A DNA stretch of 64,000 bases from Oidiodendron maius Zn (Eukaryota; Ascomycota; Leotiomycetes; Myxotrichaceae): positions 1,068,245 through 1,132,244 of the forward strand of contig KN832873.1 in the NCBI GenBank assembly GCA_000827325.1. Reading direction: 5' to 3'. The position numbers and the translations under genes are program-made. Under the pieces are notes generated by a model. That model was not told where the DNA came from and searched no databases. It was given only the letters and a program-made list of their open reading frames with translations. This document shows positions 1 through 64,000 of this stretch, one piece after another. Positions within the stretch are counted from its first letter, which is position 1. Every line of letters starts with the position of its first letter.

Positions 1-1
1 G

Positions 2-724
2 ACAGAGTTTCTACTTGGACCATCCGATGACAATGTAGCTAAGACAAAGCCTCTTCCAGAGGACACTAAAATGAAACTAGGGACGAACTACGAATTCGGC
101 ATAGGACTCGACTATATGGGTTCAGTATTCCAAGTTCTACACAACTCGAGTAATGATACGCGATTCGTTGAGTTCAAGCAACCGCCTACCGTCCCCTGGC
201 CATCTCTCCCACCCGACTCGATATTCGAGAACTTAATCACGCTCCCTGCAGATCTTCTCATGGGCTCACCATTCACATCGCCTTCCACCTCCAGCCCTAA
301 TCCCAACCCACCACTGCACCCGGAATTCGATAGCATGCCGAGAGACAATGTGAGCTGGCCCGATGTGTCACTCCTGACGAATATCATCGTGCCCTCGTCA
401 TCCGTCCCCTCGATAGTCAATATCCTCAGCGACGAGTCTCTGCAGGATGAATTGTGGCGCAAGATGTGGTTCCAGCGATACGGTCGAGCTTTGCTCAGAC
501 AGAGCCTGAGAAATACTAGAGACGGAGTGGCGGCAAAGAATGCTGCGGAGGGGGACGAGCAATGGTGGGACTTCAGAGGGGGTAATGGAGGTGTGTGGAT
601 GGATGACGAGACGTGGCTGGAGTGGAATGAGGTCTGTGGAGGATTTGAAGAAGAGGTATTTGGGGATGGATGGGGAAAGTTTGGTGCGGAGTGGAGGACG
701 GAAGGGGATGGGGTATTGATATGA
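2..724 (+). CDS. 3' end of an unidentified protein gene (5' truncated by window edge)
   Basis: The frame is already open at base 2 and runs without a stop to TGA at 722-724, so the Met at 71 is probably internal and the gene starts outside the window. About 240 residues are visible. There is a Pro/Ser-rich stretch (around SPFTSPSTSSPNPNPP), then a more structured end with charged and aromatic residues (DELWRKMWFQRYGRALLRQ) and an acidic, Trp-rich tail. I do not recognise the family. The low-complexity middle and acidic tail would suit the C-terminal part of a fungal regulator, but that is a guess. The opposite strand also has a long open frame (112-936), which looks like a shadow of this one. 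Confidence 0.5.
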   Translation, partial: TEFLLGPSDDNVAKTKPLPEDTKMKLGTNYEFGIGLDYMGSVFQVLHNSSNDTRFVEFKQPPTVPWPSLPPDSIFENLITLPADLLMGSPFTSPSTSSPNPNPPLHPEFDSMPRDNVSWPDVSLLTNIIVPSSSVPSIVNILSDESLQDELWRKMWFQRYGRALLRQSLRNTRDGVAAKNAAEGDEQWWDFRGGNGGVWMDDETWLEWNEVCGGFEEEVFGDGWGKFGAEWRTEGDGVLI

Positions 725-1207
725 GTGATGATTGTCACATGAAAGAAATGAAGCGTAGAAGAATTGGCAATTGAGATATGTTGGAATTTAGTATTTAAAT
801 ATGTAAATATTGTGATGTAAAAGGCTATCGCGTTTATTATATTATAAGAAGTCTGGAAAGCTGTATGGTTGTGGAAATTAACTGTGCTGTATGGAATTCT
901 TAATACTAAAGAACGAGAACAATAGGAAGTATGCAATAAGGCATGTTAGTATACCCTTGAAGTATGTATCAATCTCCGAGCGACTGTGGTTATGATGGGT
1001 AGCAGCAGGAGGAGAAATCTAGTTGGGAGATGTGGTGCCCAGATATATGCTCTTATTGGTGTTGTCCCAAGACCGCGGTTGAATAACCACAGATGGCATG
1101 CTATCAGACGTTTGAGGCAAGGAATTTTGAACAGCTCGCCACCCCAAGGTAGAGGGTTTATTGATTTACGTACAGACGCTGCTCGTATATGAATCTCGAC
1201 CCTTTCA
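725..1207. other. Intergenic, AT-rich 3' flank
   Basis: AT-rich sequence (runs such as TATTTAAATATGTAAATATTG near 790-815) fits the 3' untranslated region and terminator of the preceding gene. No supportable gene was seen. The short open frame at 986-1192 has no recognisable motif and may be the decayed 5' part of the dehydrogenase relic that follows. Confidence 0.4.
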
Positions 1208-1540
1208 TTGGATCTCCGCATTTCACAGCCATCTCGTTCTTTAATTAATTTCGAAGATGGGAGCTGGATTATCGCAAATCTTCCCTCCCTCCTCCTCACG
1301 CTAGACGATCTGAGCACCATCAAATCCTCAGCAGAGGCTTTCAAAGGCAAAGAGCAAAGACTTAATGCTTTATGTAACAATGCCGGAATTAATTCTAGTA
1401 AAGAGGGGAGCACAACAGCGCATGGTCCGCCGGCATCGATGCAATCTTGCTCCCTTCGGTGCTTAATGCCTTTTAGTAGCTTATGCTTAATGTTACCGCA
1501 AACAAAATTATTGCACAGATCAACATGCCAATAGCACTGC
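1208..1540 (+). pseudogene. Relic of a short-chain dehydrogenase/reductase (SDR)
   Basis: The translated segment contains LDDLSTIKSSAEAFKGKEQR followed by LNALCNNAGI. This is the classic SDR pattern: the Asp-Leu-Ser strand that follows the cofactor-specificity region, then the NNAG motif. The reading frame falls apart afterwards: a shifted frame reads GIDAILLPSVLNAF and then two consecutive stop codons. The N-terminal TGxxxGxG nucleotide-binding loop and the YxxxK catalytic segment are not found nearby. It is therefore a truncated, non-functional fragment and not a short gene. Its position next to the FAD oxidase / Zn2Cys6 / ALDH block suggests it was once part of the same metabolic neighbourhood, which is inference. 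Confidence 0.6.
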
Positions 1541-1774
1541 TATATTAGAGATCCATGACAGCATCCATTTCGGTCTATATGTAATCCTTGGATTTTGAGC
1601 TGGGTGTGGAGCATGCTAACCATCGCTCCAGTAGACTGGCCATCTTTCCTTGGTAACAGTGGAGCAGCTTCTATGATTATGCGGTAATAAGCATTTTCAA
1701 AGCCAGGCCTGTATGTAACGCTCTAAAACCGAAGTATTCAAGACTTCTATTTGAAATTCTCACTCAATCTACCC

Positions 1775-2875
1775 ATGGACTACCTCAAAAGACTGCGCTC
1801 GCGTCTCAGAGAACTCCAGCGGCCAGATGCGCTTGGCCAGGCTGGTTTGGGCACAATACCGCTGGAGATATTGCAACAAATTATAGAGCATCTTCCCGAT
1901 TCATCAGCGGCGGCATTTTCTATCTGTTGCATTCAAATTAAGCGTCTTGTTGGAGACCAGTATCTTGAACATCTAGCTGGTAGCCCTTCAAGTACGGCAG
2001 ACTTTCTGTCTCTTGTGGCGGTTGATTTGCCTAGCCAAATCGCCTGCGCTTCTTGCCAGAGGCTTCATAAAATAAAAAACGCAGCCAGATATACGTCCAG
2101 AGACACATTTAGGTCACCAACTTCAGCATGCTATTTAGGAGATCTGGCTGCCGAGGTCCCAGAGCTCATTAGTGCCCACTTCAGCTCGACAATTTTCCAA
2201 ATGACCATGAAGCGATATCAACAAGGTTCACAATGCACACAACTTTTAAATCTCTTATCATATCATACAAGCACGCAACGGAAAGATGGCTATTCGAAGA
2301 AATCCAGAGCAGACTGTCGGATTATTCGGGGCCTTCTGGCACATCGCCTGCAATATGTCTTTCTTCAGGATGCCTTGTCAATCTCCTCCTTCACAATAGA
2401 TCCGAGGCTCGAAATATGTAGACATATCAGCTTTATATCCAATAAAAGTGGTGTGCATATCAAAATAATAACGATCTCTGACTATCATCTTCATCGCTCG
2501 GGCGACAAGGTAGTCTGGTCTCTGAGGCGGAATCTTAACTTGCAGCGTGGAGACGGTGTTAGCTCAGGAATGATCACATGTCCCTACTGCTGTACAGAAT
2601 TTCAAATCGACTTCAAACGGGATCTGAAAAGAAGAATAGCGATGTTCTTTACCAGGTGGAAATTACTTGGAGCCGGGCCGGACGACGAAATTTGGAAGCA
2701 AAATTTCAAAGATCAGATTCGTGTGCGTCAAGGGACAGTTCAGCTTCAAGGCAGGCCCTTGTCTTCTGTATTTGAAGAGAACGAGGACTTCAGATTTGAT
2801 TCGCTCCTATTATCGAAGGAGAACAAAAACTTCAACGGATTCAAATCACAAACATTACCTATCCTCTATAGTTAG
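1775..2875 (+). CDS. F-box domain protein
   Basis: Single-exon gene of 366 residues starting at ATG 1775; the frame extends upstream only to a TTG at 1751. Residues about 26-50 (IPLEILQQIIEHLP and following) match the F-box consensus, the Skp1-binding helix pair that brings substrates to SCF ubiquitin ligases. A CxxC pair (CASCQRLH) follows at about residue 90 and a second one (CPYCCTEF) lies in the C-terminal third, ahead of a conserved-looking FFTRWKLLGAGPDDEIW segment. This arrangement is common in Pezizomycotina-specific F-box families of unknown substrate. No leucine-rich or WD repeats are visible. The F-box call is good; the biological target is unknown. Confidence 0.8.
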   Translation: MDYLKRLRSRLRELQRPDALGQAGLGTIPLEILQQIIEHLPDSSAAAFSICCIQIKRLVGDQYLEHLAGSPSSTADFLSLVAVDLPSQIACASCQRLHKIKNAARYTSRDTFRSPTSACYLGDLAAEVPELISAHFSSTIFQMTMKRYQQGSQCTQLLNLLSYHTSTQRKDGYSKKSRADCRIIRGLLAHRLQYVFLQDALSISSFTIDPRLEICRHISFISNKSGVHIKIITISDYHLHRSGDKVVWSLRRNLNLQRGDGVSSGMITCPYCCTEFQIDFKRDLKRRIAMFFTRWKLLGAGPDDEIWKQNFKDQIRVRQGTVQLQGRPLSSVFEENEDFRFDSLLLSKENKNFNGFKSQTLPILYS

Positions 2876-4035
2876 CTTCGTATAAAAATCGCCAGGATGC
2901 ACAAATTTAAATTTGGAACATGCCCAGTGCACATCAAGGAGAAAGTCTGATTTCTACCAGTGGGCAGGACCCTGAGTGAGAGTCATCTGAAAGTATGGCC
3001 TAGAATATTTGTGGGGTTGGAGTATCTCTAATGACCCAGAGGCTCTCCACACTATTCTCAAAACTGCTCCCAGCAGCAGTATGGGCACATGCTCTCTCAA
3101 CCGTACGTTATTTCCAGACTGCCGTATCTTAGTGCCTTACCGTACAGTGAGCTCCCGGATAGGTGGAATGGTGTGGGGTAGCTGCTTTCCCTGCATGGAT
3201 CATCCGTGGACTTTTTCAAAAAGAATATTCTCCGAATCCGCCATCAAATGGGAAATTGCCGTACCGCACAGGCCACGGCACACGGGGGTCTCCCAACCCT
3301 GGTCAGCCATATGCAATACCGTGCTGCCACTCTGTTACATCCGTACAACGAGATCTTAGATAGGTGGAATGCAGGGGTATCACGATGATCTTTGCTTCAA
3401 TTGCCCTGATTCACGACTCGGCTGAGCTGACATTCGCCGGGTGTTTAGACCAAATGGGTGCCTCTGCCTCGGTGACAGGTGGCGCCACCCGTCTCCGGAA
3501 CTATCGCACGAAATGGGACCTCAGCGGGCTGAAAGTTTCTTTGAGGTCTGCTTCTTGGCTTGTGTGAATGGAAAATAAGGGCAAAGTGGGAAGCAAGAGC
3601 ATGATCGCTACGCGCACCGTCTTTTCGTAAACAAGGCAGGATGGCCTGCTTGTATAGCATTCGTCTGAACTTCACGATTTTACTTCACTAGAAGCTGTGT
3701 CTGAATATATACTCCTTTCGACAGCCGCCGATCCTCATCGGGGATTTCGCGGCTTGCTGACTGCCATTCGTGCGGAGGCTGGAAAATGCTCCGCATACAC
3801 GAGCATGCAAGTAGGCCGCCACGCATGGATCGTCAACATCAAATGATATCCGGTAGCTATGCAGACTGGGGAATTGATCATCTCAATTCCTACATACACA
3901 GCGCAAGTGCGTCAAGGTGCCAGAAGTGTCAGGATCCAAGTCGTAAGTCCAGTATATAGTCTCGTCCAAGATGTCTTTTTTCCTGAACCACCCCGAATTG
4001 TTCCAGCCCTACTATTACATATTTTTTATTGCAGT
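2876..4035. other. Intergenic, no convincing gene
   Basis: Several overlapping short open frames occur between 3009 and 3675 but none shows a recognisable domain or a plausible exon structure. The phrase ATAGGTGGAATG occurs twice (about 3160 and 3360), which may be a decayed duplication. The last few hundred bases should contain the promoter and 5' leader of the FAD oxidase. In the last stretch the TTGCAG just before the ATG at 4036 could be the acceptor of a leader intron. Confidence 0.4.
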
Positions 4036-5533
4036 ATGCTACCTGTGCTATCCCCCCTTTTGCTTACTAGCGCCTTGGCCGCTGTGCTCTCCGACAGGCA
4101 GACCTTGGCCGGAAGCAATGTCTGTGATCAGATTGCCGGCAGCATTTCTGGCCAGGTCTATACACCCCTTGACCTGACCTCCCACTATTCTCAAGATATT
4201 GAGCATTTTATGAGCTCATCATCAGAGAACCCTATGTGCGTTGTCGAGGTGACAGGCACCGAAGATGTCTCAGCCATTATGAAGATTGTAGCGTCCACCC
4301 GGACCCCGTTTGCGGTCAAATCAGGCGGCCATGCGTCCAACCCTAGCTTCTCGAGCACCACTGGAGTTCATATATCTCTTGCCAAGCTCACCCAGATCAT
4401 TCTCTCTGCGGAGAAGACAACCATCGAGCTTGGCATGGGTAATGTAGGATTCCCTTACTTAAAGTTTGACCAACGGAGCGTTAACGTGAATACAGCACTG
4501 GACCGACGTATATACTGCTCTTAACGGAACAGGTGTTAATGTGGTTGGGGGCAGGGTTGTGGGACCAGGGACAGGAGGCTTCACACTAGGAGGCGGATAT
4601 TCCTGGTTGACAGACCAATATGGTCTTACATCTGACACAGTCATCTCCTACAACCTCGTGCTTCCGAACGGGACTGCTACAGTGGTCGATGCTAACAATC
4701 CTGACTTATTTTTTGCCCTCAAAGGGGGTTTGAATCGATTCGGAGTCGTTACCAGCATTGTTTATAAAACTGTCCCGCAACCAGACTTGGTTTATGGGGG
4801 GATTCAACTGTTTGACTCATCGGCAGTGCCAGCTTTGATCGAAGCAACAGTAGCCTTCCAGACGGATAACGCAGATCCCAAGGCCCAAGTCATTCTCACT
4901 CTCAACGGGGGTACGGACCCCGGTGCCATCCTACTATCATTTTATGACGGGGCAGAACGGCCCGCTGCTTTCGACCCTTACAACAACATTAACCCGAACC
5001 TTGATACGCTCGCGGTCCAAACCTTCGCATCATTTTCACAGGCCGCCCCATCAACACTTGTGAGCGGCAATCGTGGCGCATTTGCTACCCTTAGCACCTC
5101 TGGGCTCACCAAGAATTTTCTAACGGCTGTGGCCAACGAGTCTACATACTACGGCGACCTTGCTCTTCTTCACTCTGGGCTCCTTCTCTCCTACGACATT
5201 GAGCCGTTTTTGAAATACGGAGAGTATGCCACCGACTCCGCATTCCCTCACTCCAACTCGCCACTGCCCTTGAACCTCTACTTTTCATGGTCCCTGGAGA
5301 CGGAAGATTCCTTCTGGCGGGGTATCATGCAGCAGTCCATCAATCATCTCACTGAGGTTTCCAGGAAAGAAGGTATCTACGATCCACAGATGTATGCATA
5401 TCCGAACTACGCACTGGACACGTACACTGGCCCGCAACTGTATGGCCCGACGAATGCAGCGAGATTGAAAGTTATCCAGGAGCAGTATGATCCCGAAGAA
5501 GTCATGTTATTAGCAGGGGGCTTTTCATTATAG
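4036..5533 (+). CDS. Secreted FAD-linked oxidoreductase, berberine-bridge-enzyme type
   Basis: Exons 4036-4443 and 4496-5533, a 52-nt GT..AG intron with a TTAAC branch site, giving 481 residues. Removing the intron restores IELGMGN-HWTDVYTALNGTG, the usual sequence of this family. Residues 1-18 form a signal peptide (MLPVLSPLLLTSALAAV). The FAD_binding_4 domain follows, with SGGHAS holding the probable flavin-linked His99, then VVGPGTGGFTLGGGYSWL. No second linking Cys is seen, so a mono-covalent flavin is expected. The C-terminal BBE motif is present (YPNY...YGPTNAARLKVIQEQYDP). Such enzymes oxidise sugars, alcohols or alkaloid-like intermediates with O2 as acceptor. The gene precedes a co-oriented Zn2Cys6 regulator and an ALDH. 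The substrate cannot be read from sequence. It looks intact. Confidence 0.88.
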
Positions 5534-6215
5534 TCGGAAACTTTCAGCTCCGTTTGTATTTCAACGATTTGAGAGATATAGCTGTTCAGTTATTTTATAG
5601 GGACCTATTCTCTGAGCATTCTTACCAGAGGTTGCCTTAGTAAGCTGGCAACATCTGTCACGGGAGCCAGTTATTGCCATGGATTGATCTGGAATTTCTA
5701 TTGTCCAATTCGGTTTATTCAATTTATATCTAAAATATGGTCTCGTAAATCAAAGATACCTCATCGCGTAGCTGTACTAGTGCATAGCTTAGTCCTTCAA
5801 GCGCAAGTAGCTCATTTGTGTGGCCAGGACAATGCCAGGCACGGGGACCGAGATGCCACATCCGTGACTGCATTAATCTGACTAAGAATAGGGCAAAAAA
5901 TTTCTCCCTACTGTAGACATTGACGTGAATGTTACTGCATCCTTACAGGCTGCAATTCCAACAGTGATTGCCAATGAGCCTAAATATAGGTGCCGCACGT
6001 GATGTAATTGGTGCCTGCGACCTGCATGTGAGGGGCGCATGTGTTGGACCCCGTTTCGTCTTCGGTATTCAACCTTCTTATCAATCAATGCTACTATTAA
6101 AGACGTCGCCATCCGTTTAGCAACATTGGACAATGCTCTAAGCCCATCTCCTATGAGCTAAGGGATGGTACCTAAATAGAAGGGGCGGCTAGGCTATGTG
6201 CAATTAGTCGTCACG
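5534..6215. other. Intergenic between FAD oxidase and regulator
   Basis: 682 bp containing the 3' end of the oxidase transcript and the promoter of the Zn2Cys6 gene. Short open frames on both strands have no recognisable content. Confidence 0.4.
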
Positions 6216-8029
6216 ATGCCCAGAGTGGCTCACGGCAATAGGAAGAGAGTGTACTCGTTAAGAACGAAAGCTGGGTGTATCACGTGCAAGTACTTTCTCC
6301 CCTTTCCTCTGATGTGGTTACGATGAATGCCTAACAACTGCGTAGGGGTATGTTCCTTTTTAGTGTCTACCCCTCCCGCAGTACTAACTCGTGACACCCA
6401 GTTCGCCGCGTGAAGTGTGACGAAGCCAAGCCATACTGCAGGAAATGCACCTCTACAGGACGGAAGTGTGACGGCTATCGTACCTTAGAGACACAATCTG
6501 ACCCAGTCGGCACAGCCTCAGCGGAGGCTCTAACCCACTGGTCGCCATGCGTGCCTCCTATCGAACTTCTGGGGGGCGAGAAGCAGCGGCGAGCGTTCCA
6601 CTTCTTTCGTAGTACGACTGCCTCCCAGCTCTCTGGATTCTGCGGGGATGGATTGTGGGATAAGCTTATTCTCCAGGCTTCTCACCATGAGCCCGCAATC
6701 CGGCATGCGGTTATTGCTCTAGGTTCGTTGCATGAGCGCTTTCTGAAGCACAATGGCTTATTGTCGCGATGCGACCCACTACTCTATCTTGATGAGTTTG
6801 CTCTACAGGAATACTCCTTGGCAATAAAATCACTATTTGGGCAGTTCTCTTCTCTGGAGAAGCCTCCTGTGGATGTTTGTCTTATTTCATGCGTTCTTTT
6901 TGCTTGTTTTGAGGTAACGTCTTCCCATGGCCTATTTGCGAACCAAGCTTATAGCGAGATCTAACTCTATTATAGAATATGCAAGGCAGCTATGCTCAAG
7001 CTATTGCACATATTCAGAGTGGTTGTAAGATACTCTATGAAATGGAATATAATGAGCAAACGAAGGAACGCCATCATGATGTGCTTGTGTCCGCGAAGTT
7101 TCCCTACGTGCCTGTCAAGGCTTTAGAGGAGCTTTTTATGCGGCTCGATTTCTCGGTGGTAGAGGCAGGTTATGCTCACCTCTCTTTCCAGGCCAAAATT
7201 CTGACACTTACAGATGGTCGGAGGACGGGTGTTCGATCTCTACGAGACAGCAGCCAAGAATCGAAATGGGCAGAATATTCCCTCTGCATTCTCATCCCTT
7301 TCTGAAGCTAGAGAATCCCTGGTATACCACTGGCATCGACTCGCGCGGCCCGTCACTAAAGAATTATTAGACGACGGATCTGGCCTAAATTTTTTAGCAG
7401 CTTGGCAGACAAGGCATGAAGGCTCTCAACAGATTTTTAACCAGTGGTCTGCGGCATTCGATGCCTTTTTGCAGACCCGTGCCACTTCACTCGATGATGG
7501 TGAGAAGAAGGGCGTCGCAATGCTAGAGATCCAGCAAGAAATCGGATTCTTGTCTTTGCAACTTGGCAGGACATATTTTGACGACCAAACGTTGTGGGAT
7601 CAGTTTATGCCATTATTCAACCAGATTGTATCGCTTGCGGCCGAGATCCTGGATTTCGGCTCGAAAACTCGCCGCTATCCCACCTTCTCTCTTGATATGG
7701 GTATTGTCGGTCCCTTGTATGAGGTCGCAAGTCGGTGTCGGGACCCGATTATAAGGAGGAAGGCGATCTCGCTAATGAAATCTAGATGTATGCAGGAAGG
7801 CGTCTGGAACTCGATTCTGACCGCCAAAGTGGCAGAGAGACTTGTAGAGATTGAAGAGGAAGGACTTGGGGATGTGAAGAACTGTCACGATATTCCAGAT
7901 TGGGCTAGACTATCGTTCGTTGCTCCAATTTTTGATCCTGCCGGCCGGAGAGCTGTTATAAAGTATATGCGGATTGGGAATGCACATGAACTTGTACGAC
8001 CGATGGTGGAAGAGGTGTTTGAGTGGTAG
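6216..8029 (+). CDS. Zn2Cys6 binuclear-cluster transcription factor
   Basis: Proposed exons: 6216-6289, 6346-6347 (2 nt), 6402-6913, 6976-7158 and 7214-8029, giving 528 residues. The N-terminus is basic and carries a complete cluster, C21-x2-C24-x6-C31-x6-C38-x2-C41-x6-C48; the canonical spacing is obtained only if the dinucleotide GG at 6346-6347 is kept between two introns. The intron at 6914-6975 has a CTAAC branch site. The change of frame near 7200 is explained by a 55-nt intron (7159-7213) with a CTGAC branch, although a frameshift is not fully excluded. The rest matches the Pezizomycotina C6-finger family with a conserved end (WARLSFVAPIFDPAGRR). It is co-oriented between the FAD oxidase and the ALDH and is a candidate local regulator of both. 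Confidence 0.82.
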
Positions 8030-9185
8030 CTTCCTTCGAGTCTTATATCCGTAAAGAACAATTGGATATGGTCGAGCTAAGTTTAGACTACCCAATAAAA
8101 AAGTACTCTAGAGTTACATGGCGTACAGGGTAGGCTGCACTGGCTAGGATGTCCTCACGAATAGCCCAATTAGATATTTGTTGTCAACGATCCAACCTGG
8201 ACTCTCTTAAAGCCCACTAAATTTTAAGCAGCCCCGATAACGACTCTGTGCCAGGTGAATGTATTGTAAGAGCGAAATGGAGGGGGATTGAGATACATTT
8301 CTATTTCTACGCGTTCACTTGTGTTGCAAGGAATACTAAACTTAAGGAAAGTAGCTGAAATTTTAAATACCGTTTTCCCTCATCCCATCAAAACTTTCTA
8401 AATATCAATGCTGCTGGATCCCATGTCCTGTGAGAAATCATTCTGTACAATGAGAATAAATTCCAAACCCCTAAATTGCAGCTAAGGTCATCGTGGAATT
8501 CTATATATTCTTTGTCTACTCCTCAGATGATATATAAAATTCGGGTTTTAGGTAAAATCATGTACCGAAGACGCTACAAATATATATCAGTTTAATCAAG
8601 TGAAAGCTGGCCAGTTACCCCTTTTCCACTGTGGATCATTAGGCAAGAAGTACAGCGGAGCGAGGTAGGCAGTAGCCATTTTGAGAGAATCTAAAACTTA
8701 CTCCTCGTACAAGGGAAAATTGATTCGGGTGACGATATTAAGCGATTTTTTTTCTCTGTTTCTCCATTAACTCGTTCTGTGGCTGATGCGGAGTGACTTC
8801 TGTAGATATCCATTAGGCGAATCCCCGCCTTCCATGTAACCTTTCTTAATTTAAGTCTACAAACCTCATACATAAAGGAATACCATGATTGGATAGGGAC
8901 TCCCCAATCCATATAGTGTTTCCTGACGGAAACGGTCCTTAACAACACTTAAATTCGTGGAGAAGATCCGGTCCATCGGGAAGTGGGGGGACTCGTCGGC
9001 TAAGACATTATCCCCAACTATGGGGGCCGCAAGTACAAACCGGCTCTTATATCCCAAGGAGACATCGACAAGAAACGGTACCTACCCCTCTTTTACTCTT
9101 AGACATATATGAGAACCCATCGACGTCTCAGAATTTCAAATGATTATCTGTCAGATAAATAGTTGTACAGCACTGCTGAGTTAAG
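8030..9185. other. Intergenic, AT-rich; promoter of the aldehyde dehydrogenase
   Basis: 1156 bp, AT-rich, with no open frame that I can support; the frames at 8691-9057 on the minus strand show no domain. The right end should hold the ALDH promoter. CGG triplets for a Zn2Cys6 factor exist (for example near 8970-9040) but no clear paired site was identified. Confidence 0.35.
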
Positions 9186-10768
9186 ATGGCCACCGAACAA
9201 CGTATTCCCTTGATCATTGACGGGAAAGATGTTACTCTGAGTGACCGGGATTTCCCAGTTGTAAATGCTGCGAAGAACGTGACTGTTGCCACGGCGCAAG
9301 GAGCATCAGTCGAAGTTGCGATCCAAGCCGTGGAGTCTGCACAGAGAGCTTTTATAACATGGGCCGGTGTCAAGCCTCAGGAGAGGCGACGGCTCCTTCA
9401 AAACCTTGGCCAGGTACGATATATCACGTTCCCACTCCATAAAATTTATTTACTAACCGTATATAGGTTGTACAATCATGGGAAACCAAATTCTTAGAGG
9501 CCATGATGCTTGACACAAGCTGTGCCGAGCCTTACGCAAAGCACAATTTGCGCGAATCAGTGGAGTTTATTCGTGAAGCTGCAGCTCTGACAACGAGTCA
9601 AGTTCTGGAAGGCTCAATTCCATCAACGGTTGAGGATAATTCGCTTGCTCTGGTCTTGAACGAACCTTTAGGAGTGATCCTTAGTATTGTCCCTTGGAAT
9701 GCGCCTCTCATACTTGGAGTGCGGGCATTTCTAGGACCAGTTGTTGCAGGCAATACCGTCGTCATCAAGGCATGTTGTTTTGTGAATATCTTGCTATGCC
9801 GTATACTCACTCGTAATTAGGGATCAGAATTAAGTCCACAGACACATTATTTGATGGTCAAAGCCATTCAAGAGGCCGGATTTCCTCCTGGTGTGGTCAA
9901 TCTCATTCAACATCGACCGGAGGATGCGCAAGAAATAAACACTACCATGATAGCGCATCGTGCTGTTCGAAAATTAACTTTCACTGGCTCTACACGTGTA
10001 GGGTCAATAGTTGCTGCATGTGCTGCTCAACACTTGAAACCTGCTCTTATGGAGTTAGGAGGAAAATGCCCTCTCATCATCCTTGAAGATGCTGATTTGG
10101 AAGCAGCTGCCCTTGCTGCTGTAATCGGAGCTTTTGATAACGTACGTTATCAATTTCCTCTGCTAAAAAAAGGCTAACTGTATTAGGCGGGTCAAGTTTG
10201 TATGTCTACAGAGAGAATAATTGTCGTCAGGTCCGTAGTTGATCAGCTGCTTAAACACATTCGATCCGTGCTCCAAAACTTCCCTGCGAGATGCGACATG
10301 GTTACGGAGAAAGCAGCAAATAGAACTCTTGCTCTCATTGACGATGCTCTCAGCAAGGGTGCAGTGTTGCAAACTGGTACGAGGGCAGACTTGCTCCATG
10401 GTGCCTCGATGGCAACAACTGTGATCAGCAACCTCACTCCTGAAATGGACTTGTTTACAACGGAATCATTTGGCGCCTGTGTCGGAATTATTGAAGTGCA
10501 AGACACTTCAGCAGCGGTTGAGATAGCTAACAGTTCTTTTTACGGGCTTTCTGCAAGCGTGTTTAGTAAGGACCTCTCACGAGCTATAGCTGTCGGTAAG
10601 ATGCTCCAATCCGGCGCCGTACACATCAATTCGATGACGCTGCACGATGAGGCAACTCTCCCGCATGGAGGAGTCAAGGATAGCGGATATGGACGATTTG
10701 GAAGCCGATGGGGAATCTCTGAGTTTCTCCAGACGAAGACTATTCTAGTGCACGGCATTAAAATCTAG
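9186..10768 (+). CDS. NAD(P)+-dependent aldehyde dehydrogenase
   Basis: Four exons, 9186-9413, 9467-9769, 9821-10141 and 10187-10768, giving 477 residues, the normal length for the family. The second intron (9770-9820) begins with GC, not GT; only that donor gives the family sequence VVIK-GSELSP. Family residues are in place: IVPWN with Asn154 (oxyanion hole), FTGSTRVG (cofactor loop), MELGGK with Glu255 (general base), AGQVC with catalytic Cys289, and a C-terminal DSGYGRFGSRWGISEF. The protein oxidises an aldehyde to the acid. Overall it resembles the vanillin/salicylaldehyde dehydrogenase branch, which is a family impression and not a demonstrated substrate. It is cytosolic, with no targeting signal seen. 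Its neighbours suggest a role downstream of the FAD oxidase. Confidence 0.9.
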
Positions 10769-11294
10769 AATCTAGGGGACACATCGGACATCTCAGAATG
10801 CTGTAACTTTTACAATGCCTACATTTAGGATATGCGGTCTGAAAATTACATATCGACAAAGAACTGTAATATAGTCAGAAATTGAACAACCTTTATAAAC
10901 ACCAACTTGAAACCGAATTATGTGAAGTGTACGGAATCGCAAGAGCAAACCTCAAACATATGACGAAGAGCATTATGAATCGCGCACTTATTGGTTAATT
11001 TTTACTATAATTTTTGGCACGGCCTTTCATATCTCAAATCCATATCTAAATCGGTATTGGAGACAAGTCATACAGACTAGAGTGCATATATTGTAGTCCA
11101 GGTAATGGAAAAGAAAGGTGTCAATCACGTGATAGCTATCAGTCGCGAGCTAGCTCGGAAATTCAACGCGCCATCACCGAAAAAGCTTCATATTTTCTGT
11201 GGAAGAGCAGAAGGTCAACACAGAACGATCACAACACTCTACGAGTTGAATCTGGTGTATCTGATTTTGCACATCTATTAGGCTGTGATTAAGG
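10769..11294. other. Intergenic, promoter region of CCT3
   Basis: 526 bp AT-rich spacer. No gene seen. The right half carries a palindromic ATCACGTGAT element (11124-11133), annotated separately. Confidence 0.4.
11124..11133. promoter_or_regulatory. CACGTG (E-box-like) palindrome upstream of CCT3
   Basis: ATCACGTGAT is a perfect 10-bp palindrome about 160 bp before the CCT3 start codon. TCACGTGA is the classic site of bHLH proteins such as Cbf1/Pho4 in yeasts. Similar cores precede the OGFr-domain gene and TIM9 in this window. Binding is inferred from motif and position only. Confidence 0.4.
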
Positions 11295-13238
11295 ATGCAG
11301 GCCCCGGTAGTGGTAATGAGTATGTCTCTGGACTTCAGCTACCTTTGGGAGCTTCCAAAACTTATGCACTCTTCCCGCATGAACATAGAATGCTGACGAG
11401 GTGCCCACAGACACCCAGAGTGGTGATAGACAGACTGGGAGGAAGGCGCAACTTTCGAATATCACTGCTGCAAAAACGTACGTTATCACTCACGCCAATA
11501 CCTTTTGCCTAAGCAACTGCAGTGCTGAATTTTAAACCTGGCATCTCGAAGCTAACCCAACAAAGCGTTGCAGATATCATTCGATCATGTTTAGGGCCGA
11601 AGGCGATGTTGAAGATGCTGCTGGATCCCATGGGAGGTATTGTCTTAACAAATGACGGGCATGCCATTCTGCGAGAAATTGAGGTGTCGCATCCGGCCGC
11701 CAAAAGCATGATCGAACTGAGCAGAACACAAGACGAGGAAGTGGGAGATGGGACTACAACTGTCATTATTCTTGGTATGGGTTCCTTGGAATAGCGCAAT
11801 TCTAGACTAATACTCTAAAGCTGGTGAGATTCTAGCCCAGGCAACCCCGCAGTTAGAACGCAACATTCATCCTGTTGTGATTATATCTGCATTCAAGCGT
11901 GCGCTCAAAGATGCTCTCGAAATCATCGACGAAATCTCTTTACCTGTAGATATCAACGATGATAAGGCCATGTACCAGCTGATTTCCTCCTCTATTGGCA
12001 CGAAATTTGTCTCCAGATGGTCTGAGCTCATGTGCTCTCTGGCACTCAAGGCTGTCCGAACAGTTACACACGAGGTTGGTGGTGGCAAGAAGGAAGTTGA
12101 TATCAAGCGTTATGCGCGCGTTGAGAAGGTTCCCGGTGGTGAAATTGAAGATAGCAAAGTCTTAGACGGCGTCATGCTCAACAAAGATATCACTCACCCG
12201 AAAATGAGGAGACAGATAGAGAACCCGAGAATTATCCTGTTAGACTGCCCGCTGGAATATAAGAAGGGAGAGTCGCAGACAAATATTGAGATTACAAAGG
12301 AGGAGGACTGGAATAAGATTCTACAGATTGAGGAAGAGCAGGTCAAACAGATGTGTGAGGCTATTCTGGCTCTGAAGCCGGATTTGGTGATTACTGAAAA
12401 GGGAGTTTCCGGTACGTACATTACCCATACTTCTACCACGAAAGTAGCTAATGAATTTAGATCTTGCGCAACATTACCTCGTGAAGGCTAACGTTACTGC
12501 TCTTCGTCGTGTTAGAAAGACGGACAATAACAGAATAGCTCGAGCAACAGGTGCTACGATTGTTAACAGAGTTGATGATCTACAGGAGTCGGATGTGGGC
12601 ACGAACTGCGGTCTGTTCAACATCGAGAAGATTGGCGACGAATATTTCACCTTCCTCACCCACTGCAAAACTCCTAAAGCATGCACTATCTTGCTCCGCG
12701 GCCCATCGAAAGACATCCTGAATGAAATTGACCGAAATCTGGCCGATGCTATGGCTGTTGCTCGTAACGTCATGTTCCACCCAAGATTGGCACCCGGAGG
12801 AGGAGCTACGGAAATGGCTGTCGCTGTTAGATTAGGGCAGTTGGCTAGGGGTATTGAAGGTGTTCAACAATGGCCTTACAAAGCTGTTGCTGAGGCCATG
12901 GAGGTTATCCCAAGAACGTTGATCCAGAATGCTGGCCAGAGCCCTGTGAAAGTCCTTACTGCTCTGCGAGCGAAGCATGCCGAGGGCCAAAGCTCTTGGG
13001 GTATTGATGGCGACAAAGGCACCCTTGTTGATATGAAGCAATATGGCGTCTGGGAGCCGGAGGCAATCAAGCTGCAGAGTATCAAGACTGCTATCGAGGT
13101 ATGTTGTGACCATCTAATATTTCTACATTGCAAAGCTAACTAGTCATGCAGTCTGCCTGTTTACTCCTGAGAGTGGATGATATTTGCAGTGCCAAGGCTG
13201 CAAAGCAGGCAGGTGGAGGTCCAGGTGGAGAGGAATAG
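11295..13238 (+). CDS. CCT3: T-complex protein 1 (CCT/TRiC) gamma subunit
   Basis: Six exons: 11295-11319, 11411-11477, 11566-11774, 11821-12411, 12461-13098 and 13152-13238, giving 538 residues, matching CCT3 of other fungi. The first exon is only 25 nt. It is a group II chaperonin subunit, an ATP-driven folding machine for actin, tubulin and other cytosolic proteins. Signatures visible are [24 protein letters not shown], the ATP-site [22 protein letters not shown] and the C-terminal [11 protein letters not shown]. The gamma assignment rests on MQAPVVVMN at the start, the [18 protein letters not shown] segment and the glycine-rich GGGPGGEE tail. Convergent with the PRKRIP1-like gene. All introns have good GT..AG borders. 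Confidence 0.95.
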
Positions 13239-13447
13239 ATGCCTTTTTTCTGATGTTAGTGTAAAAAGGTTGTGATCATGTGGCGGGTATACGCTTGTAA
13301 CATAGCAGAGAGCTCGAGACTAATGCATATGCGCTGATCATGTAAATGTCTAGCCCGCGCTGTCCTCCGTGTCTCGTATGCACCAGTTATTCAAGGTTTG
13401 TGATAGATCCCAATCTCTGCAAGCGATCAGTATCAATGCGTCGCCCA

Positions 13448-14032
13448 TCAGTCATCATCATGGATTATGACACCTGTCTCCTCGACAACTTTCGCCTCTT
13501 CTTCCTTCAGGTCTGTACCATCCTGTCCAGCATCGACTCTCGCCTGGATCGCAACCTTCTTCTCCCCAGGTTTGTTTTCTCTCTCCACTCCATTCCCACC
13601 CTTGCCCTTCTTCAACTTCAATCTCTCTCTCTTCTCCCTATTCTTCCTCGTCTTCTCTCGATCGCGCTCCTCCCTTTCCCTCTTCTCCCGCTCCCACTCC
13701 TCTTCCTCCTTCTCTTTGGCAACCTCCTCATCCATTGCTCTCAGTCTCTCATACTCGCGCCTGCGACTCGCCTTGTAGACGTGGAATTCTCCGCTGCCTG
13801 CGCCTGCACTACTGCCCTGCACGTTTGCAACAATCTCTGGTGGCGGACCAGGCTGTTTCCTCAGCGATGTTGAGGGGCCGACCTTTATCTCCTGATCGGG
13901 TTTCGCAAAGAGCGCATCGAGGGAGGCGGCTTGGGTAGAAGAAGCTGTTTGGTTGATGGCGCGCTTTTTGAGGGGCCGCTTGGAGCGCGGGTCCGCAGAT
14001 GTAGGTATGCTCTCGGGGATTGGTTCCGACAT
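13448..14032 (-). CDS. PRKRIP1-like (DUF1168) protein
   Basis: Single exon of 194 residues. The central block (ANVQGSSAGAGSGEFHVYK then ASRRREYERLRAMDEE) is the hallmark of the DUF1168 / PRKR-interacting protein 1 family. It is followed by a long, highly charged helix rich in Glu, Lys and Arg (EKEEEEWEREKREREERDRE) and a Lys-rich segment likely to act in nuclear localisation. The human homologue is found in late spliceosome complexes, so a splicing-related nuclear role is likely here by homology. Convergent with CCT3 (209 bp apart) and divergent from the phosphatase gene at 14402. A long reading frame on the other strand is a shadow of the charged repeat. Confidence 0.88.
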   Translation of the reverse strand: MSEPIPESIPTSADPRSKRPLKKRAINQTASSTQAASLDALFAKPDQEIKVGPSTSLRKQPGPPPEIVANVQGSSAGAGSGEFHVYKASRRREYERLRAMDEEVAKEKEEEEWEREKREREERDREKTRKNREKRERLKLKKGKGGNGVERENKPGEKKVAIQARVDAGQDGTDLKEEEAKVVEETGVIIHDDD

Positions 14033-14401
14033 GATTGGCGGCGACGCAAATATTATGAGGTCGCCCGGTTATATGTTTACGTCGATCAAGGTGAAGCGAT
14101 ATCGCCGAGGATGAGAAGTTGGCTGACGGTTGGAGGCTGGGAGGATTGGTGCAGTTCACGTTTGCTATCAGCCTCGCCCTAAATTTTAGCGCCATGTTAA
14201 GCCGCTCGCCGATAATGCCCGATAAGGCTCCCAAAATCTTTGAAAAGGGAGGCTCTTCAAACCTAAACAAAGCACAAACATACGATACCAATAGGGTCCG
14301 ATATTCTAAGCCTTAATTTTGTTTCCTGTTTACAATCACTTCCTCCACGCGCAGTTTAACTCAGTAAGCTATTCAGAGAATCTTGAAGTGACCTGTTCAG
14401 T
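14033..14401. other. Divergent promoter region
   Basis: 369 bp between the start codons of the PRKRIP1-like gene (minus) and the phosphoglycerate-mutase-family gene (plus). It presumably serves both. No further gene was seen. Confidence 0.4.
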
Positions 14402-16016
14402 ATGGGAAAGCCTCGCATGATAATTTTGATCAGACATGGCCAGTCAGAAGGCAATAGTGAGTCCTCTTTTATAGGTGCTGTAGAGAAGGCAATATCCTCA
14501 CATGTATTATCCTCATGCAAAGCAGAATTCAACTGACCACATTCAGAAAACCGCGAGATCCACCAGACAATCCCGGATCACCGTGTAAAGCTCACCCCTG
14601 ACGGCTGGGCTCAAGCCCACGACGCAGGACGACGTCTCCGCTCTCTCCTCCGCGCGGACGATACCCTTCACTTCTTTACATCGCCGTATCGCCGTACAAG
14701 GGAAACAACTGAGGGTATCCTCTCCACCTTGACCTCTGACGACCCCTCTCCCTCGCCGTTCCCTAGGCACAGCATAAAAGTTTATGAAGAGCCACGGCTG
14801 AGAGAGCAGGACTTTGGCAACTTCCAGCCATGCTCAGTAGAGATGGAGCGTATGTGGCAGGAGCGTGCAGACTATGGGCACTTCTTTTACAGAATTCCTA
14901 ATGGAGAGTCTGCTGCAGATGCGTACGACCGAATTAGTGGGTTTAATGAGAGTCTATGGAGGCAGTTTGGGGAGGATGACTGCGCCTCCGTGTATGTACT
15001 GGGTATGTTTTCTGTATATTCACTGGCGGGTCGTGGTCAGGAAGCTAATAAAGGCAGTTACACACGGCCTCATGTCTCGGGTATTTCTTATGAAATGGTA
15101 CCACTTCAGTGTTGAATATTTCGAAGACCTCCGGAATATAAACCACTGCGAGTTCCTCATCATGCGCAAATCAAACGACTCAGGGAAGTACGTTCTTGAG
15201 AACAACCTCCGCACCTGGTCACAGTTGAAAGAAGAGCGCCTTGCCGCCGCAGCGAAGGAGAAGGAGAAGGAGAAGGAAAAGGAGAAGGAGAAGGAGAAGA
15301 AGAGCCTTTCATCCTCCTCACCATCCTCTCCAATCTCAGACCGCGATCGCGAAAAGAGGAAGAAACTTGAAGCTGCCGTCCATGCCCCTACACGCAAGAA
15401 ATGGGGCGGCTGTCCCAATGGCTGCGATCACGGCAAACACATGTTTAGGCGCCAGAACTCTATGCACGCCATGGAGCAGCTTGAGCGCGCATCCCTAGTT
15501 GCTGTCTCTCCTGTCGACACACGCCCTCCTGCTCGCCGCCGGCGCTGGCAGAATTCGAGTGACGATGAGGATTCGGACGAGCCGCACGCGGGAGGACCTG
15601 GGATGGCCATCAACGTGTCGAAAAGCTTAACAGACGTCGTTTCTAGCCCAGATGGCACGCCGTCGTTCATCTCGGTCGAGCAGCGCCTGCGCATGAGCAG
15701 TCCCCAAAGCAATGGCATGCTTGTTAGCACGGGGCGAGACTTCGGAGGTTCGGCAAGCGGGAACACATCTGTGGCAGGGTCGGATACGGAGGGGGAGGGG
15801 AAGAAAGGGGCTGGAGGGGCCGAGGAGAAGGAGGAACTGAGGAAGGTGATGCTGCGCGCAGGGATGGAGAGCGGGATGGGCAGGGGCGCGATGGCAGATG
15901 CGCTCGGCGATCAGTCGGATGCCGGGTCTGATGTCGTTGCCGGTGAGCGGGGTGTAGAGATCGATATTAGGGCCTTGCAGCTTGAGGAGGAGAGTGTGCA
16001 GGGGAGTGTATATTGA
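14402..16016 (+). CDS. Histidine-phosphatase (phosphoglycerate mutase) family protein
   Basis: Exons 14402-14456, 14547-15002 and 15058-16016 give 489 residues. Residues 1-200 form a branch-1 histidine phosphatase domain: LIRHGQSEGN (His12, the phospho-acceptor), SPYRRTRET (phosphate-binding Arg), LREQDFGN (acidic residue) and VTHGLMSR (second His, about 173). The layout, with GDWxxPCDHGKHM-like zinc-style residues (CPNGCDHGKH) in the tail, matches fungal homologues of yeast YDR051C (DET1) and fission-yeast relatives, not glycolytic mutase. A nearly pure Lys-Glu run (about residues 236-253) and a long Ser/Gly/Glu-rich disordered tail follow. The substrate is unknown; by homology it may act on phosphorylated proteins or small molecules in the cytosol. 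Confidence 0.85.
15254..15302 (+). repeat. GAGAAG hexanucleotide microsatellite inside the phosphatase gene
   Basis: About eight tandem copies of GAGAAG with one GAAAAG variant. It encodes the alternating Lys-Glu run and is in frame, so changes in copy number would alter only the length of the charged linker between the catalytic domain and the tail. Confidence 0.85.
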
Positions 16017-16643
16017 TAAAGTTTTGGTGTCCTCTTTTGGCGTGGAAAAGAAAAGATGGTATGGAGTCTGAATGCTGGTCGTCCAGATTCGGTTCTGCAA
16101 CAACATGCGCGAGCGCGCTGTTGGTGGTGATATCAGATAGGGTTAATTTACAATAGAGCCATACATTGTTCTCTGATTGGCTGTCTCCCAGATGAGAGGT
16201 GCGCCATCTGTTCTAGCTGCCGTGCGTGAGGGATATATTGACTCTAACCCCTGGACGTGGGGTTGTCATTAGATAAACTTTGTACAGTACATAGTTATGT
16301 GCAAATGTATTTTGTAGCAAATGCAAGCCACCCAACTCGCTTGTAATCCTGTTAGACAGTCTATGAATCCTCCACTAGGGCCTCCTCAAAAGCAGAGTAT
16401 TCCACCTCCAAAATTATGCAGCTGGCAAGTCGCCGTTGTGTGAAATGGTTGCGCTTTTAAATAAGTAGGTGTTCCATTACGGTGTAAATGATCATATGTC
16501 ATTTTTATCATCTGTTAGATTATTTAGGTAGGATATAACTCGTAATTCTGGTCCTGAGTTCTATGCTAGGCGTATGGTCTCGAAGTTATTGCTTTGCATC
16601 CATCGGGCCTAGGCGTTTATCCGAAATTCAGAGCTATCCTAAA
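16017..16643. other. Convergent intergenic region
   Basis: 627 bp between two gene 3' ends. AT-rich, with probable overlapping polyadenylation regions; no gene seen. Confidence 0.4.
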
Positions 16644-18785
16644 TTAGTATATTTCCATAATGTCTTGTTGAAGAAAGGGATGGCACGAACTGGCATAGAC
16701 TGGAGCTTCGTGCGCTCGGACTTTAGGCTTCGTTTTATAGGGGCTATTCACGGAAGTGCTCCCACTCCTGGTTTTTGTCTCACCAGCGCTCCTCCCACTG
16801 CTTCGACTTGTTGCCTTTGTCACCACGCTCATGCGGTCGCCATCTGCCTTCCTGGGGCTTGCCGGGTTCGTAGGGCTGGCTGGGCTTGTTGGGCTCACGG
16901 GTGCTGCCTTCATCTCAATACCGTAAATAACACCCCCGTTTCCCAGCGCCATGGTCCTCATTTCAGTAACTAGAGGATTTACACTCGCACATGCAGCGGC
17001 TGCTGCCCTCTGCGACTCGAGACGTAATTGATCAAGTCCTGGACTTTGATTCCATTGTGCCTCAGGCAAACGTGACTCGCAATGGATAGTGCTTGTTTCT
17101 CCCTCTCCTCCAACTACACCCAAGCCGCAATGCTCCGTTAGAATCTTATAGATACGTTCTTGAACAGATGAGGCTGTAGGTCGTTCGTCGGGGTTCGTGC
17201 AGAGCATCTCAGCGCATATGGAGATCATATAGGGAACTCCACTAAATATTTTATCATCTTTCTTCTTGGCGTCTTTGGCCAGAGAAGATATCCAGCTCTG
17301 TACCTGCCCCAGATTCTTGTGGAATGATGCATCAGGGAAACCACCACCACGACCGGGAGTCTTGTTCTTGGCCGAGCGGTGCGAGGCGAAGTTACGAGAC
17401 GCACGTTTCAATAAAAAGGACAGGATTTCGAGAAATATGGTCCCGAGAGAGAAGACGTCGGCTTTTTGGGGGTCGTGTTTGCTGCCAGTGCTCTGAGTGG
17501 CTTGAGGAGGCAAGGTACTGGGAGCCGTCGAGATAGTCGTCACCGAAGATATATCATATATGCTAGAAAATGTCGAGTTCGGATAGCCGATACTAGAGCT
17601 TGAAATCGTAGAGCTAGGCCCTGGTTTATGTCTATTTGGTGACGGGCGTGAAACAGGGAGGTGGATTGTTGCGGCTAGAGGAGGTCGCGCAACCTCGGGT
17701 GCGGAATAATCGTAGGTCTCCCTGTCAAAACCGCGTTTCTCGCCAGTAATGGTAGATTGTGGAAAGATACCAGTATCGCCAAGGAATATATTGTTGTCGG
17801 CGTCAAGCATTACATTGGAGGGTTTGATGTTGCCATGGGATATGCCCTGGCAGTGAAGAAATGAGATGGCATCAGCGAGACAGTGGATCCAATTCAATAG
17901 AAGTATACGTCTGTCTCGCTTGGCAAGGATTTTAATAGATGGTGGAGTGACATTCAGGAAGGACTTGAGAGTGGTGTCGTGTACTGGCATTAGTAGAAGA
18001 TAGCCATAGTCGTGATATATGTAAGAAGCCCAGAGTGAAGTGAGGTGATAGTGTTCAATGGCTCTCATTTGCTCGATACCAGATAGGAATTCTTCTCGGG
18101 GCATACGGCCCAGAGTCGTCCCCAAGGGTATTCGACGACGGAGGAATATGTCATCCGGCCGTCCGGGGAGATGTACTTTGTCCACGTTGGGATGCGAGAG
18201 TCCAGCGACAGCACCGACTTGTCTTTTCTCTGCTGATTCGAGTGGAATGACCTCGGCATCATCGTAGGTGATGTTTTCGCCTTTTTGGATATGTCTCAAG
18301 AGGTAGTCGAATTGCCTGAGAAAGAATTTCTTCTCCAGCTTCTCATCCCTATTGTATGTCAGGCGGAGACGCCCAACCTGGTCTAATGGTAGTGGTAAGT
18401 CTTCATCGTCCCAAGAGTCATTGATTACGCCAAAGATCTGATCAGGCACGCCCAGGTCAACGAGGATAAGAAAGATGCGTTTTGCTTTAGATTCGATCCA
18501 GTCCCAGTACGTATCGTCGGTTAAACCATCGCCAAATTCCAGGGGGGCATCCAGTTTCTCTTGCTCATCAGGACGGAGTTGAGCAAGCACAAAAGCGCGA
18601 GTGACGGTGGCTTCAATGCGCTCCTCGTCCCACCACATGGTGGAGGCGTCGACAAAGATCCCATTGGAATTGTGCCTTGCTCGAATTCCGGCGAAGCTCC
18701 CATATATGGGTGAGTTGGTAGTAGCCGTGTGATGGCTGTGGTGCTGGGGTTGGTCATGGACCAGGGAGTCGCGACGGTAATCCAT
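16644..18785 (-). CDS. Protein kinase-like protein, probable pseudokinase
   Basis: Single exon of 713 residues. Residues about 185-560 have a kinase fold signature: a C-helix-like region, then a catalytic-loop equivalent HGNIKPSN (317-324), an LGDTG in place of DFG (335-339), SAPEV (APE motif, about 361) and a late ADVFSLGTIFLEIL (helix F). The catalytic Asp of HRD is Asn319, while Lys321 and Asn324 are kept, so phosphotransfer is probably lost or very weak. The kinase domain is split by a Ser/Thr-rich insert (about 375-435). The N-terminal 180 residues (WDWIESKAKRIFLILVDLGV) are characteristic of a Pezizomycotina family of unknown role. The C-terminus is Ser/Pro-rich. Function unknown; a scaffold role is inference. 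Confidence 0.78.
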   Translation of the reverse strand: MDYRRDSLVHDQPQHHSHHTATTNSPIYGSFAGIRARHNSNGIFVDASTMWWDEERIEATVTRAFVLAQLRPDEQEKLDAPLEFGDGLTDDTYWDWIESKAKRIFLILVDLGVPDQIFGVINDSWDDEDLPLPLDQVGRLRLTYNRDEKLEKKFFLRQFDYLLRHIQKGENITYDDAEVIPLESAEKRQVGAVAGLSHPNVDKVHLPGRPDDIFLRRRIPLGTTLGRMPREEFLSGIEQMRAIEHYHLTSLWASYIYHDYGYLLLMPVHDTTLKSFLNVTPPSIKILAKRDRRILLLNWIHCLADAISFLHCQGISHGNIKPSNVMLDADNNIFLGDTGIFPQSTITGEKRGFDRETYDYSAPEVARPPLAATIHLPVSRPSPNRHKPGPSSTISSSSIGYPNSTFSSIYDISSVTTISTAPSTLPPQATQSTGSKHDPQKADVFSLGTIFLEILSFLLKRASRNFASHRSAKNKTPGRGGGFPDASFHKNLGQVQSWISSLAKDAKKKDDKIFSGVPYMISICAEMLCTNPDERPTASSVQERIYKILTEHCGLGVVGGEGETSTIHCESRLPEAQWNQSPGLDQLRLESQRAAAAACASVNPLVTEMRTMALGNGGVIYGIEMKAAPVSPTSPASPTNPASPRKADGDRMSVVTKATSRSSGRSAGETKTRSGSTSVNSPYKTKPKVRAHEAPVYASSCHPFLQQDIMEIY

Positions 18786-21700
18786 GCTGAGATGGATATA
18801 ACTCCGGCGAATACAGAGCGTCTCATAGAGAGTTTTAGAGCGCGTGAATTCTTGTCACTTAGGAAAAGTGACCAGACGCGGCCCGGTTGGGATGGACGGA
18901 AATATTGTACTCGCGCAGCTCTGTGATTGGTGTTGCCAGGTTGCGATAAGAGGCCAGGTCGAGGGGTCCAGGGGTCACAGCGTGGGGTAAGATGCTGCAC
19001 GAAAGGGTGACGATCAGCGTCGTGTGGCGACAGGTATCGCTTGCATCGTCGTGTTGTTAATGTATAGCGTTAAACACAGCGTTAAGACCTGAGACGTTGG
19101 GAGAGTAAGAGACACAGCGTATATACTTCTTTTCAGTAACTTTGCAACGACTCTCCACACCTCAGATCACTGTTCTCTTAATCGTGGTGTTCGTGTCAAC
19201 CCTAAGTCGCTGTAAACCCAACTTCATGACGAAGTAACCCATAGGAGATAAAAATCGTTATCGCTATCCCTGCCATAGCGCTGTCGGCGCCGTGCGAGAG
19301 GCGGGATCCTCCCAAGAGGCACATCGATACACATGATACACAGTACGGGTAAAGTATGTATGTAATTGTGCACTGCGCCATACGTGGTGACTCTCGCGAA
19401 TGGCACGCTGCAGCCGGAAGCATCTGCTTGATTCGAAGCTAATAGCTGTCACGTTGTCATGCCCATATCTCCCATGGGGCCAGCTGCGACTATGTCCTTT
19501 TTGTTGATTGCCTCGCACAAGAGTCCATTGGGCTTTTGTTTCTATTTGCAGCTGATGATGGCTTGTCTAGCTGGGGCAACAGAGGCTAACTGCGGTGGCA
19601 AATGCATCTCCGCAAGCATTAATGGGCGTACGACATCTCTCAATAGCTGTCTTTTTTCTCATCTTCACAGTCACCTGCCGGCTGTCCGTCGAAAGAAGTC
19701 CGCTTGTCCGCAACTAACAAGGTTAAGCGGACTTTCCGCCACGAGGCGTTCATGCGGCTGTCGACATGTCAGAAACTAGTTCCGCAGTTCCTGGGCCAGC
19801 GCCTTTGCAGCTCGCTACATGCAAAGCTTGCTCCTCTAATGGCGTGCCAAGAAGAGCATTCCCGGGAACGACCTGGGTGACCTTGACGTGGTGTTGGGTG
19901 AAGGCGGAAAAGCCAAGAAGCCCTAGGGAATACCCGCGGACTGGGTCCAGCAAGCCTTGCTTGGTGGGTACAGCGCGTCCGACGCAAAATTTGTGTCTTT
20001 GTGTCCTCTCAACAAATATGGCATATGAAAGGATTTGATTTGCCTCTGGGAAGGCGAAAGAAAATCTCCTTCCCGTCTGACAATCTCATCCAACGCGCAG
20101 CCCGAGGCTAGCCAAAGGCAACCAAGAAATAGGACCGCTGTCATACTCTTGGAAGCACAGTCGCGTAAATCCTCATGGCCCTTGTGGAACTCGAAACCGT
20201 CAGTGTCACTGCAATTGCGTGCATTTGACTTTGATATTGGAATATTGGAAATTGCTCCCTCATCTTCATAACGCACATACTGCATACTGCACTGCGCCTC
20301 GGTCCGCCAGAGTGTCTTGCAGGAGACGTACATTCCCGTTGAGCGGACGCAAGGCTGTCTATGGCGTCGAGTCGTCTTCCAAATCTGAATAAGATCAGTA
20401 TCCGAAACTGCAACTTCCCAGCTCCGTGGCCTCGCTCCGAGGTATTATTGCTGCCCAATGGATAGCAAAGACCCCTTCAGGATGGCAGTCGTGATCTGGA
20501 GTAACATGCCAAGGCACTCGCTACGAGATCCGATGCGGAGTTTCCGACAGTAGCCATTGTGTGTCACATCGCGAGGAGTAATTGAAGTAAAGTCGGTGGC
20601 ATAGATTGCGATTCGAGTGTGCCTTAATTCTGTGCGTCGCCATTCCAATGAAATTAATGGTATTTGTCCACGTTTGACACACCAAGGAAGTTAGGAAGCG
20701 CCATGCTCCTGAGTTGGCAAGCTGCAGGCATCCGCCAGTGCCTAAATGTTTCCTGCTGATTGCCAACTTTTCGCTGACTTTCGCATTCTGTCATTGAAGT
20801 CTTCGCAGAGCAAATAGGAAGCCTAGAAGTATTGGCACGTGATCAATCCTCTTCTCGTCGTCCACCCTTACCCTTATTCAAATCCTCTGCAATTCTTCCT
20901 GCATTCGATCATCTTCAACTATATAAATTCTACTGTCTCTCGCCGGCCTTCTCTCTGTTGGTCTCAAACGTATCTCGAGTCTTCTACACCTGTTCCGGTA
21001 AGCACCGTCGGTACACATGTAACTCCCATCCATCCCTAGTGCTGCAATACAACAGGCATCAACTTGGTTTTCAACTCTCCAATGGAGCCATTGTGTCCTC
21101 CTGCTTAGATCTCACAGCATAATGCAGTTTCGGTACCAGAGCTCTTGTTGTTCAAGATGCACGCCTTGCCCCTTTGTAGGGGTTCAATGTATCCCGAGTA
21201 TTCACATCGTGCACAATCTTTTCAAACTCTGCATGTTTAAACTTTCTCAAAGTCAAGATACAATTACACTTCAACAGTGTAATTCTACAGCTCGCAACTA
21301 CCAGACCTAGATACATACAACCTGTCAAATATGCAGAATATCCTAGTTGGATAACATCATGTCTCGTTAAGAGTCATTCTTCGGGTTTACATCACTCAGA
21401 CCCATCTCTCCGTTCCCATGTCATCCATCATTGGCTTTAAAATCCAGTGGTTTATATAATGCGGCACATGAATCCGGGATACAGTGCGGCTGGTCTTCGG
21501 AACCGATACTCCGCGGTGCGTGCCGTAGGCCAAAGTTTTGTAGACGGTGCTTACCTTAGGTCGCTTTATGTACACGTAATGTGACGGCAGGCCAGTTGGG
21601 CGTGAGTAAGCATGCAGTAAATCGCTAGTTAGTAGACACTCTGCATACGACGGGGACCAAGTAATCATGTTGCATGACTTATCAAACTGGCAACACACCG

Positions 21701-22166
21701 ATATATTACAAATCGTCTGTCTCGGCCTATAGCTCGAGTTTGAATTATCCAAATTTTCTAGTAAATTAATATTAACATGGGTTTGCAAGCAACAAGTCCA
21801 ATACCATGGCTGCCGTTATCCAGACCAAACACCGACGCTTTGGGATCATTCGCTACCGATACCTGACTTCAAGCAGACCCCAACCTCAGCGCCATAATTG
21901 CCAATCTATCGCCCGACAGGGACCTCGTTGTCCATTGCCTCGCAGACTTTTCTCCTTTGACCCCTGGAAGGATGATGACTTGTTCAGCCTCTTGCCGAAA
22001 TATCCGATATCTCTTTCGCTCACGACTCATGCATCTTCCGTCCTAGGGGATCAAGCCGACTTGATGCGCTTCAATCTGGGCCTTCAATTCCTCATTTAAG
22101 AGATCCAAACATAATCTAGAAGCTATTATAAATACGGTCAGCTGTTTGGATGCCAAGGGATCAAGG
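18786..22166. other. Long gene-poor region
   Basis: 3.4 kb without a supportable gene. Open frames such as 19459-19779, 19923-20333, 20832-21122 and 21396-21788 have no recognisable motif, no linked exons and unremarkable composition. The segment 20880-21130 is pyrimidine-rich, with a TATATAAA-like box near 20921 and a GGTAAGC donor-like site near 20996, so an untranslated transcript is possible. A promoter-type CACGTG lies near 20837. No intact mobile element was recognised. Confidence 0.35.
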
Positions 22167-22724
22167 TTACTGGATAAGGCACTGACGCATAGGCACGTCC
22201 TCAATTGAGCAGCCCCTCTCCAACGCCTCAACAGCAGCCTCCAATCTCGCAGATTTGTAACAATGGTACTCCCTCTGTAGAGCTAGCATCCTCTCCCAAC
22301 ATTCGGCGTCCGATTCCTGCTGTACTGGCACTGAGAAGGGAATTACTGTCCGGGTTTGGAAGACGTCGGCGAACCCAGGGAGAGGAGGTGGTGGGGGAGT
22401 CCGCATGTCGCTGTTCAGACGCATCATTGTCCGCCGGTGATGGATGGTCTGGCTGTCACAGCTGGCCGCCCGACTGTACCCAGGACTTGAGCAGCGGCTG
22501 CCCGGTGAGGGCGTCACGCAGGGAGAGGCGGAGCACGAGACGGGAGGAGTGCCAGATGTGAACATTGAAGGCATGGCGGGGAGGAAGTAGAGAGAGAAAG
22601 AGGGAGTTCTTGAATTGGATAATAGCATTGCAAAACAAAAGAGAGACGGGCGTCCGGGGGGGTGGGAAAGAAAGATATTCTTTAGGGTCCTCTTAGGGCT
22701 GAGTCGCTCACTCAGGTATGGCAT
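22167..22724 (-). CDS. Small Ser/Pro-rich protein with a charged, helical C-terminus; unidentified
   Basis: Single exon of 185 residues starting at ATG 22724; later Met codons (for example the one before FTSGTPPVS) are alternative starts. The N-terminal two thirds are rich in Ser, Pro, Cys and Arg and look disordered, including PPPPPLPGFADVFQ. The last 50 residues (from ESDAECWERMLALQREYHCY to the end) look like a structured, conserved helix pair ending in CLIQ, a C-terminal pattern of the CaaX type (Cys-Leu-Ile-Gln), which could be prenylated. I do not recognise the family. It stands alone, with more than 3 kb of empty DNA downstream and about 1 kb upstream, the usual setting of a regulated gene. 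Confidence 0.6.
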   Translation of the reverse strand: MPYLSERLSPKRTLKNIFLSHPPGRPSLFCFAMLLSNSRTPSFSLYFLPAMPSMFTSGTPPVSCSASPCVTPSPGSRCSSPGYSRAASCDSQTIHHRRTMMRLNSDMRTPPPPPLPGFADVFQTRTVIPFSVPVQQESDAECWERMLALQREYHCYKSARLEAAVEALERGCSIEDVPMRQCLIQ

Positions 22725-23798
22725 AAGCAGGCCAAGATAGGGAACTCTTGTAGTAGAGGAAGAACAACGTCAGCCTGAGTCAGAACCCGGAAGGAAGCAG
22801 TCCTTTATATGGAGGGACGGGTAGTAATAGACCGCCCTAGACAACTACGAAAGCAGCGATCCTCGCAGCGTCCCGGATGATGCGGCCACATGTACACTCT
22901 GCTGTTTGTTGTGCATGACCGGCCATGGGCGCGCAGCGGGCAGGCGATCTGCCGCCGGCATTTCTCCTCTCGGGAATCTCGCTACTTTAACATCCCTAAA
23001 GGATGGGATGTTGGTTGCCCGCTTTGTGCTTTCTGCTCTGGCTAGGGGTGGGATACGATGGGAGATCGCCGTCTATGCCGACTTGGAGGAATCGGGTTGC
23101 CAGCTCAGCAGAGGAGCGGAGGGAGAACGATACAGACGCCGATCAGCCAACTGCCTTCGGGAAATGGGATTAAGGCGGACTCCCGTAAGAGTATTGAGGC
23201 ACGTTCCGCATATATGAAAATTTTAAGATATCTGCTGTTATGACGGGTTCGAAGCAGCGGTATTCTGCAGTGGTGAGATATTGCATTCTCAATATACCTT
23301 TGTCTCACTTTTTCCTTTTCAGATGATTAATTCAGAATCTAGGAATAGGTGCGACGGAATGTCGCAAATCAGATCGAGGATTACGCTGTGATCGGCAGCT
23401 GTTACTATATTGCCCGCGCTGCCTGTGCGGGGTGTGTGACCCTCGGTACCCCATCTTACCGTGGAAGTCTTCGCCCTGCTTTCATTTCTATCAGAATACG
23501 GAGTCGGTCGAGTGACAGGTCTCCCTTCGCCGATTGTTCAGTGCCGCTATAAAGCCCTTGTGGGTGTATAGGAATGTGTGCCAGGCTAATAGATTTCCAT
23601 TTCTTCTGTTTGAACGAAATGGGATATGCTTCGGCACGCGACATGAGCCTCTTTCAATAGGTTAGGAGGGCAAACATGGGCTTAAGATAAGCTATTAAGA
23701 CACTACGAATGAGGAGCAAACAACGCCTACTATACAAGGGACCTAGCGGTTTACCCCCTTCTACTTCGTTTCCTTATCTTCCCTCGTCCTTTACTCCC
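22725..23798. other. Intergenic upstream of the small protein gene
   Basis: 1.07 kb. Presumably the promoter of the minus-strand gene ending at 22167 and the terminator of the gene at 23799. Short open frames (22906-23217 and 23058-23243) overlap each other and show no domain. Confidence 0.35.
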
Positions 23799-24936
23799 TC
23801 ATTTCTTCTCGTCGCTCTTATCAGCACCCTCCTTCCCATCCTCGCTCTCCTCAACCTCGTCATCTGCTCCATCCTCCTGTGCTGCTGTCTCAGCTGCCGC
23901 CCGTCTCTCAATCTCCTCACGCTCGAGAGCCTGCCACTTGGCATCGTGATCGTGGTCAGCGGCATCACTACCATGCTTGACCCTGAGAGTCGACTGCTCT
24001 AGCTGCCCTCTCCCAACCAGGCTCAGCACAAGGGATGCGCCGACGAAGAACGTCAGCACAAACCGATATGTTGAGTACCAGGGAGGACACCAACCACGCA
24101 CGGTGGCTTGCACATCGGTGAAATATTGGAAGATGAAGGCGAGGAATTGCGTGATGAGGGCATACTCATGGGGCATAAGGAGTGTGGGCCATGCAACGGC
24201 TGGCGCAATGACACCATATGCGAACCGCCGATGGCTGTGCCCGCCGTATCCAGCATACTCTAGGCCCCAGTGAATGGCCCCGAGGAAGGATATTATCTTT
24301 ATTATTAGACCACAGAAGGCTCAAGAGAGTAATCTGGCTACTTACAACTGCACCATATCCGATTTGAATCGGGAGCATCATGTCCAGCAGATATTGTGCC
24401 GTTTCACGCGAGAAAAATAGCTCTATACCCGTTGAGTTGGTGTGGTTAAGATCGTAAGCCAGGAAGACAGTCCCCAGCGACGTCACTGCATATGGGAGGA
24501 CTCCTGCAATCCCTAATAACAGCGGTTCCCTAGGAACGTCTTTCAGTCCAAATGTATCTTTCATCGTTTTGATATCATCCTTTAGTGAACCCATCATCTC
24601 ATCTTCTTTGTGCTCCTTCTTGGAACCCTCGAGCACATGGCGCACTGAGGATTGAGTGGAGACCGACTCCGGATGACTTTCAAGCTTCTGTTGCGCATAT
24701 ATCTTCTCAGATTCTCTATCAATCTTGTCCACTGGCGTGGAAGATTTCGTCGCGTAGAGCAATGATGAGATTGTTGATCGGGACAGGGAGGAGGCAACTT
24801 GGGGGCGTCTATTGTTCAATTGGCGGAGGGGCACAAGGCTTCGAGACTTGAGGGAGGTTGCACTATAGCTTGTTCTAGCAGATAAAGGCCTCGAATAGCA
24901 CTTTAGAAGTGATCGCGTGCCAGTCGAGCGAAGCAT
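23799..24936 (-). CDS. DUF3429 mitochondrial membrane protein (TMEM69-like)
   Basis: Exons on the minus strand are 24936-24346 and 24296-23799, a 49-nt intron with GTAAGT donor, giving 362 residues. The start is the ATG at 24936; the frame is open further upstream but has only a GTG at 24999. The first 35 residues (MLRSTGTRSLLKCYSRPLSA) are Arg/Ser-rich with no acids, a good mitochondrial presequence. DUF3429 follows, with several membrane segments: PREPLLLGIAGVLPY, then across the exon junction QIGYGAV-IISFLGAIHWGLEY, AYGVIAPAVAWPTLL, EYALITQFLAFIFQY and YRFVLTFFVGASLVLSL. The tail is acidic. The family is related to TMEM69; its molecular role is unknown. Divergent from VPS13 with a 568-bp shared promoter region. 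Confidence 0.85.
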
Positions 24937-25504
24937 CTTGATAGGATTGCTAGGGTTTGGTGATGTCGAATATCTGACTGCGCTTCCCAGCAACCCCACG
25001 TCTTGGGATCAGTTAGAAGATAGCAATGAATATACACTGATAGCATATGAGTACCAAAGTGAGGCTTTGCTAGGAGAATATACGAAGAAGTCGTATACCA
25101 ATCATCGAACTCTGGCCATAATCCGGTTGTCTTCCAGCAGTGATGTGAACCTGCAGACCAGCAAATGCCGATGACGTCGTTTGCAGGCCATCATCGCAAA
25201 TCTCTGACATGTGTCGCCAGACAGGCACCCGTGGGTCTAGCGAAACAACGGCCACGGTTGTATAGCGGGGAAGGCAAGCTCGCCTCTTGGGCCATCCAAC
25301 ATTAACATTATATTTACTTCCTTCCCTGGGAGTCGCACGAAGGATCCATTCCCACGCGGTACGACATAATTTCCTAATGACAGTTATGGCCTGATCCTCG
25401 AACCAACCCCCTCCGTCGTCCTTGATAAAAGAATGCGAACGACGCATGCGAACAGAGTCTGATCCAGAGATACGCGGCCAGCGTGACGGCAATTAGGCAT
25501 CAAG
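24937..25504. other. Divergent promoter region of the DUF3429 and VPS13 genes
   Basis: 568 bp between the two start codons. No separate gene seen. Confidence 0.4.
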
Positions 25505-28500
25505 ATGTTGGAGGGACTCGTGGCATCGCTGCTCAATCGCTTCCTGGGCATGTATATAAGGAACTTCGACCCGGGGCAATTGAAAGTTGGTATCTGGTCT
25601 GGCGACGTCAAGCTGCAGGCCCTAGAGCTGCGCAAGGAAGCTCTAGACCAGCTGAAGCTGCCCTTAAATGTTGTTGAAGGCCATCTGGGTGCCCTGACGC
25701 TCAAGATTCCCTGGTCAAACCTGCGTGGTCAGCCTGTGCAAGTGTACATTGAAGATGTCTTCCTCTTGGCAGCGCCGAAGGAGGACGCAGAGTGGGATGA
25801 TGAAGAGGAAGAGCGCAGGAGGCAGGTGGTCAAGATTGAGAAGCTAGACAGTGCGGAGCTTCTGAAGGAGCGCAATCAAGAAGGCATGAGCCAGGAAGAG
25901 CAACAGAAAAATCAGAGTTTCACAGACAGTCTAGTCACGAAGATTGTCGACAACCTCCAGATCACGGTTAAGAACATCCACATCCGCTACGAAGACTCGA
26001 TATCGGCTCCTGGCCACCCATTCGCCCTTGGTTTGACACTGGAAGAATTCAGCGCCATCAGCACTGATGGAGAATGGAAGCCGACATACATACAGGATAC
26101 AATGGGCCCTACTCATAAATTGGCCACCTTAGGGTCCCTAGCAGTTTATTGGAATACGGATGCCCATCTGTTGAGTTCTGGAAGGGAAGCGGAATTGCCC
26201 GGCGAACCTGCCATATCCTCACACGAGGAAATGGTGGAGAATTTTAAGGACATGATTGTGAAGGGCGAGGATACGGAACAATCAGGCCACCAGTTTATCT
26301 TGAAACCCGTCAGTGGCCAGGCAAAGATTGAAATCGACAAATCTGGCAAAACTGATGTGCCGCATATGAAAGCTGGGCTGATATTTGATGAGATTGGACT
26401 CGTGTTGGATGATGACCAGTATCGCGATGCACTCATGATGATCGACTTGTTCCACTACTTCATTCGTCACCAAGAGTACAAGAAGCTGGAGCCAAAGGGA
26501 GTTACGCCCAAGGACGATCCAAGAGCATGGTTTAAATTTGCGGGCAACGCAATCTTAAGCAAGATTCACGAACGCAATCGTCGTTGGTCGTGGGACTATT
26601 TCAAGGAACGCAGAGATGATCGAATTCGATATATTGAGCTCTTCAAAAAGAAGAAGAAACAGACAGAGCAGTTGACAACTGAAGAAACAGAGGAGCTGAA
26701 TAAGCTTGAGTGGAAGCTGAATTACGAGGATATGCGTTTCTGGAGATCTTTGGCCAGAAACCAACTGAAGAAAGAGAATGTTGGAGTCAAGAAGACGGAA
26801 ACCGCGAAGCAGAAGCAGGGTTGGATTGCTTGGGCCTGGGGTACGAAACCCCAGGAGGAGGAGGAAGATACGGAAACTACCATGACTGAGGAGCAACGGA
26901 AAGAATTGTATGATGCCATTGACTGGGATGAGAAGACGGCCCTAGCAGCGACCGTGGATCTACCGAAAGAAACAGTCAAGATACAAATAGACGCGTCACT
27001 CAACACTGGAAGCTTCACGCTTAAGCGTGATCCGCATGGCAAGGCATCAGAATTACTCAGTTTATATTTCGATTCCTTCCGAGCGAAGTTCCTCCAACGC
27101 CCAACTTCATTCCTGGCAGACGTGAGCCTTGGAGGCTTGAGAGTCAACGATGGAACGACTCCTCATAGCCTGTTCCCTCAAATTGTGAAGGTAAAGGATG
27201 CGCCAGATGAACCAGTGTCAAAATCCGTTTTAGATGAGACGGATGACAAAGAGACCGCGAGAGATGACATCGTTGACCCCTTCTTCCAATTCCAGTTCGA
27301 GAAGAATCCCTTGGACGGCGCTAGCGATTTGGCCCTGACTGGCAAGCTCAAACCTCTTGAGATCATCTGGAATCCTCTTTTCTTGGTAGGTGTAATAAAA
27401 TTTTTCCAGCCTCCGGAGAGACATATGGAGTCTATCGGGGCGCTTATGGAGAGCGCCGGTGCGACCGTGGAGGGCCTACGCCAGCAGACAAGGGCGGGCC
27501 TTGAATTTGCGTTAGAAGAGCATAAGACGATCAATGCCAAACTTGACCTTCAGGCTCCTCTCATCATTGTACCTGAGAGTATAACTGCGAAGTCAACCAT
27601 ATGCATGATTCTTGATGCCGGGCACATTAGTGTCAACAGTGAGCTTGTGGACCAGGATACCTTGAAGGAGGTGCAATCGAAGCATAGGCAATCATACACC
27701 GAGGAAGACTTCAAACGATTGGAGTCGTTAATGTACGACAAGTTCTTGGTCAAGCTTTCGTCTACACAGCTACTTATGGGCCCGTCAATTGAGCAGACGA
27801 AGGCTCAGTTGACCGCCAGGGATGAGACGAAATCTCTGCATGTAGTTGAGAAGATCAACATGGACTTCATAGTTGAAACTTCAATCATTCCCAAGGCGCC
27901 AAATCTGGCCAAGGTGCGAATATCCGGCAATCTGCCTGTGCTGCATGCCTCAGCATCAGACAAAAAATACAAGAGCTTAATGCGACTCATTGAAGTTGCG
28001 ATACCGCGTTTCCATGAGGATGAGATAGAAGAGTCTGTCAATATCTCCGAGCCAGGGACAGACGCAACAAAGTTTCGGCCTCGTACACAGAGCTCAATCT
28101 CAAAGAAATCGTTCAAGCCTCGCGACCGCCCTTTGAGTAAGGCATTCCAATTCTCGACATCTGCTCAGGAAGCGATTATCCTGCAGGATGATGATGACGA
28201 CGATGGCGATACCGTGTTCCAAGATGCGCCAGATCCAAGCGAGAAAGAGCGGCTGAAGGTTCAGCAGCGCAACTTCGAACTGAAGTTCGGCGTTGAGCGG
28301 CTCCAAGGCTCTCTTTACAGAAGCGATCCAGAAGGCAGGAAACCAGATCAACTTCTTGTGGAGCTAGTTGCTGAAAACTTCGGATTTGACCTCTGCGTAC
28401 GGCCGTATGATATAATTATTGAAACCTCCCTGGAGTCTGTGGTTGTGGATGACTATGTCGAAAATCCTCCTGCGGAATTCAAATCTATCTTATCTTCTGG

Positions 28501-31500
28501 GAATAAAGATTCTGATGAAAAGAAAGATCTCATCAATGTTAGACTCGTGAGAGTCAGAAAGGACTCGCCTGAGTTCATGCCACTCTATGAGGGTGTTGAA
28601 ATCAATATCGACGTCTCAGTTTCTACCATTAATCTTGTCGTGACGCGAAAGACTCTACTTACGCTGCTGGACTTCATCCTAATAACTTTTACACACAACG
28701 AGGCGGGTCACGTTGCAGTTGAGGCTGCACCCCAAGAGATCTTGGATACCGACAATATCGAATCGCAGCCCGATTCAGAACCTCTGAAACCGGTAGAGTC
28801 GATGTCCATTCGTATCAAGGTTGACCTGACGAGTATCAACCTTATTCTTAACAACGATGGTATCCGATTAGCTACACTCTCCTTTAATCACGCTGATGGA
28901 GGTATTTTTATTATGGGCAGGACGATGCGAATTGCTGCTAAGCTTGGCGATCTCTCTTTACTGGACGATATCAATCAGGGAGCATCAAAGGAGTCGAACC
29001 TACGGAAGTTGATCACAATCCAAGGAGATGATCTGGCCGACTTCCGCTATGAGACCTTCGATTCTCAAAACGTGGAAACTTATCCGGGATACGACTCTTC
29101 GATATTCTTGAGGGCAGGTTCTATAAAGCTTAACTTTGTGGAGGAACCTTTCCGGAAGATCATTGACTTCTTAGTAAAGTTTGGTAAAATGCAGGCCATC
29201 TTCAACGCGGCAAGACAAGCCGCAGCCAACCAGGCCTCTCAAATTCAAAACGCGGGTCGCATCAAATTTGACATCAACATCAAGACTCCTATTGTGGTAT
29301 TCCCACGAGTCATGATTGCTGGTCGCCCCACGCGGGACTTGCTCACTGCCTACCTAGGAGAGATCTTTGCTGAGAACAAATTTGTTCCACTAGATGATTC
29401 CAAGGATGCACAAATCGCTATGCAATTAACTGCTGGCATTAGGAATATTCGGCTAACATCCGACTTTCATTTCCCTGGATTTGAGACGGAGGAATTAGAA
29501 CTTATCGACAATGTCGATCTCAGTTTCAAATTGGCCTATGCAGAGCATATTACTGGCGTCAAGAGACCCGACATGGAAGTTGAGGGACATATGACTGATT
29601 TCAACTTGCGAATTACCCAAACCCAGCTGCGCTTCTTATTAGAGCTGGCAAAATCTGTTCCCGCAGCCTTCCAGGTCGATCAGGGCGAGAATGAGCAGCA
29701 GGCTATTAAGGACGTGCCAAAGGCTACTCGAAAGAAAGCAGGAGATCTTGCTCTATCGGGTACGGTAGCTATAGAAGAAGAGGGCACACTAGTCGACCTA
29801 GGGCCTGAGCTAGGTGTGGACTCAAGCATCTGGACTAAGCTTGATCTGGCTTTCCATGTTCATACCGTCGGCATGGAGTTAGTCTTTGCACCTGAAGATG
29901 AGCCAGTTGGTGATCTGTCAGCTGCTAGCTTATCTAAATTCTCACTGGATGATATGAAAGTTAAGTTGCGCATGATGACTGATGGATCGCTGGAATCAGA
30001 GCTTTTGATTCAGTCCTTCACGATCCAAGATAGTAGAACCCAAGAAACGAACAAATTCCGAAAGATCATGACTTCTTCCAATAAGGATGTTCAGCAATTT
30101 ATGGCCAGTGTTACGGTATCTGGTGGACAAGAGCGAAATGTAATTGCCATGGTTGCAATTGACAGCCCTCGGATTATTTTTGCCCTTGACTACCTCTTTG
30201 CGATACAGTCATACTTAAACGGTGCCTTTGCTACCCATGAGCCACCAATCGCCGATGACGATGAACTCTTTCCTGAATCTGGAGATGCGTCGGAGACAGA
30301 TTCGCTTTTTACTACCGGGAAGAGCAAGCCACTTACCCTTCGGTCCAAGTCTATCGCCACTATAGGCAGCCAGGAATCTCCGCAAGCGGAAGAATCCACG
30401 CTGAATATTGCCTTCAGGGTCAATGTCGTTGATGCACATGTAATTTTGATCGCAAACCCTCTTACTGCCAGCTCGGAAGCAATCGTACTGCGAACCAAAC
30501 AGGTTCTTATATCAAAACAACATGCCCTCACGCTTCAGGTTTCTGAAGTTGGAATGTTCCTCTGCCGGATGGATCGCTTTGAGGACAGTCGTTTGAGGAT
30601 TATCGACGATTTCTCAATGCAGATGTCCACAGATAGCTCGAAGCTAGATAGAACCAGTGTTTACATTGACATCGAGCCGCTGGTACTCCGATTGTCTCTT
30701 CGCGATATCCTACTAGCCCTCCAGATCGTCTCCAAAGCCTCTGAATTGTCGGGCCACGATGACAAGAAAGATCACACCAGTGCTTCTAATGAGAAGGTAA
30801 AACAGCTCAAGCGACCTCGTTCTTCGACGATAGGACACAAAGGAGCAAGTAGTAAAGGCGCGTCGTCAATGGTAAAGAAGAGTCACCAACCTGCGCTTCC
30901 TCCTCGCCGTAAATCTAGTGCAGTCTCTGGTCAAGCAATTGTGCTGCACCACGAAGAGCTCAATGCTAATTTTGAAGGAATGAGGGTCATATTAATTGGA
31001 GATTTGCACGAATTGCCCATTCTAGATCTCAGCGTCAAAGGTTTCAATGCAACAGCCAGTGACTGGTCAAGCAACCTTGAAGCGGAAGCCATCATTGATA
31101 CATACATCAATGTATATAATTTCGCAAAATCTGCCTGGGAACCTCTCATCGAGCCATGGCAGCTTGGTCTGCATGTTGCCAAGGATTCGAGCCAAGATTG
31201 TCTATCCATCGACTTCGCGTCGCAAAAGACGTTGGAAATTACGGCTACATCGGCCACGATTGCTCTAGCATCCAAGTCGGCGCAATTTTTGAGTCAGAAA
31301 GAGGATGTTCTCTCTAAGCCAAGAGGAGAGGAAGCACCTTACAGAATCCGAAACTATACAGGCTTCGAGTTGAATGTATGGGCTGACATACCTGGCGAGG
31401 ACAACCAACTCTCTGCAACGCTAGAAGACGGCGAGGAAGCACCTTGGCGCTTCGAAGACTGGGAGAAGATGCGCGAGAATCTTTCACCAGAAAACTCGTC

Positions 31501-34500
31501 GGGAATTGTAGGTGTCAGGCTCGATGGCAGTGGATTCGACCCCATCAACAAAATTCCCATCAGTCGAGAGGGTGAAACTCTTTACAACCTCCGACCTCGC
31601 AAGGATCAAATTCTCCATCGACTTCTTGTTGAAGTGACACTGGGCAGAGATAACGTTAAATATATCACCTTTCGCTCTCCGCTACTGGTCGAAAACAAAA
31701 CTCAAATTCCAGTGGAATTGGGTGTGTTTGATGCAGAAGAGGGTCACTTGCTCAAAATCGAGAAGATCGCACCTGGAGAGAGTCGCCCTGCGCCTGTGGG
31801 TGCTGCATTTTTGAAGTCCTTGCTGGTCAGACCCGATCAGGGATTTGGTTATGCGTGGTCCACGGAAACATTATGGTGGAGAGATCTTCTCCAGCGGCCA
31901 ACGAAGACCATGACGTGCAGAGGGGAAGCAGATAAGAATACTCCTCCATTTTACTTCCAGATGCATGCCAATTATGACAAGAGCAACCCGCTCACCACGT
32001 AAGAATTCTTGTCTCAATTGTTGTTTTTGCTAACATTTCTTAGTATATATCCTTACATGAGAATACGACTTTCTGCTCCTGTCGAACTTGAGAACTTGCT
32101 TCCATACGACTTCAAGTACCGCATTTATGATAAAAACACCAAGAAAGACTGGACGAATTTCCTACGCAAAGGAGGACTCAGTCCGGTTCACGTAGTCGAG
32201 CTGTCCCGTCTTTTACTGCTCAGCATCGATATGCAGGATACAGTCTTCAAAGCTAGCGAGTTTGCAATTATAAACTCGAACAACCAAGAAGATTTCCGCA
32301 GAGAGACCCTCCTCATTTGCAAGGACAACGATGGACTTTCACTGAATCTCAACCTGCACTACTTCAAAATCCCCGATAGTGGTGGCGCATTTCGAGTCAC
32401 TATCTATAGCCCCTACGTTATCTTAAACAAGACTGGGCTAGAGATAAGCATCAGGGCCAAATCCCTTCTCCAGCAAGCCAGGACTGCTGCTGGTCAAGGA
32501 ATCAGCACTGGTTCTGGAGACTCTGAGAGGAGAAAGGCTCTTCCGTATATGTTCGCCTACGGGGCCGACGACCAGCGGAATCGCGCTTTATTGAAAGTTG
32601 GCGACTCGAGCTGGAGTAAGCCTCAGAGTTTCGATGCTATCGGAAGCGTTGTTGACGTTATTCTCCCATCTTCCTCTCAAAACACCGAAATTCACATTGG
32701 CATTAATGTGGAACCTGGAGAAGGGAAGTACAAGATGACTAAGGTTGTTACTCTGGCTCCTCGCTTTGTCTTGAACAACCAGATGGATGAGGAAATTAAT
32801 GTCCGAGAGCCTGGATCGTCCGACATGTTCACCCTAAAGCCAAGAGCCTTGGAGCCGTTGCATTTCTTGCAGAAAACTCAGGTGAAGCAGCTGTCGCTCT
32901 GCTTCCCTGGCGTGAACAATCAATGGTCCTCGCCATTTAATATTTCGGACCTTGGATCAACGCATATCAAACTAGCAAAGGCCGGTCAACGACAGAAGCT
33001 CATAAGGCTTGACATATTGATGGAAAAGGCGACCATTTTCCTCCACATCACTGCCGAGACAAAAAATTGGCCATTCTCTATGCGAAATGAGAGTGACACC
33101 GAATTTATGTTTTACCAAGCCAATCCAAATATTGATGATGAGGAAATAGAGGACCGAAGTGGCTGGCGCCCTATCCGTTATCGACTTCCCCCAAGAAGCA
33201 TTATGCCGTATGCGTGGGATTACCCTGCAGCTAAGAACAAGGAGTTAATTATCAACGCAAATGGAAGAGAGAGGCATATCAAGCTTGCGGAAATTGGCAA
33301 TCTCATTCCGATGAAAATCCCCGCGTCAAACAACCCAATGTCCAGAGAGACCAAGGTCATCGATCTCAATGTGGCAGCAGATGGACCTACACAGACTCTT
33401 ATTTTATCCAATTACAAGGCATCAACGAGTTTATACAAGCAGAATTCCCGATCTGAGTCTAGTACAAGCCTCACTAATGGCGGCTTTGAGGTCAAAGACC
33501 AGGATACAGGCGTGACCTTCCGGGCTCAGCTCAAACTTGCTGGGATTGGAATTTCATTGATCAATGCTCAGATGAAAGAACTAGCCTACATTACACTTCG
33601 AGACATCTCACTTCAATATTCGGAATCACCTCTGTTCCAGACAATCACAACTGCTGTAAAATGGGTGCAAATCGACAATCAACTTTATGGTGGCATTTTC
33701 CCAATGATACTCTACCCCAGTGTTGTGCCCAAGAATACGCGAGAGACGGAATCGCATCCCTCAGTTCACGCTATGATCACTCGGGTCAAGGATGATTCGT
33801 ATGGCGTGCTCTATATCAAATATGCGACTGTGCTACTGCAGCAGATGACACTAGAGATTGACGAGGACTTTGTGTACGCTCTCTTAGAGTTCTCAAAGGT
33901 TCCTGGAGCTAGCTGGTCAGAAACGAATGAAGGAGTTCTATGCGATGATAACTTAGATATTCCAGAGCCAAAGCAAGAACAACAAGGGCAAGATATTTAT
34001 TTCGAGTTGCTAAATATCCAGCCTATGCAGCTTGACTTGTCATTCGTTCGCACAGAGCGAGTTAATGTTGAAGATAAGACTTCATCAAGGAATCCTCTAA
34101 TGTTCTTCTTGAACATCTTAACAATGGCGATTGGCAACATTAACGATGCTCCAGTACGTCTGAATGCATTAATGTTAGAAAATGCGCGGGTTTCATCGTC
34201 CGTCCTGACGCAAAATATTTCGAATCATTACTCGCAAGAGGCGCTGTACCAAGTTCACAAGATCCTAGGGTCTGCTGATTTCCTCGGCAATCCCGTCGGT
34301 CTCTTTAATAATCTGAGCTCTGGAGTAGCAGACATCTTTTACGAGCCATACCAAGGACTTATCATGTCTGACAGGCCTGAGGCGCTTGGCGTGGGTATTG
34401 CCAAAGGTGCCACTAGCTTTGTGAAGAAGTCTGTCTTCGGAGTATCGGATAGTTTCTCAAAGGTCACTGGGAGTATTGCCAAAGGTCTCGCTGAGGCTAC

Positions 34501-35209
34501 TATGGATAAGCAATTCCAAGATCGACGACGAATGGCACGATCGCGAAATCGACCGAAGCATGCCCTCTATGGCGTCACGGCCGGCGCAAACTCCTTTGCG
34601 ACAAGTCTTGCTAGTGGCATCGGCGGGTTGGCGCGAAAACCAATGGAAGGAATTGAGCAGGAGGGCGTGGCAGGATTCTTTAAGGGTGTAGGCAAAGGAG
34701 TTTTGGGACTCGCGACCAAACCCGCGATTGGAGTGTTTGACCTTGCATCCAATGTCAGCGAGGGAATCCGAAATACAACCACAGTGTTCGACGATAACGG
34801 CCTTGATCGTGTTCGTCTCACTCGATTCATAGGCACAGACGGCATTGTGCGCCCATACTCTCAACGGGAAGCTCTGGGCCAATTCTGGCTCAAGCAACTC
34901 GACAACGGGAAATACTTCAACGAGCAATACATTGCACATCTAGAACTTCCACGTGAGGATGTGGTGGTCATGTTGACTTATTCTCGGATCATGCTGATCA
35001 AGAGCAAGAAACTGACGAGCGAGTGGGATGTGCCGCTGAAGGACATCCAGACTATTAGCAAGGAGCGCACGGGACTGAGCCTGACGCTCAGAGGCGGTAC
35101 AAATGGGCCTTTCATCCCTGTGGCGGAGGAGAGCTCGAGGAATTTCTTGTACCGGAAGATCGGGGTCGCAGTCGGGGAGTTCAATAAGAAGTACAAGGCG
35201 ACGGAGTAG
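25505..35209 (+). CDS. VPS13: Vacuolar protein sorting-associated protein 13, bridge-like lipid transfer protein
   Basis: Two exons, 25505-31998 and 32044-35209, one 45-nt intron (GTAAGA, CTAAC branch), giving 3219 residues, close to yeast Vps13. The chorein N-terminus is clear: LEGLVASLLNRFLGMYIRNF, GQLKVGIWSGDV. Then come the long repeating beta-groove region, the adaptor-binding SHR-BD region around residues 2160-2460 (APVELENLLPYDFKYRIYD just after the intron), the amphipathic C-terminal helices with GLARKPMEG and KGVLGLATKPAIG near 2980-3030, and a PH-like end (SRIMLIKSKKLTSEWDVPL). It moves phospholipids in bulk between membranes at contact sites. Residues 904-910 (VFQDAPD), after an acidic run, resemble a FFAT motif. 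The gene looks complete with no disabling change. Confidence 0.97.
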
Positions 35210-35502
35210 AAATTAAGCAACGGGAAAGAGAAGTATACAAATTGGTTGGTGTGGGATTCCTAAAGTAATATTAGCGTAGCATTTTAAATAGATAGACTTT
35301 TACTTCCTCGTTGAGTACGTCGTCTATAAGCCGTCGATGTGACGAGAGTTTGCTTTCTTTCTCTGTCCAGAGAAAGAAAGCGGATACATAAAACACACAC
35401 AAAAAGCGCCTATTATATTCAGTCTATATCCTACGTATTATTCCGCTATATAATACCTACTCTGACGTTGCATGTCCATGTGTTCATTCCAGATGATCCA
35501 CA

Positions 35503-37673
35503 TCAAGGTAGATTTAAGAAATATTTCAACATCTCGGGATAATTCGGTGTGCCCAACCCAGTAACCGGATCCCGGCCCTCTACAGCTGAAAAGCCATCTG
35601 TTCCACAGCCTGGATTGCCCCCCGAGGTAATATCATTTAGCATAGCTGGGTTCGCGTACAGTGCCGGGTTGACGAAGCCGACTGGGCTCTTCCCAGCTTC
35701 CAATCTCGCCGAATTGATAAGCAACACGACAGAGCCGAATGTAGGGGCAGCAGTGCTAGTGCCGTAGAGATGAATAAATTTGGCGTTGACTGCCATGACG
35801 TAGTTCACCCCGTTGGCAGAAACGTCCGGGAAGCCACGAGATTTTTCTGTCGTGTTGTATCGATCTGAGCCGTACGACGGCATGTGATTGGCAAAATAGT
35901 TCTGGATTGCACCGGCTTGGTAGGAGGGGGTGTCAAAGACATTCGAGAATCCACCGCCAGAGTAGATGATACTCTCGGCTGCTACTTCTGGCTGAGTAAC
36001 GGAGGCATTGGCCTTGACTTGTGTGGCACCGACGGCTGTTATATATGGGCATGACCCCGGGAAGCTGGGGTTGAACATGCCAGAGCTCCCTATGAGCAAG
36101 AGTTAGAAGCAATATTGGGCATCCCTCCGGCACCAAGGCTTACCATCATTGTATGTCTTGTTTGCAACATCAATGCACTGTCCTCCGTTACCTGCGACGC
36201 CATTATCGCCAGTTGAGTATAGAAAAGTTACACCCTGGAGGCCAAGCTTCATGTACTCGTTGCACTGGCGCATTTCATAGAATGGCGTCAAGTCAGCTTC
36301 GTTATAGCCGTATGATGAAGATATCACATAAGCTGCCTCTTCTCCACCGCAATTCTCGGAGCCTTTCCACCCACCAGCGGATGGGTCAGGATAAACTCCA
36401 TCTTGGCTCGAATCATCACCCCCATCAGAAGTGCAGTAGCTATCATCGAGCGCATCTAAGAAGTTGTTGAAAGATGCCCCCTCCTCGTTATCTCCAGTTT
36501 GATATAGAGTTACCGTTTGTGGATACAATAACGCCATTGCATATCCAAGGTCAAGATTCTGACATTTAGATATTAATTAGTAGGTTTAACAGAGAGACTG
36601 AGTAACGCACAGATTCTTCATTGACACTCGTGTCTTTTGTGTCATACTGCAGGTAACCACCATCAAATAGATACAAGGTTAGGTCTCATTCCCACAAGGG
36701 CAGGCGAATAGTTAGTGAAGAACATGTCCAGGTCACTTGGAACATATGCCTGTGGAGTATACTCAACAACGGCAAATGAGTCTGATCCGTATTAGCTACA
36801 TTGAAATCTCCCTGGAGACTGGATTGATGATAATAGATACTTTTACTTACTCACAGAATTGGGATCGATATTTGCCGAGTTGGGAAGCGAATATAAAGCC
36901 CGAAGGCAAGCTGGGTTTATTGAAGTGTCGTAGTTATCGAGTGCGTTAAATATGCCCAAAGGGAAACGTGAATCGCTCTGCTTTGGCAATGTCGGGTCTT
37001 CAGGTGAACCGATTGAATTGGCGGTTCCGGCTTCAACCTTATGGCCGATGGCCGAGATATGGTACTTATTAAGCTCTACTTCATTGTGATTCGGCTCTCT
37101 TCGTTTCATTGGACTTGCAATTCTCTTGTCGAAATGAACGGTAGGCATGATGAAATCGACGTAACTCTAAACGTCTTCCGGGATGCTGTATTCCTCGCAA
37201 GCGACGTGGGTTTGGCCAGTGCCGGTGTGCGTGTACTGATAGTACTTTGTTTTCAGAAGATTTTCGGCTTCGTAGACAGCGATATCAGCATGCAACCAGG
37301 CAAGACCACGAGACTGCTTGACACGGTCAGATGCAATGCCAGCATCCTCCAGCCACCGCACAACAGATCTTATGGTTATATCGCTGGGTGCAAATGCATC
37401 TGCGACTTCCTGTGCTGTCCAATATTTCCCATAGTTGGGGGATTCCGGGTGCGAAACGTCCATCAAGAACAAGTCGGCTTTATCGAGGTTGTTTTGGGTG
37501 AGTGCAATGCGAAGCGGGAGCAAGGCTTCGCTGTGAAGCTCATTACCTCTGGCCCAATTTATTGGGAGCCATTCCCTTCTTTCATGCACAACATGGCGCC
37601 TTGAATTGGCAGTAGGAAAGGTGACTGCGCCGGCCAAAAGACCATAGCCCGCGGCAATAATCGAGCAATGCAT
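35503..37673 (-). pseudogene. Sedolisin-family (S53) tripeptidyl-peptidase with disabled frame
   Basis: Secreted acid serine protease of the TPP1/sedolisin type. Minus-strand exons: 37673-36851, 36781-36611, 36558-36144 and 36089-35503, with good GT..AG introns of 69, 52 and 54 nt. The start MHCSIIAAGYGLLAGAV is a signal peptide; the propeptide (FLMDVSHPESPNYGKYW) and mature part follow, with SNLDLGYAM (catalytic Asp), ISSSYGYNE and YGTSTAAPTFG (catalytic Ser). Two defects are visible: an in-frame TAG at 37169-37167, just before SYVDFIMPTVHFD, and one extra base near 36670, where LVSI and DGGYLQYD fall in different frames. A 49-nt alternative intron could bypass the frameshift but would delete the conserved DGG segment. 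Everything else is well preserved, so inactivation is recent or reflects sequence errors. Confidence 0.82.
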
Positions 37674-38459
37674 GTTTCCTGCAGACAATGTCCACGCTCC
37701 TTGAGCGACCCCATCATTTTGCTCGCACTGGTTATAATACTGTCCCCGTGGAAATCAAAGAGGATACAGAAACATAATGACATTATTGTGTACTGGGATA
37801 TGAGACAAAGGGAGCATGCCTAAGACAACAAACACGAAGGAGCGGCGCAAAGGAAATGTTGGCCCTCACCAAGGATATGCAACTCCGGCTACGTGCGTGT
37901 TCATTTCGCCCGTAGCAACAGTAGCAACGTGACAGACATGATACTTGAATGATCCAGTGAAATATAACATCCGTCTGCAAAACTTTTCCGCAAAGTCACC
38001 CTGCCCAGCCACTCCCTCCATGAAATGCCAGCCGCAGGAATGAGGCAGAGCGGTAAAGATCGTCCTCGGGAAACGCTCCTTGTACAGTTGCGTGATGGAG
38101 ATTATGTCACGCCGATTGAGCTGGATCACAGTGTGATCATCTCTACGTACGAGGTAGGAGATCTTCAGCCACAGATGATTGCTTTCAGACGGAAATGCCG
38201 CGCAGGAAACATTCCTGTCACATCGGGAAGATATCACCTCTCGGCTACAAGGAATCACGTGAGGCTGTCAGCTTCGAATTGTCCAGGCTGCAGCTCCTCA
38301 CTCCTAAGGCGTCCCCAAAACAACATCAGAGTCCAGAAAGGCACGAGATCCAAGCCCCATAAGCTTCTCAAGTCATCCCCTGATTTTTCCATCTTTCTAT
38401 GCCAAGTAGGGCCTCCACAGATCCCGAAATCCTCTCAAGCGACCTTTCTCTTTCCAAGG
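37674..38459. other. Divergent region between the sedolisin and the OGFr-domain gene
   Basis: 786 bp, presumably promoters for both. The frame of the OGFr gene is open upstream to about 38025, but without family similarity. A TCACGTGA element lies at 38255-38262. Confidence 0.4.
38255..38262. promoter_or_regulatory. TCACGTGA element upstream of the OGFr-domain gene
   Basis: Perfect palindrome about 200 bp before the predicted start at 38460. It has the same core and a similar distance as the element upstream of CCT3. Motif-based inference only. Confidence 0.35.
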
Positions 38460-39113
38460 ATGACACAGCCTCAGGGCATCATTGCCTTCTACGGAGACGA
38501 GGCAGAAGATAGCCAAGGAAGGACGCTGAACGAGATTCTACAGTGGCCCGCCCATGAACTAGAATACTGCCACGACTACATCCAGATACTGTTTCCCTTG
38601 CCGGAAAGGTCCGCTATTAATGACCCCGCCCCGATCGTCGACAAAGAAGTGTTCCAGGCCTTCCGTGCTCGTAGTGATTTGAGAAATAGATTGAAAGACT
38701 CATTCCAGAGGATGCTATGGTTCTATGGCTTTCAGCTTCAAAAGGATAATGAATGCAGACTAGAGGTATGTCTCTAATATCTCGCCGTCAATTCGTCAAG
38801 ATGTTGATGCATGGGGACCAAGGTTCGGCCTGGACCGACTTTCACCAGGCACTCCCGCAATTGGACTATATGGTCCAATCATAATCATCTACGGATGACA
38901 CGAATTATTCGGTCTCTCCGCATTTTAGGACTGGGGGAGGAAGCCCTCGCGTTCTATACTGCAATCTCTCAAGTCAGAGTAGTCAATCCAAGGTCACGGA
39001 TGTACTGGTCGAGAGCAGCAACAAGACCATTGTACATTGCCCCACATGTCGACGACAAAGATATCGACACGAAAAATTTCAGTGGTCCAGAGTTCTTGAA
39101 GGATCTTGAGTGA
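38460..39113 (+). CDS. Opioid growth factor receptor (OGFr) conserved-domain protein
   Basis: Exons 38460-38765 and 38823-39113 (57-nt intron) give 198 residues. Almost the whole protein is the OGFr_N conserved region: IAFYGDEAEDSQGRTLNEIL, ELEYCHDYIQILFPLPE, SFQRMLWFYGFQL and, after the intron, NHNHLRMTRIIRSLRILGL and MYWSRAATRPLYIAP. In animals this region belongs to the opioid growth factor receptor. Fungal proteins are compact, with no receptor-like tail, and their function is unknown; no signal peptide or membrane segment is present. Upstream in-frame sequence (38025-38459) was left out because it lacks similarity to the domain and the ATG at 38460 directly precedes it. Confidence 0.85.
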
Positions 39114-39474
39114 GAAAGGCGAGGCGAAGAGTACCGAGGATGGGCATGACCCAGCAATGGCTGAGCAGTAGCGATGAGAGGACTAGAGTAAGTTCAACGT
39201 ACGAGTATCCCTCTTTCTTTCGTCAGATAGTATTGCAATGAAATACCCCTTTTATATTTGGTATATCTCAATTAATTCTCGCCGTATTTCACGGCAATAA
39301 TTGCCGTGGGCTAACAGCTCTTAACATCTTTGTTGTAGAAGAGCAGAATGAACTGAGTTGGTTCAACATTAAAGTTTAATATACAGACTCCATCTTTGTA
39401 AAGCCAAGGCGAGCAGATACGGACTCGGCGAGATCTCGCCATTCTCTTCTACTTCGCCCCTTGACAGGCCAAAG
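39114..39474. other. Short intergenic spacer
   Basis: 361 bp, AT-rich (near 39240-39400), probably the terminator of the OGFr-domain gene and the promoter of the following small gene. Confidence 0.35.
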
Positions 39475-39911
39475 ATGTATTTTGATGAAGCGAGAAGAAT
39501 TGCAAAGGAGAACAAAGAGAAGTTCCTCAACGCAGACGATCGCCTACACTATGTCGTAATGGTAGCAGTATCTTCAAAGAAAAATAAGTAAGTAAGAAAG
39601 AAGAACGAAGAAAGAAGAAAGAAAAAGAGAGCCACTTACTATTTGCACTCTTAACAGCAAGTGGAAGATCCTGCCCTCCGATGACTCTCGCCTTCGGGCT
39701 AGGCGATGGAAGGAAAGCCGACAGGGTAGCAATTTTCCTCTCCAGCCATCCTCATGAGGCCGGAGGTAGGTAAGTCGCCCTTTTCCACATCTCGTTTTCA
39801 TACTTCCTTCTTTGACACGGCCTTCTGCCCCGACTATTTCTCTTCCTGTTCCCAGTGGACTATCCGGTGGCACTTGTCTGGTGGCAGAAGAGGAGAAGTG
39901 AACGGGAGTAG
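39475..39911 (+). CDS. Small three-exon gene (78 residues), unidentified
   Basis: Proposed exons 39475-39587, 39658-39725 and 39856-39911, each too short to stand out alone. Exon 1 encodes MYFDEARRIAKENKEKFLNA followed by DDRLHYVVMVAV, a convincing amphipathic helix and strand. Exon 2 continues as KWKILPSDDSRLRARRWKES, and exon 3 as DYPVALVWWQKRRSERE before TAG. Borders are GTAAGT..AACAG (70 nt) and GTAGCA..CCCAG (130 nt, strong pyrimidine tract), and all phases agree. If the second intron is not used, the protein ends at 39757 with 70 residues. I do not recognise a named family. The coding character of all three pieces is the main support. No signal peptide; a cytosolic or nuclear protein is expected. 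Confidence 0.55.
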
Positions 39912-40046
39912 GGAAAGTTTTAAATGATCTGCCCAACAAAAGTATCAGTGACAGAAAGCCATTTACGCGCCTCATGAGTGAGTGTATGTAATATCAAGAC
40001 GCACTCGTTTTTTTGCTTCATTTCCTTAAACCCTCGATAAGTTAAA

Positions 40047-40054
40047 TCACGTGA
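40047..40054. promoter_or_regulatory. TCACGTGA palindrome
   Basis: Third perfect copy of the TCACGTGA core in this window. It lies about 140 bp after the small gene ending at 39911 and 2 kb before the gene at 42086, so it cannot be assigned to a target. Confidence 0.25.
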
Positions 40055-41779
40055 GATATACCGTCCTCTGATCTCTATTGAGTCTGCGAGCGCACCGTTC
40101 ACTGTTTAGTAGACAGCTAAAGGAGTTATAGGAGAGTTGTTCAGGAAATTGACTGCATTGAATAGGATCAAATTCTTCTGTGCAATTCAGCCCTACTAGT
40201 TGATAGGAGGATTATTGACATTGGAAGAGCCACCTGGGTCTCGTCTTGCGAATAGTCGAATTCAATCCATCTCCAGTGAGAAGATTTGCAATTTCGGCAT
40301 ATCGTTCTTAGCAGCGGCTTGCATTTCCAAAGTCCCAGCAAAATCTCGAGGCTGGAAGTTCGGTCTGCTTTCATTGGATGAATATTGCGCAGCTGATGCA
40401 TTTCTCTTGACATGAGGATCACTTTTGGCTGCTCGGCAGGAAATAGTGTGTGTGCGTTGCCCAGCGAAGGCAGGAATACACCTCGGTACAGGTAGCTACA
40501 TATCTGCACTGATCCGAGTACGAAAAGAGGGGAATTCATTCTGCAATGTTGCAGCATTCGTTTGGCAGATAAGTACTCGTTATCCAGAGGACTCTGCATA
40601 TACTTGAACCACAAGATGCCGCTAAAGGCTAAAGACAATCACATTTTCAGGCATGCTCCGCTTTCTCGGATGTCGAAAGTCGTATCGTCTGAATCAAAGT
40701 CTTGTGTTACTCGACCTGCTCTCCGCTCCTGGATTCCGTTATCTCTCCATGTCGGTTAATTCTTCAGACCAGTCGTGATATCGGCAGTTCTGTCCTTCTA
40801 TCCATCTTTATCCAATAGATTTGAGGTCGTCCAGAACTCTCAAATGCAGAGTGACATATGTTTGCAGACAATAAATTCTAATCCTTGTGTTATGCCTCGA
40901 TTTCAGATCTCGGCTTTCCATTGAGCACCGATAAGATGTTAGCCAAGGATCGCATACGGCATCGCCAATCTGTGTGATTTGGCTGAAATGTCGGTGGCAG
41001 AATAATAATATTTTTGTTATATCCCCCTTGCCCTGTCCACTAAATTTCTGGACCAATACGTGGCAATGACGTTGTGATAGACGGCAGGCTGACGCCCCGC
41101 CCGAGATTTCATCTCCGCAAACAGACCGAATGCGATCGCCCGCTTTAAAGGGGTGCTCCTAGAGTTGTCTTCGCAAGAGCGCCCAGCTCTGGTGGGAATA
41201 GTGGTTGCCGGGGCACCGACATTGGGCTTTGATTACACCGAGGCTCATCGTTTGTGCCCAACCCGGCCCAGCATCGTCACCGCTCCGCTTCATATTGGGA
41301 GTCAACCATGACATCCTGGCTTGCCACGCCGCCTTCGTAATGCAAAATATACTGGACGGTAGTCCCAGTCTGGTCAGGGTAACACCAGCGCATTGCCCAA
41401 TGCTGCCTGAACAGACGCCACAGTTGGCTCACGGTTCCTCGTGCCCACTCCTTACCGCATCGGATTGATCTTAGCCGCCAACTCTCCAAGGTCATTCCCT
41501 GACACTATTAGCATAGTGAGACGGATACTGTCAGTCGCCGAGTTATGAGGCCTTCAGCACCGAGTACTCCCTATGCGGTCGATGCATCTCCTGTGTCTCC
41601 AATCTCTCTAGGATAGTCGAAGAAACCTCTCGAAGTCAATCGTATCCAACATTCACATCTGGCTTGATGGTCGCACCCAAAAGTCGCCGCCCCGCCCGGC
41701 TTGCTGAGTTGCTCTTATAGCCCAGGGTATCGATGCGAGAGTCTGTAGCATCAGGGGCAATTAGAGCCTCCCCCGGTTC

Positions 41780-41786
41780 TATAAAT
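41780..41786 (+). promoter_or_regulatory. Candidate TATA box for the gene at 42086
   Basis: TATAAAT preceded by a C-rich element (CCTCCCCCGG). It lies about 300 bp upstream of the start codon, which leaves room for a transcribed leader of moderate length with a possible intron. Confidence 0.35.
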
Positions 41787-42085
41787 CAACCTAGTATTCC
41801 TCGCCCTTAGAATATCAATATTCGTCATTCAAGGAATAACGTATCGCTGCCGTCTATACAGATTATCTGTTTGGTTTGCCGATCTGCACTCGCCGCAGCT
41901 ATATCAATCCATAATCCGGAAAGGCCAGTAATTCCCTCCAGGGACCAAGGACATATTCCCAATTGGATTGGATTGCCAGGAATTATCAGCCAGCAAGACC
42001 TTGCTGGAGGGCTTACCAGTCGGTTTTTCTTTGTATATCAGTCTATTCTCACTCTTGCTTTTATCGGTTTTCCTTTTCCTAGATA

Positions 42086-43233
42086 ATGGCATCAAGAAGG
42101 GGCATATACGTCCAGCCAGATGTTCCATATGAAGGAAATTATGCCGACGATAACGTGGATCCCACCAGAAGGTACGGATCGAATTTATATCAGTGGGATG
42201 TACTGCAAGCTAATCGCTACAAAGCTCTACTTACGTAGATGTTAGTCGAGCGGGATATAATAACTCCTTTTACCCAACTTCGAGGTATGATTGTCCGTCC
42301 CTTATATCCTAGAATGATGCTGAACGTCAAATCCGAAGCGCCTCCTATCCCATGGAGGCGACATCATCGTCTTACAGTCCAGTCGTTGTCACTCCTACTA
42401 CTTTGGCATCCATGATCCGTTCCGAGCCGATGTATTCCTCTGCTGGCTACTGTCTTTCACCAAATTCATCGATTTACGGAACTGCTGGGCCAGCGACTAG
42501 CTCCTACAGCAGCCAACCCACAAACTGGGAGTATCAAAATGAGGAGGTGTCGCCCGACACATATATGGATGACCATGGTGTTACATCAAGCCCGCCGGAT
42601 TATCAGGTCGAAACTTCTAGCCGGTCTAGTACTAGGTCCAAAGGTGATCGAAAAGGCTCTTCCCAACAGAGGCGTTCATCTAACAGAGATGAATTTGACG
42701 GCCCTCATCAGTTCTTGCAGCCGCCACCCCCGGAATTAATAGCCCAACAAAACATGGAGTTGCCGCATCTACCAACCAACCTGGTGGTTCATGAGCAGGA
42801 TAGTGTCCTCACGGAAGTCAATGATCGCTTGTCCCGGTGTGCCTTTGACTTTGTTGCCAAATACCAGTTTCCTGTGCCGTTGGATCCTTCTTGCCGGAAG
42901 GTCGAGCAGCCCCAAGACCGCGAATGGACGGAATGGGTATACCTCCTGAAGCGTCTTGCCACCAAGAGGCGAATTCCCGCTCGCGTTCTGTACAACGGCC
43001 AAATCAAACAGTTCATTACCATCCTGGAGAACTCTTTGGAGATGAGGCACGCGGCTACCCATAAGTCGCGTCCCTTGAAAGATGACAGGAATATACTTCA
43101 GCTAATATCTGCTGGAATCCAAGTGGCCAAACTGTTGCGCGATGCTTGTGCAATGAAAGATTTGGATCGCTTATACGTTGAAACGGAGAGACGGATCCAA
43201 GAGAGAACCGCTAACAGCCGTTACCGTTCTTGA
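42086..43233 (+). CDS. Uncharacterised conserved-looking Pezizomycotina protein
   Basis: Exons 42086-42171, 42246-42284 and 42339-43233 give 339 residues. The first acceptor must be at 42245, because the nearer AG at 42238 would bring an immediate stop. The N-terminal half is Ser/Tyr/Pro-rich and disordered (EATSSSYSPVVVTPTTLASM). The C-terminal half, from about residue 190, is a compact, probably helical domain: CAFDFVAKYQFPVPL, DREWTEWVYLLKRLATKRRI, LYNGQIKQFITILENSLEMR and ILQLISAGIQVAKLLRDAC. I recognise no named family. The pattern of a disordered head, a conserved tail and over 2 kb of upstream DNA is typical of light- or development-responsive fungal regulators, but that is inference. 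No zinc finger or other known DNA-binding motif is visible. Confidence 0.75.
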
Positions 43234-45653
43234 CCCCTCCACATACTTTTTATACGTTAATGTTGTTTGGTTGCTTTTGCGTGTTGCTTTGTATGAGTTG
43301 GTTGGCGTGTTGTGCACTTTTTGGATGTTGTCGCTGGAGCCGGGTTTACTGTTTCCGCAACCAGGAATAATGAAAGAGTTTGTGTTTTTCTATTTCTTGA
43401 ACCTAACTCTAACCCAGCATATATCAATAACTGGTCCTGTCTCGGTGTGCTCTATGGCAGTCTGGTTTCAATCTGAGTGAATCCGTTCATGGATCCCGGA
43501 AACGGCAGGACATTGACGTTTATGCTCCTCATAAGCCTTTGGGTGGCTATTCATGAAAAAGACTACCAGAATAGCTGCATAGAGTATTTTCCAAATACTA
43601 CCGGCAGAGGTTTGCGGGGCCAGAATACAATCTAACTCTTCTTCGGTGGAGCATTTGTGAGGCCTTTTGTTACAATCAATTGACGAGCATTGGGGGGGCG
43701 GGGGCGGCAATCCAAGTTAAATATCGGTCCATTGCCGTTACACGAGGCACTCTCATGTGGACCGTGACAGATGATATCCATGGTGGCCGCAGTCCAGCTG
43801 TGAGATATAATGACGGACCAGATAGGGACAGGCCAGATTCTTGACTATGTTGAAAGCATGTACTTTGTTTCTTTTGCTGAGTACTGCAGACGAATATACT
43901 TTGTATTCAACGAAGTCTGTGATGATGCCATTCCACACCCACCTTCCAGTTTACCTCGGCTCCGTGAAAGGTAGAAAGGCATGTGGTATTGATACCCAAC
44001 TCTTTCTTCGTTGGGCGAGAGAAAGAGAGTCGTCAGACATCCTTCAGGGACCCTCAACTCAACGATAGTCGCAGCTCATATTGTCTATCAGACGTACCAA
44101 CTTAATATTATAGATTTCGCCAATTTCATTAACGAACTCAAAACACCGACTGTTCCCCAATGAATTGTGCGATGTTGATTACGCTTGACAACCGGGACAT
44201 CTCGATCTCAAGGACCATATTAGTTGATCAGATCTTTGAAAAGGAAGATGGGAGAAGACAGTAGGACAAAGTAAAGCTTATACGATGAGAAAGGTTTCCC
44301 CTGTGTAATTATTTTTGTCGTTCTTAGTCTATTTATCGCATCTCTTCCTTTGTTCCATCTTGGGTTACATACTCAAGGATCTTGTTTAGAAATTGAAATT
44401 GTATATTACTATCTGTGAGCTAAGTAAATAGATAGACTCAGTCTATATGCACAATATCAAAGATTACGAATGGCCTGCAATAGACGACTTGCTGCACTCT
44501 CGGCTTGGGAGTTGTTTTGTTTGTCCTGATTAGTCCTCCTAGCGCACTTAAGTCTGCACCAGCAGGGTGGATGGGACTGGCTGTCTAGGCCGTTGGTTCT
44601 TTATACCACGAACGATATTTATATAAGTGACACTCAAGTCCATTAAAAGGCCAGGAGGTAGGCAATATGTGGTTTCTTCAATAGGATACTTGTACCAGAT
44701 AAGCAGTGTTGCAACTCACAACAGAATTTAATTCAAGTACGAGATGTCAATACTTCCTCTGTTAGTGCAATTGCTGCATCGATAGGATTAGGCATTACTA
44801 TCCCATTGACATTGGAAATAATAACAGATTGGAACGCAGTTACGAATGTGTGAAATTCTGTCGCCGAGGAAAAATTTGCTACTGTGTTAAGCGAAATCAT
44901 TTGGCTTAGTCATCTAATAGCCAGCGCTAGTTTTTTACATGCGTGGATCAAAGCATCTTTCTTCTCTCTTCATCACACATTTTTTTCTGACACGGTTAAT
45001 CAACCGCTAGATACCATTCACCAACTGGCTAGACGGTCATATTTACGTGCATTAGTGACTATGATGTGCAGAGTTTCATCACTGTGTCTGATGCCAATTT
45101 GGCTGCAGTGGTCTGCTGTCATTACATTGAAGAGCGAATACATCTATTCTGGCAATGGAAGTGGCAATGTAACTGTGACCTCTTCTTTTAAGACATAACT
45201 CAACTATTCTCCGATACCTTTACGCAGCCTCTCCTATGACATATGGTATTGTTCACATTGAGTGTTGTGTCATTGTGCATCACATGCAACTGCAAACTCA
45301 CTTCACAATTGCTGTGAGGTATTTCTGGGACTTTGGAATATCGTAGCAGTTCTTGCCCGTTATTTCATAAGAAAGATTATCTTAAATACGCAAGATTTGC
45401 AATGATCTGGGCAAGTAAGTGAAGAGAGATCCCAAGATATGAAACTTGTCGGCGGATTATTGTTCTTCCGGGACATCGTAAACATCCATACGTTGCCTCC
45501 CATTTTGCCAGCATATTCGCATGTGCATAAATGATGGCCAACTTTTGGAATCCCCAACGTGAATTACGAGCCCACGCCTATTCGGGATTCAACGCAGAGC
45601 TATGATTGACCCTGAACCTTGGTGCCTCACCAAAATATTGGCACCAGTCCGCA
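43234..45653. other. Gene-poor intergenic region
   Basis: 2.4 kb with AT-rich stretches (44100-44900). Small open frames on both strands (43468-43710, 43841-44068, 44884-45198) lack ATG starts, motifs or exon partners. The final 250 bp should be the dolichol kinase promoter. I see no mobile element ends. Confidence 0.35.
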
Positions 45654-48372
45654 ATGGCTGAGCAGCTTAAGTCTCCACTGCCACAGTCATATGCCAGTAC
45701 ACTTCGAGACGATGCAGTACGACGTTTATCGAGATCGCCTCATCCATACCACAAACAGAAGTCCGAATTGCCCTATGCTTCCGAGCGATTTAGTCCATCC
45801 GGATCTCCGAATATAGCATTTTGGCCTGCAGGAATCCAAGACGATGAAGTGCCGGAGAGTCAGACAACAATCTCGGAACGGTATCGCGAGTCCACAAATA
45901 GCGACAGTGGGACCGAGGCAGATGATGAGCACTTCTTGAAAGGACTGCCGGCACCGAGGTTACGTCCGCCCAAAGGTTTGAGAGGTATAGATGGATCTCT
46001 GTCCGGCACATCGACCCCTCTGTTATCTTCGGCGATAGTAGATGATGTCGGATACAGAAGACTTCAAAGCTCCATTAAGAGGGCTTTATCGCATGAAGAT
46101 CTGAACGAGAGGGATGTGCGCAAGGCAGTGGAATCATTTCGATATGGTCGAAGAATTGAGATCGTGAGGAGAGTGACTGAGAGCAGCATACTAGGCTTCG
46201 TTGGGATAATTCTATGCTTCAATCCAGACGTTAGAGAACTTGTCTCTCTCTGGAAGAAAGGTAACGCACTAGAATGTTGTATTACTGACCGAGCTAACTG
46301 TTCTAGAACTCTCCTGCCAAGTACTCGTCATAACATCGCTTATTATTGCCTATCCATTACGGTTATTACGATACATAAATCCTCAACGTCCATGGAGATT
46401 GCCATTACCCCTGGCAATTCCTGCCAGCTTCGATCCAGCATCACTGCTCTACCCGCCAACAATCACCATATTCGTCTCCTTATTGATATTTCTCCGCAAC
46501 CCCGCCGGTCTCTTGCCAGGCATAATACTGTCTATATCCTCACTCCCCAGGGAGCTGATACCATCTGTTGGGGGCCTGGGCGGATCCAATACCATGCATT
46601 GGGCGTTGTCTTCTATACCACTTCTCTATTTTGAAACTACTCAAAGGTCCAAAATCGATGCGCCATACCCACAGCAATTCATATTGGATCCCGAGATATT
46701 AATTATAATACCTCCCTTACACCAAGCCCTGTCAACGACTCTGCACTATTTGACAACCACCAGTCTCCTCCCAGCCGAGCTACAAATGCTATCAATTTCC
46801 TCAATATACTTACTATTACTGGCATCTTCGCCACAAGCTGTCATCTTAAAGGCAGTACTGTGGATCGGCGGGATTGGCCTTCTAGTAACTTGTGAACGCG
46901 TACTTCGATGGGGCGTAGCTTTAGCACGAGTGCCAAGATGGCGGTTCAGACGTGTTGTCTCCAAACCTCTCAGCGAGAGGATGTCGAAACTCTCCTTAAG
47001 AGCCTTACTATTCGGCAGACTTAAAGCATCCCTATTTGCACCTGATGGTGCAGTTACTGATTCAAGCGATGATGACTATTCTATGAATCGATCAAAAAAA
47101 CAAATGCCAACATCTGAGTCTGTCTCTAACGACAGCTACATAATCTTAAACGGAAACAAAGGACATGATAATAACAGTTCGCCAAATCGAAAGCGTCACA
47201 CCCTACAAGCTATGCTCACCCAGTCCACAGCGAAGGCTCGTAACAGAACGTCCAACCGAAAAAAGAGATCATCGTCTTCTAGTGTGCAAGCTTTCTTCCA
47301 CCTCACGCAAGCCCAAGCAACCGCCAGGAAATGGATGTACGCTGGATATGTGTATGCCTGGGTTGTGATAATTATGTTAGGCCCTGTAAGGGCGTATGTA
47401 CAAGCATTTGCTTTGCATCAAAATGAGCCCGTAGGCTGGGCTCTTGGGTACTTCTTTGGTGATATCCCGTGGTTCAGGATGGAGGTTGTCAGCTCCAACC
47501 TCCAACGATGGATATCCCTACCCCGCCGAAGCGGCCTAGAAAATGAAGAATCTTGCCATCTAGGATGGGTGCAACACCTGCGACACGCATCTTTCGGGGC
47601 GGCCAATACACGATTAATTCTCTCTGCATACTGGCTTGCAGTCATCGTCTTTGGCCTTGCCATTGTATTCCGCCTCTCAACGATCGTCGAGGTCGATACC
47701 CGTCGCAAAGTCTTCCACTTCATGATGGTGGCCATGCTGCTTCCGGCCACATATGTCGACCCAACTTTTGCGGCACTATCCTTAAGTCTCATCCTCGCCA
47801 TCTTTCTCCTCCTCGACCTCTTCCGAGCATCACAGCTACCGCCTCTCTCCAAATCACTGGCCTACTTTCTCGCCCCCTACGTCGATGGACGAGATCTTAA
47901 GGGACCTGTAGTGATATCACACATCTTCCTCCTGATCGGCTGTGCTATCCCGCTTTGGCTCTCCCTCGGCGCACTTCCACGGACTGGGCAAGGCGCCCTT
48001 TCTGGCTGGGAGGTCCCGCACCGTGAGGTTAGCATGGTGTCGGGTGTGATATGTGTCGGTATGGGCGATGCTGCAGCGTCGCTGGTTGGGCGGCGCTATG
48101 GACATCGGAAATGGCTCTGGCGCGGCGGAAAGAGCATTGAGGGCAGCGCGGCATTCGCGCTGGCAGTGGGGGTCGCGCTTGGCCTAGCAAAGGCCTGGCT
48201 TCGAATCGGCGGGTGGCCTGCGAACAACGACGACCCGTGGGTGGTGACGGCCGGAAAGGTGGGCATTGCCGCTGCCGTGGCTAGCCTGACGGAGGCGGTG
48301 CTCACTGGAGGCAATGATAATGTTGTAGTTCCTATTGTGCTGTGGCTTTGTGTAAAAGGATTGGATATATAA
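45654..48372 (+). CDS. SEC59: Dolichol kinase
   Basis: Exons 45654-46260 and 46307-48372 (46-nt intron, GAGCTAAC branch) give 890 residues. The start is the first ATG in frame. A 200-residue disordered N-terminus precedes many hydrophobic segments. The C-terminal 250 residues hold the kinase signature: VDTRRKVFHFMMVAMLLPAT, DLFRASQLPPLSKSLAYFLA, and the CTP-binding loop VGMGDAAASLVGRRYGHRKW with GGKSIEGSAAF. It phosphorylates dolichol with CTP in the ER membrane to make the lipid carrier for N-glycosylation, O-mannosylation and GPI anchors. It is longer than yeast Sec59 because of the N-terminal extension and a Ser-rich loop (about residues 440-540), as is common in filamentous fungi. Tail-to-tail with TIM9. 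Confidence 0.9.
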
Positions 48373-48684
48373 GAATATCTCTCTGTATAATGACTAGATA
48401 CCCAGAGGTAAAAGGTAGTCGAGGTTTATACGATATGTATTAATGACCAACACTTTGATATACAATTCAGTTCCTTCCTTGGTTTTCTCGTCAGAGTTGA
48501 ATATGATCTCATTCATATTTTCTATGTACACTTATCAGGCCTCCCCATTTCCCATGGCTCATGCAGAAAAGTCTCTAATTCATCCAGGAGAAAGGTGCCA
48601 TCCCACGTATTTGTTTATAATTTCCCATACTCGTACAAATATACCAGACATAAGGTACGCCAAAAATATGCACCCAATGCAGAT
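48373..48684. other. Convergent spacer between dolichol kinase and TIM9
   Basis: 312 bp between two 3' ends, with probable polyadenylation regions. No gene was seen. Confidence 0.4.
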
Positions 48685-49280
48685 TTATCGCCCCGGAGGC
48701 GGCTGGTTCATCATTTGTGCCTGCTGTTCTTGGAACCTCTGTCCGATGCGCTCGCTGCCAGCCATGAACTTGCTGACGCACCGCGACACGCAGCCTGTCT
48801 CACGAGCGACCAGAGATTTAGTGGTAAAGTCGTCCACACAAGACTCGAAGCAGTGGTTGACGAGGTTGGAGAACATCTGAGGGATTGGGGCGTTAGCAGG
48901 ATTCTCGAAACCGTAGTAGGGGAGAAGACAGCGATTGAGGTCTGGGATCACGGAATTGACAGGAACTCAGAGAACTGATTTGGGTAATAGTGAGTTGTAA
49001 TGATGTCCGAGTAGCGGAAGCTGAGCTGGTTGAGCTTCTTTTGCGAGAGATGGGAACAACTTTGACGAGGCACACGACAACTTCTCCTTTCACGCGGTTC
49101 TGCTGTGTGCCCGATGCGCGAACAATGAACAAAGAGATAGACCTACTCCCATGAACTCCTTCATTTGCTTCTTCTCCATGCGAGATTGAAACTCCCTCTG
49201 CTCGGCGCTTGTGAGTCTGCTTGGGTTAGCATTGAAGCTTTGCAGAAGTTTTGGGGCTGGCTAGCTACATACCCGTCCAT
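48685..49280 (-). CDS. TIM9: Mitochondrial intermembrane-space chaperone Tim9
   Basis: Minus-strand exons 49280-49273 (8 nt), 49216-49147 and 48876-48685 give 89 residues, the usual Tim9 size. The tiny first exon ends ATGGACGG; joined to exon 2 it gives [20 protein letters not shown], the family N-terminus. Exon 3 carries the twin CX3C motifs, C35-FES-C39 and C55-VSR-C59, then [16 protein letters not shown]. These cysteines form two disulfides through the Mia40 relay. Tim9 pairs with Tim10 to carry hydrophobic precursors across the intermembrane space. The second intron (48877-49146) is 270 nt, long for this region. A TCACGTG element lies about 220 bp upstream. Confidence 0.92.
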
Positions 49281-50533
49281 GATTGCTGATGATTAAAAAA
49301 GGTGTGGTGTGGGAAGAGGATGGAGGCGGCGAGAAGAAATTTAAACTTGGTATAGAGGTCCTTTCGATGAGAGCGTGTTCAAGGACGAGGTTGAAATACG
49401 ATGTATCTCAACGTTCTTTTGAAGGTGCAGATATTTGGCTATTATTTTGCCTGAGGCGTTAGGAATAAAGAAATTAATTGCCGAGTATTTACCGAAAAAG
49501 TCACGTGCATTTTGGAAGCTGACGACCTGAACAGGAAGTCAGAAAATTATATTACGAGGAATATAGAGTGCATGCACTTGTACTGCATCAATATCACGTC
49601 AGGGAGGTATTTTTACACCCTCCTATTTCAGTAGTGTGAGTGCCTCGGGACATTACCATACCAAGAATCTCCATGCAGTTTGGCTCTAGGTAGATTAGGA
49701 AGACCGCTACTGCCGGCCTCCTCGTAAAGATGCGCAAAGGGCAAATTTTGGAAATACCGTACGGATACACAATCAATAAAAAGGGAAAACCTGATATCTC
49801 GAGTGGCGTACCAACTTTCCTTTTTCTCACGTATTCTTACGCCTCAGGCCACAAGTGATAAAAATAGAGTTTCGCCCCCTGGTGAGAAAGTTTGGTGGTC
49901 AGAAGTCCATCGGGTGTCCTGCGCCGGTTTATCCACTTAAATATGTTGGTTCCTCAGGCGTCGGGCAGGCAAGTCGAAGCGCTCCAGAGTCCCCTCCATC
50001 AATACCCGAGCCGCTAGAGCACAACAGGGTTAGTGCACAGATCCCAAGAACTTCCCAAACTCTCCACCAGCAAGGCGCCCTCTCTCCCCAATTCCAACTG
50101 GCAACATCACCTCCTTCCCTCCACGGTGGTCGCGCTCGACAACGCGGCCTGCTCACCCCAAGCTCTCTGTTGCATTGCTGAGATCGACTGTCCTTCAGCC
50201 CTCCCTCTCGTCTGACCAACATCGCTGATCCCCTCGATCTATCCGTCGCGTCGCGCTGCGCCTCCAGCGAGTTCCACACCACAAGACTCACCCTATACCT
50301 CTCTCCAGAGCCTGCTTCCCGCAACCGAATGCCGTCCGACTGCTCCGCACGATTTGCCCTGCTCGTCGCTCATTGATATTGCTGCTCTTGTCGTCGCCGC
50401 TATTCTGTAGTCCGACTGCGAGACTCGATCTTGTCCGGGCTCGTCGGTCCACGGCCGTGGCCCCATCGCTGGACGCCCCGCACCACATCTGCCATTGCCT
50501 ACGACCAGACAGACCGACTCGCCCATCGCAGAT
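49281..50533. other. Divergent region between TIM9 and the RhoGAP gene
   Basis: 1.25 kb serving as promoters of TIM9 (minus) and the RhoGAP gene (plus). The left half is AT-rich. The right half from about 49950 is C-rich and pyrimidine-biased, like a long 5' leader of the RhoGAP transcript; open frames there on both strands show no domain. Confidence 0.4.
49501..49508. promoter_or_regulatory. TCACGTGC element upstream of TIM9
   Basis: CACGTG core about 220 bp before the TIM9 start codon (minus strand). It parallels the CACGTG elements upstream of CCT3 and the OGFr-domain gene. Confidence 0.35.
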
Positions 50534-53500
50534 ATGGCGTCCGAACACCCAGCCGCGTCGTCGTCGCAGCAGCCCTTTGCACACCCGCAACCTGCTCCGG
50601 TTACGCCCACATCTCACCCCGCATCACCCCCGACGAAACAAAGCCTAAAGCAATGGTGGAAGGGATTCCGGCCACCGCAAAAGGCCCAGGAAGCACCTGG
50701 TAATTCCCCCTCACTTGGTATTTATTCATTTGTGGGAGTGCAGCCATACTACACCTCCAAGGGTTTTGTCTCGAAGTTGCCCAAAGACTTACCCCCCATC
50801 TTCCAAGAGAATGCTATGGATGGTAGTGCGCCGGTCATAGACGGGATGCCATCTGGGGAAGCTAGTGTGGCATCTTCAATCCCACAAGAGTTGATCAAGT
50901 TTAGTGCGACTGCCCAAGATGGACTGTCTCGTGAAGAAGCTTGTCAGGCATCTTTACTCCAGCACAATTCTGTAGGAAATGAGCCAACCATAGTCATCCA
51001 ACAACCTGAAGAAGTTAGTCCGGCATCTTCGTTACAAGAGATAGACCACAAGTGCTCTGCCTTTCGACTTTGCAAGCCGCAGAGACTTCTGCGTCCCCAG
51101 TCCAGACGACACCCAAGTAGTATCTTGGGTTATGCTAGCAATCAGAATGATATTCAGCCACCCCAGTCATCAGCCAACGCTAAGCAGCGATCTGCATCTA
51201 ACAAGCAAGTGATATGCAGTCCAAGCGGCATTCTGATTTCTGGCAATGATGGTGAAGGAAACACTCCATGTGGAGTTGGAGTACTTCCTGGACACAATAA
51301 GAAACCCCTGCTCATCTTTGAAAGCCTAACCTTCGATCCATTCAGTTCAAAATTTAATGTAGGAAAGATTGCTAAATATTTCAAAGCAACCGGTCATCAA
51401 GGCATCTTCGGTGTCCCACTTCGCGAAAGTATCACGTACGCTAACGTTGCCATCTCGCTCGTCGATTCCGAGGGTAAGAGCTACATATATGGATATGTAC
51501 CGATTGTTGTTGCCAAGTGTGGTGTGTATCTGAAGGAAAAAGGTACGTGGCGATGCTTATATCGCGCTCGGGAAGCGACTAACATGTGCCAAGCCACCAA
51601 CGTAGAGGGAATTTTTCGCTTGAGTGGCTCCGAGAAGCGTATCAAGGAACTTCGCGCTATATTTGACTCGCCTGAACGCTATGGGAAAGGCCTAGACTGG
51701 GCGGGATACACCGTGCACGATGCTGCAAATGTTTTGCGAAGATACCTCAATCTCCTCCCAGAGCCCATTGTCCCGCTCAATCTCTATGAACGATTTCGCG
51801 ATCCCTTACGAGGCCATACAAAACAAGCTGTTGGTGATAATGAAGGCCCTCAGCTGGAAGAGGGTTTCGATGTCGGCAAAGCTATTGTCACGTATCAAGA
51901 GTTAATAACTGAGCTTCCCCCGCTGAACCGCCAACTGCTTCTGTACATTCTCGACCTTCTAGCTGTCTTTGCGTCGAAGTCGGACGAAAATCGCATGAAT
52001 TCACAAAATCTGGCTGCAATTTTCCAGCCTGGGATGCTTTCGCATCCTTTGCACGACATGGCGCCAGCTGAGTATCGACTCAGCCAGGACGTCCTGATCT
52101 TCTTGATTGAGAACCAGGACCATTTCTTAATTGGGATGAGGGGTACCGCAGCTGATGAGAAGACTGTTCAAGAAGTCCAGAGCGGTGCCACTTCCCCGGG
52201 CACTCCAGCCACTCCTGGCAAGCAGAGAAATAGTGTTGCTAGGTCTTCATCAAATGCCAGTGCCGGGGCGGAGAGCGTGCGCAAGTTTGGTGGTGTACGA
52301 AGAAATGTGTCTGTGTCATCACGGCAATCGCGACAGTCGAACGGCGGATTGAGTCCATCTACTCCGACGTATGGCGGCACATTATCGGCAAGCGGAGGTC
52401 TTCATCGAAGCAACACTGTGCCTTCCAAGAAATCACCAGGTCTCCCGCAGGGTCGAATGCAGAAGAATTCTGGACCACCCTCTCCAGCACCGATCGGTGT
52501 TTCTCCGCAGGAGCCTGCAGCTTCCAATGATATGTCTTCTGTTGCGCCTGCGGCCGCACCTGAGCTCTTGGCCTCACTTGGTGCTGTACCTGCTGCAGCC
52601 TCGTCCATCCTGGCGCCATCATCTCATGCTGCATCTGCTGTCACCAGTCAAGAAAGATTGCTCGGTGACCAGCTTGAGAAGCAGCCCGAAGTTGCCACTC
52701 CATCCAAGGAACGAAACCTCACGAGCTTCTTTCAGCGATCGCCAACTGGGGAGACTGAGAAGTCTGAGAAGCGGCCCCCAAACAAGTTGAGAAAGAAGCG
52801 TGTAACCAGTTCGAACCCAAGTGCTCAGAGTTCGACCAATTCCCTCCATGGCCAGCAGAGCAGTGGAGTTTCACCAGGACTTCGCCCAGACCGCGATGCG
52901 GAGGACATCGAAGAGCATCCAAAGCTGGAGGCGATTCATTCTATGAGCCCGGTACTATCGAGTACGGCAGTAGTCGACACTACAGTGGCAGGGGCTGAGC
53001 TCACGTCGCCTACAATGGAGACGCCTCGTGCCGAACAATCTCATTTCCCACTACAGTCCGGATACACTCCACCGCGAGATCAAACATTGAAGCCCAAGGA
53101 ATCTCCTGTCTCGTCTATACATTCCCGCTCTTCATTCAATGACCCATCCGATCTGGACCGCATCGATGACCCTGCAACTGCAGTCGAACAGAAAGAGAAA
53201 CGCTCGAGATGGAGACTATCTCGGCGAAAAGATGATTTACGTGGAAATACTCTCAGCCCGCAGAGAGCACTCGGGTCTGATGCTGGTGCCGGAACTAGCA
53301 CTAGTTCTGTTGGCAGCTCGGCGCATCCCAGAAAGAGCTTCACCGGCGACACTGTCCCTGTCGGCCCGGATTCCAATTTTGTTAGTACCCATCTGCAATC
53401 AAGCAATGAGAGTAATCCGGGTCATACGGCTCCATCTGGTGATGAGAGGAAAGGCCCCCTAGGTTGGATAAAGAGCAAGATGCGGGAGAAGCGTGAGGAG

Positions 53501-53653
53501 AGAGAGGCCGAGAAAGAACGAACCAAAAGCCCTCCCGCTTCGACTGAGCGTCTAGCAGGCAGAGGGAAGAGCATGGATATCAAGAGGGAAGAGAACCCGG
53601 AGAAGTTTGCCCAGGAGCCTCCTGTCCTTCATGCCGAACCGGGCCCACAGTGA
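50534..53653 (+). CDS. Rho GTPase-activating protein (Sac7/Bag7 type)
   Basis: Start ATG 50534. One intron is clear: 51543-51593 (51 nt, GACTAAC branch). It is a multiple of three, so the frame also reads through, but the family join is VYLKEK-ATNVEGIFRLSG. That gives 1022 residues. The RhoGAP domain runs from GIFGVPLRESITYANVAISL through the arginine-finger loop GIFRLSGS (Arg345), AANVLRRYLNLLPEPIVPL and NLAAIFQPGMLSHP to FLIENQDHFLIGM. A long Ser/Pro-rich tail ends with a charged segment. It stimulates GTP hydrolysis on Rho-type GTPases that control cell-wall integrity and actin. Bases 50700-51401 form a 702-nt in-frame block with intron-like borders; if spliced out the protein is 788 residues with the domain following the N-terminal Gln/Pro-rich head directly. 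Confidence 0.87.
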   Translation: MASEHPAASSSQQPFAHPQPAPVTPTSHPASPPTKQSLKQWWKGFRPPQKAQEAPGNSPSLGIYSFVGVQPYYTSKGFVSKLPKDLPPIFQENAMDGSAPVIDGMPSGEASVASSIPQELIKFSATAQDGLSREEACQASLLQHNSVGNEPTIVIQQPEEVSPASSLQEIDHKCSAFRLCKPQRLLRPQSRRHPSSILGYASNQNDIQPPQSSANAKQRSASNKQVICSPSGILISGNDGEGNTPCGVGVLPGHNKKPLLIFESLTFDPFSSKFNVGKIAKYFKATGHQGIFGVPLRESITYANVAISLVDSEGKSYIYGYVPIVVAKCGVYLKEKGTWRCLYRAREATNMCQATNVEGIFRLSGSEKRIKELRAIFDSPERYGKGLDWAGYTVHDAANVLRRYLNLLPEPIVPLNLYERFRDPLRGHTKQAVGDNEGPQLEEGFDVGKAIVTYQELITELPPLNRQLLLYILDLLAVFASKSDENRMNSQNLAAIFQPGMLSHPLHDMAPAEYRLSQDVLIFLIENQDHFLIGMRGTAADEKTVQEVQSGATSPGTPATPGKQRNSVARSSSNASAGAESVRKFGGVRRNVSVSSRQSRQSNGGLSPSTPTYGGTLSASGGLHRSNTVPSKKSPGLPQGRMQKNSGPPSPAPIGVSPQEPAASNDMSSVAPAAAPELLASLGAVPAAASSILAPSSHAASAVTSQERLLGDQLEKQPEVATPSKERNLTSFFQRSPTGETEKSEKRPPNKLRKKRVTSSNPSAQSSTNSLHGQQSSGVSPGLRPDRDAEDIEEHPKLEAIHSMSPVLSSTAVVDTTVAGAELTSPTMETPRAEQSHFPLQSGYTPPRDQTLKPKESPVSSIHSRSSFNDPSDLDRIDDPATAVEQKEKRSRWRLSRRKDDLRGNTLSPQRALGSDAGAGTSTSSVGSSAHPRKSFTGDTVPVGPDSNFVSTHLQSSNESNPGHTAPSGDERKGPLGWIKSKMREKREEREAEKERTKSPPASTERLAGRGKSMDIKREENPEKFAQEPPVLHAEPGPQ

Positions 53654-54438
53654 TGATTATAGAATGGTGGTGCTAATGACGACAACTATTTCCCAGATTA
53701 CTAGGAGTACACCAAAAGACGCATCTTCTGCTTTTCGGCCCTCTCATTAGGGAGTTCTGGAGTTCAGCAAGAAAGGCGCCGCGGACGATGCTTCTTTTAT
53801 TAGCGTTCAATTTTTCCCCTTTTCGAATTCATGATTTCCAAGATCGGATACCCCCGGACACATATTTCCCCTTTTCCTTACCTTTTGATCACGCTACTTT
53901 GATGGAGCACGGGTTGAAAGAAAGTGGGTTTGGAATATAATGTACCAAGTTTTGTACACGTTTGGAGACGGAGGCTGGATGGAAAGCTATGTTGTCTAAG
54001 TAGTAGATGGGATGGATGGAGCTTGGCCTTGACGAAAACCCAAAGGGCTTCCTCTTTGCCTCTCCTTTTCCTTTCATAGGGTCACCATACGGGCTGGACG
54101 ATATTTGATGACTGGGAAAGGGTCTGGCGGAGTTGGTCATAGACAGAGAGTGAGTTATCTGTCGCGAGAGGAATACATGACATATACCAAGTCCGTTGAT
54201 GGATAGATGATTGATGGGCATCAGGATATTCATTTACCCGCTCTCATACGTATCTATCTATGTGTACTAAATCCCTGAGAATCTAATGATAAGTCAAAGA
54301 CAAGCCAGGGAAGCCTATGAAGCCTATCCGAATTATGAATCCATAATGATGGGTATAAAACGATAAAATCTATCAACTACTCCTGAGTTCCTAGATAGGT
54401 AATCCCTTATTTGTGTGCTCAGCAGTGCGGTACCCAAT
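53654..54438. other. Convergent intergenic region
   Basis: 785 bp between the 3' ends of the RhoGAP and SDR genes. Tetranucleotide-like GATG/GATA runs occur around 53960-54260. No gene is supported. Confidence 0.4.
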
Positions 54439-55341
54439 CTACTTCGACTTCCCCCATAACTTCCTCCTCGTCGTGACCTCCGGCAGAATAAGCATATCCT
54501 GCACCCCGTCTGGCAACCAATTCACCACACCCCTCTGCACCGCATGTACCCAGTACCCATGCACATACCTCCTTCCATACCCGACCTGCCTCAGCGCCAT
54601 TCCCGCCCACCTTTTCGCACTCGGTCTTAGGAAACTCTCCTTTAGGATATTCCCCAGGGTACTCACCTCGACGATATCAAGCGTCAGAAACTCAACGTCG
54701 CGATGGCCCTCGGCGCGCATCTGCATCCCCAGAGAGCGGCTCCAGGCGCGCAAGTAGGCCTTGGCACCGGCGTAGATGGAGAGCCAGGGCATGCCAATGG
54801 CGGTGGTGGAGCCCATGGTCAGAATGAGAGAGGGAGAGTGGGCTTTCAAAGTGGGGAGAGCGTAGTGCGTGAGTTGCGTGGCGAAGCGCAGGTTGGTGTT
54901 GATCTGGGCATCGATGTCCTCCGCCGAGGGTGTCTCGTAGCCCAAGCCGACATTATTGACGAGGATGGTGAGATTTATATCCTTTATGAGGTCTGGGAAG
55001 GTGGAGGACTGGATGGGCTTGTACTCTTTCGTGTCGAAGATGAAAATCAGGATTGAAATTGAAGGGTTATGTTTTTGAATGGAGGATTTCACCGCTGTAA
55101 GTTTGGAGAGATTACGACCATGCAGGATGAGGTTGAAGTTGTGTGAAGCAAGTTCTTGAGCGATGCTTAGACCAATGCCATCGCTGGCGCCGGTGATACA
55201 TGCCCACGGTTGGGGGCCGTGGTAATAGTGATGGAGCCTGGAGGAACGGAGGTAGGTGGTGAAGAAGACCACCACTTGGTAGATAGCACATGCAACAGAA
55301 AGGAGACCTGCGGCGTAGATTATCTGAGTGATAAGCCCCAT
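54439..55341 (-). CDS. Membrane-anchored short-chain dehydrogenase, 17beta-HSD12/3-ketoacyl-CoA reductase-like
   Basis: Single exon of 300 residues. Residues 5-30 form a hydrophobic anchor (IIYAAGLLSVACAIYQVVVFF). The Rossmann fold begins with TGASDGIG (50-57, NADP-binding), then LHGRN (Arg favours NADPH), NNVG (129-132), catalytic Ser178 and YAGAK (Tyr190, Lys194). The layout matches the ER-bound steroid dehydrogenase / very-long-chain 3-oxoacyl-CoA reductase group. At 300 residues it is shorter than the essential elongase reductase Ifa38, so it may be a paralogue with another substrate. The active site is complete. Convergent with the RhoGAP gene and divergent from the surface protein gene at 57231. 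Confidence 0.86.
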   Translation of the reverse strand: MGLITQIIYAAGLLSVACAIYQVVVFFTTYLRSSRLHHYYHGPQPWACITGASDGIGLSIAQELASHNFNLILHGRNLSKLTAVKSSIQKHNPSISILIFIFDTKEYKPIQSSTFPDLIKDINLTILVNNVGLGYETPSAEDIDAQINTNLRFATQLTHYALPTLKAHSPSLILTMGSTTAIGMPWLSIYAGAKAYLRAWSRSLGMQMRAEGHRDVEFLTLDIVEVSTLGNILKESFLRPSAKRWAGMALRQVGYGRRYVHGYWVHAVQRGVVNWLPDGVQDMLILPEVTTRRKLWGKSK

Positions 55342-57230
55342 CTCGACGTGGACAGAGAAAGCTGTAGGTTGGACTGTGTGGGCTCATTATGAGACGTAGT
55401 CTCCTCATTGAAGGTATGCATGTCCGCAACGCCAGTCGGAAGATGTGGGCGGACAGGGCGATCTCGAGGAGGTGCATGCCACTGCACAATATCCCCGTCA
55501 CAATACACTTGTACCAAAGCGATCATGGTTTTTTGGAAGGTCTAACGTATAATTTCTCCTCCCTTAGCATTCTGACTCGCAAAACTCCTTTCTTTTTCGC
55601 CGAGCGTGTGTGAAAGAGTGTCACCCCTCTCCCGCCCAGCCGTTTGTGTAGGATTCTTAGTTATGATAACAAATTTTACGGTCTCGGGGGTTTGTAGACG
55701 GGAAATCTAATCGCTAGATTTGTTTTGTTTCGGGGTAGGATGTATAGTACCTACGTTTTAAGGGATGGATTTTGTCCAAGTCTGAGACATTAAGATCCAG
55801 CAGCAACATCCAATAGCTCGTCCAAATGAATAAATACTCTTCGGATCTGAGCCGGAACCTGTCAGCCTTACGTTTATCGAGATGCACGGCGTCGGGGCAA
55901 ATGCGGTGACAACTCCAAGCCTCGCAGTGAGCAACCCCCGTGCTGGATGGCTCGCTGAAACATTGCCACGCTTTGAGGCTGGATCGCTCGGGAGGTCTGG
56001 CAAACACGATTTTCCATGGCCTCGATGCCTAAATATAGCCAGGGTGGTGAACCTCTGCCCCGCCCATTCCGAAGGGAGGCTGGTGAGAGGTCTAGACATC
56101 CATCTTCCTGCACTGACATGCAGCTCCGATAGTGGCTACGATTGGCAGACGGGCCCGTCGAAGAGGTCGAGAAGATGGTCAGTCCGAGCAGCATTGGCCG
56201 TTGATAGAGCACCGAAAGCACTTTACCTGTAGACCTTGACCTCGGCCGACATCTGAAATGCCCTGAGTATCGGGTACCGTATTCCCCCCTCCCGACCCCC
56301 ATGGGGGCTTCATTGATGACGACAGTTGGTGGAGCTCCAGCGATAAGCCAGCCTCCTGCTACCTGTACCCACTGGGTGGGCAGAAAACAAGAAAAGGCTC
56401 AGCATCATGGCAGGTTGATAGGGCGATGGCTAACACGGGCCGCGGCCTTCCAAAGTCTCACGTCTCTGGCCCCCGGAATCTTGATTCGACAGCCGGTCTC
56501 GACCAGGACGCTGGCCAGGCTCGTATTTCAGCTCCAGAGTCACGTCGTCATAGAGTACGACGGGACTCATGCTCCCCATATCGACCGAAGCTACCCTGGC
56601 GACGGGCATGTCGTATGCGCAATCGAGTGATCTGAGGGATTTCGACATTCCAACAAGTCGCTTGCAGAAGAAGGAGGAGAAGGAGAGGGGAAGAGAAGGC
56701 GATGGCCAATTGTACGACTCGGATTTGAATCCACTCAGCTCGCTACGGCACCATATCACCATATTCCCGGATGTTCTACTTTCTTGTCTCTGTGGTCGTC
56801 GACTTGTAATCGATGTGGCTGGTCGGGTCGAAGGCGCTCACCCGTGTTGCCAACCCATCTCACCGCAAAGATGCTGCAGCCAGCCCCGCTACATGTATAT
56901 ACTCTATCCACCTGCTCGACCCCGCTATATTTCTTTTCCTTCTACTATTTTTCTCTTTTCTCTGTACCTTACATACATATTCCCCTTCTCATTCGTTTGT
57001 ACGACTTGCCGATCCTGTTCATGCCATTCCTCGTCTATCAACGTTCACTCGCCTCATCTTCCGCCACAGAGTGAACTTCCTGGCCGTGGAAACGTTCACA
57101 TATCAATATTATGGAGTCGGCGACTGATGAAAAGAGGGTTGAGCAAAAGCTCCTAGTCTGTAAATCGCTTCCCACATATCACATCTGTCGAAACTCAGAC
57201 CGCAGAGCCTCGGATGATCAGCTGGCCAAG
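55342..57230. other. Long divergent intergenic region with a pyrimidine-rich tract
   Basis: 1.9 kb between the SDR start and the surface-protein start. No gene supported: overlapping short frames at 55714-56302 (minus) and 56301-57156 (plus) lack motifs. A CT-rich tract at about 56927-56969 is typical of promoters and 5' leaders of well-expressed fungal genes, so the leader of the surface-protein gene probably begins shortly after it. Confidence 0.4.
56927..56969 (+). promoter_or_regulatory. CT-rich promoter/leader tract
   Basis: A nearly uninterrupted pyrimidine stretch on the plus strand (TTTCTTTTCCTTCTACTATT and onward), about 260 bp upstream of the predicted start codon at 57231. Such tracts often precede transcription start sites in filamentous fungi. 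Confidence 0.4.
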
Positions 57231-58390
57231 ATGTCTTCTCGACACTTCTTTTTTGCTATTCTGATATTCTCTCTTCTTGTCATCGGCCTCGTTTCCGCAA
57301 CCATGAAAGGTGATAAGATATTCCCCAGCGCGACTTTGGCCATTTCAGAAACCCAGCGACAGGTCCAAGGAGTTTCCAGTGACAAATATTACGCCGCTTT
57401 GCTCAGTCATTCAGCAAATACGATCCCGCCGAATGTTAATCAAGAGTCTAAGATTGCCTCGGAAACTGCTCATCCGCAGGAAGGTGATGCCGCACAGAAC
57501 ATAGCAGAGTTAGGAAAGAGACAGAACAACTCTGGCAATGAGACTTCATCAACGCAAACAACATCTCCTACAGAGACTTCGTCTCGTACGCTTTTACCCA
57601 CTACCTCTACTACCACAGGGAGCTCAACTACTAGCACGCAGTCCACCACCTCAAGCTCTGTGACTGGGATATCTTCCACCTCTACAACAAGTGAAACCAC
57701 TACAAGCCAGTCTTCAGTGACTGTGTCCTCGGTACCCAGCACTGTTTCCAGCTCAATGATGACGACGGATTCAAAGTCTTCCAACACAACTCCATCCTCG
57801 ATAATGAAAGGTACGCGTCTCCAATTGTGCTGGATTGACTTCAGTTTGTTTCGATATGCTTAGGCAAGCTGTCTTTCCCTCACTTTATAACATGGATATA
57901 CAGCTCTTTAACGAGCCCTACCATCCTGCAATATGTTCTGCAATCTCTCTACCTTTTTTCTCCTTTGTACAGTCATCCCAATTGCTTGGGCCGATTTATC
58001 TCTTACCTTCCCCTTTAACCATATTCAGGCTCTTCTCCTGCGTCAATACCTTCGATATCTTCCCCTCATACTACCTCTTCCAGCTCTACACAAAACTCGA
58101 ACTCTGCCCACTCTAACAGTGACGTAGACTCATCCAGTTCCACTACGTCTCCTCCAACAACAGCACAGTCCATTACTTCTCTGCACGTCTTTACGACACA
58201 GGAAGGTGGCGCTGTCGTCACGGTCACCGAGCTTACTGTGGTCCCCGCTCCCATAGCGCAGGAGACTGACTCCGCAGGGTCTGGTCCAACAAAATCCCCA
58301 TCTCTACAACCCAACGGAGCAAGCATTCAGACCCCTGGCATGAAAGTTATGCTCTGTGTATTGGGCGCAGCTTTCTTGGCTGCATTTTGA
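57231..58390 (+). CDS. Ser/Thr-rich cell-surface protein, probably GPI-anchored
   Basis: Exons 57231-57810 and 58029-58390 (218-nt intron) give 313 residues. The Met at 57231 is chosen because it directly precedes a signal peptide (SSRHFFFAILIFSLLVIGLV); an upstream in-frame Met at 57111 would bury it. After a 75-residue pro-like segment, a dibasic LGKR (Lys96-Arg97) is a good Kex2 site. The remainder is a heavily Ser/Thr-rich stalk with many O-mannosylation candidates and several NxS/T sites (NNSGNET). A short conserved-looking block (LHVFTTQEGGAVVTVTELTV) and a C-terminal hydrophobic end (MLCVLGAAFLAAF) suited to a GPI signal complete it. It is likely a wall or plasma-membrane protein; no catalytic domain is visible. 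Confidence 0.75.
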
Positions 58391-59151
58391 TCATCATGAC
58401 AGAATAGTACAAAGGGAGCATGATCCACATGTTTGATTTTTTTCCCGCTGCATTGCATGGTAGCATGGGGGTATCTGTTTCCACTAGAGTCTTTCCTTAT
58501 CACGATACGACGGCCATGGATTTTGACACGTATAACGATTTTCTTACTTTAGAACGGATCTAGAATGGGAACAAATGAGCATTCAAAGCTCCTTGGCAGC
58601 AAAACATGAATAGAGGATCTGTAAAGGCATCGCAGCAAGGGATAATAACCAATACGGTGGAGTTATACTGGCCACCAAGAAGGGTGGCATTCTCCTAAGC
58701 AATAATCAAAAGCACAGTATGATGCTAGTTATAATGAAGAACCATAAAAATACTCTCCAACGCTTCAAGAACATTCATTTTAAGTCCTAATGAGTATCGT
58801 ATGCTTTTCCGGTTTCCCTACATTGAATAAAACGCTTCCTACTAAATCTCTCCAGTACGCCACTGGCCTGTATTGTGCCCCACGCACCCCAATTCCCCGT
58901 AATCAGACCGTTAGGACGCACACAAAACATGCCGCATCCCGTATACAAGGCAAAAGTGTTTCCTCACTGCGTCTCGTCTCCCGGAACCCGCGACCGGATG
59001 ACCTCGTATCGCACAGCCCCTCTGCAATCCTTACATACACTCACGTTTCAAAAAAAGCAAGATACACCAACCATATCCCCATTCTCCAACTCCGAGAAGA
59101 GCAAACGGTAGAAACCACGTCGCGGCCAGGATAAAAGCGGGAAGGGAGGTG
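58391..59151. other. Convergent intergenic region
   Basis: 761 bp between the 3' ends of the surface-protein and FAM32A genes. The overlapping frames at 58790-59134 (plus) have no motif. Confidence 0.4.
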
Positions 59152-59671
59152 TTATCCGGGCCCGATGCGAGGCATGTCGTGGTGCTCGGAAAGATTTGAG
59201 AGATACTTGTTTAGCTCCTCTACACGCTCCTTATGCGTCTTTGTTCCCTCGCGTGCAAGCCGATCGCTCAGCTATTAACACATAAATGTCAGTTTAAATT
59301 CTGCTAGTTCCAGGGTATGGAATTTTTAAAAGAGGTAAGATGAAGCGAGAAAAGGGAAATCAGAGTAAGGGACGAGAAGGATAGCAGAGGAAAACACGAA
59401 CTCGTTTCCGGCGCATCTCCTCCGCGGCACGTTCAGCCGCTGTTTTGCCATCGTGTGGATCGCGTTGCTCGAGCTCACGTAATTCAGCGTCGTCGTCTTC
59501 ACTGGGTTTGGCGCTGGAAGCTTCATCCGCTGCAGCTGCTTTCTGCAGCGCCGAGTCCCGAGAGGGCGTCGAGCTCGAGGAGTGCTTCTTCTTTTTCTTC
59601 TTGATACCAGTCGGCTTCGCACCTTTTAGCTTGAGGCCGCCACCGGGTGTGTGGTAGTCATCATCTGCCAT
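59152..59671 (-). CDS. FAM32A-like (DUF1754) protein
   Basis: Minus-strand exons 59671-59402 and 59271-59152 (130-nt intron) give 129 residues. The N-terminus GGGLKLKGAKPTGIKKKKKK, the Glu/Asp-rich middle, EEMRRKR at the junction and the C-terminus LAREGTKTHKERVEELNKYL through EHHDMPRIGPG are the FAM32A signature. In humans FAM32A is a late spliceosomal factor that helps exon ligation, so a nuclear splicing role is expected here by homology. The intron donor is GTTCGT, weaker than its neighbours, but only this site joins the conserved parts in frame. Reading through instead would give a 103-residue protein lacking the conserved tail. Confidence 0.9.
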
Positions 59672-60689
59672 GGTGGTTTGCGGAGGGGCAGCGCAGCACC
59701 TTGGGTGAGGTGCCAGTGGTGAGTCGTGTGAGTGGGATATCGGATATTTATTTTTCCGGCCTGAACGACTTCTGTTGATACAGTATATAGATCGTTAACA
59801 CTTTGATGTGTTGTGTCTACATTATGCACAACCACATCTTCAATTTCAGATCTTTCTAAGATTATGTAATGCCTCATCCTATTTGATGTGATTATTAAAA
59901 CAAGAACGACCTTTCTTTTCCAGCTGTGTTTAGCGTACAGAAAGACTAGTGGTCCATTTTCTAACACCCAAAATGCCAGATGGTGTATAGTCATACCCTG
60001 TTCGAGAGTCAAATTGTTCCATAAATCATACGTTACGGATAATTCATTTCTGTCTCACTATCAATGTTACAAAAGTCTATATACGTATAAAAGAAGATAA
60101 AAGTATGCAGCTTATAGTTCTCTTCACAGTTCACAATTTTGACTTCCCACTTCTGTATATGATCCAGAAGACTGTGTCCTGTATTACAATTTTGCTCATT
60201 GCACATAAGACATATATTATCTTCACGAGTCACTGCTTTGCTGCACAGGTGCTTCTATTACCTCTATTCAGGCCGCCTTCTGGATGCCCACAGCACTCTG
60301 CCACCTTTTCAGTTGTATATAACATTGGCATAACTGATTATACTGCTTCACAACTGTCCTCAATTCCGCAGTGGTTTTTAGCATGTTACTAGCTCTGATA
60401 TGCAATCCTTTACCTTCAACGTCCATATTCTCAACATCTACCCCAACACACTTTCTACTCCTATATCACATCCCTTTTTTTCTTTTTTTAATGCAGACTA
60501 TACCATTGTTAGAACATTCAGTCTCATAGAAATGAACTATGCTGAAGGGAGATCAAACTCTCGCAGTCACTGCCAGTCATGGCATCTTCTTCTAGTCTTT
60601 CCCATCGGTGTACCATCCCAGAATCCTCATGCGGATCAATACAAAGCCTCTAAGCGGATCCTGGTCATCCCACAGCAATGACACCAGAT
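59672..60689. other. Intergenic, AT-rich, leading into the tandem array
   Basis: About 1 kb with no supportable gene. It should hold the FAM32A promoter (minus strand). From about 60400 the plus strand becomes pyrimidine-rich, and very diverged repeat units may already begin near 60620. Confidence 0.35.
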
Positions 60690-62540
60690 CCACAGTGTCC
60701 TTGCACATCTGCTCATATTTCGTAGCTTCGCTCTTTTCCTCCACTAAATTAGAACATCTCCGACTTGTTTCGTTGTATAACTAGCCATGGTTCATCGCAT
60801 TGCTTTATTCTCTTGTCTAAACTGGGAGATATCTCTCTCTTTTCATTGCAAATCTGATCATAGTTCATAACACCACTACCTTCTCTCTTCTAGCTAGGAA
60901 CTAGTTTCTATATTTTGTTGTACATCTGCTCATGGCTTAAGCATTACTCTATTCTCTCATCTTAGCTAGGAAAAATATTCCCCACTTTCGTTCTATATCT
61001 GCTCATAGGTCATAGCATCACTCCTTTGTCTTCTTGGTTTGGAAATGTCCTCCTTATTTCGTTGCATGCCTGCCATTGTTCTGTAGCATTAATTCATTCT
61101 GACTTAGTTACGAAATATCTCCTTCATTTCGTTGCACATCTTCTCTCGTGCAACAGAGTTTCACTTCCCTGCCTTTGCCCGAGTAGGAAATATCCTACCC
61201 CCATGATTTCGTTGCGTATCTGAAATCTGGAACATTGTTTTTCCGTGAATACTAGTTCCTATTTCAGCCAAGAAGGGTCCATTCCCAATTCATCTTATAT
61301 CTCGTTGCGTATCTGAATCTGGAACATAGTTTTTCCAGCTTCATTCCCCTTCATCCGCCTAATTGGGAATCTTCACTATTTCGTTGCGTGTCTGAATCTG
61401 AAACATAATTTTTCCGTGGATACTAGTCCTCTTATAGTCAATCAAAGAATGATTCAGCTAACCTAGTGTTTTGTTGTCTGCATTTTTGGTGAAAATCGGA
61501 ACTTTACCCATTCTGGATTCCGGGCTGTTTCGTTGCGTATCTGACTCTGGAACATAGTTTTTCCGTGAAGGGGTTATAGCTGCTACTGCTAATTAAAGCA
61601 TGATATAGAGCTGTTGGAGGGTTTTGCTGCAGATCTGAGATCTGGAGTTAATGTTCATACCTTTCCTTTCCGGACCAAGAACAGTTTCGTTGCGTATCTG
61701 GGCTTGAGTGAATCCTGAGTGTCTTCCTTGGATGCATGGATAGGCCCGTTGCATATCTGCCTTTCCAGTAAACAGTGTGCCTCCTTCCCCTTCTGGATAG
61801 GCAGACAATTTCGTTGCGTATCCGCAATTCTAGGTGAAAATTTTACCTTTTTCCTTTCTAAGACTCAGAGCAGTTGCGTTGCATGACGGCACTTAAGTGA
61901 ACTTTGAGCTCCCTTCTTCCCTGGCTCATGATCAATCTCCTTGTTTATCATCCGCCTATCAGGTGGCAAAGCAACCTTTCCTTTCTAGGAATTTCAAACA
62001 TCTTCGTTGCGTATCTGCATTTTCATTGAACCTCTCCTTCTCCCTGAATACCAGACAAAGTTTCGTTGCGTGTCTGAGTTACAGTGAACAGTGGCCCTTC
62101 TTCTTTCCCGAATTCCTGGACACATTCTTGCTGTGCACTTGCTTTAGGTGAACGTTTACTTCCTGCCCTTCTAGAAGACTAATTCAGAGTTCCTTCCATT
62201 CCGGGATTCCAGATACGATTCCGTTGCATGCCTATGTTGCCATCGTGCATGTTCACCTTTTGCCTTCTGGAAATCATGGTCGGTCACAGTTTATTGCATA
62301 TCTGTCTCAGGCTTTTGTTGAGCGTCTACTTCACTTCTCCCCTTTTTTCAGAAATCAGAACTAGAGTCCGTTGTCCACCTACACTTTTAGCTTTCCGTTA
62401 GCTGGATCACTGCATCTGCTCAGCCAATCACGCGGCGCATTTCAGGGTCTTGTGGTTTCGTTGCGTACCTGCATTTGAGGTCAGTGTCAAGAGCACTTCT
62501 GGGATTTTGCTGCTATCTACTGGATCTGGCTTGAACTAGA
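60690..62540. repeat. Degenerate tandem array, about 25 units of 59-94 nt
   Basis: A core close to TTTCGTTGCGTATCTG recurs at about 60698, 60771, 60844, 60916, 60989, 61060, 61130, 61210, 61303, 61382, 61472, 61531, 61625, 61688, 61747, 61812, 61877, 61945, 62005, 62064, 62128, 62222, 62292, 62369 and 62459. The first seven are spaced 70-73 nt. Three sub-types are visible: an early one with CATCTGCTCATGG and AGCTAGGAA, a middle one with ATCTGGAACATAGTTTTTCC (61210-61570), and a later, shorter one (59-68 nt) with AGTGAACAGTG and CCTTCTTCC. The plus strand is strongly pyrimidine-rich between cores. No reading frame spans the array and the pitch is not a multiple of three, so it is non-coding. 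Confidence 0.8.
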
Positions 62541-62973
62541 AGCATGCTGAAGAATGTCATGCATCTGCTGACTTTGTATAGAATTATCAACCAACATTAT
62601 GGATGTGTGGATGTGTTGTATTCCGCATTAGCAATCGCCTTGCACCTTACTCCCTTACCATTTCAAGAATAAGATCCACAACAAGGGAGTCTGAATACGC
62701 AAATCCAGTTTTGGCAAGCTGCTGCCAGCTGAACATTTTCATAGGCGAGCCCCTCAGGAGTTATGCTAGCTTTGGACTAGCATTTGTAAGTGAGCTTTTA
62801 TGCGTCACCAAAGGTTGAATGTATCACCAGAAATAAGACTCAGAAAAAAATTTCAATTCATGGTATCTCTATCTCACATCTTCTCTTATGACGGGCAGAC
62901 ATACAGAATGCCTATAGTTTGACGTTACCAAATATTCTCCTCCAACGCCAGATATTATTCGAATCCCTATTAC
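62541..62973. other. 3' flank of the Nup188-like gene
   Basis: 433 bp between the end of the tandem array and the stop codon of the nucleoporin gene; no gene supported. The open frame at 62603-62818 has no recognisable content. Confidence 0.35.
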
Positions 62974-64000
62974 TCAGGATTCACCAGCTCCAAGCACATC
63001 CCGAATTCCACGCAGCTCCGCCACCACTTTTTCCTCGAGTTTATTGGCAGCTGTGCCTCCCGTCTTCTTCTTAGACATCCACACCTCCCTCTCACCCATA
63101 GGGAGAATCCTCTCTCGCAGCACCGTCACCGAGCCAAGCCAGAACTCAACATTCTCCAACACCGCGGCAGCGTCCCATTTCACCTCTGGAATGTCAGATC
63201 CTGTTGCCTCCTCTCGGAATCCATTTAAAATGAAAATTATGAGGGACAGCGTGTGGATCTCGGAGCAGATGCTCAATGTAATATATTTAGTCTGTGCTTT
63301 TGATGCGGTACGGGATAGTTCCGGAGCATCGAATGCTTGAGATGCTTGTTCGAGAAGATTAGGGAACTGCATGATGAAGACGGAGACCTCGGATGCGATG
63401 GAAGCGCCTACTGCATCGAGCATATGTAGAAGCAGGGGAAGGATTCCCCGCACCCAGATGCTGTAGCAGCGCTGGTACCCAGCACCATCGGCGAACGGGC
63501 TCACGTTTGATCGCCTGAGGTATGTTGTTATATTTGCAGCTCCGATATGGCCAAGTACGCCGTCAATAGCTAGCTGTTCTGCCATGGCTGGCACGGCTGA
63601 TAGCTCAAGGAGGAAGAGGATGCTGAGCTCACCGTAGATGGGATCTCCATCTATAGCCAGGCTGTCTGACCAGGTGAAAAGTGTGGTCGCCACCCGCGCG
63701 GAATCGCATTGAACGAACATCGATACAATTTGAGAATACGAAAGATCGATTCCAGGAATGCGCAGGCCTGTTTGTAGGATAGCTGTGATAAGGGCAAGAT
63801 CCGCAGGAGACGACTCAACCGGCTTTTCGTGGATAAAGGCAGCAAGGTCTCGGAGACCGTTTGCAACCACTCGATGAAAGATGTCAAGGACAATCGGTAT
63901 GACATCAGCTTTCTCCGTGAGGCGGATCGATGAGCGGAAATCTGCATCAGAATCTTGACGCAGGTTATTGGACTCTCCATGGACTCGAAGGGCGAGGAAA
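62974..64000 (-). CDS. NUP188: C-terminal part of nucleoporin Nup188 (truncated by window edge)
   Basis: The minus-strand frame is open from the window end (64000) to TGA at 62976-62974, about 341 residues, with no intron seen. It is entirely helical in character, like the alpha-solenoid tail of a scaffold nucleoporin. Segments such as LTEKADVIPIVLDIFHRVVA, AFIHEKPVESSPADLALITA, IWVRGILPLLLHMLDAVGAS and LENVEFWLGSVTVLRERIL resemble fungal Nup188, an inner-ring component of the nuclear pore. The call rests on remembered family character, not on a diagnostic motif; another HEAT-like protein is possible. The tail ends with a Lys-rich segment and KLEEKVVAELRGIRDVLGAG, a probable short coiled coil. 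Confidence 0.65.
   Translation of the reverse strand, partial: FLALRVHGESNNLRQDSDADFRSSIRLTEKADVIPIVLDIFHRVVANGLRDLAAFIHEKPVESSPADLALITAILQTGLRIPGIDLSYSQIVSMFVQCDSARVATTLFTWSDSLAIDGDPIYGELSILFLLELSAVPAMAEQLAIDGVLGHIGAANITTYLRRSNVSPFADGAGYQRCYSIWVRGILPLLLHMLDAVGASIASEVSVFIMQFPNLLEQASQAFDAPELSRTASKAQTKYITLSICSEIHTLSLIIFILNGFREEATGSDIPEVKWDAAAVLENVEFWLGSVTVLRERILPMGEREVWMSKKKTGGTAANKLEEKVVAELRGIRDVLGAGES

Follow-up and report, generated by a model that had tools for sequence, protein, structure and literature searches.

The window analysed here, a stretch of 64,000 nucleotides from contig KN832873.1 of Oidiodendron maius Zn, contains a degenerate tandem array between two genes that are both encoded on the minus strand. 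To the right lies the C-terminal part of NUP188 (62974..63870, minus strand; Nup188_C, E 2.8e-123), the 3′ end of which is directed toward the array; viral contigs were scanned for NUP188 as well, without a match. To the left, an open frame (59360..59671, minus strand) contains the 5′ portion of a gene resembling FAM32A (FAM32A, E 7.9e-07 at 59500–59671), with its start facing the array at a distance of about 1 kb. The cores of the array are read on the plus strand, which is pyrimidine-rich in this region (AT skew −0.19/−0.20 and GC skew −0.20/−0.11 in the 2-kb segments 60001–62000/61001–63000). A protein-coding repeat was rejected: among ORFs that begin with ATG and reach 40 aa or more, none within the array is longer than 57 aa. 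Elsewhere in the window, a GAAGGA hexamer repeat (8.3 copies, 15254–15303) is located inside a 383-aa open frame at 14865–16016.

A position matrix finds 23 co-oriented cores, with the best form TTTCGTTGCGTATCTG, at 60696..62471 on the plus strand (starts 60696–62456). Twenty-two of the 23 score above any plus-strand place outside 60500–62700, where the top score is 13.1; the top score on the minus strand is 13.0. The matrix was trained on the array cores themselves, and a blind motif finder served as the independent control: its best 16-mer in 60600–62600 reaches 17.9 bits (21 sites), whereas 15 shuffles, which preserve dinucleotides only approximately, stay at or below 9.1 bits and ten other 2-kb stretches of the window at or below 9.4 bits (150 random starts for the real region, 60 for the controls). 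When up to three mismatches to the 16-mer are allowed, the window contains 13 matches, all of them on the plus strand and inside the array, and none on the minus strand, so that the core is not equally frequent elsewhere in the window. Further candidate cores at 61472, 61936, 62124 and 62503 were recognized by eye, a weak by-eye candidate stretching the array to 62519; with these four added, the total comes near the approximately 25 units counted in the first-pass annotation.

The first six intervals between matrix cores are 72, 73, 72, 73, 71, and 70 nt, and the subsequent ones are 80, 93, 79, 105, 44, 94, 63, 59, 65, 65, 128, 59, 158, 70, 77, and 90 nt. The intervals of 105 and 44 nt flank one weak core, and those of 128 and 158 nt contain the candidates 61936 and 62124, seen by eye only. 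Thus, the early regularity described before (70–73 nt) stands, and the range of 59–94 nt given for the later units covers most of them, with matrix intervals from 44 to 158 nt also occurring. Periodicity exceeds that of shuffled sequence both in the motif search and in the lag analysis: compared with mononucleotide shuffles, lags of 72/73 and 145 nt are prominent in 60600–61150, and lags of 149 and 171 nt in 61150–61650, which points to a dimer-level structure in the array.

Three blocks, all on the plus strand, can be distinguished. Block A (60672..61182) comprises seven variable cores, with six intervals of 70–73 nt followed by one of 80 nt. Block B (61183..61660) has strong cores at 61207, 61300, 61379, and 61528 and weak ones at 61484 and 61622; the strong cores have in common a downstream stretch like AATCTGGAACATAGTTTTTCC, and the dimer-level repeats with lags of 149 and 171 nt belong to this block. 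Block C (61661..62471), with cores at 61685, 61744, 61809, 61874, 62002, 62061, 62219, 62289, and 62456 and a weak core at 62366, has the most diverged spacers of the array. Exact copies of TTTCGTTGCGTATCTG are found at 61207..61222, 61528..61543, and 61685..61700, and copies with one mismatch at 61300..61315, 61379..61394, 61809..61824, 62002..62017, 62061..62076, and 62456..62471, all on the plus strand.

When 21 units are compared in pairs, the 16-nt core has an identity of 0.75 and 48 flank positions have one of 0.31, with 0.27 expected there from composition, and hence the core is indeed better conserved than the spacers, as had been noticed from the letters alone. In the block comparison, which covers 20 of the 21 cores (61622 being assigned to no block), flank identity within blocks is 0.43 for A, 0.42 for B, and 0.33 for C, and 0.27–0.31 between blocks, whereas core identity is 0.71–0.94 throughout and 0.71–0.83 between blocks. 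The flanks being more alike within blocks than between them, the three sub-types proposed earlier are real. TRF gives no row at 60.6–62.6 kb with a score of at least 40, and the near-identical head-to-tail units of a homogenized minisatellite or satellite are absent at this low flank identity. No other copy of the whole array was found in the genome by a DNA search with the array.

In the genome as searched (45.9 Mb, 58 contigs), the 17-bp motif TTTTGTTGCAYRTCGCA has 87 exact matches, with about 0.02 estimated by chance, and 165 matches at up to one mismatch, compared with two for the reversed control; the counts of 87 and 165 allow for the two degenerate positions of the motif. The 13-mer GTTGCAYRTCGCA has 140 matches vs. 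one in the control, and an earlier search with a form ending in TCGCA yielded 173 matches at up to two mismatches, vs. five for the reversed control. Separately, an exact 13-mer on C10 was set aside as probably due to chance; it falls inside a PP2C-type coding sequence (identified by eye). Over 38 loci with one site each (L096 and L108 being left out), each position within the 17 bp, where choosing sites by their match introduces a bias, carries 1.0–1.9 bits, and outside, where the profile is unbiased, the value is at most 0.3 bits; conservation ends sharply at the edges of the 17 bp. Positions 11 and 12 of the motif are pyrimidine–purine in nearly all 38 sites.

Where examined, the sites are located between genes. 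None of 85 motif cores from 58 loci falls inside a coding segment, as judged by a weak predictor, and the median ORF of 40 site loci is 107.5 codons. The corresponding values are 184 in 63 pieces of the window (p 5e-8) and, for 18 chance-like loci, 210 codons (p 3e-4), the sites compared being those on C1 with no more than one mismatch (10 of 14 loci within 0.65 Mb); for 20 further near-hit loci the median is 143.5 codons, given without a significance test. The genes next to eight sites, which occupy divergent, tandem, and convergent intergenic regions, have no common theme. GC skew changes across the sites in 45 of 58 loci (p 4e-5); the change is the same from either strand and therefore only suggests that the sites tend to sit between outward-facing gene starts. 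Of the words in the vicinity of the core, neither CCAAT (ratio 1.1) nor TATAAA (ratio 2.4, p 0.056) is significantly enriched, CCAATCA occurs four times near the core vs. twice far from it (p 0.04), and the best 6-mer (p 3e-5) is not significant across some 4000 words. The word and GC-skew tests, like that for target-site duplications considered below, leave out L063, L065, L068, L069, L096, and L108, which are repeats of other loci.

The core of the window array corresponds to TTTTGTTGCAYRTCGCA carrying an additional base after position 14 and, mostly, C at position 4. The resulting 18-letter form has, at up to four mismatches on both strands, 19 matches in the array vs. five in the rest of the window, and the motif without the insertion has eight vs. 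four; 1000 permuted motifs in the same two forms give at most three matches. The insertion had been placed by eye beforehand; at neighbouring positions, the array yields as many as 11 matches. Genome-wide, the 18-letter form has 13 matches at up to one mismatch, six of them in this array and a second one described below, compared with none in the control. Even with the insertion allowed, the cores in the window are two to four mismatches away from the 17-bp motif, two mismatches to the 18-letter form being found for the core TTTTGTTGTACATCTG at 60913..60928 and for the core at 61809..61824 (both on the plus strand), so that binding to them may be weak, may involve a paralogue, or may not occur. 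The window array may be active as a cluster, may serve a paralogous protein, or may be fading.

Contrary to the first-pass annotation, the array does not stand alone: its core is a member of the dispersed family, of which 87 copies are exact, and there are other arrays as well. The second array (L039, 2758–3383, i.e., C1:2062257–2062882) was found by a degenerate core pattern and is missed both by TRF and by the DNA search with the window array. It has ten matrix matches, mostly 61–65 bp apart, with a core close to TTTCGTTGCATATCTG that resembles the one in the window, whereas the spacers are different; the 18-letter form has seven matches in it and none in the remainder of its 6.5 kb. It lies between RIO-type kinase and FAD monooxygenase genes, and a third cluster, with the form ending in TCGCA, is near a malate dehydrogenase gene (all three named by eye). 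Among the 100 of 140 13-mer matches listed (C1–C9), 49 sites have a neighbour within 600 bp and 51 have none, and adjacent pairs within 600 bp are on the same strand in 26 cases vs. four on opposite strands. Extra degenerate cores are present in 13 of 40 site loci (L077–L116), 16 on the same strand vs. three on the opposite one, against a background of 0.08 per kb.

The arrays differ in the similarity of their units. Young arrays are seen in L061 (106 bp, 4.0 copies, 76% alike) and L062 (116 bp, 2.5 copies, 84% alike), and in other clusters, e.g., L034, L064, L077, L103, and L112, the flanks score as unrelated and only the cores agree. The flank comparison covers L061–L116, L137–L144, L034, and L039; many of the clusters called unrelated consist of no more than two or three cores. 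By this score, L065, L068, and L069 come out as internally unrelated, whereas BLAST shows repeats that they share with other loci. Beside the motif array in L062 there is a 77-bp tandem repeat (82–319, i.e., C1:2626081–2626318; 3.1 copies, 75%), in most units of which a stretch like CTTYRTTRC can be read. L067, L068, and L069, on three contigs, contain motif pairs 280–302 bp apart that are followed by TAGCC in six of six and by CCAATGA in four of six cases, and are a separate repeat family.

On C1 (6.6 Mb), 14 of the 21 motif loci fall within 0.7 Mb (2.35–3.05 Mb), which, for the matches listed, exceeds all 5000 random placements. This stretch is not gene-poor (ten samples vs. ten), and a general architectural site would not predict such a concentration. 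The same contig has, at 4.326–4.388 Mb, seven reverse-transcriptase (RVT_1) matches, all with internal TAG stops, as expected after repeat-induced point mutation; this cluster is possibly the centromere. Stop-ridden reverse-transcriptase copies also occur near the ends of several contigs. A centromeric reading of the motif was set aside as less probable, its peak on C1 being away from the RVT_1 cluster at 4.33–4.39 Mb, a candidate centromere, and not gene-poor.

Taken together, these observations make it probable that the window array is a homotypic cluster of putative binding sites for a sequence-specific DNA-binding protein, with TTTTGTTGCAYRTCGCA as the reference site. This reading is suggested by the long exact site of 17 bp, its unrelated flanks, its intergenic position where examined, the mostly single orientation, and the several stages of decay. 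A cluster of protein-binding sites was one of the roles considered in the first-pass annotation, and we infer that it fits best; the suggestion made there that selection on the core, and not satellite decay, has shaped the array is supported by the match to the dispersed motif and by the identities of cores and flanks. In the proposed course of events, a single site would have been duplicated in tandem, possibly through the bound protein disturbing replication or recombination, and the spacers would have drifted afterwards, with selection on binding keeping the cores. The least certain step is the effect of binding, which could be insulation or architecture, gene regulation, or a replication barrier. 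With its dozens of exact copies, the 17-bp site could serve directly as bait for the protein (bait form TTTTGTTGCACATCGCA), and the series from a single site through a young array to a decayed one with only its cores left makes the seeding and outliving of tandem repeats by a site testable in one genome.

According to one alternative, the element acts at the RNA level: arrays and clusters would belong to long non-coding transcripts, and an RNA-binding protein would repeatedly recognize UUUYGUUGCRYAUC..GCA in them. Strict co-orientation is unnecessary for an ordinary transcription factor site and fits an RNA element equally well; because of it, i.e., the excess of neighbouring cores on one strand among the matches listed, and given the pyrimidine-rich core strand of the window array, we regard this alternative as unlikely but worth keeping in mind. 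Against it, about half of the listed matches (51 of 100) are without a neighbour within 600 bp, and, among the neighbourhoods read, the core and gene strands agree in L139 and L141 but disagree in the window, L034, and L138. Support from RNA families and folding is also lacking. Rfam finds no family match in the window and 19 loci, and no cluster of tRNA- or snoRNA-type genes was detected (ARAGORN, window and 39 loci; Rfam, window and 19 loci). The letters GGAAC...TTTTTCC, previously noted as able to form a small hairpin, are present in units 61207, 61300, and 61528 (GAAAC in 61379), but RNAalifold on 21 units gives no consensus structure, and folding compared with 20 shuffles shows no excess stability either in 60670–61650 (z 0.19 on the plus and −0.23 on the minus strand) or in 61600–62560 (z −0.56 and +2.98, respectively). 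For the earlier idea of a non-coding RNA built from repeats, Rfam and folding thus give no support as far as a structured RNA is concerned, and an unstructured transcript over the array would be compatible with these results.

Less likely still, and in our view rather improbable, is that mobile elements spread the motif as a terminal, subterminal, or internal piece of an old transposon, the arrays being debris. Some loci do lie in repeated elements: L099 and L108 have 284 bp in common at 94% identity, with a weaker copy in L096 and the motif inside the element, and L061, L063, and L065 share a repeat; the genome also has 41 matches to the pogo/CENP-B type HTH domain (PF03221). However, among 59 loci and the window stretch, only 113 of 1770 locus pairs give any alignment, which exceeds 45 bp in 11 cases and is 45 bp or shorter in 102, and the short alignments are mostly on the core (among the 60 of 113 pairs listed). 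The sharp edges of the 17 bp likewise speak against such an origin. At 62 exact sites there is no excess of target-site duplications of 2–8 nt, a 3-nt flank duplication being observed at three of them vs. 1.0 expected (p 0.09), and an inverted partner is found in three of 40 1-kb loci (within about 500 bp); MITEs, transposon termini, and an inserted 17-mer were rejected on these grounds. Finally, a neutral, decaying minisatellite, whose core would be the least decayed part merely by chance, agrees with the hierarchical, degenerate repeats typical of ageing tandem arrays, but is very hard to reconcile with the likeness of the core to a motif that has been conserved in dozens of places unrelated to one another, and with a core identity of 0.71–0.83 between blocks with flanks near chance.

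For the putative binding sites, we lean toward an architectural or insulating role, because the genes around the eight sites are without a theme and their settings are divergent, tandem, and convergent. To our knowledge, long, exact, genome-wide recognition sites are seldom met with in fungi except for those of a few general regulatory factors, and we know of no established fungal counterpart of CTCF or Su(Hw). Exact-letter searches of the literature for the core returned nothing, or pig and virus papers containing only TGTTGCACATCG; the motif was not found among the matches listed in topic searches, and a search on systems of this kind gave animal systems only, again among the matches listed. 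A more specific conjecture, which we put forward tentatively and consider unlikely as it stands, is a leotiomycete system of chromosome architecture or insulation, in which a dedicated protein, comparable in function to Su(Hw) or CTCF, would read the oriented 17-bp site at dozens of positions between genes and in arrays like that between NUP188 and FAM32A, and would provoke tandem duplication around its own sites.

Several known systems have features in common with these sites. Homotypic clusters of transcription factor sites in promoters are similar in having several copies near genes with freely drifting spacers, but the site described here is unusually long and exact, is mostly in one orientation, and has no theme among the neighbours of the eight sites. 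The essential bases of the CENP-B box are TTCG....A..CGGG; by eye, about ten of 17 letters of TTTTGTTGCAYRTCGCA agree with the box, CGGG being absent, and the motif copies read here sit between genes, with the densest stretch on C1 distinct from the decayed reverse-transcriptase cluster. In the Drosophila gypsy insulator, 12 Su(Hw) sites with the consensus TGT(TA)GC(AC)TACTTTT..GG are located in 340 bp (PMC2374998). The combination of a long conserved site that is mostly isolated with one dense array of degenerate copies is similar to what we observe (PMC2374998). The first 8–9 letters (TGTTGCAYA) are partly common to both by eye, but agreement with the consensus as given there stops at that point, the second half being TACTTTT..GG in Su(Hw) (PMC2374998) and YRTCGCA in our motif; the spacing in the window array is approximately 60–95 bp. 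Su(Hw) is an animal protein, whereas the motif here is fungal, its protein is putative, and about half of the listed sites are clustered. In Meloidogyne satellites, the CENP-B-box-like Box 1 is proposed to promote array rearrangement and, as in O. maius, a 17-bp motif stays constant in tandem repeats that are unrelated in all other respects, higher-order repeats being present as well (PMC3694981).
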